35,578 nucleotides of DNA from Verrucomicrobiota bacterium (GTDB lineage Bacteria; Verrucomicrobiota; Kiritimatiellia; RFP12; UBA1067), in NCBI GenBank assembly GCA_016288465.1, contig JAEEZC010000228.1:1-35578 (forward strand), in the 5' to 3' direction. Positions within the stretch are counted from its first letter, which is position 1. The number at the start of each line of letters is the position of its first letter. A program made the translations under genes and the position numbers. The notes beneath the pieces are model-generated. The model was given only the letters and a program-made list of their open reading frames with translations. It made no database searches and was not told the origin of the DNA. Positions 1 through 35,578 of this stretch are shown piece by piece.

Positions 1-2
1 CG

Positions 3-242
3 TTCCCGGTCTGCTACCGCCAGATTCTGCCCAAGAAGATCGAAAACCTGCTTTGCGCAGGCCGCTGCCTCGGCAAGGGCGACACCATAGACACGTTCAG
101 GCTCATCTGCCCCTGCTTCGTGACCGGCCAGGCGGCTGGCGTCGCCGCTGCCCTTGCCGCGCAAAAGGGCGTTTCGCCTCGCGGGCTCGCGTATTCCGAC
201 CTCCGGCGCGAACTGAATCGCCAGAACGTGTTCCTGGGCTGA
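3..242 (+). CDS. FAD-dependent oxidoreductase, C-terminal fragment (cut by window edge)
   Basis: Seventy-nine codons of the end of a gene that begins upstream of the window, closed by TGA at 240-242. The frame reads YRQILPKKIENLLCAGRC, then GDTIDTFRLICPC and VTGQAAGVAAALA. This is the usual C-terminal signature of the FAD_oxidored family (PF12831-like): a 'P..IENLLVAGRC' strand followed by a small-residue helix 'TGQAAGVAA' that closes the FAD site. Members in this kind of bacterium are often secreted or linked to carbohydrate use, but the substrate cannot be told from the tail. A strong hairpin follows within 7 nt, so transcription probably ends here and the TonB receptor gene is a separate unit. 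The family call is good; the function is unknown. Confidence 0.8.
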   Translation, partial: FPVCYRQILPKKIENLLCAGRCLGKGDTIDTFRLICPCFVTGQAAGVAAALAAQKGVSPRGLAYSDLRRELNRQNVFLG

Positions 243-248
243 AGCCCT

Positions 249-282
249 GCACGGCGGGAGTGAACCTTTTCTCCCGCCGTGC
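249..282 (+). terminator. Perfect 12-bp hairpin after the oxidoreductase gene
   Basis: GCACGGCGGGAG is followed by a 10-nt loop (TGAACCTTTT) and its exact complement CTCCCGCCGTGC. It lies between the oxidoreductase stop and the TonB receptor start. There is no T-run after the 3' arm; the only T-run is in the loop. It may be a rho-independent-like terminator of the upstream gene or an mRNA-end stabiliser. It ends 13 nt before the next ATG, so it could also affect translation of the receptor. Confidence 0.65.
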
Positions 283-295
283 CGTTGAACAGGGC

Positions 296-2488
296 ATGAA
301 TGCGAAATGCTTTGTTGTTGCAGGCGCGGCAGTCTCCTTGTCCGCGCTCCATGCCGTTGCCTCCCCGACCAACGACACCGAGATAGCCGACATAGGCACC
401 GTCACCGTCGAGGCGAGCGCCCTCTCGAAATACCGGCCCGAGACGGTCCAGGGCGCGACATTCACCGACCTTCCGCCCGAGAAGTCGCCTACGACGGTCG
501 ACACTCTCACCGAAGACTTCATCCGCGAGCACAATCCGACCGACCTCCACGACCTTCTCAGGTACGTGCCTGGCGTGGAGACCGGCGGCAAGTCGCTTCT
601 CGTCCGTCAGCCCGGCACGTTCCAGCTGCGCGGCATGGGCGGCTCGGAGCCCGCCTTTGACGGAATAGTTCCGATAGGCCTCGGAGCCGGGCTCTTCATG
701 GACCCGTTTCTCATGGAGCGCGTCGAGATCGTCAAGGGCCCGATCGCGTCGCTTTCGGGCGGCGCCGGCGCTCAGCAGAACAACAACGGCGCCGGCGGGT
801 CCGTCAACATGTACCTCAAGGGCGCTCACTTCCGCGGCGACGAGGTCTCGTTCCAGGAGAACACTTCCGTCGGTCGTCGCACCTGGCGCCAGCGCGGCAT
901 GGTGGACGCGAACGAAGTCTACGGCGACGACAGCTTCGCGCTGCGGCTCATAGGCGCGTTCGACGTCTACTCGCCGACGTACTGCAGCGAGGGCGCGCAG
1001 AAGGGCGCCGACCCGAGGCTCTCCTTCTCGTTCGCCCCGTCCTTCGCATGGCGTCCGGCCGAGAACGTGACCGTCGGCATGAAGACGATGTTCCAGAAGA
1101 CCGACCAGCCGAGCTACATAGGCGTGCCGGTCTGGAGAGGGCGTCCCGGCGGCGGATACGGGTGGTATGAGTCTTCGTGCCGCGAGGGCGACCGCTCGAA
1201 GTACGAGTCGATGATGTTCAACCCCTACGTCGACTGGCAGGTGACGGACGACTGGCTCCTGAAGTTCGGCGGCGCGTTCATGTTCTCCGAATGGGAGCAG
1301 ACGACGCGCGAACCCTACATGAGCAATCAGGAGCTCGACATCTACTATCTCACCGGCCAGTGGCTGTCGGACCAGAAGTACATGACCTCCGGCTTCTCCA
1401 GTTCCGAGCGCATAAGCCGCAACTACAACCTTTACGCCCGTTCCGTCTGGACGAAGGATGAGCTGCCTGGTGGCTTCAGGAACTGCCTCGTCTTCCAGCC
1501 CGACTTCTACTACCGCGAGTCCACGACCGGGTTCGGCGCTCCGGTGTCGCGCTATGGCGCGACCATCCAGGACACGGTCGGATGGGGCTGGGTGTCGCTT
1601 GTCGGCGGCCTGCGCTTCGACTACTTCCGCGAGAACGAGCAGACGACGAAGTCGACCGTGACCAAGACCGTCGGCAGGGGGCGCGACGCGGCCAGATACA
1701 CCACTACCGTCTACAGCCACTTCAGCCACTGCGACGAGACCGCCTTCTCGCCGCGCGCAGGAATCACCGTCCAGCCGCTCGACTGGCTCGTCCTTTTCGG
1801 CAACCTTTCGCAGACGCGCACCCCGACGCTCGGCTATCGCGACGCGGACGGAAGCCGCCCGACCGATCCGTGGACTGCGACTCAGTGGGAGGGCGGCGTA
1901 AGGGTGCGGCCAGTGGACAGGCTCTGGCTTTCGGCATCCTACTACCGCATCGACCAGGAGAACACGCCCGTAGCGGAGACGAGGGACGGCGACACATACT
2001 ACTATTTCGAGGGCGAGAGCAAGTCGCAGGGAGCGGAGCTGTCCCTCACAGGCGACCTGACCGAGAACTGGACCGTCATGGCGATGTACGCCTACAACCG
2101 CTACGAGAACTGCACGCCCGGCGCTTCGGCCCGCGTCTTCCGCCGCAACCCAAACCACACGTTTTCGCTGTCCACGTCGTACCGCTTCGACTGCTGCGAC
2201 GCCTTGCGCGACATTGTCGTCGGCGGCGGCTACCGCTTCCGCTCCAAGAGCTTCGCGACGTGGCGCGGCGCGTACGTGGACGACAGCCTCTACTTCGACC
2301 ACAGCCACGTGTTCGACGTGAACGTGGCTATGCCGCTTTCCAAGTTCGGCGGTCCTGAGAGCTGGACGCTCACGCTCGGCGTGAGGAACCTCTTCGGAGA
2401 GAAGTACTTCGAGTCGGCGCGCCATTTCCACGAGTGTCTCGTAGGAGAGCCGCGCACGTTCGAGATCGGCGTGAGGGCGAGATTCTGA
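296..2488 (+). CDS. TonB-dependent outer-membrane receptor, siderophore type
   Basis: A 730-aa outer-membrane receptor. The ATG at 296 is chosen because it begins a signal peptide (MNAKCFVVAGAAVSLSALHAVAS); the frame stays open upstream to 53, but that part overlaps the previous gene. Residues about 30-200 form the plug: a TonB-box-like start near DIGTVTVEAS, 'DLLRYVPGVETGG', 'FQLRGMGG' and 'MERVEIVKGPIASLSGG', which are classic plug-domain motifs. The rest is rich in alternating aromatic strands, with the TonB_dep_Rec end 'LTLGVRNLFGEKYFES' and a terminal Phe (RARF), as expected for BAM-recognised barrels. Length and motifs match ferric-siderophore receptors (FhuE/FcuA-like); the real ligand could be another metal chelate. 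It is followed after 21 nt by an ABC ATPase, so it probably heads a three-gene operon. No Fur box was identified by eye. Confidence 0.9.
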   Translation: MNAKCFVVAGAAVSLSALHAVASPTNDTEIADIGTVTVEASALSKYRPETVQGATFTDLPPEKSPTTVDTLTEDFIREHNPTDLHDLLRYVPGVETGGKSLLVRQPGTFQLRGMGGSEPAFDGIVPIGLGAGLFMDPFLMERVEIVKGPIASLSGGAGAQQNNNGAGGSVNMYLKGAHFRGDEVSFQENTSVGRRTWRQRGMVDANEVYGDDSFALRLIGAFDVYSPTYCSEGAQKGADPRLSFSFAPSFAWRPAENVTVGMKTMFQKTDQPSYIGVPVWRGRPGGGYGWYESSCREGDRSKYESMMFNPYVDWQVTDDWLLKFGGAFMFSEWEQTTREPYMSNQELDIYYLTGQWLSDQKYMTSGFSSSERISRNYNLYARSVWTKDELPGGFRNCLVFQPDFYYRESTTGFGAPVSRYGATIQDTVGWGWVSLVGGLRFDYFRENEQTTKSTVTKTVGRGRDAARYTTTVYSHFSHCDETAFSPRAGITVQPLDWLVLFGNLSQTRTPTLGYRDADGSRPTDPWTATQWEGGVRVRPVDRLWLSASYYRIDQENTPVAETRDGDTYYYFEGESKSQGAELSLTGDLTENWTVMAMYAYNRYENCTPGASARVFRRNPNHTFSLSTSYRFDCCDALRDIVVGGGYRFRSKSFATWRGAYVDDSLYFDHSHVFDVNVAMPLSKFGGPESWTLTLGVRNLFGEKYFESARHFHECLVGEPRTFEIGVRARF

Positions 2489-2509
2489 GGAAGGGAGAAG
2501 AAGGACTGC

Positions 2510-3247
2510 ATGGGAGAGAACGTCAAGGCGCTTGCGGCGGAAGGTGTCTGCCGCGGCTATGGCAAGGGCGGGACGAGGCGCGAGGTTCTGCGCGACTTCG
2601 GGCTGACGATGGAGCGCGGCGAGTTTGTCGCGCTGATGGGGCCGAGCGGCAGCGGCAAGTCCACTTTCCTGCATCTTGCCGCCGGACTCATAGCGTCGGA
2701 GGCAGGCCGGATATCGGTTGGAGGAGTGGATGTCACGGCGATGGGCGACTCGGCCGCCGCAAAGTTCCGCCGCCGTCACGTAGGCGTCGTCTTCCAGTCC
2801 TTCAACCTGCTCGAAACCGCCACAGTCGCCGAGAACATAGTCTTGCCGTCAAGGCTCGACCACGTTCGTCCCGACGAAGCGCGCCTCGCGGAGCTGGTCG
2901 GGAAGCTCGGCCTTGCCGGAATGGAGCGTCGTCTGCCTGCGGAGCTTTCGGGCGGCGAACGCCAGCGAGTCGCGATCGCACGGGCCCTCTTCGCAAGGCC
3001 CGACGTCATTCTTGCTGACGAGCCGACCGGCAACCTCGACGCCAGGTCGTCGCACTTGATATGCGAACTGCTGTCCGGGCTGAACGGTTCCGAGACGAGC
3101 GCCATCCTTCTCGTCACCCACGACCCTGTCGTCGCCGCGTCGGCTTCGCGCGTCTGCTTTCTCAATGAAGGGCGGATAGCGGAGTCGTTCCCGTCCGACC
3201 ACGACCCGGCCGAGATATCGCGGCGCTATCTGGAGACCTACAAGTGA
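2510..3247 (+). CDS. ABC transporter ATP-binding protein, MacB/LolD type
   Basis: A 245-aa ATPase of the MacB/LolD/FtsE group. Visible motifs: Walker A GPSGSGKST at residues 44-52, Q-loop in 'VVFQSFNLL', signature LSGGERQRVA from residue 146, Walker B VILADEP with D170/E171, a D-loop 'GNLDARSS' and switch His204 in VTHD. 'ADEPTGNLD' is typical of the MacB/LolD subfamily, whose members power mechanical, non-canonical transport (lipoprotein release, peptide or antibiotic efflux, cell-wall signalling). An AGAAGGA ribosome site precedes the ATG. Its stop codon overlaps the GTG start of the permease (GTGA), so the two products are very likely coupled partners. Substrate unknown. Confidence 0.93.
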   Translation: MGENVKALAAEGVCRGYGKGGTRREVLRDFGLTMERGEFVALMGPSGSGKSTFLHLAAGLIASEAGRISVGGVDVTAMGDSAAAKFRRRHVGVVFQSFNLLETATVAENIVLPSRLDHVRPDEARLAELVGKLGLAGMERRLPAELSGGERQRVAIARALFARPDVILADEPTGNLDARSSHLICELLSGLNGSETSAILLVTHDPVVAASASRVCFLNEGRIAESFPSDHDPAEISRRYLETYK

Positions 3248-5577
3248 TCGTCGGTCTGGTTCTGAAAGGCCTCAGGCGCGGCAAGGCCCGTTTCGCCTGC
3301 GCTGCGTCCGGTGTGGCCGCGGCGTCCGGCGCCGTGGTGTTCATGTTCTCGCTTGCCGCGACCAACGCGGCGCAGGCTCCCGCCCTTGCCGCTCGCGCCT
3401 CCGCGCCATGGGCAATGTGGAAGGTCGACGGGAAGTTCGGACGCGGCAGGGGCGCGCCTCTGCAGTCTGCGCCGTCCGAGTCGAAGGACGAGCGCGGCGG
3501 ATTGCGCGGCGAACGTCCGCGCGGGCCGCGCCCAGACCTGAAGATGCCTCTTGTCGGCATGACGATAGACTACCGTCCGGGCGGCCGCGTGCTGCAGGGT
3601 CCGCCGATGATGGCCGTCATCGCCGAGGCGCCGGGCGAGAATCCGTACGGCTCCACGAAGCTCTCGGAAGGCCGATGGGTGGACTCTGCGTCATCCGAGC
3701 CGGAGGTCGTCTGCACCCGCAACACCCTGCGCCGCTTCGGGCGCGGCGAATGCACCCCGCTTGGCTCCACCGTCAAGTTCGTCGGACGCAAGGGCACCAT
3801 GTCTGCGAAGCTCGTCGGCTACCTGGACGAAGTGAAGCTGCCGCGAGGCTTCCCGGACACGTTTGCCAACGGAGCGGCGTTCGGACGCCTTTCGGACGAG
3901 ACCCACGGCTCCATATCTCTCTGGAAGTCGCCTGCGGACGTTCCGGATGCGCGCACTCCGCAGTCCGAGAGCGTAGTCGCGACGTTCAAGGGCGACGACC
4001 AGCGGAAGATGGACTACGCGCGGCCCCTCATGCTTGTGGCGTCGGTCCTCACCGCTCTTGCGCTTCTCGTCAACTCGCTTCTTCTATCGGTGGAGGCCAA
4101 CAGACCGACTCTTGCGGTCCTGCGCACCGTCGGCATGACGCGTCTCGGCGTCGTTGGCTTTGTGGCCGTCGAGTCGCTGCTCTCGGCGCTTGCGGGGCTT
4201 GCCGCCGGCGTGGCCGGGTCGGCGTTCGCGCTTAAGGCATACGTGGCCGCAGATGCCGCCGCCTTCCCGACTGGCGCGGCGTTCGATGCGCGGATGGCCG
4301 CGACGGCCAGCGCCGTCGCGCTCGCAGTCGCCTTCGCGGCGGTTCTCTTCGCCCTGAGAAGCGCACTCTCGGTAAGGCCCATGGACTCTGCGGCGACGAC
4401 TCCGCGTCCGCGTCGCCGCGGCATGGCCGTCGCGTTCGCCTTCGGGTTCGGGTCGTTTGTCGCGGTCGAGGTGTGGGGCGCGAGCCTGATGCGCGGCTTC
4501 GTGCCTTCGCCGGAATGGCCTGACGCGATAGTCTCGCTGCTGCCGTCGGGCGTGAGCTCGTTCGACATCGAGAAGCTTCGCGGACTTAAAGGCGTCCGGA
4601 GGATAAGCGAGCTTTATCCGCTGCAGCTGGGCTTCCCGGGCGAGGAGCGCGGCAATGCGCTGTTCCTTGCGGCGGAATGGATGCCCGACTTCAAGTTCGT
4701 CGAAGGCGGCCACGACGAGTGCGAGAAGGCGGTGCTGGGCGGCGACTCGTGCGTCATCTCGCTCATGATGTCAAACGCACGCAACCTTCATGTCGGCGAC
4801 AGCCTGTCCGTCATGGTCGGCGGCGGCAGAGGCGGCAATGGGACCGAGACCAGCATTCCGATTGCCGGCGTAGTGGACGTCAACTGGCACATGGTGACGA
4901 GCAGAGGGCTTGTGCGCGGGCTGAACGGCGCGCCGCCGATGACGGATGGACCGGTGTTCGTTTCGTTCGACACGATCGAATCGCTCGATGCAAGGCCCGC
5001 TCCGATGGTTCGCATGACACATCTCTGGGTCGAGTACGATCCGGCGTTCCTTGCCGAGCACGGCGTGTTCAAGTCGGGGCGCATTGTCGAGAGCGAGATC
5101 GCGGAGGCGCTCGGGAATCCCGTCGGATTCACCGCGAGGCTCCATGCGCGCGACGAGATAGCGGACGGAACGCTTGCGCACGGCTCGGACGTGATTGGAC
5201 AGGCGGCGCGCGTGCCTTTTGTGTTCCTTGCGATACTTGCAATAGGATTCGTCGCAATGCTTGTCGCCGAGGCGGACGCAAGGCGGCGGGAGTTTGCGGT
5301 GTTGCGCGCAGTCGGCGCGACGCGGGCCCAGCTTGCCGGAAGGCTAGCCGCAAGCGCGCTGAAGACGGCGCTTGCCGGCATCGTCGTCGGCCTGCCTGTC
5401 GGCGCGGTCGTCGGCTGGCGCTTCGCCATCGGCACGGCGTCGTTCTGGAGGGGCATGCCGCACTACTTTGTGGTGCCGTGGACGCTGGTAGCCGAAGGAG
5501 CGTGCTTTGCCGTCGTCTTTGCCCTTGCCTTTGCGGTCCCGACGGCGCTCTCGCTGGTTCGCCGCCCCAGATGGTAG
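3244..5577 (+). CDS. ABC transporter permease with two FtsX domains
   Basis: A 777-aa inner-membrane protein that starts at GTG 3244, overlapping the ATPase stop by 4 nt. Layout by eye: one N-terminal membrane segment (about residues 15-40), a large extracytoplasmic domain to about 255, a first FtsX block from about 262 ('LMLVASVLTALALLVNSLLL', then 'LAVLRTVGMTR'), further hydrophobic helices to about 420, a second extracytoplasmic domain, and a second FtsX block from about 655 ('FAVLRAVGATRAQLAGR'). The two 'VLR.VG.TR' coupling motifs are the cytoplasmic signature of FtsX/MacB/LolE permeases. The duplicated arrangement matches large 'putative ABC transport system permease' proteins rather than 4-TM MacB. 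A low-complexity Arg/Gly/Pro stretch (about residues 58-100) sits in the first periplasmic domain. Its role next to a TonB receptor is unproven. Confidence 0.88.
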   Translation: MIVGLVLKGLRRGKARFACAASGVAAASGAVVFMFSLAATNAAQAPALAARASAPWAMWKVDGKFGRGRGAPLQSAPSESKDERGGLRGERPRGPRPDLKMPLVGMTIDYRPGGRVLQGPPMMAVIAEAPGENPYGSTKLSEGRWVDSASSEPEVVCTRNTLRRFGRGECTPLGSTVKFVGRKGTMSAKLVGYLDEVKLPRGFPDTFANGAAFGRLSDETHGSISLWKSPADVPDARTPQSESVVATFKGDDQRKMDYARPLMLVASVLTALALLVNSLLLSVEANRPTLAVLRTVGMTRLGVVGFVAVESLLSALAGLAAGVAGSAFALKAYVAADAAAFPTGAAFDARMAATASAVALAVAFAAVLFALRSALSVRPMDSAATTPRPRRRGMAVAFAFGFGSFVAVEVWGASLMRGFVPSPEWPDAIVSLLPSGVSSFDIEKLRGLKGVRRISELYPLQLGFPGEERGNALFLAAEWMPDFKFVEGGHDECEKAVLGGDSCVISLMMSNARNLHVGDSLSVMVGGGRGGNGTETSIPIAGVVDVNWHMVTSRGLVRGLNGAPPMTDGPVFVSFDTIESLDARPAPMVRMTHLWVEYDPAFLAEHGVFKSGRIVESEIAEALGNPVGFTARLHARDEIADGTLAHGSDVIGQAARVPFVFLAILAIGFVAMLVAEADARRREFAVLRAVGATRAQLAGRLAASALKTALAGIVVGLPVGAVVGWRFAIGTASFWRGMPHYFVVPWTLVAEGACFAVVFALAFAVPTALSLVRRPRW

Positions 5578-5909
5578 ACACGGGTCACGCATGACCGCCG
5601 CGCTTGCGCGCGACCACGAACCGTTCCAGCCGGCTGTCAGAGGTAATCCGCAACAAGCCGCGTTCGCGTTGTGCCGTGGCTGCGCGGGAGCGTAGGCCTC
5701 TTTGCCTTTGTGTGCCCCGCCCATCCCGTCCCCGAAGTCCCCAAGGTCCCCAACGGCCCATAAACTGGCTGGCGCAAAGGCAAAGCCGCAGAGTTTTCCG
5801 ACAGAAATTAAGGGATTTAAGGGGTTTTGAGGGGTTTTAGGGATGAACATAAGAGACTTGTCCCCATCGGCTTACTTGTTCTTTCCTTCCCTGTTTTGCT
5901 CCGGTTGAA
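5578..5909 (+). other. Intergenic, no gene seen; short C-run and G-run repeats
   Basis: No convincing coding frame. The stretch holds short imperfect direct repeats: CCCCGAAGT/CCCCAAGGT/CCCCAACGG around 5731-5757, and a run of TTAAGGGA/TTTAAGGGG/TTTTGAGGGG/TTTTAGGGA around 5808-5842. ACTTGTCCCCAT near 5848 resembles the GTCCCC motifs of the other two repeat-rich intergenic regions. It leads directly into the 22-bp array. Confidence 0.5.
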
Positions 5910-6019
5910 TTTCCAACGTTGGAAACGGAAATTTCCAACGTTGGAAACGGAAATTTCCAACGTTGGAAACGGAAATTTCATACGTAGGTTTTCGATTTTC
6001 CCTACCTAGGTTTTCGCTC
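5910..6019 (+). repeat. 22-bp tandem array: three identical palindromic units plus two diverged units
   Basis: Units begin at 5910, 5932, 5954, 5976 and 5998, each exactly 22 bp. The first three are identical; each contains the 16-bp perfect palindrome TTTCCAACGTTGGAAA followed by CGGAAA. Units four and five are related to each other (TACGTAGGTTTTCG versus TACCTAGGTTTTCG) and keep phase with the first three. A single related copy (CCAACGTTGGTTTTCGCC) occurs near 35163 in another intergenic region, so the family is dispersed. No known element name is assigned. Confidence 0.9.
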
Positions 6020-6076
6020 CATGAGCGCGAGCGCGAGTGAAACGGGGAAGACCGCCACGAAAAGTGCTGGAAATGG

Positions 6077-6082
6077 TATGAT
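6077..6082 (+). promoter_or_regulatory. Candidate -10 box of a leaderless promoter
   Basis: TATGAT followed by 7 nt and then ATG at 6090. This is the same spacing as at 17509-17522, so the transcript would begin at or next to the start codon. No good -35 is visible. Confidence 0.4.
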
Positions 6083-6089
6083 ACATGGC

Positions 6090-6408
6090 ATGAAACAGGG
6101 CCTCAAGACCGCTGCGTCGATCGCGCTCGCCACAACGTGCGCCGCCGCGCCATTGCATTCTGAGGCCGGGGAGCGCCCGAACGATGTCCCCGCCATCGTT
6201 CAGCCAACCCAACCGTCATTCGACGTCAAAGCGCCGCGAATTGGGGATGTATATGAAGTCGAGGGAAGGGATCGTGGAGGAGGAATGGGATAGCTTGCAT
6301 ATCAAGATTGGCGGCGAGATCATCCCCGGACTTCTCGACTCAATCCGCAAGGCGACATCGGAACGCCGCGAATACGACAAAGGCAAGCCGCAGAAATCGC
6401 GGGGATGA
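6090..6408 (+). pseudogene. Small secreted-protein gene broken by a one-base frameshift
   Basis: From ATG 6090 the frame gives a signal-peptide-like start (MKQGLKTAASIALATTCAAA) and continues to '...PRIGDVYEVEG', then runs into a short Gly/Arg tail and a stop at 6293. One frame over, the same DNA continues sensibly as 'GIVEEEWDSLHIKIGG', then 'EIIPGLLDSIRKATS' and on to a stop at 6408. Dropping one base in the GGGAAGGG stretch at about 6262-6270 would join the halves into one protein of about 105 aa. This suggests a frameshifted gene, a sequencing error, or less likely recoding. I do not recognise the family. It lies between a repeat array and a degraded RM locus, which fits an accessory region in decay. 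Confidence 0.45.
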
Positions 6409-6490
6409 TAGTCTGAAAGAAACGAAAGAAGCAAGGAACAGACGGGGGCTGGACCCGCATGTTTAACTGAAGAAAGACGAAGGTGCATTG

Positions 6491-7984
6491 ATGTTGTCAG
6501 CAGAGGCAAAGAGTTCAGTCGACAGAATCTGGAACACGTTCTGGGCGAACGGTATGACGAATCCGCTCACGGTCGTGGAGCAGATCACGTTCCTCATTTT
6601 CATGAAGCTCCTCGACGACAACCAGATCATGCAGGAGCGCAACGCCAATCTTCTCGGCACGACGCTGAAGGACCCCGTCTTCAAGAAGGGCGTCTGCGTC
6701 GTCCAGGAGGACCCGCGCATCGAAGCGCCGTATGCCGATCTCAGGTGGCAGAACTTCCGCCACAAGGAACCCGAGGAGATGTTCCGCACCGTGCGCGACC
6801 TCGTCTTCCCGTTCGTGAAATCGCTTGGCTCGGGACGCGATAGCGCGTTCAGCCGCTACATGGCGGATGCGCAGTTTGAGATATCCAAGCCGAAGGTTCT
6901 TGCCGTAGCCGTGGATGAAATCGAGGCGATGGGGCTCAGCGGCAAGGACATGATGGGCGACATCTACGAAGAGCTTCTTGACCGCATCAAGACTTCTGGC
7001 GAGAACGGACAGTTCCGCTCGCCGGGGCACATCATCGCGATGATGGTCGAACTTGTGGAGCCGAATCTCGACGACCGCATCATCGACCCCGCGATGGGAA
7101 CGGCCGGGTTCCTCGCGGCTTCGGCGCGCTATGTCTCAACGCACTATGCGAAGGAGCTCAAGAACGTCAAACGACAGGAACACTACAAGACCGCGATGTT
7201 CACCAGCTTCGACATCGACGTCAAGATGCTGCGCATCGGCGCGATGAACATGATGCTGCACGGAGTCGAAGCGCCTGACATCCGGCTCAACAACTCCATC
7301 GAGCCGGATGCCGTCAAGCGCGCCGACTACACGCTTTGCCTGGCGAATCCGCCGTTTGCCGGGAACATGACGGAAATCGCCATAGCGCCCGACCTGCTTG
7401 CCGTCGCAAACACAAAGAAGACGGAGCTTCTGTTCGTCTCGCTTTTCACTAAGCTTCTGAAGATAGGCGGACGGTGCGCGTCCATCGTTCCGCAGGGCGT
7501 GCTGTTCGGCTCGTCGAAGGCGCATGTCGGCGTGAGGAAGGAGCTTGTCGAAAAGCAGAAGCTCGTCGCCGTCGTCTCGATGCCGTCGGGCGTCTTCAAG
7601 CCGTATTCCGGCGTTGCGACCGCGGTGCTCGTCTTCACGAAGACCGACCACGGCGGAACGGACAATGTCTGGTTCTACAACATGGAGGCGGACGGCTTCT
7701 CGCTCGACGACAAGCGCGAGGTCGTGAAGGAGAACGACATTCCCGATGTCGTGGCACAATTCAAGTCGCGTGATCCCAAGAAACAGAACGACCGCAAGGG
7801 CAAGTGCTTCTTCGTGCCGAAGGACGAAATTGCCGCGAACAACTACGACCTCTCGTTCAACAAGTATCGCGAGGTCGAGTATGTTGCCGAAGAGTTCCCG
7901 CCGACAGAAGAGATTGTTGGCGAAATCGAATCGCTGGCAAAGGACTTTGCTTCTGGTCTCAAGGAGCTGAAAGGAATGCTCTAA
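6491..7984 (+). CDS. hsdM: Type I restriction-modification DNA methyltransferase subunit
   Basis: A 497-aa adenine-N6 methyltransferase of the HsdM family. The N-terminal HsdM_N helices ('VDRIWNTFWANGMTNPLTVVEQITFLIFMK') recognise the S subunit. The catalytic domain has SAM motif I DPAMGTAGF from D199 and the catalytic motif IV NPPF from N286. ATG 6491 is preferred because GAAGG lies about 8 nt upstream; a TTG one codon earlier is possible. It overlaps the hsdS start (TAATG). Type I enzymes methylate a bipartite site only with HsdS, and cut only with HsdR. HsdS here is truncated and no HsdR gene exists in the window, so the protein may be an orphan. Length and motifs appear intact. Confidence 0.93.
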   Translation: MLSAEAKSSVDRIWNTFWANGMTNPLTVVEQITFLIFMKLLDDNQIMQERNANLLGTTLKDPVFKKGVCVVQEDPRIEAPYADLRWQNFRHKEPEEMFRTVRDLVFPFVKSLGSGRDSAFSRYMADAQFEISKPKVLAVAVDEIEAMGLSGKDMMGDIYEELLDRIKTSGENGQFRSPGHIIAMMVELVEPNLDDRIIDPAMGTAGFLAASARYVSTHYAKELKNVKRQEHYKTAMFTSFDIDVKMLRIGAMNMMLHGVEAPDIRLNNSIEPDAVKRADYTLCLANPPFAGNMTEIAIAPDLLAVANTKKTELLFVSLFTKLLKIGGRCASIVPQGVLFGSSKAHVGVRKELVEKQKLVAVVSMPSGVFKPYSGVATAVLVFTKTDHGGTDNVWFYNMEADGFSLDDKREVVKENDIPDVVAQFKSRDPKKQNDRKGKCFFVPKDEIAANNYDLSFNKYREVEYVAEEFPPTEEIVGEIESLAKDFASGLKELKGML

Positions 7985-8361
7985 TGGCCGGTGCTAAACA
8001 AAAGCGGATTGTTCGTTTCGCCGATTTCTTTTTCGACGATACCAAAAGTGGTTTAAAAATCCCCCAGGGTGAGTATGCTTCGGGCGGGAAACATGTAATT
8101 ATTGACCAAGGCGATAATGAGATAGCTGGTTTCTCGGACAGGGATGATGGGTTGTACAAATCTGTTCCTGTGGTCGTGTTTGGCGACCATACACGTATTG
8201 TTAAGTATGTTGACCGTCCATTCTTTGTTGGCGCAGATGGTGTCAAAATTCTAAAACCTAAAGATAGAGTAAATCCGTTGTATGCGTTTTATGCTTTGAA
8301 GGCGGCGCATATTGAATCGCTGGGGTATAGTCGTCATTTCAAATTGATTCAAGTTGTTTGA
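7984..8361 (+). pseudogene. hsdS: Truncated type I specificity subunit (first recognition domain only)
   Basis: The frame of 125 aa starts at the ATG that overlaps the hsdM stop. It reads like the first target-recognition domain of HsdS: 'KIPQGEYASGGKHVIIDQGDNEIAGFSD', 'VVVFGDHTRIVKYVDRPFFVGADGVKIL' and the closing motif 'LGYSRHFK'. It then ends at 'LIQVV', where a complete protein would continue into the first central helix, a second recognition domain and the second helix (about 400 aa in all). The DNA is visibly more AT-rich than its surroundings, as is common for exchanged hsdS domains. Either the gene was cut by deletion, or a half-subunit dimerises to give a symmetric site, but the missing spacer helix argues against function. 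Confidence 0.75.
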
Positions 8362-8422
8362 GCAGTTTCGCCGCGATTGTGGTATCATACATGGTGTTGC
8401 CTCTCCTTGTTCGGGTTTAGCA

Positions 8423-8440
8423 CTTCGCATTATAGCGAAG
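8423..8440 (+). terminator. Weak hairpin downstream of the hsdS remnant
   Basis: CTTCGC, loop ATTATA, GCGAAG: a perfect 6-bp stem about 60 nt after the hsdS stop. There is no T-run after it, so it is at best a weak terminator. Confidence 0.3.
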
Positions 8441-8551
8441 ATCGGGCAGGAGGGCAACGCTCAAGCGCCAAAATGCGCGAATTCCGCGAGGGGGCTCGCC
8501 GAGGCTCGGCAGCCCGGGCGAAAATTGGGGAACCTCCACTTTGAAACCCTG

Positions 8552-8580
8552 TTGCATGGCAGTGATAGGTTTTGTATAAT
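8552..8580 (+). promoter_or_regulatory. Consensus sigma70-type promoter of the sigma/anti-sigma operon
   Basis: TTGCAT at 8552-8557, a 17-bp spacer, and TATAAT at 8575-8580. This is one of the best promoters in the window, about 80 nt upstream of the ECF sigma start. It suggests housekeeping transcription of the regulator rather than pure autoregulation. Confidence 0.7.
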
Positions 8581-8660
8581 ATCGCGCAAAGAAGGAATTA
8601 TGGCATGAAAAGTCAGAATCCCTCTATCCTTTTTGGGCATAAGCGCATCCTACTTGAAAA

Positions 8661-9227
8661 GTGGAAGTTTGGGAGGACATCGCTGCCAATGCCGAGGCTG
8701 GGGCAAGGCGGCTTGTCGCCGAGTATGGCGACAGGCTGTTTAGTGCCGCCGTTCGCATTTGCGGCAATGAAAGCGATGCGGAGGATCTCGTGTTCCGCAC
8801 GCTCTCCCATGCCATCGTCAAAATAAGGCAATACGGCAACCGCTGTTCGTTCTTCTCGTGGCTGTACAGCATCCTTGCGAACTTCCATCGGATGGACATG
8901 CGCAAGAAGGGTGCTGCCGCCATCGTCCTCTGCGATGAACTTCCCGAAATAGAGGATTTTGCGCCAAATCCGGCGGATCGGCTCGATTTCCAGACGGAAG
9001 CGGATGTCGTCCGAGAAGCGACCGCGCAGCTGCCGGAGCCGCTTCGTGAAATCATAGTGCTTCGCTACTTCGAGGACTTGAGCCTGCGCGAGATTTCCGC
9101 GTTGCTGAAGCTTCCGCTCACCACGGTCAAGTTCCGTCTGCATTTCGCCAAGAGGAAACTTCGTGCGAAACTAAGACTATCCTTTCGCGGAGAAACCGCA
9201 TCTTACGGAGCAGAGGCAGCACAATGA
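8661..9227 (+). CDS. ECF-family RNA polymerase sigma factor
   Basis: A 188-aa sigma factor with region 2 ('RLFSAAVRICGNESDAEDLVFRTLSHAI', then 'SFFSWLYSILANFHRMD') and region 4 ('LPEPLREIIVLRYFEDLSLREISALLKLPLTTVKFRLHFAKRKL', a helix-turn-helix that binds the -35 element). GTG 8661 is the first usable start after an in-frame TGA at 8655-8657; its ribosome site is poor. The gene overlaps the next by 4 nt (ATGA). That next gene begins with a zinc-binding anti-sigma domain, so the two form a regulator pair. The direct targets are unknown; the surface protein encoded immediately downstream and the secreted enzymes that follow are natural candidates. Confidence 0.9.
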   Translation: MEVWEDIAANAEAGARRLVAEYGDRLFSAAVRICGNESDAEDLVFRTLSHAIVKIRQYGNRCSFFSWLYSILANFHRMDMRKKGAAAIVLCDELPEIEDFAPNPADRLDFQTEADVVREATAQLPEPLREIIVLRYFEDLSLREISALLKLPLTTVKFRLHFAKRKLRAKLRLSFRGETASYGAEAAQ

Positions 9228-12115
9228 ACTGCAAAGAGGCCATAGAACTTGCCGAGGAGGCGATGGACAGGGATTTGCCGCGCGCCGTCAAGCGCCGGTT
9301 GGATCTGCACCTGTCGCACTGCGAATCATGCCGTCGGCTTTTCGAGACCGAACGCGCCGAACACGTGCGCTGGTTCCGCATTTTCAACGACCCTGCCTTC
9401 ATGCGCAGCCTGCCGCCCGGTTTCGCGGACCGTCTGGCCGAGGCGGCGCTCGTGAACCGTCCCGGTTTTTGGTTCCGCATCCCGCGTTGGCTGAAGAGGG
9501 TGGCGTGCCTTGCGCTGCTCCTTTCGGGTGTAGCTTATGCGGCGGTTGTCGCAAGGCCGAGACAGGTGGAACCTATTGGTCCGATTGAAGACCCTGTAAT
9601 GGATTTTGGAAAGCTTCCGTGTGACGAAACGCTCCAAGAAGAGGAAACTCAAATGAACATACAAAAGACTCTAACCGCTGCGGCGTCTGCTGTCGTGCTG
9701 ACCGCAACCGCCTTTGACTATCCGGTCTATACGGTAACGACTTCGGGCGATGGCACCACCAGCCTTGCTTCCGCGCAGGTGGAGGTCGTTTCGGCGGAAG
9801 GGGCTACGCCTGAGACGGTGGCGTTCTCGTCGCTTACATTGAGTTCGGGTACGTTCCGCAAAAAAGGCACGGGTTTCCTTATGTCGGCGGATGGGATGGC
9901 GTCGTTCACCGGAACGGTTCTCGTCGAGGAGGGGGCGTGGATATCGACGAAGCTTGGCCACCTCGGCAGAAGCGCGTCAACAACCGACAGGTCGGCGGTG
10001 GTCGTCTCCAACGGCGCATCGATCGTGTTCGACATTCCCGACAGCGCAACCGCAGCTTTCCGCCATAACATTACGCTTGGAGGCGTTGGCTACAACGGCA
10101 TGGGTGCGGTATGCATGAACAGCCCTGGCCCAAACACTTCGGCAAGCAAACCTCTTTTCCGCAATTCGACATGGACGATGACGGACGATGCCACAATAAA
10201 ACTGCTCAACCGCACTGACAAGCCGCTATGCACCTGGTACGTCACATTCGCTATGAACGGACACACGCTTACATTTTCAGGTTTCGGCGATGTCACCGGC
10301 TCTACATATAACCGTACTTATCTGTTCAACTCAGCATTTTCTGGAACTGTCGGACACATTGTGCTAGACAGTGCCCGCTTGTACTACTACAATTACGACA
10401 CAGCCACCTCTACCTATACGTTCACGGGATCAAGCGCGAATACACTCACCATCAGAGGCGGAGACGGAAACAGGACACGAAATGATGCATGGCTCTATAC
10501 CGGCAACATGACGCAACCTTCGCCATGGACTCTTGTCTTTGAAGGCAGTGGTGTTCTCTCTTCGGGAAGTGGGACGTGGGGAACGACAAACACAATCCCG
10601 CAAGCCGGATGGGCGGGTCCCGTTGTGCTGTCGAGTGAAAACGCTTTCGTCACCGGCGGTTCGACAAACTCCTATTCTTTCCTTAATACTGTTTCGGGCA
10701 ATGGTGGACTGCAATGTTCGCGTGGACAGCAGATCAACCTCGTTAACGGCGGCAACTCGTTCAAGGGCGAGGTGAAGATCAATGCAAGCCGTGATTCCAA
10801 CCATGATGGCGAACTGCGCGTGTTCTGGAATGGTGCGCTGCCCAAGGACAGCGCGGGGGCTACGCTCTATAACAGCGACCTTACGTTGATGTACAGCCAT
10901 GACTACCAATTGCCGTTGCTGACCTTTGATGTGGCAGATGGCAAGACCAAGAAATTCTCCGGCGGCACGAACGGCGTGGTGCGTTCGTTCAGGAAGACGG
11001 GTGCGGGTGTGTTGGACATGACCTCGCCCCTGACGGTGACGGGCGTGACGGAACTTGCGGGCGGCACATTGCGCCTTCCCTGCGACCGGGCGGGACTGGT
11101 GTTCGGCGCAGAGTTTCATGGGGACGACCTGACCTCAAGCGTCGGCAACATTGACAATGTCATCACTAACTGTGTTGAGCTGGGGACAGACCTGATGTAC
11201 ACGGATGACCTTGTCAAGTGGCAGAGACTTGACTCGACGCCATATAACCGGCGGCGTCTCTTTACATACCACGGTTACATTTGGAACAGGACGAACGAAC
11301 CGCAGACCTGGACATTCGCCGCCCAGATTGTGAGTGGGATGCAGATATTCATCGACGGGGTGCAACAGAATTGGACAGGTGTATCGTCATGGTACAATTT
11401 CTACAATGACAAGAAGGTTGGCTTTATGACCTTCAGCAATGTGTCGCCTGGATGGCACAGGCTGGACGTCCGTGCGTACGCCACACAGGCGGATTCCGGG
11501 TATGGCCTTTTGGCGAATCGCATTGGCGGTGTTGACAAAATCGAGAACGCCACATGGCAGGCCGACCTTGGCCTTGCCATCGACCGGCAGGGGCGCGGCA
11601 GCACGAACTGCGAGGACTACGAGAAGCTTGTTGATCCGGGCGACGGCTCTTTCCTGACGGTAGTGCCCGGCAATGCGGAAAATGCGGAGGGCGTGATCGC
11701 GCACATGCCGAAGTTCGACCATCTGAAGTTCACCGGCGGAACGCTCGATGTGCGCGGCAGCGACATAACGGTGCCGGTCCTGGAGGGCGTGAACGGCGAG
11801 GTGGCGAACTCCAACGCCTACTTCCCGGGCGGCTCTCTGACTGTCGGCCGGAAATGGATCGTTCCTTCTTCCGTCGGCAAGACGCTGACGATTGCGTGCA
11901 AGCTGAAGTTTGCCGCAGGTGCGGCGCTCGAGTGCGATTTCACGAATCTGCCGCACGGCGAATACACGCTTGCGACCGCGGCAGGCGGCATCGACGGAGT
12001 GCCTGCCTTCGACACTGCGGCCAACCGTGGGTGGCACCTCGTCAAGGGAACCGCCAATGGCGTGGATTCGCTCAAGCTCTTCTGGCAGCCCGGCATGATG
12101 ATAGTGATCCACTGA
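9224..12115 (+). CDS. Zinc-finger anti-sigma factor reading in frame into a secreted beta-strand/PA14-like surface protein
   Basis: One uninterrupted 963-aa frame with two parts. Residues 1-142 are an anti-sigma factor: ZAS motif H29-x3-C33-x2-C36, then a single membrane helix near residues 91-109 ('VACLALLLSGVAYAAVVA') and a short acidic tail. Residue 144 (ATG 9653) then starts what looks like a fresh signal peptide (MNIQKTLTAAASAVVLTATA) with its own ribosome site, followed by about 800 residues of secreted protein. That part is Ser/Thr/Gly/Asn-rich with autotransporter-associated strand signatures ('TVSGNGGLQ', 'FRKTGAGVLDMTSPLTVTGVTELAGGTLRL') and a PA14-like region at about residues 630-760 of the whole frame ('WTFAAQIVSGMQIFIDG', 'VSPGWHRLDVRAYA'). 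No C-terminal beta-barrel is seen. Either a real fusion that couples a surface sensor to the sigma factor, or two genes whose separating stop has been lost. Confidence 0.8.
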   Translation: MNCKEAIELAEEAMDRDLPRAVKRRLDLHLSHCESCRRLFETERAEHVRWFRIFNDPAFMRSLPPGFADRLAEAALVNRPGFWFRIPRWLKRVACLALLLSGVAYAAVVARPRQVEPIGPIEDPVMDFGKLPCDETLQEEETQMNIQKTLTAAASAVVLTATAFDYPVYTVTTSGDGTTSLASAQVEVVSAEGATPETVAFSSLTLSSGTFRKKGTGFLMSADGMASFTGTVLVEEGAWISTKLGHLGRSASTTDRSAVVVSNGASIVFDIPDSATAAFRHNITLGGVGYNGMGAVCMNSPGPNTSASKPLFRNSTWTMTDDATIKLLNRTDKPLCTWYVTFAMNGHTLTFSGFGDVTGSTYNRTYLFNSAFSGTVGHIVLDSARLYYYNYDTATSTYTFTGSSANTLTIRGGDGNRTRNDAWLYTGNMTQPSPWTLVFEGSGVLSSGSGTWGTTNTIPQAGWAGPVVLSSENAFVTGGSTNSYSFLNTVSGNGGLQCSRGQQINLVNGGNSFKGEVKINASRDSNHDGELRVFWNGALPKDSAGATLYNSDLTLMYSHDYQLPLLTFDVADGKTKKFSGGTNGVVRSFRKTGAGVLDMTSPLTVTGVTELAGGTLRLPCDRAGLVFGAEFHGDDLTSSVGNIDNVITNCVELGTDLMYTDDLVKWQRLDSTPYNRRRLFTYHGYIWNRTNEPQTWTFAAQIVSGMQIFIDGVQQNWTGVSSWYNFYNDKKVGFMTFSNVSPGWHRLDVRAYATQADSGYGLLANRIGGVDKIENATWQADLGLAIDRQGRGSTNCEDYEKLVDPGDGSFLTVVPGNAENAEGVIAHMPKFDHLKFTGGTLDVRGSDITVPVLEGVNGEVANSNAYFPGGSLTVGRKWIVPSSVGKTLTIACKLKFAAGAALECDFTNLPHGEYTLATAAGGIDGVPAFDTAANRGWHLVKGTANGVDSLKLFWQPGMMIVIH
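9641..9655 (+). promoter_or_regulatory. Internal ribosome site and ATG for the secreted part
   Basis: GAGGA at 9641-9645 lies 7 nt before ATG 9653, which begins a signal-peptide-like sequence. This supports separate translation of an 820-aa secreted protein (9653-12115) as well as, or instead of, the long fusion. Confidence 0.6.
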
Positions 12116-12141
12116 CGGCGATGCCGGAAATATGGCATAAT
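12112..12141 (+). promoter_or_regulatory. Possible promoter of the propeller/GH-CE15 pair
   Basis: CTGACG at 12112-12117, an 18-bp spacer, and CATAAT at 12136-12141. It overlaps the end of the preceding gene. The match to consensus is moderate. Confidence 0.4.
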
Positions 12142-12156
12142 CTCGTAATCCGAGGC

Positions 12157-12186
12157 AACCGGTAACGGTCTCTGAACCGTCCGGTT
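12157..12186 (+). other. Leader hairpin or terminator upstream of the propeller-like gene
   Basis: AACCGG-TA-ACGGT, loop CTCTGA, ACCGT-CCGGTT: a stem of about 11 bp with a small bulge. It is not followed by Ts. It may end transcription of the surface-protein gene or structure the 5' leader of the next gene. Confidence 0.4.
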
Positions 12187-12213
12187 CCGGACCGGGAAAG
12201 GAATGAACGACAG

Positions 12214-13140
12214 ATGAAATGCATGATGTTTATGATGGCCGTCGGAATATCGGCGGGAACCGCGTTGGCGTGGGAGGTGCCGAACTGGGCCACCATCGTC
12301 ACGGAGCCGGGCGCGATCCAGGAGCAGTACGGCAGCACGAAGAAATGGTGCGGACACGTCCAGGGTATGTGCGTCAGCTCCAATGCCATCTACTTCTCGT
12401 TCCATGACCAGATTGTGAAGACGGACTGGTACGGACGGCTTCTGGACCGCGCCCCCGTCGATCCGCACAGCGGCGACATCTGCATCTGGAACGGCAAGCT
12501 CTATACGGGCGTGTGGCTCAGGCCCAAGGCGAAGGGTGAGAAAGCCTGTGGAGCCATCTGCGTGTACGACGCCGAAACGCTGAAGCTTCTCAAGGAGCAG
12601 AAGGTAGAGTCGAAGGATGCGGGGGTCGACGGCATCACCTGCCTTGACGGCGTCATCTACCTCGCCATGGGCGCAACCGGCAAATACGACCCCGTCAAGA
12701 AGTGCGGGCGCACATGCTGGTACTGCAAGTTCAACGCCGAGACGCTGGAGCAGATCGGCGAGCCGTTCGGCGTGGACCACGGAGACCATTCGGAGTGCGG
12801 TTCGCAGAACATGACGACCGACGGCAAATACATCTATTCCAGCCACTACACCTACGACGAGGCGGAGCGGACGCCGAACGTGGTCGTGCACGACAAGGAC
12901 ACGTTCAAGGTTGTCGCCAAGTACAGGTTTGGCTGGAACCACGGCATCGACGTGGTCCCGGGCGGCAAGGATGGCGCGGTGCGCTTCGCCTGGGTGTTCA
13001 CGCCAAACTGGATCGGCAGGCTTTGCAAGAAGCAGAAGCTTCCTATTTACGGCATCGTCCAGTTCGTGGAACTGAAGGACGGACAGGTCTACGACTTCAC
13101 CATGCGCGGCGGCGGATTCACTAAGGAGATAGAGCGTTGA
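12214..13140 (+). CDS. Secreted protein of unknown function, probable beta-propeller
   Basis: A 308-aa protein with a signal peptide (MKCMMFMMAVGISAGTALA, cut before WEVP). The mature part shows repeating short units typical of a propeller fold: 'QGMCVSSNAIYFSFHDQIVKTDWYG', 'GDICIWNGKLYTGVWL', 'DGITCLDGVIYLAMGA' and 'QNMTTDGKYIYSSHYTY', each pairing 'x.YI/LY' with a charged loop. Several Cys (for example WCGHVQGMC and CGRTCWYC) could form disulfides. No catalytic motif is recognised; the glutaminyl cyclase-type propellers look superficially similar. The gene is joined to the GH-CE15 gene by a TTGA overlap, so the two proteins are probably made together, and a role in handling plant polysaccharide fragments is a reasonable guess. 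Confidence 0.7.
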   Translation: MKCMMFMMAVGISAGTALAWEVPNWATIVTEPGAIQEQYGSTKKWCGHVQGMCVSSNAIYFSFHDQIVKTDWYGRLLDRAPVDPHSGDICIWNGKLYTGVWLRPKAKGEKACGAICVYDAETLKLLKEQKVESKDAGVDGITCLDGVIYLAMGATGKYDPVKKCGRTCWYCKFNAETLEQIGEPFGVDHGDHSECGSQNMTTDGKYIYSSHYTYDEAERTPNVVVHDKDTFKVVAKYRFGWNHGIDVVPGGKDGAVRFAWVFTPNWIGRLCKKQKLPIYGIVQFVELKDGQVYDFTMRGGGFTKEIER

Positions 13141-16100
13141 AGCCTTTGACTATCATTGTGGCGCTGTCTGCGTGGGCAGCGTTCGCCGGGGTGCCGGTGG
13201 AACTGAAGAATGCGGGGTTCCACGAGACGGACGGGAAGGGGGGCGCTGTCGGCTGGAGCCACCATCCGAACTGGCATGCCGAGAAGGCCGGGCACAACGG
13301 CTCCGGCGCGCTCGTGTGGGAATGCGCGGCGGAAAGCGACGTGAAGAACGGCGGGCCGGGGCAGGAAGTGCAGCTGAAGCCCGGCAAACGCTACGACTTC
13401 TCCGCCATATTCAAGCCTGACGGAGTGGTCACGCAGCGCAAGTCGGTCCATCAGGGGCTTACGCTTTATGTAGAAGGCTACGACGCCAACGGCAAGTGGA
13501 TGTTTGGCGACATGGCTCGTCCGCCAGCAGCAGGCAAGTCTGATGAATGGATCAAGATCGAGGGCTTGACTCGCGAAATTCCAGATGGTGTCGCGAAGGC
13601 GTACTTCAGGGTGATTGCAAAGCGGTGCGTTTCGGGGCGTGGCGCGGTCGATAACGTGTATCTCGCCGAACGCGAGACGGTTGCTGTTGAAGGAGTGTTT
13701 CCGCATGTGTACCGCCGCGAATCGACGGGTGGGCCTGTGCGCTTCTCGGCTTCCATCAACACCGATGTGCATGAGAACAAGCTAGAGGATTATTCGGCGA
13801 AGTTCACGTATGTGGCGGCGGATGGCCGTCGCATGACGGCGCAGGGTGAGTTGGCATCTCCTGTCGAGGCTGTGGCTACGCTTGATACGTCGCTCTTCGC
13901 GTTCGGCACGAACGATGTCGTCTGTACGCTCTTCCTCAAGGGCAAGGAACTTGGTTCCGCGAAGGTTCCGTTCGCGCATCTCGCGAAGCCCGCGCCGCGC
14001 CGCGTGTACATCGACCGCCACCTTCGCGCCATCGTAGACGGCAAGCCGTTCTTCCCGTTCGGCATGTGCTACTGGGGCGAGGTCACTAAGGAAGGGCTTG
14101 AACGGTATGCCGAGGGTCCGTTCAACTGCGTGAACACCGACTGGAGCATGCAGCCGGAGCAGCTTGAGCTCTGCCGCGAAAAGGGTCTGCTTGCCATCTG
14201 CGGCCTCGAAAAGGGATTTGACGAACCGGACGAAGGCCAGTCGTGGCTCACGGAGCGCGTGAACGCCATGAAAAACCATCCGGCTGTCATGGGCTGGTTC
14301 GTGAGCGACGAACAGCCGATTGCGGACATTCCCAAGATGAGGCGTCGGCAGGGATGGATGGAGACTCTGGACCCGAACCATCCGACTTGGTTTGCGCTGG
14401 ACACCGTGCGCGAGGCCAGACACTATCTCGGCACTGCGGACGTAATGGGGCTTGATCCCTATCCGATCCCGACAAAGCCAATCGGACTCGTCCATTCGAC
14501 GACCTGCCGAGGCGTCACGAACACATTTGGTGCGATGGCAAACTGGCAGTTCCCGCAGGCGTTTGGCTGGGGCTGGCTCAAGCGTCGCGAGACGAAGGGG
14601 CAGCGCGCGCCCACGCAGAAGGAAATGGCGAACATGGGCTGGCAGGCAATCGCCGGCGGCGCGAACGGTCTCATATTCTATGCCTACCAACACCTCTCCG
14701 AGCCTCACGATGACCCAGAAGATGCGTTTGATCCCGCGTGGGCGCGCACGAAGGCGATGGCCGAGGAATTCAGGAAGTACATCGACGTTTTCCTTTCCGT
14801 CGACCCTGCGCCGACGGCGAAAAGCTCCAACGACGACGTGGCGGTGCGCACTTGGCGACACCAAGGCGACACGTATCTCCTTGTCGTGAACTGCACGACG
14901 AACGCTCAGACCGCGACGATAACGCTCTCGGAACCGTTGGGCAAGGACGTCATAGCGGACTTCGCCCCGGCGCCGGACATTGAAGGCAACAAGGTGCGTG
15001 TGGCCCTTGATCCGATATCCTACATGATGCTCCGCGCGAAGAAGTCCCAGAGCGTCTTCGTGCAGGACCGCGAAGTCTTCGTGCACGATGCGAACTACGA
15101 CAAAGACAAGATTCAGCCGTACACACTTGAGAATCCGCTTGCGTTCGCGGACGGGCGGAAGGTGTCGTCCGCCTCGGACTGGAGCGAGCGCCGGCGCGAG
15201 ATACTCGGCATCTTCGCGAAGGAGATGTACGGGGCGGAGCCGCCTCAGCCCGAGACGCTCGTGACCGAGCTTGTCGACGAAAAGGACGCCATTGACGGGC
15301 TCGCCGTGCGCCGCCAGTACAAGATGTGGTTCAAGGCTGACAGAACGGGTCCGTGCATTACGTGGATCATGTGGATACCCAAGCCCGCGAAGAAGCCTGT
15401 GCCGATCATATCCTTTCTCAACTACCGAGGCAACCACGAGCTTGTGCCCGACGAGGACATACCTGTGCAGCAGGGCTGGACACGCGGCGGTGAGAGGTTT
15501 GGCGTCACGAACTTCACGTCGAGCGCGATGACGCGCGGCGTCATGCAGGACCCTGGCAATCGCAGCGTGTTTCCTGTAGGCATGATCCTGGCGCGCGGGT
15601 ACGCCGTGATGAGCGCATGCTACTGCGAAGTTTCGCCTGATCCCGAAAGAGACGAAAGGGATCCTCGGTTCATGCAGAATCCGTTCGCATATACGGGGGT
15701 GTTCGATCTGTGGGGGCCGCGTGACCCGTCGCGAACGGACAACATCACTGCGCTAGGCGCATGGGCGTGGGCGCTTTCACGAGGGCTGGACCTCGCCGAG
15801 CGCGTTCCCGAGCTGGACGCAAAGCGGGCTGTGGTGACCGGCTGTTCGCGACTTGGCAAGGCGGCGCTCATCGCGGCGGCGAGGGACGAGAGGTTTGCGG
15901 TGTGTGTGCCCAACCAGACGGGCGGCGGCGGCGTGCCGCTTGCGAAGCGCGACTATGGCGAGAACGTCTCAACAGAGAACCGCTACTTCACGCACTGGTA
16001 CTGCCGCGCATATGCGAAGTACGCCGAGGCTCCGTGGAGAGACATGCCGTTCGACCAGCATCTCTTCATTGCCTGCATAGCCCCGCGTGCGCTGCTTGTC

Positions 16101-16349
16101 GAGGGCTTCGACTCCCGCTGGTTCGACACCGAAGGCGAGTATCTTTCCGTCAAAGCCGCTAGTCCCGTGTGGACGTTCCTTGGAAAGGGCGGAATGCCGG
16201 ATGTCGCATGGCCGGCCGACTACGACACGTCCGCAATCGGCCGTCACCTCGGCTACGTTCGCAGGGCGGGAAGCCACGGTCTGTCGGCATGCGACTGGAC
16301 GTGGCTGATGGACTTCGCAGACGGCGTATTCGGAGATCCTCGCAGATAG
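13137..16349 (+). CDS. Secreted bimodular enzyme: clan GH-A-like glycoside hydrolase fused to CE15 glucuronoyl esterase
   Basis: A 1070-aa protein starting at TTG 13137, which overlaps the previous stop and has AAGGAG about 9 nt upstream; the signal peptide is KPLTIIVALSAWAAFAG. Residues about 20-190 look like a galactose-binding/CBM jelly-roll ('GKRYDFSAIFKPDG', 'KAYFRVIAKRC'). Residues about 300-560 form a barrel beginning 'FFPFGMCYWG', with a probable acid/base Glu392 in 'GWFVSDEQP'. From about residue 660 the sequence is a CE15 alpha/beta hydrolase: nucleophile Ser904 in GCSRLGKAA and catalytic His1047 in 'AGSHGL'. The classical acid position ('NESG' in related enzymes) is Gln927 ('NQTGGGG'); Asp992 in 'GFDSRWFDTEGE' sits where some bacterial CE15 enzymes carry a replacement acid. 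CE15 enzymes cleave ester links between glucuronoxylan and lignin. The fusion suggests coupled ester and glycoside cleavage. Confidence 0.85.
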   Translation: MKPLTIIVALSAWAAFAGVPVELKNAGFHETDGKGGAVGWSHHPNWHAEKAGHNGSGALVWECAAESDVKNGGPGQEVQLKPGKRYDFSAIFKPDGVVTQRKSVHQGLTLYVEGYDANGKWMFGDMARPPAAGKSDEWIKIEGLTREIPDGVAKAYFRVIAKRCVSGRGAVDNVYLAERETVAVEGVFPHVYRRESTGGPVRFSASINTDVHENKLEDYSAKFTYVAADGRRMTAQGELASPVEAVATLDTSLFAFGTNDVVCTLFLKGKELGSAKVPFAHLAKPAPRRVYIDRHLRAIVDGKPFFPFGMCYWGEVTKEGLERYAEGPFNCVNTDWSMQPEQLELCREKGLLAICGLEKGFDEPDEGQSWLTERVNAMKNHPAVMGWFVSDEQPIADIPKMRRRQGWMETLDPNHPTWFALDTVREARHYLGTADVMGLDPYPIPTKPIGLVHSTTCRGVTNTFGAMANWQFPQAFGWGWLKRRETKGQRAPTQKEMANMGWQAIAGGANGLIFYAYQHLSEPHDDPEDAFDPAWARTKAMAEEFRKYIDVFLSVDPAPTAKSSNDDVAVRTWRHQGDTYLLVVNCTTNAQTATITLSEPLGKDVIADFAPAPDIEGNKVRVALDPISYMMLRAKKSQSVFVQDREVFVHDANYDKDKIQPYTLENPLAFADGRKVSSASDWSERRREILGIFAKEMYGAEPPQPETLVTELVDEKDAIDGLAVRRQYKMWFKADRTGPCITWIMWIPKPAKKPVPIISFLNYRGNHELVPDEDIPVQQGWTRGGERFGVTNFTSSAMTRGVMQDPGNRSVFPVGMILARGYAVMSACYCEVSPDPERDERDPRFMQNPFAYTGVFDLWGPRDPSRTDNITALGAWAWALSRGLDLAERVPELDAKRAVVTGCSRLGKAALIAAARDERFAVCVPNQTGGGGVPLAKRDYGENVSTENRYFTHWYCRAYAKYAEAPWRDMPFDQHLFIACIAPRALLVEGFDSRWFDTEGEYLSVKAASPVWTFLGKGGMPDVAWPADYDTSAIGRHLGYVRRAGSHGLSACDWTWLMDFADGVFGDPRR

Positions 16350-16525
16350 CTTTAAGGGGGACAGGCCTTGCATGGTTTCTGCCTGATTCCGGCTTCGCGC
16401 CAGTGCAGAGCGTGGTTGCAGTCGCATATCTTCTGGCCATTGTCGGCATGTGCGGCATGTTCTATCCGTGGCGGATAGAGAAGGCGCTAGCTTTGGTCTT
16501 TCGCCGCAAACCCGTCAGCGCCTGA
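16350..16525 (+). pseudogene. Possible C-terminal remnant of a membrane protein
   Basis: After the GH-CE15 stop, a frame ending at TGA 16525 reads 'LAWFLPDSGFAPVQSVVAVA', then 'YLLAIVGMCGMFYPWRIEKA' and 'LALVFRRKPVSA'. It has one hydrophobic helix and a basic tail and looks like the end of a real inner-membrane protein. There is no start codon of its own outside the enzyme gene. It may be a gene remnant left by rearrangement; chance cannot be excluded. Confidence 0.25.
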
Positions 16526-16745
16526 TTGTTGACATCCTCTCCCCGCTGACTTGCTGGCCCTCATCAGGCCCTATCCGTTCCCCGTTCCCCATTCCCCGTT
16601 ACAACAGCAAGCCCTCATGCTGCTGATTGCATCGTTGTATCGTTGCGTGGAGCACGAAGACCTCGTTGCGCCGCGTCACCAGTAAACTCGTCAACCAACC
16701 CGTCAGGTCCCCAACTTGTCAGGGGCAGCCCTGTCGTGTCATGAC
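16526..16745 (+). other. Intergenic, no gene seen; short C-rich repeats
   Basis: Holds GTTCCCC/GTTCCCC/ATTCCCC/GTTA-type short repeats around 16577-16602, and GTCCCCAAC near 16710, which resembles the C-run repeats at 5731-5757. Leads into the conserved flank of the next array. Confidence 0.45.
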
Positions 16746-17021
16746 ATCGAGGTTGAGGCGGCAAGGCGAAGGGGAATGGGCTGGCCCTTGTGTCGCTGCT
16801 GCCTGTCCCTTCAGGCTTTGCTACCTGTCCCTTTAGGCGAAGTAGCCTGTCCCTTCAGCAATAATGCCGCCATTATGCCACAATAATGCCGACACTTTCA
16901 TCAATAATGCCGCCATTATTCGCGATAATGCCGCCATTATTGGTGAAGGGACACGGACAAAACGCTGAAGGGACGCGGACAAAACCTTCGAGGGACGGTG
17001 ATAAATGCCAGAAGGGACGCC
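16746..17021 (+). repeat. Leader-like flank plus ~22-bp mosaic tandem array
   Basis: The flank ATCGAGGTTGAGGCGGCAAG and onward (16746-16781) is clearly related to 35306-35340. It is followed by about 11 units of 21-22 bp starting at 16782, 16804, 16826, 16848, 16870, 16892, 16913, 16934, 16956, 16978 and 17000. Early units carry TGTCCCTTCAGG. Middle units carry AATAATGCCGCCATTATT, which can fold as AATAATG-CCGC-CATTATT hairpins. Late units carry GCTGAAGGGACGCGG, which is the early motif on the opposite strand. Units at the joins are hybrids with half of each neighbour. No gene is present. Confidence 0.85.
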
Positions 17022-17214
17022 GAGACGAACTCTTTTGGCCCATTTTGCTCCAAGACGAAAGATGTGCCGATTTCCGAGTACGGTTGACTTGCAGGGACTG
17101 TCTGGTATTATATTGCCGCCTTGTCCTGCGGCGAGCAATATAAGGCCAAACAGAACTCTGTTGCGTCTGACATGTTCGCCATTTGGCTCGTGGACGTCTC
17201 CCTGTACGAGTGGG
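17022..17214 (+). other. Intergenic between two arrays, no gene seen
   Basis: No coding frame is convincing. The segment has normal-looking mixed composition, with a possible TATTATA -10-like stretch near 17105-17111. CTGTACGAGTGGG near 17202 resembles TGTGTACGAGGCG at 35489. Confidence 0.35.
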
Positions 17215-17324
17215 CTTTTTAGACTGAAGGGACTCGCTTTTTAGACTAGGGCCAAATCCTTTTTGGACTAGGGAGAAATTCATTTTAGACTGGGGAAGCA
17301 ATCATTTTAGACTAATGGCGGAAA
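17215..17324 (+). repeat. Five in-phase 22-bp tandem units (TTTTAGACTAGGG family)
   Basis: Units begin at 17215, 17237, 17259, 17281 and 17303, all exactly 22 bp. The conserved part is C(T/A)TTTTAGACTAGGG with variants; the last 7 or so bases vary from unit to unit. Two weaker in-phase units may follow (17325-17368, GGGTCTAGGG and AGGCTAACGG). The array ends about 160 bp before the helicase gene. Confidence 0.85.
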
Positions 17325-17486
17325 GAGAATGGGTCTAGGGACGCTTGAAAGGAGGCTAACGGTAGGAGAATTACCAATATACCAGCAGAAATCGGAGAGG
17401 GCAATCTCGCACAGAGGGATTGGTGCGGGCGCTCGACAAACCAGAGCCGTATACAAAGGAGTTGATATTCTGGCAAGGATAGGCTT

Positions 17487-17514
17487 TTGCCTTTCGCGTG
17501 GTTTTTGGTATAAT
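17487..17514 (+). promoter_or_regulatory. Promoter of the Hhe-like gene, leaderless geometry
   Basis: TTGCCT at 17487-17492, a 16-bp spacer, and TATAAT at 17509-17514. ATG 17522 follows after only 7 nt (GGGAGGC), so transcription should begin at or within a base or two of the start codon. The GGGAGG would then mostly lie outside the mRNA. Confidence 0.65.
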
Positions 17515-17521
17515 GGGAGGC

Positions 17522-20500
17522 ATGGAAGACAAAACGACTGGGCGTGTCGCGCGGTGGACGCAGAAACTGCTCGACCTTTCTCTTCGCAACCGCCTCATCA
17601 ACGCGCGCGACTCGAAGCATCTGCTGCCTCTGGCCGCGGACTCGCTCGCCGCGCTTGAGGATCGTCTCGCCGCGGACCGTCCCGCGCCCATCGAGTCCGC
17701 CGACGCAGTCAAGGCGCCGTCGGATGCGCTTCGCTCGACGCTGCCGTGGGACGAGACGAGCCGCCGGCTTAGGGAGCTGCACCGCATCGCCAGGACCGAC
17801 ATGGAGGAAAGCGGGGTCAACACGCTCTACCTCGCTCTCGGGTTCCTCTCGTGGCGGCAGCGCGGCGCGAACGCGAAGGAGTGCCGCGCGCCGATTCTGC
17901 TTCTTCCTGTGCGCATGTCGAGGCGAAACGTGCGCGAGGGATACTCGATATCGCGCTTCGACGAGGACGCATCCCTCAACGCCACGCTCGTCGAGTTCCT
18001 GCGCGTCGAGTTCGGCGTCTCGGTCGCCGGGCTGGACCCGCTGCCCGAGGACGCCTCGGGCGTGGACGTGGACAAGGTGCTGGCGGCGTTCCGCTCGGCG
18101 ACGGAAGGCATTGACGGCTGGTCTGTCGTGCAGGAGGCCGCGCTCGGACACTTCTCGTTCGGCAAGTTCGTGATGTGGAAGGACCTTTCGTCCCGCGCCG
18201 ACCGGCTTGCCGCGCATCCTCTTGTCGCGCATCTTATGAAAGGCGGCGGCGAATACGACGACGGCGTGGAGGTGTTCCCTCCCGAAGACGTCGCCGCGCA
18301 CATCAGGTACGGCGACCTCTTCACTCCGCTTTCGGCCGACTCTTCCCAGCTCGCGGCGGTTCTCTACTCGGCGAAGGGCAAGTCGTTCGTCCTGCACGGT
18401 CCGCCCGGCACCGGGAAGTCCCAGACGATCACGAACATAATAGCCCACAATCTCGCGCTTGGGCGGAAGGTGCTGTTCGTGTCCGAGAAGAAGGCCGCTC
18501 TCGACGTCGTGCACCGGCGTCTGGCGTCCGTCGGGCTCGGCCCGTTCTGCCTGGAGCTGCATTCCAACAAGTCCGGCAAGTCGGAGGTGCTCGCCCAGTT
18601 CAGAGAAGCCCTTGACTTTGCGGACAGGGGGATGCCGGAGGAGTGGCGTCGCACCGTTGAGGAGATCGACGGCTGCAGGACCTCGCTCGACGCGCCGGTG
18701 GCGGCCATGCACAGGCGCCAGCCCAACGGGCTTACGGCATACGGATGCCTTGCGTCCAGAATCGTCGGAGGCGCCAGGACCTTCTCGCTTGAAGGGCGGG
18801 ACGTCCGCAGCTGGAGCGAGAAGGACGTGTCGGAGGTGCGCGAGCTCGTCCTTCAGGCGGCCTCGGACTGGCGCGGCACCACTCCGGAAGCCGTAAGGTC
18901 GCTCATGCCGGTTGCGACGTTTGCATGGAGCCCTGGCGCCGAGGCGGACATGCGCGGCAGGCTTGTCGCGCTACGCGCCAAGGGAGCTTTCGCGCGAGGG
19001 CTGTCGGTTCTTTTCGGAGGCGGGGGCGCGCTTCGCTACGGGCCTGGCCTTGCAGGGCGGTTCGACGGCTTTGGCGGGGCCTTTGCCGAAAGGCTCGACG
19101 CCGCGATTGCGGCGCTTGGCGAGTCGCGCGGCGCGATGCGGTACCGCGAATCGGCGAATGCTGCTGCGGCGCGCATAGGCGGCGCGTTCGCCGCGTCGCT
19201 TGCCGACGGATCGCTTGATCCCGCGGACGCCGGCGAGTCGTTCGACAGGTCGCTTGCTGAGGCGACGCTTGACGGCATCCTTCGAGCGGAGCCGGCGCTT
19301 GCGTCGTTCGCGGGCCTGAGGCGCGAAGAGCAGATACTCGCGTTCAGGCGGCTCGACGCGGAATACGCGGAGCTCGTGAAGCACGCAGTCCGCGCACGGC
19401 TCGCGGCGGCGCTGCCGCTTGGCCGGCTGGGAGACTGCCCGGACGGATGCGAACTCGGCATAGTCCGCCGTGAGTGCGCGAAGAAGGCGCGCCAGAAGCC
19501 GGTCCGCCAGCTGCTTGCGGAGGCGCGCGGCGTCATCGGGCGTCTCAAGCCGTGCTTCCTGATGAGCCCGCTGTCGGTCGCGCAGTATCTGCCCGCCGAG
19601 GCGACGTTCGACATGGTAGTCTTCGACGAGGCGTCTCAGATTCCGGTCTGGGACGCGATCGGCGTCATCGCGCGTGCGAAGCAGTGCGTCATCGTGGGCG
19701 ATCCGCGGCAGATGCCGCCTACGAGCTTCTTCCAGAAGGCCGACGGCGCTGAGGACGAGGAGGCGGACGAGGACCTGGAGAGCATTCTCGACGAATGCCT
19801 TGCGGCGGGCCTCAGCTCCGCATACCTCGGCTGGCACTACAGAAGCCGGCACGAGTCGCTCATCGCGTTCTCGAACCACAACTACTACGACGACAGACTC
19901 TGCACGTTCCCCGCGGCGAAGTCGTCGCCCAGGCTCGGAGTCGTCAGCCGCTACGTCGAAGGCGGCGTATACGACGCGAAGGCGAGCCGGACCAACAGGG
20001 CCGAGGCCGAGGCCCTTGTCGACTACATCTTCTCGCGTCTGTCGGACCCGGCGTGGAAGCGGCGCAGCGCAGGCGTCGTGACGTTCTCCATGGCCCAGAG
20101 GAACCTCGTCGAGGACCTCATCGAAGAGCGCCGCGCGGCGAATCCCGCGTTCGAGGACTATTTCGCCGATGACGGCGAGGAGCCGTTCTTCGTGAAGAAC
20201 CTCGAGAACGTGCAGGGGGACGAGCGGGACGTCATACTCTTCTCCGTCGGCTACGCGAAGGGCCCTGACGGGAAGTTCCTCATGAACTTCGGTCCGCTGA
20301 ACCGCTCGGGAGGCGAGCGGCGCCTGAACGTCGCCGTGACGCGTGCCAAGGAGCAGATCGTGGTGTTCGCGTCCTGCAGAGGCGCCGAGATAGACCTTTC
20401 GCGCACGCAGGCGACCGGCGCGGCGCATCTCAGGGCGTTTCTGGAGTACGCAGAGCGAGGCGGCGTACCTGCGGCGGATGCGGACGGAGTCGCGGCGCGC

Positions 20501-21076
20501 GACAGGTTCGCGGACGAGGTCGCGTCGTTCCTCGAGTCGAAGGGCTATTCTGTCGAGAGGAACGTCGGGTGCTCGGGCTTCCGGGTGGACATCGGCGTCG
20601 TCAATCCGTCCGAGAAGGGCTCCTTCATCGCGGCGGTGGAGTGCGATGGGGCGTCGTATGCGGGTGCGCGGACCGTGAGAGACCGCGACGAGCTGAGGGC
20701 GTCGGTGCTGCGCTCGCTCGGCTGGAACACCGTGCGGGTCTGGGCGGCGGACTGGGCATTTGACCGCGCGCGCGGCGAAGAGCGGCTGCTGAAGGAGCTT
20801 GAGACGATCGCGCACGCGCCTGACGGCATGCTGCCGGCGCCGAAGTTCGCGCCCGAGGTGACGTTCCCGCGCCGTCGGGCCGCGGCGGCGGCGGAAGCGC
20901 CGCGCCAGCAGCTGGAGGCGATTCCGGGCGACAGAATCCGGGCCGTGATGAACGAGGTGGAGCGCGACCTCGGCGCATGCGAGCCTGACACGCTCTACCG
21001 CGAGACCGCGCGCCGCTTCGGCTACAAGACGCTGTCGCCCAAGGCGCGTCAGAGGCTTGCGAGCATACCCCGTTGA
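17522..21076 (+). CDS. hheA: DUF4011-SF1 helicase-Vsr-like nuclease (Hhe-type antiviral protein)
   Basis: A 1184-aa protein. The N-terminus is DUF4011-like ('WTQKLLDLSLRNRLIN', 'NTLYLALGFLSWRQR', 'APILLLPVRMSR'). A split UPF1-type superfamily 1 helicase follows: Walker A GPPGTGKSQT from G293, 'FVSEKKAALDVVHRRL', Walker B VVFDEASQ with D702/E703, motif III 'VGDPRQMPPTSFF', 'VQGDERDVILFSVGY' and motif VI 'LNVAVTRAKEQIVV'. Residues about 985-1085 are a Vsr/MTES_1575-type endonuclease with probable catalytic D1023 ('FRVDIGV') and E1040/D1042 ('AVECDGASYAG'); the C-terminus resembles DUF3320. This order matches the DUF4011-helicase-Vsr architecture reported as the Hhe antiviral system (from memory). 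ATG 17522 is chosen because the -10 box lies just upstream. It stands alone between repeat arrays and tRNA-Tyr, a typical defence-gene setting. Confidence 0.85.
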   Translation: MEDKTTGRVARWTQKLLDLSLRNRLINARDSKHLLPLAADSLAALEDRLAADRPAPIESADAVKAPSDALRSTLPWDETSRRLRELHRIARTDMEESGVNTLYLALGFLSWRQRGANAKECRAPILLLPVRMSRRNVREGYSISRFDEDASLNATLVEFLRVEFGVSVAGLDPLPEDASGVDVDKVLAAFRSATEGIDGWSVVQEAALGHFSFGKFVMWKDLSSRADRLAAHPLVAHLMKGGGEYDDGVEVFPPEDVAAHIRYGDLFTPLSADSSQLAAVLYSAKGKSFVLHGPPGTGKSQTITNIIAHNLALGRKVLFVSEKKAALDVVHRRLASVGLGPFCLELHSNKSGKSEVLAQFREALDFADRGMPEEWRRTVEEIDGCRTSLDAPVAAMHRRQPNGLTAYGCLASRIVGGARTFSLEGRDVRSWSEKDVSEVRELVLQAASDWRGTTPEAVRSLMPVATFAWSPGAEADMRGRLVALRAKGAFARGLSVLFGGGGALRYGPGLAGRFDGFGGAFAERLDAAIAALGESRGAMRYRESANAAAARIGGAFAASLADGSLDPADAGESFDRSLAEATLDGILRAEPALASFAGLRREEQILAFRRLDAEYAELVKHAVRARLAAALPLGRLGDCPDGCELGIVRRECAKKARQKPVRQLLAEARGVIGRLKPCFLMSPLSVAQYLPAEATFDMVVFDEASQIPVWDAIGVIARAKQCVIVGDPRQMPPTSFFQKADGAEDEEADEDLESILDECLAAGLSSAYLGWHYRSRHESLIAFSNHNYYDDRLCTFPAAKSSPRLGVVSRYVEGGVYDAKASRTNRAEAEALVDYIFSRLSDPAWKRRSAGVVTFSMAQRNLVEDLIEERRAANPAFEDYFADDGEEPFFVKNLENVQGDERDVILFSVGYAKGPDGKFLMNFGPLNRSGGERRLNVAVTRAKEQIVVFASCRGAEIDLSRTQATGAAHLRAFLEYAERGGVPAADADGVAARDRFADEVASFLESKGYSVERNVGCSGFRVDIGVVNPSEKGSFIAAVECDGASYAGARTVRDRDELRASVLRSLGWNTVRVWAADWAFDRARGEERLLKELETIAHAPDGMLPAPKFAPEVTFPRRRAAAAAEAPRQQLEAIPGDRIRAVMNEVERDLGACEPDTLYRETARRFGYKTLSPKARQRLASIPR

Positions 21077-21102
21077 CATCGCGTCGGCATGTATGATATA
21101 CT
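21073..21102 (+). promoter_or_regulatory. Promoter of tRNA-Tyr
   Basis: A perfect -35 TTGACA (21073-21078) overlaps the stop codon of the helicase gene. After an 18-bp spacer comes TATACT (21097-21102), about 27 bp before the tRNA. GTGCA/TGCAC in the leader (21105-21120) can form a small hairpin. Confidence 0.65.
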
Positions 21103-21129
21103 ATGTGCACTTTGTTGCACGAAGCTTGC

Positions 21130-21215
21130 GGTGGGATACTCAAGTGGTCAACGAGGGCAGACTGTAAATCTGCTGGCTTACGCCTTCCAAGGTTCGAATC
21201 CTTGCCCCACCACCA
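21130..21215 (+). tRNA. tRNA-Tyr(GTA)
   Basis: An 86-nt class II tRNA with a long variable arm and encoded CCA. The anticodon stem-loop is GCAGA-CTGTAAA-TCTGC, with anticodon GTA. The T arm CAAGG-TTCGAAT-CCTTG is intact. The acceptor is GGTGGGA with CCCCACC, which leaves an A-C mismatch at the seventh pair; the rest pairs well. Confidence 0.93.
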
Positions 21216-21217
21216 CC

Positions 21218-21254
21218 CCGAGACTCCGAGTTCTCCGGGAGATCGGTCTTTTTG
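21218..21254 (+). terminator. Terminator after tRNA-Tyr
   Basis: CCGA-GA-CTCC pairs with GGAG-A-TCGG around a 10-nt loop and is followed by TCTTTTTG. The stem has an internal loop, but the T-run right after it supports a rho-independent terminator. Confidence 0.55.
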
Positions 21255-21306
21255 CCTTTGACCGTCTTCGAGGCGCTGCCGCCATATTCTTTTTGGCTTT
21301 CCTCTG

Positions 21307-21336
21307 TTGCCCGAATGCGATTTTTTATGGTATAAT
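21307..21336 (+). promoter_or_regulatory. Promoter of the pal-tat operon
   Basis: TTGCCC at 21307-21312, an 18-bp spacer, and TATAAT at 21331-21336. Leader of about 27 nt with AAGGAG 10 nt before the pal start. Confidence 0.65.
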
Positions 21337-21369
21337 ACCCCAAACACCAAACTGAAGGAGTTTTACAGA

Positions 21370-21918
21370 ATGAAGGTTTCGACGATTGTTGCCGTTTTTG
21401 CCGCTGCGCTGTGCGTGGCCGGTTGCAAGTACAATGATGTCAACGAGGGCGGCGGCGGGGCGTCCGACATCAATGCCGAGGGTAACGCCATTTCGTCGGA
21501 TGTCGACTCCAGCCTGCAGATCGGCTCGATTGACAGCATGACGGAGGGCAAGTTCGAAGACCTCTACACCCGCTGCACAGACGTCAGCTTCGAGCCTGTC
21601 TACTTCGGCTTCGACTCCACTGTGATTCCCCAGAGCGAGCTTGCCAAGATCGATGCGGTCGTCGCCCATCTGGCCGAGAAGACCGACCGCGTGACCGTCG
21701 TCGAGGGCAACTGCGACGAGCGCGGCTCGAACGAGTACAACATGTCGCTTGGCGAGAACCGCGCGATCATCATCCGCAACTACCTCGTGCAGAGCGGCAT
21801 TGCGGCCGACCGCATCCAGACCCGCAGCTACGGCGAGGAGAAGCCTGCCGTCGACGGCCACGACGAGTCTGCCTGGTCGAGGAACCGCCGCGGCGAGTTC
21901 GCGATCTTCCAGAAGTAA
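21370..21918 (+). CDS. pal: Peptidoglycan-associated lipoprotein Pal
   Basis: A 182-aa OmpA-family lipoprotein. The signal peptide ends in a lipobox (ALCVAGC), so the mature protein starts at Cys20 with a lipid anchor, probably in the outer membrane. The C-terminal OmpA domain (about residues 75-182) has 'VYFGFDSTVIPQSE', 'VTVVEGNCDERGSNEYNMSLGENRA' and 'IQTRSYGEEKPAVDGHDESAWSRNRRGEF', the peptidoglycan-binding motif with the NxxLGxxRA-like and SxxRNRR signatures. Pal ties the outer membrane to the cell wall, usually with TolB. No tol genes are nearby; instead tatA and tatC follow after 15 nt. Start ATG 21370 is set by AAGGAG and the lipobox. Confidence 0.93.
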   Translation: MKVSTIVAVFAAALCVAGCKYNDVNEGGGGASDINAEGNAISSDVDSSLQIGSIDSMTEGKFEDLYTRCTDVSFEPVYFGFDSTVIPQSELAKIDAVVAHLAEKTDRVTVVEGNCDERGSNEYNMSLGENRAIIIRNYLVQSGIAADRIQTRSYGEEKPAVDGHDESAWSRNRRGEFAIFQK

Positions 21919-21933
21919 GTCGCGTCCGGCCTG

Positions 21934-22323
21934 ATGGTCTTCGCGTTCCTGCTAGACAGCGTTGGTTTCGGCGAGTGGTTTGTGCTGCTCGCCGTCGTTC
22001 TTGTAGTCGTCGGCCCCCGCAATCTGCCGTCGACCGCCAGAAAGGTCGGCAACTGCTACTCAAAGTTCCGTCGTGCGGCCGAGTCGTTCAAGCGGCAGCT
22101 CATGGAGATGGACACGGAGTTCGACAACGCGGTCTCGAGCGCCGCGCACGAGGCCGAGGATGCGTTTTCGTATGACGACTGCGGAGTCCGCGAGGGCGAC
22201 GGGCCTGTCGGAGAGCCGCATGAAGGCGCGCCGTCCGATTCCGCCGCCGGGGATTCCGCGCAGGCTGACGCCGCGCAGTCGGCCGGGGAGGCGGGGCCAG
22301 CGGGCGAGGCGTCGGCCGGTTGA
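21934..22323 (+). CDS. tatA: Sec-independent translocase subunit TatA/TatB
   Basis: A 129-aa protein with the Tat A/B layout: one N-terminal membrane helix ('GFGEWFVLLAVVLVVVGP'), the hinge 'GPRNLPSTARKVG', an amphipathic helix, then a charged, Ala/Gly/Glu-rich tail. The 'GP..LP' hinge is diagnostic; the tail length and the following helix look somewhat TatB-like. Only one such gene is seen next to tatC, so it may serve both A and B roles as in minimal Tat systems. Its stop overlaps the upstream-most possible start of tatC. The ribosome site is weak, so translation may be coupled to pal. Confidence 0.85.
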   Translation: MVFAFLLDSVGFGEWFVLLAVVLVVVGPRNLPSTARKVGNCYSKFRRAAESFKRQLMEMDTEFDNAVSSAAHEAEDAFSYDDCGVREGDGPVGEPHEGAPSDSAAGDSAQADAAQSAGEAGPAGEASAG

Positions 22324-22331
22324 GGCGTTCA

Positions 22332-23090
22332 ATGGCGATCGAATTCATAAAGAACCCCGACGAGCGGAACGATCCACCGCGTCCGCTTCTCGAGCACCTG
22401 CTTGCGCTGCGCGACATGATAATCTTCGGCGCGGTCTCGTGGGTCGTCTGCGCGGTCATCGCGGGCGTGGCGACGCCGTGGATAATGGAGTGGCTCAAGT
22501 CGCCGGCGGGAGAGGACGGGAAGCTGCTGCAGGGGCTTGACCTCACGTCCGGCGTTTCGACGATAATCGCGATCGCGGGCTGGGGCGGCACGGCCTTGGC
22601 GTTTCCGTTCATAGTGTACGCGGTGCTGAGGTTCGTGTTTCCGGCGCTGACGAACAAGGAGAAGTTCCTCCTGATGACGATACTCGTCGTCGGAACGGCG
22701 TTCTTTCTGGGCGGCGTGTCGGTGGCGTACGCCAAGACGCTGCCGATGGTCGTGAGCGCGTTTCAGGCGATAAACGCGTGGGTCGGCTTCGAGATGGAGA
22801 TACTGCGCATCGAGAACTACATCTCCATAGTGCTGAAGACGATCATCGCCTTCGGCCTCGTGTTCCAGCTGCCGCTTGTGATATTCGTGCTCGGGTGGTT
22901 CGGCGTTGTGTCGTCGAAGGGTCTCAGGGAGAAGCGCCGCATCGCGATCGTCGCGTCGTTCTTCCTGGCGATGTTCCTGACGCCGCCCGATCCGATGAGC
23001 CAGGTGTTCATGGCGGTTCCGCTCTGCCTTCTGTACGAGCTGTCGATCTGGGCGGTGTGGCTGAAGGAGAAGGGGGCCCTGACCCGATGA
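22332..23090 (+). CDS. tatC: Sec-independent translocase subunit TatC
   Basis: A 252-aa polytopic membrane protein of the TatC family with about six membrane helices. Typical motifs are the N-terminal 'LLEHLLALRDMII' (the signal-peptide-binding region, usually 'HL.ELR.R'), 'FPFIVYAVLRFVFPALTNKEK', 'FGLVFQLPLVIFVLG' and 'LTPPDPMSQVFMAVPLCLLYELSI'. ATG 22332 is preferred over TTG 22320 because GAGG lies 6 nt upstream and the first residues then match the family. It receives twin-arginine substrates together with TatA/B; the MBL-fold protein at 32605 is a candidate client. Overlaps the next gene by 4 nt (ATGA). Confidence 0.95.
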   Translation: MAIEFIKNPDERNDPPRPLLEHLLALRDMIIFGAVSWVVCAVIAGVATPWIMEWLKSPAGEDGKLLQGLDLTSGVSTIIAIAGWGGTALAFPFIVYAVLRFVFPALTNKEKFLLMTILVVGTAFFLGGVSVAYAKTLPMVVSAFQAINAWVGFEMEILRIENYISIVLKTIIAFGLVFQLPLVIFVLGWFGVVSSKGLREKRRIAIVASFFLAMFLTPPDPMSQVFMAVPLCLLYELSIWAVWLKEKGALTR

Positions 23091-24400
23091 ACGGGCGATT
23101 CTCGATTGCACTAGGCTTTCTCGCGCTGATATTCGTCGGCGCGATTTTGCTGTACATGCCCTGGGCGCGGGCGTCCGGCGAGTTCGGCGACCTTGCGTCG
23201 TCCCTCTTCACCGCGTGTTCCGCCGTGTGCGTGACGGGGCTTACGGTCGTGGACATCGGGTCCGAGTTCTCCCGAGCCGGGCAGATCGCGATACTCGTGC
23301 TTGTCGAGATCGGGTGCCTCGGGCTCATGACGAGCGGAACGTTCCTGCTGATCGCGATAGGCCGCCGCCTTTCGCTGTCGCGCGAGTTCTCGCTCATGAA
23401 CGCGTACGGCGTGGCGCAGATCAAGGGCCTGAGGGGGCTGATCTGCTGGGTGGTCGGCTCGATGCTCGTCGTGGAGACGCTGGGGGCCGCGGCGCTGTAT
23501 CTGCGTTTCCGCGACGTCTACAAGAGCGTGTTCTTCTCGGTGATGGGCTTCTGCAACGCCGGCTTCTCTCTTCTGCCGGACTCGCTTGCCTCCTTCGCCG
23601 ACGATCCCTACATAGTTCTGACGCTGGCGCTGGAGACCATTCTCGGCGGCATAGGGTTTCTGGTGATCTACAACCTCTGCACGTTCCGCTTTCTGAGGCG
23701 TTCGTCCGGCGCCCGCGGAAGGCTCTCGCTGCACACGCGCGTCGTTCTGCGCCTGACGGCGACGCTGCTGGTTGTCGCATTTGCGTTCTTTCTTGCGTCC
23801 GAGTGGCATGGGGTTCTGGCGGACTTCCCTCTGGCGAAGAAGCTGTGGGTCGGATTCTACCAGGCCGTGACGCCGCGCACATGCGGCTTCTGCGTGGTGC
23901 CGACGGAGGCTCTGCATCCGGTGACGAGGCTCGTGTACGAGTTCCTCATGTTCATCGGCGGGGCGCCCGGTTCGGCGGCCGCCGGAATAAAGGTCACGAC
24001 GCTGGCGGTGCTGGTCTACACCATCGCCGCGATGTGCCGCGGAGAGCAGGAGACGGTCGTGTACAGGCGCATCGTGCCGTACGACACGGTCAGGGAGTCC
24101 ATCGTCATCTTCATGGCGATAGTGCTCTTCATCGCCGTCGTCACGGGCGCGCTTTTCGTGACCGATGGTTCGGGCGCGGTTCCGGCGGACGCGCTGTTTT
24201 TCGAGGCGGTGTCGGCGATCACGACGACTGGGCTGTCGATGGGCGACACGACCCGCAGCCTTTCGACCGGCGGAAGGGCCGTCATAATGGTGGCTATGTT
24301 CCTCGGCAGGCTGGGGGCGCTTTCGGTCGTGATGATGATCGGCGACCGCGAGTCCAAGAGGCACGTGCGCTTTCCGAGCGAGGAGCTTGTCGTCGGCTGA
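23087..24400 (+). CDS. ktrB: TrkH/KtrB-family potassium uptake channel subunit
   Basis: A 437-aa membrane protein with the four M-P-M repeats of the TrkH/KtrB family. Selectivity-filter segments are visible: 'AVCVTGLTVVDIG' (P1), 'GFCNAGFSLLPDS' (P2), 'TPRTCGFCVVPTEAL' (P3) and 'AITTTGLSMGDTTRSL' (P4). 'GGAPGSAAAGIKVTT' is the family motif after M3b. The size is closer to KtrB than to TrkH. These channels import K+ (often Na+-coupled) and need a cytoplasmic RCK partner (KtrA/TrkA); none is encoded nearby. P3 has CGF where many members have AGF. The start ATG overlaps the tatC stop. Confidence 0.92.
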   Translation: MNGRFSIALGFLALIFVGAILLYMPWARASGEFGDLASSLFTACSAVCVTGLTVVDIGSEFSRAGQIAILVLVEIGCLGLMTSGTFLLIAIGRRLSLSREFSLMNAYGVAQIKGLRGLICWVVGSMLVVETLGAAALYLRFRDVYKSVFFSVMGFCNAGFSLLPDSLASFADDPYIVLTLALETILGGIGFLVIYNLCTFRFLRRSSGARGRLSLHTRVVLRLTATLLVVAFAFFLASEWHGVLADFPLAKKLWVGFYQAVTPRTCGFCVVPTEALHPVTRLVYEFLMFIGGAPGSAAAGIKVTTLAVLVYTIAAMCRGEQETVVYRRIVPYDTVRESIVIFMAIVLFIAVVTGALFVTDGSGAVPADALFFEAVSAITTTGLSMGDTTRSLSTGGRAVIMVAMFLGRLGALSVVMMIGDRESKRHVRFPSEELVVG

Positions 24401-24450
24401 GCGCCGCCGTTTTCACCCGCGGCCGAAGTGCCGCGGAAGCTGGAGATAGT

Positions 24451-26043
24451 ATGGAATTTGGAGAAACTAGGTTCCCGAGACCGGGAAAGACTGCCAAGGA
24501 AGACACCACGGCCGTCATGAAGCACTTTTCGCTGCCCAAGGCCTTTTCGCCGAAGGCGCTGGCCGAGGCCGCGGAGATAGACGCGACGCTGAAGGGCGGC
24601 CGTCTGCCGGCCGGCTCGACAAAGGGGCGTCTCGACCTGCGGCGCAAGTTCGTGTTCACGTGCGACCCTGCGACCGCGAGGGACTTCGACGACGCGCTTT
24701 CGCTTGAGAAGGACCGCAGAGGCAACCGCGTGCTTGGCGTGCACATTGCGGACGTCTCGCATTACGTGAGGCCGGGCAGCGCCATCGACCGCGAGGCGTA
24801 CAGGCGCTCGACGAGCGTGTATCTGGCCGACAAGGTCGTGCCGATGCTGCCGGAGGCGCTTTGCGACGGCGTCTGCTCGCTCGTCCCGGACGAGGACAGG
24901 CTTGCGTTCTCCGTCTTCATGACTTTCGACGCCAAGGGCGAGATGATCGCGCGCTCGTTTGCGAAGTCGGTGATCCGCTCCAAGGCGCGCTTCACGTACG
25001 AGGAAGTGATGACGATACTTGCCGGCGGCGCGGCCGGGCGCGGCGCGAAGGCGGGCAAGCGCGAGGCGAAGACGATACGCGAGATAGGCGAGCTCGCCCA
25101 GCAGCTCAGGGCGAGGCGCTTCGCGGCGGGCGCGCTGGACCTCGAGACTCCGGAGGCGGAGGTCGTTCTCGACGGCAACGGCGAGATGGAGGCTATTGTC
25201 GTGAGGCCCTACGACGAGTCGCACCAGATGGTCGAGGAGTGCATGGTCGCGGCGAACGAAGCCGTGGCCAAGGAGCTGTGGGCGAACGGCGTCAAGATAG
25301 TCGCCCGTCTGCACGAGCCGCCGGATCCCGAGAAGCTGCTGCTTCTGCGCGCGGAGCTGCGCGGAATCGGCGTAAAGATGGGCAACATCGAGAACCAGAA
25401 GGTGTTCGCCGGCTTTCTGAAGTCGATCAAGGGCCATCCGCTTTACGGCACTATCTCGACCATGGTGCTCCGTTCGATGAAGCGGGCGGTGTACAGCTCT
25501 GCCGCGATAGGCCATTTCGGTCTTGCGAAGAAGTACTACGCCCACTTCACGTCGCCGATACGCCGCTACCCCGATCTTACGCTTCACCGCCAGCTTGCCG
25601 CGTACATCGAGAAGAAGAACGCGAAGGTCCCTCCGAAGCTCTTGGCGAAATGGGCCGAGCATGCGACGGAAATGGAGGAGGTCGCGACGGAGGCGGAGCG
25701 CGGGCTTGTCGAGATCAAGAAGTTCCGCTATCTTGAGGACGAGCTTTCGTCCGGCCAGGTCCGCGACTACGACGCCGTCGTGTCGAAGGTGATGCCGTTC
25801 GGCTGCTTTGTCGAGATCCCGGAGATCGCGGTGTCCGGGCTTGTCCATGTGAGCACGCTTTCAAGCAGGTTCCTCAAGTTCTACGAGTCCGACCAGTCGC
25901 TCTCCGCGCCGGGCGGCGAATCGTGGCATGCGGGGGACAGACTGCGTGTGCGCGTGAACAACGTGGACTTCCTTAGCAGGCGGATCGACTTCGTTCCGGT
26001 CGTCCAGGGGCCCGGCCGTCGTCGGAACTCTCGTAAAGCATGA
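24451..26043 (+). CDS. rnr: RNase R/RNase II-family exoribonuclease lacking the N-terminal cold-shock domains
   Basis: A 530-aa 3'-5' exoribonuclease. The RNB domain begins almost at once: acidic active-site residues D72, D78, D80 and D81 in 'CDPATARDFDDAL', then 'GVHIADVSHYVRPGSAIDREAYRRSTSVYLADKVVPMLPE', 'MVEECMVAANEAVA' and 'HFTSPIRRYPDLTLHRQL'. A single S1 domain follows (about 434-525: 'YDAVVSKVMPFGCFVEIPE'). E. coli RNase R is about 810 aa with a helix-turn-helix and two cold-shock domains before RNB; here only about 60 residues precede it. GGAG sits just before ATG 24451, and no cold-shock-like sequence is seen upstream, so the short form looks genuine rather than frameshifted. It probably degrades structured RNA. 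Confidence 0.88.
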   Translation: MEFGETRFPRPGKTAKEDTTAVMKHFSLPKAFSPKALAEAAEIDATLKGGRLPAGSTKGRLDLRRKFVFTCDPATARDFDDALSLEKDRRGNRVLGVHIADVSHYVRPGSAIDREAYRRSTSVYLADKVVPMLPEALCDGVCSLVPDEDRLAFSVFMTFDAKGEMIARSFAKSVIRSKARFTYEEVMTILAGGAAGRGAKAGKREAKTIREIGELAQQLRARRFAAGALDLETPEAEVVLDGNGEMEAIVVRPYDESHQMVEECMVAANEAVAKELWANGVKIVARLHEPPDPEKLLLLRAELRGIGVKMGNIENQKVFAGFLKSIKGHPLYGTISTMVLRSMKRAVYSSAAIGHFGLAKKYYAHFTSPIRRYPDLTLHRQLAAYIEKKNAKVPPKLLAKWAEHATEMEEVATEAERGLVEIKKFRYLEDELSSGQVRDYDAVVSKVMPFGCFVEIPEIAVSGLVHVSTLSSRFLKFYESDQSLSAPGGESWHAGDRLRVRVNNVDFLSRRIDFVPVVQGPGRRRNSRKA

Positions 26044-26054
26044 CGGAAGTATGG

Positions 26055-26060
26055 TATAAT
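26055..26060 (+). promoter_or_regulatory. -10 box of the amidase gene
   Basis: TATAAT in GTATGGTATAATACGGG, just after the rnr stop. No convincing -35. The expected start of transcription is near 26067. Confidence 0.5.
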
Positions 26061-26063
26061 ACG

Positions 26064-26081
26064 GGACGATGAAAATCGTCC
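26064..26081 (+). other. 5'-terminal mRNA hairpin with GAAA tetraloop
   Basis: GGACGAT-GAAA-ATCGTCC: a perfect 7-bp stem capped by a GNRA-type loop, placed at the predicted 5' end of the amidase mRNA. It is followed by the ribosome site GGAGG. Such 5' hairpins can protect mRNA from end-dependent decay. Confidence 0.6.
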
Positions 26082-26097
26082 GAAGCGGAGGAAGCCA

Positions 26098-27132
26098 ATG
26101 AGGGGCGCTGTCGCCCTTCTTGTCCTTCTTTCCGCATTCGGCGCCGGCGCGGTCGACATGTCCGACCGCTACCGTTCGCCGCGGAACCCCGAGCGCGCGA
26201 TACGCAGGACGACCGAGCTTATAGTCCTTCACACGACCGAGGCGCCCGCGAGGAGCTCCCTGAACAAGGTGTCCGACCGCGGGGAGTGCCATTTCTGCGT
26301 CACGGAGGACGGCTCGATCTACAGAATTGTGGACCGCGACAGGGTGGCGTTCCACGCAGGCCGTTCGATGTGGAACGGGAGGGAGGACGTGGACAAGTTC
26401 TCGATAGGCATCGAGTGCGTGGGCAACCACGACGTCGCGATGGGAGTTGTCCAGCTGCGCGCCATCTCCGCGCTCGTGAAGGAGCTTCAGTCGATGTACA
26501 GGATTCCTGACGAGTGCGTCGTGGCGCACAGCCATGTTGCGTACGGCGCGCCGAACAAGTGGCAGAAGTCGAAGCATCGCGGCAGGAAGCGCTGCGGAAT
26601 GCTCTTTGCGACGGCCACCGTGCGCCGCATGCTCGGGCTCGCGAAGCGTCCGACGTCCGACGCCGACGTAAGGGCTCGGCGGCTGATCGTCGGCGACCCG
26701 TACCTTGAGAAGGTTCTGTACGGCGGGCTGGACACGATGGCGAGGTTCTATCCGACGGTCGTCGCGCCGAAGCCGGCGCTTGCGGCGATAAGGGCCAAGC
26801 CTGCGCCGAGTCAGCCCAGGCGGTCCGCGGCGCCCGCGCCGAAGGCCCAGCAGAGGGCTGCCGCCCAGAAGCCGCAGCCGGCGAAGGCTCCTCCGCCGAA
26901 GGCGCATCCGAAGCTGCTGCCGAAGACGCCTCCGAAGTCCGTCGCCGATCTCAGGGCGCGGGGCTACGCGCAGTGCGGCACGATATCCGTCGGCGTCACG
27001 GCGCTCAAGGTCGCCGGCTCGAAGTGGAACGCCTCCGACACCTACTACACGATACGCGACAAGGTCATACCCGGAGACAGAATCGATCCCGCGCGCATCG
27101 AGAAGGGCATGTCGGTGTGGATGCGCAAGTAG
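26098..27132 (+). CDS. Secreted N-acetylmuramoyl-L-alanine amidase (Amidase_2)
   Basis: A 344-aa protein. Signal peptide MRGAVALLVLLSAFGAGAV. The amidase_2/PGRP-like domain covers about residues 35-200: H45 in 'IVLHTTEAP', H86 in 'VAFHAG' and H144/H146 in 'VVAHSHVAYG' are the likely Zn ligands, and 'FSIGIECVGNHD' is the family strand. The enzyme cuts the amide bond between MurNAc and the peptide stem in the periplasm. A Pro/Ala/Lys-rich linker (about 225-285) leads to a C-terminal module (about 288-344: 'GTISVGVTALKVAGSKWNASDTYYTIRDKVIPGDRIDPARIEKGMSVWM') that may bind the cell wall. Its TAG directly abuts the stop codon of the convergent tilS gene. Confidence 0.88.
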   Translation: MRGAVALLVLLSAFGAGAVDMSDRYRSPRNPERAIRRTTELIVLHTTEAPARSSLNKVSDRGECHFCVTEDGSIYRIVDRDRVAFHAGRSMWNGREDVDKFSIGIECVGNHDVAMGVVQLRAISALVKELQSMYRIPDECVVAHSHVAYGAPNKWQKSKHRGRKRCGMLFATATVRRMLGLAKRPTSDADVRARRLIVGDPYLEKVLYGGLDTMARFYPTVVAPKPALAAIRAKPAPSQPRRSAAPAPKAQQRAAAQKPQPAKAPPPKAHPKLLPKTPPKSVADLRARGYAQCGTISVGVTALKVAGSKWNASDTYYTIRDKVIPGDRIDPARIEKGMSVWMRK

Positions 27133-27789
27133 CTATCTGGCGCTCTGCCGGAGGCTGATGCGGTAGAGGTGCTCGACGATGTCCTTGTCGAGCGTCTTCT
27201 CGAGGAAGGGCAGCACGTTGTGGCGCACGTTGTTGCGCTCTATCGAGGTGTCGTCGTTCGACGCGTCCTCGCGCCACGTCTCGCCGAACTTTTCGAGATA
27301 CGCCTTCAGCTCGGCGTCCCTGCAGCCGAGGAGCGGCCTCACGAACCTGACGCCGCCGACGGCGCTCGTCTCGCGGATGCCAGAAAGGGAGGCCCTGCGG
27401 AGCTTCATGAGAAACGTCTCGGCGACGTCGTCCATGTGGTGGCCGGTGGCGATCGCGTCGAGATCCAGCGACTTCATGCATTTCTCGAAGAAGTCCAGCC
27501 GCACACGCCGCGCGGCCATTTCGAGGGACTCGCCGCGCCGGCGCTCAACCTTGGCGTGGATGCCCTTGAAAGGCACGCCCAGCCTCTTCGCGAGCGCGCG
27601 GACGAAGCGATATTCCTCTTTCGACTCCTTTCTGAGCCCGTGATCGACGTGGAGAACGACGAAGCGCTTTGCGGCGTTTCTCTTCTTGCCGCCCTTTGTC
27701 AGAAGGAAGGCGAGTGCGACTGAGTCGGAGCCGCCGCTGACGGCGAGCCCGATGCGTCCCGAAGGCAGAATTTCCCTGTTGATTTTCAC
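27133..27789 (-). CDS. tilS: tRNA(Ile)-lysidine synthase, short form
   Basis: A 218-aa N-type ATP pyrophosphatase. The P-loop is SGGSDS at residues 18-23, followed by 'FVVLHVDHGLRKESKEE', 'GESLEMAARRVRLDFFEK', 'AIATGHHMDDVAETFLMKLRR' and 'VRPLLGCRDAELKAYLEK', then 'WREDASNDDTSIERNNVRHNVLP', all diagnostic of TilS. It converts C34 of the CAU-anticodon tRNA-Ile to lysidine so that AUA is read. Many TilS proteins have extra C-terminal domains (about 430 aa in E. coli); this one stops after the catalytic domain, as some minimal forms do. It begins at GTG 27789, 8 nt after a perfect TATAAT on this strand, so the mRNA is probably leaderless. It is the only minus-strand gene in the window. Confidence 0.92.
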   Translation of the reverse strand: MKINREILPSGRIGLAVSGGSDSVALAFLLTKGGKKRNAAKRFVVLHVDHGLRKESKEEYRFVRALAKRLGVPFKGIHAKVERRRGESLEMAARRVRLDFFEKCMKSLDLDAIATGHHMDDVAETFLMKLRRASLSGIRETSAVGGVRFVRPLLGCRDAELKAYLEKFGETWREDASNDDTSIERNNVRHNVLPFLEKTLDKDIVEHLYRISLRQSAR

Positions 27790-27791
27790 TG

Positions 27792-27821
27792 TTGCAAATT
27801 ATACCATAATTTTGATATACT
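27792..27821 (+). promoter_or_regulatory. Promoter of the tRNA-Gly/Leu/Ser cluster
   Basis: TTGCAA at 27792-27797, an 18-bp spacer, and TATACT at 27816-27821, about 21 bp before tRNA-Gly. It overlaps the minus-strand tilS promoter. Confidence 0.55.
27798..27803 (-). promoter_or_regulatory. -10 box of tilS
   Basis: TATAAT on the minus strand, 8 nt from the GTG start. It lies inside the spacer of the divergent tRNA promoter, so the two may compete for RNA polymerase. Confidence 0.6.
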
Positions 27822-27842
27822 ATCCCGCGTTCGTTTGGAAAA

Positions 27843-27916
27843 GCGGGCGTAGCTCAATGGCAGAGCTCCAGCCTTCCAAGCTGGCTACGAGGGTTCGATT
27901 CCCTTCGCCCGCTCCA
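27843..27916 (+). tRNA. tRNA-Gly(TCC)
   Basis: A 74-nt tRNA with encoded CCA. Acceptor GCGGGCG/CGCCCGC, anticodon arm CCAGC-CTTCCAA-GCTGG with anticodon TCC, T arm GAGGG-TTCGATT-CCCTT (one G-T pair). Discriminator base T. Confidence 0.95.
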
Positions 27917-27925
27917 GAGGAGTTC

Positions 27926-28011
27926 GCCAGAGTGGCGTAATGGCAGCCGCAGCAGACTCAAAATCTGCCGTACGCGAGTACGTGAGGGTTCGAGTCCCTC
28001 CTCTGGCACCA
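27926..28011 (+). tRNA. tRNA-Leu(CAA)
   Basis: An 86-nt class II tRNA with encoded CCA. Acceptor GCCAGAG/CTCTGGC, anticodon arm GCAGA-CTCAAAA-TCTGC with anticodon CAA, long variable arm CGTACGCGAGTACG, T arm GAGGG-TTCGAGT-CCCTC. Lies 9 nt after tRNA-Gly. Confidence 0.95.
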
Positions 28012-28064
28012 GTTTCGTCCGAGCGGCGGTGCGCTGGTTCCTGCGAACGAAAAGAACAACGACT

Positions 28065-28154
28065 GGAGGGGTGTCCGAGTGGTCGATGGTGCAACCTTGG
28101 AAAGGTTGTGTGGGCGCAAGTCCACCGGGGGTTCGAATCCCCCCCCCTCCGCCA
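28065..28154 (+). tRNA. tRNA-Ser(GGA)
   Basis: A 90-nt class II tRNA with encoded CCA and discriminator G. Acceptor GGAGGGG/CCCCTCC, anticodon arm CAACC-TTGGAAA-GGTTG with anticodon GGA, long variable arm, T loop TTCGAAT. Confidence 0.95.
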
Positions 28155-28179
28155 GCAAGGTATAAAGGCCCAGTCTTTC

Positions 28180-28194
28180 GTGGGAGAACCCCAC
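28180..28194 (+). other. Hairpin in the rplU leader
   Basis: GTGGG-AGAAC-CCCAC, 29 nt upstream of the rplU start. The leader between tRNA-Ser and rplU has no obvious terminator and only a TATAAA-like -10, so the ribosomal genes may be read through from the tRNA promoter. The hairpin could be a processing or autoregulatory site, but this is a guess. Confidence 0.35.
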
Positions 28195-28223
28195 AAGGAA
28201 GGCGGGTTTGTAAGGAAAGCAAA

Positions 28224-28538
28224 ATGGAAGCATACGCAGTACTCGAGACCGGCGGCAAGCAGACGCTTGTCAAGGTCGGTCAGAAGATCGAGATTGAAAA
28301 GCTCTCGGTCGAGGCGGGTCAGGATGTCGAGATCGCGACGGTTCTCGCGGTGTCCGACGGCAAGGCCCTCAAGGTTGGCAAGCCCTATGTCGAGGGCGCG
28401 AAGGTCGTCCTCACTGTCGACGGCGTCGTCAAGGGCAAGAAGGTCCTGAATTTCAAGGCGAAGCGCCGCAAGGGCGCGCGTCGTCTCGTCGGCCACAGGC
28501 AGCAGCTTACGGTCGCCACGGTCAAGGCCATTGCGTAA
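28224..28538 (+). CDS. rplU: 50S ribosomal protein L21
   Basis: 104 aa, the usual length for bacterial L21. The start 'MEAYAVLETGGKQTLVKVGQKIEIEKL' and the C-terminal 'KKVLNFKAKRRKGARRLVGHRQQLTVATVKAI' (family 'KRRKxxRRxxGHRQ.xT...I') are diagnostic. The ATG at 28224 has AAGGAAA upstream; an open frame reaching back through tRNA-Ser is not coding. It binds 23S rRNA near L20. First gene of a translation operon with rpmA, rpmE and prfA. Confidence 0.97.
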   Translation: MEAYAVLETGGKQTLVKVGQKIEIEKLSVEAGQDVEIATVLAVSDGKALKVGKPYVEGAKVVLTVDGVVKGKKVLNFKAKRRKGARRLVGHRQQLTVATVKAIA

Positions 28539-28553
28539 GGGAGGTATAGAGAA

Positions 28554-28796
28554 ATGGCAACTTCCGCATCTGCGCGCAACGGTCGCGACTCAAATCCGCA
28601 GTATCTCGGCGTCAAGGCCTACGACGGCCAGTTCCTGACGACGGGTTCCATAATTGTCCGCCAGCGCGGCACGAAGATCCATCCCGGCAAGAACGTCGGC
28701 CAGGGACGCGACTTCACCCTCTTCGCCCTCAAGGACGGCAAGGTGAAGTTCATCAAGGACGGCAAGGTCGTAACCATCGTCGAGGAGGTCAAGTAA
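28554..28796 (+). CDS. rpmA: 50S ribosomal protein L27
   Basis: 80 aa with the L27 signature: '[21 protein letters not shown]', '[23 protein letters not shown]' and '[13 protein letters not shown]'. L27 sits by the peptidyl-transferase centre. It starts directly with [13 protein letters not shown], so it shows no cleavable N-terminal extension of the Firmicutes kind. GGAGGT precedes the ATG. Its stop overlaps the L31 start (TAATG). Confidence 0.97.
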
Positions 28797-29002
28797 TGAA
28801 GAGCGGCATTCATCCCAAGTATGAGGACGCGACGATAACCTGCGCTTGCGGGAACGTGATTCACACTCGTTCCACCAAGAAGGAGATGACCGTGAACACC
28901 TGTTCGGCGTGCCATCCTTACTTCACCGGCGCCAAGACCATGGTTGACACCGAGGGTCGCGTCGATTCGTTCAAGAAGCGCTACGCGAAATTCGCGAAGT
29001 GA
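28796..29002 (+). CDS. rpmE: 50S ribosomal protein L31, zinc-binding form
   Basis: 68 aa. '[27 protein letters not shown]' and '[31 protein letters not shown]' match type A (C+) L31. The zinc ligands C16, C18, C36 and C39 are all present, so this is the zinc-dependent paralog rather than the zinc-free one used in starvation. It forms an inter-subunit bridge on the ribosome. Followed after 42 nt by prfA, a common gene order. Confidence 0.97.
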
Positions 29003-29044
29003 CGCCCTCGTCCGGCCGAGCCGGATGAGGCAGGAGACGTCCTC

Positions 29045-30031
29045 TTGATTGATTCAGATCAAGTCGAACGCGTTCTGGGTCGCCTGCAGGCCGTAGAGGC
29101 TGAGCTGGGCGACCCGGCCGTTTTGTCGGACCGCAGGCGCTACCTGACGGTTCTGGCCGACTATCGCTTCCTCAAGAAGCTGGACTACGCGTGGTGCGCG
29201 TTCCAGCTGGGCGAGGCGACCGAGCGCGAGGTGTCCGAGGCGCTGCTGAAGCCCGACCCGCTTGACGCGCGCGCCGCGGTGATGGAGATACGCGCGGGCA
29301 CGGGCGGCGAGGAGGCCGCCCTGTTCGCCGGCGATCTCCTCCGCATGTACACGCGCTACGCCGAACTCGTCGGATGGAAGATCGAGATGATGAGCGAGAG
29401 CAAGACCTCGCTCAATGGCGTCAAGGAGGCCGTGTTCGCCGTGAGAGGCGAAGACGCGTACGGCACGCTGAGGTTCGAGTCCGGCGGCCACCGCGTGCAG
29501 CGCGTGCCGGAGACCGAGGCCCAGGGCCGCATCCACACTTCGGCGGCGACGGTGGTGGTCTTTCCCGAGGCCGACGAGCGCGACGACATCGAAATCCCGG
29601 AGAAGGACATACGCATCGACCTCTTCTGCGCGGGCGGCGCAGGCGGCCAGCACGTCAACAAGACCGAGTCCGCAGTGCGCATGACGCACCTGCCGACCGG
29701 GCTTGTCGCCGTCTGCCAGGACGAGCGCAGCCAGATAAGGAATAGGGAGAAGTGCCTGGCGACGCTCAAGGCCCGCGTCCTCGACCACATAAGGCGCGAA
29801 GAGGAGGCGAAGACTGGCGCCGACCGCATGACGCTGCGCGGCAGCGGCGACAGGTCGGAGAAGATCCGCACCTACAACTTCCCCCAGAACCGCCTTACCG
29901 ACCACCGGATCGGCCTGACGCTGTACTCGCTGGACCGCATCGTCGACGGTGAACTGGGCGAGGTGCTCGCCGCGCTGCGCGAGCACGATCTCGACGAGCG
30001 CCTCAAGGCCGCGCTCGACGGCAAAAAATGA
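29045..30031 (+). CDS. prfA: Peptide chain release factor 1
   Basis: A 328-aa class I release factor. Stop-codon-reading motif P155-E156-T157 (PxT, as in RF1, not the SPF of RF2) in '[18 protein letters not shown]', and the catalytic GGQ at residues 200-202 in '[22 protein letters not shown]'. It therefore terminates at UAA and UAG. The protein is about 30 residues shorter than E. coli RF1, mainly in the N-terminal helical domain. TTG 29045 is used as start, with GGAG about 9 nt upstream; no ATG fits. Last gene of the ribosomal operon; its TGA overlaps the -10 region of the gltA promoter. Confidence 0.96.
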
Positions 30032-30037
30032 TATAAT
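30032..30037 (+). promoter_or_regulatory. -10 box of the gltA operon
   Basis: TATAAT placed directly after the prfA stop codon, with a 14-nt gap to the gltA ATG that contains GGAG. The -35 is weak. The mRNA leader would be only about 7-8 nt. Confidence 0.55.
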
Positions 30038-30051
30038 ACGGAGAAACCACG

Positions 30052-31398
30052 ATGGACAGGAAATGGCTCAAGAAGCAGGCGGCGAAGGTTCGCGAGGCCG
30101 ATTTCATAGACCCGGCGCTGTATCGCAAGTACGGCGTGAAGCGCGGTCTCCGCAACGAGAACGGCTCCGGCGTTCTGGTCGGTCTCACGTCCATCGGTAG
30201 CGTCCACGGCTACGTGATGAACGAAGGCGAGCGCCAGGCGATACCCGGCGAACTCTACTATCGTGGCATCAACGTCAACGACATCGTTGAGGCCGACCGC
30301 AGGGAGCATCGCTTCGGCTACGAAGAGACGGCGTATCTCCTGCTTTTCGGGGAGCTTCCGACCGCCCGCGAGCTCATCGAGTGGAAGAACCTGATCGGCG
30401 ACAAGCGCCGCCTTTCCGACGGCTTCAAGGAGAGCGCGATACTGCACAATCCGCCTCTCGACCTCATGAACGCCCTCGCCCGCGCGGTTCTCTTCGCGTA
30501 CGCATTCGACGAAGGCGACCCGGACGAGCTTTCGATCGAGAAGTGCCTCGAGCAGTCCGTCAGCCTCATCGGCTCGATACCCACGATCGCCGCGTACGCC
30601 TACCAGGCGAAGAACCACTATCACAACGGCGCGTCGCTGCTTCTGCGCAATCCCGATCCGAAGAAGTCCACCGCTGAGAACATCCTCATGCTGACTCGCG
30701 AGGACGGCCGGTACACCAAGCTCGAGGCCGAGACGCTCGACCTTGCGCTCATCCTTCATGCCGAGCACGGCGGCGGCAACAACTCATCGTTCACGACGCA
30801 CGTCGTCACCTCGTCGCACTCCGACATCTATTCGTCCGTCACCGCGTCGATCCTTTCTCTCAAGGGCGGCCGCCACGGCGGTGCGAACCTCCGCGTGATG
30901 AGGCAGATGGACGAGATCAAGTCGTCTATCGACTGGCACTCGAAGGACGAGGTCGTGAAGTACCTCGGCAAGATCGCCGACAAGAATGCCGGCGACCGGA
31001 CCGGGCTCATATACGGCCTCGGCCACGCCGTCTACACCATCTCCGATCCGCGCGCGGGCCTTCTCAAGGAGAAGGCGAAGGCCCTCGCCAAGGAGACGGG
31101 CCGCGAGGCCGAGATGAAGCTCTTCGAGCTCGTCGAGGAGACTGGCCCTGACATCATCCGCAAGCGCCATCCCCACGCCGAGGACGTATGCGCGAACGTG
31201 GATCTCTATTCCGGCTTTGTCTACGACATGCTCGGCATTCCGCGAGACCTCTACACGCCGCTATTCGCGGTCGCCAGGTGCGTCTCGTGGTGCGCGCACA
31301 GAATGGAGGAGCTCGTCAACGCGGGCCCGATCATCCGCCCCGCGTACAAGCCGATTTTCCATCCCAGGTCGTACGTGAAGCTCGCCAACCGCAAGTGA
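30052..31398 (+). CDS. gltA: Citrate synthase
   Basis: 448 aa. Catalytic residues by motif: H239 region in 'ALILHAEHGGGNNSSF' (H236 and H239), H325 in 'YGLGHAVYTISDPR' and D392 in 'SGFVYDMLGIP'. 'RGINVNDIV', 'EETAYLLLFGELPT' and 'CAHRMEEL' are further family landmarks. It joins acetyl-CoA and oxaloacetate to citrate. The N-terminus ('ADFIDPALYRKYGVKRGLRNENGSGVLVGLTSIGSVHGY') and overall length resemble the longer citrate synthases of anaerobic bacteria rather than the short archaeal-type enzyme. First gene of a co-directional run of six genes with gaps of 1-28 nt or overlaps. Confidence 0.95.
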   Translation: MDRKWLKKQAAKVREADFIDPALYRKYGVKRGLRNENGSGVLVGLTSIGSVHGYVMNEGERQAIPGELYYRGINVNDIVEADRREHRFGYEETAYLLLFGELPTARELIEWKNLIGDKRRLSDGFKESAILHNPPLDLMNALARAVLFAYAFDEGDPDELSIEKCLEQSVSLIGSIPTIAAYAYQAKNHYHNGASLLLRNPDPKKSTAENILMLTREDGRYTKLEAETLDLALILHAEHGGGNNSSFTTHVVTSSHSDIYSSVTASILSLKGGRHGGANLRVMRQMDEIKSSIDWHSKDEVVKYLGKIADKNAGDRTGLIYGLGHAVYTISDPRAGLLKEKAKALAKETGREAEMKLFELVEETGPDIIRKRHPHAEDVCANVDLYSGFVYDMLGIPRDLYTPLFAVARCVSWCAHRMEELVNAGPIIRPAYKPIFHPRSYVKLANRK

Positions 31399-31405
31399 GC
31401 AGACG

Positions 31406-32323
31406 ATGAAGACTCTGTCGATCGTAGTCCCGGCCTACAACGAGGAGGCTTCCGTAGAGAAGTTCGCGAGCACGGTCTTCGGCCTGCCTCTCGCAAATCC
31501 CGTGGAGATCGTCTTCGTGGACGACGGGTCCGCCGACGGTACGCTCGAGACTGTCAAGCGGCTTGCCGCGAAGGACTCTCGCGTGCGCTACGTAAGCTTC
31601 TCGCGCAACTTCGGCAAGGAGGCCGCGCTCTTCGCCGGTCTCACCCGGGCGAAGGGCGAGCTAGTCGCGACCATGGACGCCGACCTCCAGCACGACCCCG
31701 CGCTTCTTGCGCAGATGGCCGAGGCCATCGAGCGCGACGGCTACGACTGCGCGGCGGCCTGCCGCACGACGCGGACGGGCGAGCCTGCGCTTCGCAGCTA
31801 CTTCGCCCACCTCTTCTACGCGCTGATGGACAGGTACTCCGACGTCAGCCTGAGGGACGGGTCGATGGACTACCGCATGATGACGCGCCAGGTCGTGGAC
31901 GCGGTGCTGGCGCTCGGCGAGTCGAACCGCTTCACCAAGGGCATCTACCAGTGGGTGGGCTTCCGCACCAAGTGGATCGAATGCGAGAACCGTGAGCGCG
32001 AGGCCGGCGTGACCAAGTGGTCTTTCTGGTCGCTCTTCGCCTACTCTGTGCGCGGCATCCTCGCGTTCTCGACCGCCCCGCTCCAGATCGCCTCGCTTCT
32101 CGGCATCCTTTCGACATGCGGTGCCTTCTTCTACATGACGTGGGTGTTCTTCAAGTGGCTTATCTACGGCGATCCCGTGTCCGGCTGGCCGACGCTCATT
32201 TGCGTGGTTCTGCTGCTCGGCGGGCTGCAGCTCTTCGTCATAGGCATCCTCGGCCTCTACGTCGCCGGGATATTCCGCGAGACGAAGAGGCGTCCGCTCT
32301 ATGTCGTAAAGGAGGAGTGCTGA
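31406..32323 (+). CDS. Family 2 glycosyltransferase, GtrB/DPM-like, with C-terminal membrane anchor
   Basis: 305 aa. GT-A fold motifs: 'LSIVVPAYNEEASVEKF', 'IVFVDDGSADGT', 'VSFSRNFGKEAALFAGL', 'VATMDADLQHDP' and 'NRFTKGIYQWVGF'. Two C-terminal membrane helices (about residues 215-245 and 260-292) are as in GtrB-type polyprenyl-phosphate glycosyltransferases, ending 'YVAGIFRETKRRPLYVV', a highly conserved tail. These enzymes load a sugar onto undecaprenyl phosphate for modification of surface glycans. The sugar cannot be told from sequence. It lies 7 nt after gltA and 1 nt before the zinc-ribbon gene. Confidence 0.92.
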   Translation: MKTLSIVVPAYNEEASVEKFASTVFGLPLANPVEIVFVDDGSADGTLETVKRLAAKDSRVRYVSFSRNFGKEAALFAGLTRAKGELVATMDADLQHDPALLAQMAEAIERDGYDCAAACRTTRTGEPALRSYFAHLFYALMDRYSDVSLRDGSMDYRMMTRQVVDAVLALGESNRFTKGIYQWVGFRTKWIECENREREAGVTKWSFWSLFAYSVRGILAFSTAPLQIASLLGILSTCGAFFYMTWVFFKWLIYGDPVSGWPTLICVVLLLGGLQLFVIGILGLYVAGIFRETKRRPLYVVKEEC

Positions 32324-32324
32324 A

Positions 32325-32576
32325 ATGCCGGTTTACGTCTACGAGGCAAAAAACGCCGCCAGCGGCTGCGACAAGTGCCGCGGCGGATTCGAGATCATGC
32401 AGTCGATCAAGGACGAGCGGCTGACGAAGTGCCCTGAGTGCGGAGCGGACATAATCCGCGTCATCCAGGCTCCCGGGCTCGGCAGCTCGAAGACCGACCT
32501 TCACTACCGCGCGAAGCGGGCGGGCTTCCACACGCTCAAGCGCGTCTCGAAAGGCGAGTACGAGAAGATGTACTGA
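32325..32576 (+). CDS. FmdB-family zinc-ribbon protein
   Basis: 83 aa. 'MPVYVYEAK' followed by C-x2-C (GCDKCRGGFEIMQSIKDE) and a second C-x2-C (KCPECGADIIRVIQAPG) gives the FmdB/zinc_ribbon_8 pattern. Such small proteins are named after a putative regulator of formamidase but are widespread with unclear roles. An insertion 'NAASG' sits before the first Cys pair. No DNA-binding role can be shown here. Translationally close to the glycosyltransferase. Confidence 0.88.
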   Translation: MPVYVYEAKNAASGCDKCRGGFEIMQSIKDERLTKCPECGADIIRVIQAPGLGSSKTDLHYRAKRAGFHTLKRVSKGEYEKMY

Positions 32577-32604
32577 CGTCGGCTTGGGAAAGGATGCAAT
32601 AGAC

Positions 32605-33579
32605 ATGCGCAGAAGGGAATTCGTTTTCAGCGGACTGCTGGCCGCGGCCGGCACCGCAGGTCGCGCCACGGCCAGCGGGACGGCTGCCGCCTTTGAGCCC
32701 GTGCCGATCCCGGAAGGCGACGGCATAAGGACGCTCTTTCTCGGCAGCGGTGCCTCCGGCTGGAATCCCGAATTCGCGACCAAGAACCCGCACATGCGCC
32801 GCCAGTCCAGTGTGCTTCTGGACGGACGCGTCCTCATAGACTTCACGTCCTGCGGCTTCGACAAGCTGCCGGAGGGCTGCCGTCCGGAAGCCCTGTTCCA
32901 GACTCATTCGCACGCCGACCACTACAGCCCGTCCGCCGCGGTCAAGTCCGGCGTCGCCCGCATGTACGTCCACGAGACGTGGGCCGCGTCCGCCCGCCGC
33001 CAGGTCGCCGCCGCGGCCGAGAAGCTCGGCATGCGGGCGCCAGAAGTCATCCCCCTTTCGTTCGGCACGAGAGTGGTCGAATGCGGGCTCGCCTTCACGG
33101 CCGTCCCCGCGAACCATTCCACGAGCCGCGTCACCGACGGCGAACTCGAGCGGACGTGCCTGTATCTCGTGGAGAAGGGCGCGGCACGCCTCCTCTACGC
33201 AACCGACACGGCCGGCATCCCGGGCGACTCCGCCCGCATGATCGGCATCGACCCGCACATCAATGACGAGAACTTCGGCGAACGCCTCGCGTCGCGCTTC
33301 GTCCACCGTCCTCAGGCGATAACCGCCCTTGTGATGGAGGCGACGGACGGCGACAGCGACGAGGACTTCCGCATGTTCGTCCATTCCGGTGTGCCAACCG
33401 TCGCCCGCACGGTGAGGATGCTTGCCAAGCACAAGCGTTATCTGCCGCCCGAAGGACAGAAAGTCTACCTCACGCACTTCGGCATCAAGTACCGCGGCAT
33501 GCCGGCGGAAGAGGTCAACAAGTGCCTCCCCGAGCCCCTTAGCGCCGCCTACGACGGCCTTGAAGTCGTCTTTCGCTGA
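32605..33579 (+). CDS. MBL-fold metallohydrolase with twin-arginine signal
   Basis: 324 aa from ATG 32605, preferred over an in-frame TTG at 32584 because AAGGA lies upstream and the protein then begins with a Tat-like signal (MRRREFVFSGLLAAAGTAG). The metallo-beta-lactamase fold is shown by H101-S-H103-A-D105-H106 in 'TQTHSHADHYSP'-type context (here QTHSHADHYSP), 'VPANHSTSR' (third metal His), 'LLYATDTAGIP' (bridging Asp) and 'VYLTHFGIKYRG' (last His). The layout resembles PhnP/RNase Z-like phosphodiesterases or lactonases. The Tat signal implies export of the folded, metal-loaded enzyme, consistent with the Tat genes at 21934-23090. The substrate is unknown. Confidence 0.88.
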   Translation: MRRREFVFSGLLAAAGTAGRATASGTAAAFEPVPIPEGDGIRTLFLGSGASGWNPEFATKNPHMRRQSSVLLDGRVLIDFTSCGFDKLPEGCRPEALFQTHSHADHYSPSAAVKSGVARMYVHETWAASARRQVAAAAEKLGMRAPEVIPLSFGTRVVECGLAFTAVPANHSTSRVTDGELERTCLYLVEKGAARLLYATDTAGIPGDSARMIGIDPHINDENFGERLASRFVHRPQAITALVMEATDGDSDEDFRMFVHSGVPTVARTVRMLAKHKRYLPPEGQKVYLTHFGIKYRGMPAEEVNKCLPEPLSAAYDGLEVVFR

Positions 33580-33581
33580 CT

Positions 33582-34313
33582 ATGCACAGGCTTCTTGCGG
33601 ACGCCGACTCAATCCGCGGGGACAGTCCCCGCCTTTCGGACGAAGCGCTCGCCCATATGCGCGTGCTGCGGCTGAAGGACGGCGAGGAGATCGAGCTGTT
33701 CGACGGATGCGGCCTCTGGCGCAGATACGCCGTCGCTAACGCCTCGCGTGCCGAGCTTTCGCCCACGTCGCCCGCGATGTCCGCTGAAAGGCCTTCGCCG
33801 CTCGTCCTCTTCGCATGCGTCACCAAGGGCTCTCGCTGGGACTGGACGGTCGAAAAGGCCACGGAGCTCGGCGTCACCCGCATCGTGCCGGTGATTTCGG
33901 CGCGGACGATTGTGCGCGTCGAACCGAAGGAACGCGAGTCCAAGCGCAGTCGCTGGACGCGCATTGCGGCCGACGCGGCCCGCCAGTCCGACGCGAAGTG
34001 GATTCCCGAGGTGCTTGCGCCCGTTTCCTTCGATGAGTCGCTTTCGTTTGTAAAGGATACCGCCTGCCTTGTAGGCGCCCTTACGACTCCGCCGCCGCGC
34101 CCGATCGCCGCCGCGGTCCGCGAGCTGCCCACCGGACGCGACCCCGCAGTCTACGTAGGGCCAGAGGGCGACTTCACTCCGGACGAGCTTTCGCGCCTGA
34201 TCGAGATCGCGACGCCCGTAAGCTTCGGTTCCACGATTCTAAGGGCCGAAACTGCCGCGATATACGGCGTAAGCGTACTGAAGGCGACGCTCGACTCATG
34301 CATAAGCTCGTAG
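33582..34313 (+). CDS. rsmE: 16S rRNA (uracil-1498-N3)-methyltransferase
   Basis: 243 aa of the RsmE/SPOUT family. The N-terminal PUA-like part reads 'MHRLLADADSIRGDSPRLSDEALAHMRVLRLKDGEEIELFDG'; then 'VTKGSRWDWTVEKATELGVTRIVPVISART', 'RWTRIAADAARQSDAKWIPEV' and the SAM-binding knot 'VYVGPEGDFTPDELSRLIE' with 'STILRAETAAIYGVSVL'. It methylates U1498 in the decoding centre of 16S rRNA. The gene overlaps queE by 16 nt. A perfect GCGGGGAC-A-GTCCCCGC inverted repeat lies in its first codons (33616-33632). Confidence 0.95.
   Translation: MHRLLADADSIRGDSPRLSDEALAHMRVLRLKDGEEIELFDGCGLWRRYAVANASRAELSPTSPAMSAERPSPLVLFACVTKGSRWDWTVEKATELGVTRIVPVISARTIVRVEPKERESKRSRWTRIAADAARQSDAKWIPEVLAPVSFDESLSFVKDTACLVGALTTPPPRPIAAAVRELPTGRDPAVYVGPEGDFTPDELSRLIEIATPVSFGSTILRAETAAIYGVSVLKATLDSCISS
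33616..33632 (+). other. 17-bp inverted repeat inside the start of rsmE
   Basis: GCGGGGAC-A-GTCCCCGC, 8-bp perfect arms. It lies 34 nt into the coding sequence. The same core (GGGGAC-T-GTCCCC) occurs at 35235-35247 in the intergenic region. It encodes RGDSP, which fits the family, so coincidence is possible. Confidence 0.5.
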
Positions 34314-34894
34314 AGATATTCGAGTCGCTTCAGGGCGAAGGGCGCAACGCCGGACGTCCCGTCGTGTTCGTCCGGTTCGCCGGCTGCAACCTTTCTTGTC
34401 CGTGGTGCGACACCGACGTGCGCCCGCGCTTCGATCTTTCGACGGATGAGATCGTCGCGGAAGTCCGCACCCATCGCCCGAAGAGCGTCATACTCACGGG
34501 CGGAGAGCCGACGGTACAGCCCGGCATGGACGAGCTTGTGGACGCGCTTAAGCGGGAAGGGCTCTGGGTCGGCGTCGAGACCAACGCTCTCCTGTCGCCT
34601 GCATGGCTCGGCAAGGCGGACTATGTCGCATGTTCGCCCAAGTTCGAGTATGCTGACCGCTATTCTGCCGCGGGCGCGCTTAGACGCGCAAACGAGGTTC
34701 GCATTGTCGCCTCAAGTCCCGATGTCGCCGGCTTTGCGCGGCGCATCAGGTCGTTGATTGAGGCGGACGACTACTACATCTCGCCCTGCGACCATGACGG
34801 CGCGATTGACTTTGCCACGGCCAAGCAGGTCTTGTCCTCGCTGGACGGCTTCTCGCTTTCCGTGCAGCTTCACAAGATTCTCGGCTTCCGCTGA
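34298..34894 (+). CDS. queE: 7-carboxy-7-deazaguanine synthase
   Basis: A 198-aa radical SAM enzyme. 'IFESLQGEGRNAGRPVVFVRFAGCNLSCPWCDTD' holds the three cluster ligands C30, C34 and C37 (CxxxCxxC) and the family start 'S.QGEG..G'. 'VILTGGEPTVQPG' is the SAM-binding GGEP motif. It forms the deazapurine ring of CDG in queuosine (preQ0) synthesis. The protein is of the compact type. No queC, queD or queF is in the window. Last gene of the run starting with gltA; no clear terminator hairpin is seen after it. Confidence 0.93.
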   Translation: MHKLVEIFESLQGEGRNAGRPVVFVRFAGCNLSCPWCDTDVRPRFDLSTDEIVAEVRTHRPKSVILTGGEPTVQPGMDELVDALKREGLWVGVETNALLSPAWLGKADYVACSPKFEYADRYSAAGALRRANEVRIVASSPDVAGFARRIRSLIEADDYYISPCDHDGAIDFATAKQVLSSLDGFSLSVQLHKILGFR

Positions 34895-35305
34895 GCCTTT
34901 GCCCCCGTCAACCGCCGTTTCCACGCGCCCACCCGGGTCCCGCGCCCCGCGTGACCGTAGCACCCGTCAATCGCCGATCCGGCAATACCTTGGCCTTTTA
35001 GCTGATTCCAGCGCGCTTTCAGTTGATGGCGAATTACCAACTTCTTTCCAGAACTCGGAAAGTGAAGTTTCGTTGCACTTTGGCATTGGTTTTGGCAAGG
35101 TAAGTCTGTAAACGGCAAGGGGTATGTCCTACGTGGGTTTTGGAAGTAGGTTTTGGATTTTTCCAACGTTGGTTTTCGCCGCGTCCGCGGCAGATTCAGT
35201 TCCGTGCGCCGTCCGCGGCAGTTGTAAGACCAAGGGGGACTGTCCCCGTCATGGCCTTTTGACGCGATATAGCTGGCTTTTCGCAAGATTCGGGCAGTTA
35301 TGGCG
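34895..35305 (+). other. Repeat-rich intergenic DNA, no gene seen
   Basis: Contains CCCGTCAACCGCCG and CCCGTCAATCGCCG about 60 bp apart (34903-34974), TACGTGGGTTTTGG and GTAGGTTTTGG (35130-35155) next to CCAACGTTGGTTTTCGCC (35163-35180), which belong to the family of the 5910 array, two copies of GTCCGCGGCAG (35183, 35211) and the inverted repeat GGGGAC-T-GTCCCC (35235-35247). No open frame looks coding. Confidence 0.6.
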
Positions 35306-35448
35306 ATCGAGGTTGGCGCGGCGGAGCGAAGGGGGATGGCTGTCACTTGAACATTTGCCGCATGTCCCTTCAGGCAGAGTTTCCTGTCGCTTTAAGAAGG
35401 TAGCGCTACCGTTCACTGATTGGTAGCGTGACATTCGCCCGTACTGTC
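35306..35448 (+). repeat. Leader-like flank plus 22-bp units (TGTCcCTT family)
   Basis: The flank 35306-35340 (ATCGAGGTTGGCGCGGCGGA and onward) is related to 16746-16781. Units then begin at 35341 (TGTCACTTG), 35363 (TGTCCCTTCAGG) and 35385 (TGTCGCTTTAAG), spaced exactly 22 bp, with weaker continuation to about 35448. The palindrome GGTAGCGCTACC lies at 35399-35410. Confidence 0.8.
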
Positions 35449-35467
35449 CGCAGCGGTTTCGGGGTGA

Positions 35468-35577
35468 GTGAACGGACCTTGCTCTGCCTGTGTACGAGGC
35501 GTTTCCTTACGGTGTACGCGGCATTCCCTAACGGTGTACGCGGCATCCCCTGCCTGTGTACGGAGGAGTTTTGACGT
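35468..35577 (+). repeat. 22-bp tandem array (GTGTACGCGGC family), cut by window edge
   Basis: Units begin at 35468 (GTGAACGGAC), 35490 (GTGTACGAGGCG), 35512 (GTGTACGCGGCATTCCC), 35534 (GTGTACGCGGCATCCCC) and 35556 (GTGTACGGAGG), each 22 bp apart. The first 11 bp are conserved and the last 11 vary. The array may continue beyond the window. Confidence 0.85.
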
Positions 35578-35578
35578 C

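Follow-up and report, generated by a model that had tools for sequence, protein, structure and literature searches.

The window analysed here, a stretch of 35,578 nucleotides, contains an ECF sigma factor gene followed by a single open reading frame (ORF) in which a ZAS anti-sigma domain and a membrane helix are joined to a large surface protein, hereafter the passenger. This arrangement raises the question whether the frame gives rise to one membrane-tethered sensor, to a separately synthesised secreted protein, or to both. The source organism is a gut Kiritimatiellae MAG; among named relatives it is closest to another Kiritimatiellae MAG, taken from goat ileum, and to uncultured-bacterium MAGs of the RUG series. 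Among the papers searched, none dealt with anti-sigma factors in Kiritimatiellae or with sigma factors in Kiritimatiellota.

The features of the locus are collected in Table 1. The sigma factor gene and the fusion ORF overlap by four nucleotides (ATGA), and regions 2 and 4 of the sigma factor both exceed their Pfam cut-offs. The zinc motif of the anti-sigma domain lies near the N-terminus (C3 and H29-x3-C33-x2-C36). Its zf-HC2 match of 21.9 bits is just below the Pfam cut-off of 22.2, and its match to NF052368 reaches 33 against a cut-off of 50. The marks of a class I ZAS, the Hx3Cx2C motif and a co-encoded ECF sigma factor, are both present. The original prediction, made from the sequence alone, that the ZAS domain and the helix run on without a stop into a second signal-peptide-like segment, is borne out: the frame is open over all 963 codons, and residue 144 is followed by an n-region with Lys and an h-region rich in Ala and Val. 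The internal GAGGA-ATG (9641-9655) that it had pointed to is present as well, the ATG being the codon for residue 144.

Table 1. Features of the locus, with positions in the window and the evidence for each
Feature	Position	Strand	Evidence or remark
ECF sigma factor gene, 188 aa	8661..9227	+	Pfam Sigma70_r4_2 E 1.2e-14, Sigma70_r2 E 6.6e-8
Fusion ORF	9224..12115	+	963 aa, uninterrupted by stop
ZAS (zf-HC2-like) anti-sigma domain, residues 3-37	9230..9334	+	zf-HC2 score, conserved columns
Transmembrane helix TM1, residues 92-110	9497..9553	+	predicted N-in/C-out from flanking charges
Linker, residues 111-143 (33 aa)	9554..9652	+	open and acidic frame kept across the family
GAGGAA, Shine-Dalgarno-like	9641..9646	+	duplex -6.0 kcal/mol
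Internal ATG (9653-9655) and signal-peptide-like segment MNIQKTLTAAASAVVLTATAF	9653..9715	+	cleavage point approximate
Beta-helix part, passenger residues ~25-475	9725..11077	+	AF2
PA14-like jelly-roll (tentative), passenger residues ~476-662	11078..11638	+	AF2, fold match
C-terminal beta region	11711..12085	+	AF2
Tail PGMMIVIH, hydrophobic run and basic last residue	12089..12112	+	low model confidence
Secreted protein with glucuronyl-esterase domain	13137..16349	+	Pfam PF22244 E 5e-31

The passenger was modelled with AF2 from nine homologues at moderate confidence (mean pLDDT 68, pTM 0.65). The model places the jelly-roll at passenger residues ~534-645 and the C-terminal beta region at residues 687-811. 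Fold matches of the beta-helix part include the autotransporter passengers EspC (9mne, Z 12.7) and EspP (3sze, Z 10.7) and also phage tailspikes. On this moderate-confidence model, residues 476-662 match PA14 sugar-binding domains with Z 6.0-6.7, and one of these matches, 6qe7, is an anti-sigma domain protein; modelled alone, they reach a mean pLDDT of 50, too low for a fold search. Foldseek by itself gave nothing below E 0.001, and the Pfam scan of the fusion ORF gave no PA14 match. The strand-rich character attributed earlier to this part is found in the model, while the PA14 likeness is not seen by sequence and is moderate by fold, and residues 476-662 are tentatively termed PA14-like. A sequence search of the ORF against the PDB produced only marginal matches, to GIM-1 (E 0.03), taken as chance. 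No NCBIfam or Pfam family matches the C-terminal tail, which is the only one of its type within the window. The beta-helix fold is common to EspC, EspP and the passenger, but the latter ends in a short hydrophobic-basic tail and no C-terminal translocator barrel is seen. A type Va autotransporter was rejected, the Pfam scan containing no barrel domain and the AF2 model ending in a beta region and tail.

The source genome is fragmented (3.5 Mb in 393 contigs, 83% complete), which might speak for an assembly or frameshift artefact, but this explanation is refuted by the relatives and its probability is negligible: the same architecture recurs across 97 assembled loci, which come from 27 genomes. 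In all of these an ECF sigma factor (75) or an anti-sigma factor (22) runs on in a single frame, across one helix, in the direction of a surface protein. The genome of the window itself holds more anti-sigma fusions (C267, C291, C104, C92, C190 and C266) as well as fusions with an N-terminal sigma factor (C123, C387, C145, C37 and C90). An order-wide search yielded up to 19 matches to the sigma model per genome (maximum in G048), most frames being 700-1560 aa long, and among 338 genomes drawn from the phylum the sigma-plus-helix form was confined to this order at E 1e-45. Many anti-sigma domains of the family have lost the zinc ligands, and sigma-fused relatives mostly possess a helix without recognisable ZAS. 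The passengers form 27 similarity clusters; LamG domains (PF13385) occur among them, as do a glycine-rich domain (PF21722) and, weakly matched, PATR-like beta-strand repeats. Since an anti-sigma domain in G004, ~75% identical to that of the window, precedes a different passenger, parts have evidently been exchanged among loci; passengers and regulators recombine in the region of linker and signal peptide, as seen in G012:C17/G075:C35 and G004:C44.

Is the open frame across the junction retained in this family? A stop codon before the internal ATG in all relatives had been named beforehand as an outcome that would speak against a fusion; such a stop occurs in one case only (G158:C1), where the passenger lies in another frame. 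Counted from the listed rows of an order-wide search (E <= 3e-56), 81 of the 93 sigma-plus-helix loci reach a frame length of 300 aa or above, and the 12 shorter ones comprise 11 which by their coordinates run off the contig end (three of these were checked directly) and the one with the stop in the linker. Across the 5138 codons of the 80 linkers from loci with an internal start, frame 0 is free of stops, whereas the two alternative frames contain 76 and 143, and shuffling predicts 11.8 of 80 to be open; this count is partly conditional on the choice of loci by open frame, and therefore the one over 93 loci is the fairer. As the junctions fall into 17-22 DNA similarity clusters, the retention goes beyond what close relatedness alone would give. 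Only in frame 0 are the linkers acidic and hydrophilic (K/R 5%, D/E 16%; K/R 25-26% in the other frames), and there they read as a Ser/Thr/Pro/Gly-rich acidic stalk. Pooled dN/dS is highest in the linker (~0.59), followed by the passenger (0.43), the signal peptide (0.38) and the regulator (0.33); judged by these ratios, linkers are fast-evolving and less constrained than the other parts, yet open. When the nucleotide alignment was forced, linker indels came in multiples of three in 37 of 97, a figure which is uninformative because the linkers are too highly diverged.

The internal start was compared across the 80 family loci in which it is accompanied by a signal peptide, a strong Shine-Dalgarno sequence (SD), low GC and open RNA. 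Picked blind to the SD, internal starts form duplexes with the 16S tail of -6.6 kcal/mol (median), compared to -2.5 at control ATGs elsewhere in the frame (p 4e-24). The unpaired fraction is 0.62 versus 0.41 in the control (p 3e-27; 0.51 in the window), the GC content 42% versus 61%, and the second residue is Asn in 57 of 80. Where G012:C17 has ATG, G075:C35 has GTG with the SD kept. Moreover, G004 has a standalone gene, L035, whose product is homologous to the passenger of the window (50% identity); it starts at the codon aligned with position 9653 and has its own SD and its own AAAAGGAG. It follows that the sigma/anti-sigma unit was joined to, or split from, a pre-existing gene for a secreted protein, in frame and right at the start of that gene. 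Signal peptide and C-terminal tail co-occur (67 of 76 versus 7 of 16, p 3e-4). The marks of a dual start, i.e. SD, open RNA and a conserved start codon, were found, and by every sequence criterion the internal start is real.

Regarding topology, the charges flanking TM1 (+3.4 before, -1.0 after) are positive-inside in 93 of 97 loci, predicting an N-in orientation. The internal signal peptide falls below TM1 in hydrophobicity in all 80 loci (19-residue sums on a simple, rough biological scale; median 5.0 versus -1.0) and for this reason need not stop transfer, and in the long form it could cross the translocon and not form a second helix. Alternatively, it could form a second helix, with the long-form passenger in the cytoplasm. 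The frequency of AxA cleavage motifs relative to shuffled segments (0.45 versus 0.62 in TM1, 0.88 versus 0.75 in the internal signal peptide) is unconvincing. About a dozen fusions have no second signal peptide, namely the sigma fusions C145, C37, G006:C6, G060:C168, G075:C78, G008:C79 and G068:C284 and the anti-sigma fusions C266, G060:C145, G082:C174, G059:C53 and G005:C152; for their passengers, the fusion helix is the only visible export signal. Within one passenger cluster the second signal peptide is present in G029, G062 and G081 and missing in five members.

We consider it rather likely that this is a dual-product gene, encoding a tethered sensor and a separately secreted copy of the same surface protein. 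The reading draws on features of the sequence: the open frame, its family-wide retention, the ribosome-binding hallmarks of the internal start and the homology of its ATG to a real start. The original prediction had treated fusion and separate synthesis as alternatives. The data favour both together, and the interpretation is supported in part; the single-product sensor which it envisaged is too simple, given that the internal start is real and a standalone homologue begins at that very codon. The same two observations would also suit a gene that makes two functional proteins and no functional fusion, the regulator carrying a loose tail and read-through being a by-product. To this may be added that the signal peptide retains a basic n-region, needless in a tethered form, and that a signal peptide relocated inside a trypanosome adhesin went unrecognised (PMC6513831), a failure which likewise fits a need for an internal start. 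We nevertheless regard this explanation as unlikely, because stops in the linker should then be neutral, whereas a fast-evolving linker has kept its frame in all but one locus and across the junction clusters, and because some fusions lack the second signal peptide altogether.

Those same members can be turned to the opposite purpose, namely to argue that there is one tethered sensor and that internal ATG and signal peptide are the relic of a captured secreted-protein gene. The recombination around linker and signal peptide and the existence of the window passenger as a standalone gene agree with such a capture. A relic, however, is hard to reconcile with SD, RNA openness and low GC being kept in tens of divergent loci, with the single change from ATG to GTG under retention of the SD, or with the co-occurrence of signal peptide and tail, and we rate it as more unlikely yet.

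For the dual-product gene we infer both protein products, their topology, the ligand, the proteolysis and the regulon as follows. Translation from 9224 would yield a tethered anti-sigma factor with the entire surface protein as its extracytoplasmic part: ZAS in the cytoplasm, one helix, the stalk, and outside the beta-helix and PA14-like ligand-binding part. Translation from 9653 would yield this surface protein in conventional secreted form, complete with signal peptide and C-terminal tail, and would thereby supply the surface protein itself. The long product would hold the sigma factor at the membrane, through the ZAS domain in the window and directly in most relatives. Once the tethered copy meets its ligand, probably a plant or mucus polysaccharide, proteolysis of the anti-sigma factor would free the ECF sigma factor to drive its operon. 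In sigma-fused members, the freed sigma factor would raise expression of its own gene via an ECF-type promoter.

Upstream sequences bear on this last step. Of 74 sigma fusions, 21 have TGAACC in the 110 bases that precede them, versus 2.2% of random windows, often within TTGAACC and with CGNTA ~14 bases further on. The exact pattern TTGAACCNNTTN11GNTA has five matches in four whole genomes, four of them directly upstream of sigma fusions. Promoters of the sigma-W type read TGAAAC...CGTA, and we take the family motif to resemble ECF promoters. There is no clear copy before the sigma gene or operon of the window, and a sigma-70 scan listed no promoter on the + strand upstream of this sigma gene. 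The shared ECF-like promoter suggests self-amplification for the sigma-fused members only. One may tentatively go further and envisage a family of self-promoting surface proteins, in which the tethered copy senses, the freed sigma factor amplifies its own gene and parts are exchanged at the junction; since the freed sigma factor would act on the promoter of its own gene, surface proteins that find a ligand would be amplified selectively. We regard this wider proposal as possible rather than probable.

Among known systems, RsgI and ECF52/SCO4117 come closest and operate in the manner proposed here. RsgI of Clostridium thermocellum unites a cytoplasmic anti-sigma domain, one helix and an extracellular carbohydrate-binding domain in one chain, a plan that the window protein would follow if its tentative PA14-like part binds carbohydrate, and it forms a paralogous set per genome, as the window family does (PMC4711584). 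Outer parts of RsgI anti-sigma factors are CBM, PA14 or GH domains, and RsgI3, with its PA14 dyad, binds pectin via PA14 (PMC4711584). RsgI differs in being Gram-positive and in pairing RsgI_N with SigI instead of ZAS with an ECF sigma factor, and no internal start accompanied by a signal peptide is described for it in the source consulted (PMC4711584). The Pfam scan of the fusion ORF up to E 1 gave no match to RsgI_N, and membership in RsgI is ruled out. ECF52 SCO4117 and IutY (ECF243) resemble the family in having sigma factor and membrane segment in one chain; SCO4117 combines a Pro-rich part in the periplasm with a carbohydrate-binding domain, and for ECF52/IutY activation by proteolysis has been proposed or shown (PMC8999054). 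In SCO4117, however, ZAS lies in the sigma factor's own chain, whereas in the window the two are separate genes, which rules out membership in ECF52; the window family is further set apart by its large beta-helix or LamG passengers and the internal start.

RsiV and RsiP are membrane anti-sigma factors of ECF sigma factors, as is proposed for the window protein, and their site 1 is cut by signal peptidase (PMC8844934). A signal-peptide-like cleavage site might by analogy serve release here. The second signal-peptide-like segment of the window protein, however, sits after a separate helix and linker, and the AxA enrichment is unconvincing. What is new is the internal start together with its signal peptide, the passenger swapping and the copy number; we found no description of them, most subscription journals lying outside the search.

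If the dual-product reading is true, the locus would show how uncultured gut Kiritimatiellae, about whose regulation little is known, couple contact with polysaccharides to surface display. It would also be a clear example from nature of a single frame that supplies both a tethered sensor and a freely secreted form. With at least 12 such genes in single genomes, the fusion family is probably a main layer of regulation in this group. Automated gene calling would annotate a single odd fusion and miss the internal start.

Two further observations may be added. A site-2 protease gene is present, which we count in favour of the dual-product reading; such genes are found in most bacteria. The secreted glucuronyl-esterase-domain protein encoded downstream of the fusion ORF has a homologue (79% identity over 311 aa) in G004, where it is likewise found close to the standalone relative of the passenger.

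Most passengers, the surface-protein parts of the fusions, end in a short tail that lies C-terminal to the last modelled strand and is made up of 4-5 hydrophobic residues, usually followed by R, K or H as the last residue. This tail co-occurs with the internal signal peptide (67/76 with it versus 7/16 without) and is still borne by mini-passengers (G000:C90, G004:C24, G004:C51). Possibly it acts as a sorting signal or as a protease-recognition signal. The tail of the window passenger and the gene adjoining the fusion are listed below.

Passenger tail and neighbouring gene in the window
Feature	Positions	Description
C-terminal tail of the window passenger	12089-12112	short, hydrophobic, past the last modelled strand
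Secreted protein, 1070 aa	13137-16349	adjoins the fusion gene; C-terminal fungal-type glucuronyl esterase domain (PF22244, E 5e-31)

In two pairs of loci, G012:C17 with G075:C35 and G012:C43a with G032:C24, either regulator, linker and signal peptide are near-identical but the passengers are different, or the linker is the same but the sigma part has diverged. This pattern marks the junction as a recombination site in these pairs. The linkers of G048, G050, G158, G037 and G157 loci consist partly of translated low-complexity DNA (FNLSTFQPFNFST) and contain in-frame tandem repeats (GGTSETGGT, STASTVSTAS). The sole linker stop seen, in G158:C1, overlaps the internal ATG, and sigma and passenger lie there in different frames; this may be a natural split or an assembly error.

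Other sigma architectures were also observed. L197 (G012:C26), L196 (G015:C19) and their orthologues, which many genomes within the genus carry, have frames of ~587-613 aa. A single ORF there encodes a sigma factor, then a stretch similar to anti-sigma factors (LSPxFxxRLxKATRP), a helix, and a region with weak resemblance to squalene-hopene cyclase (SQHop_cyclase_C, E 3e-4, under the cut-off). Judged from their sequence, sigma and anti-sigma are apparently fused with each other here. In G004:C68, G002:C28 and G062:C173, other sigma genes of these genomes overlap a downstream ORF which by eye is serine/threonine kinase-like.
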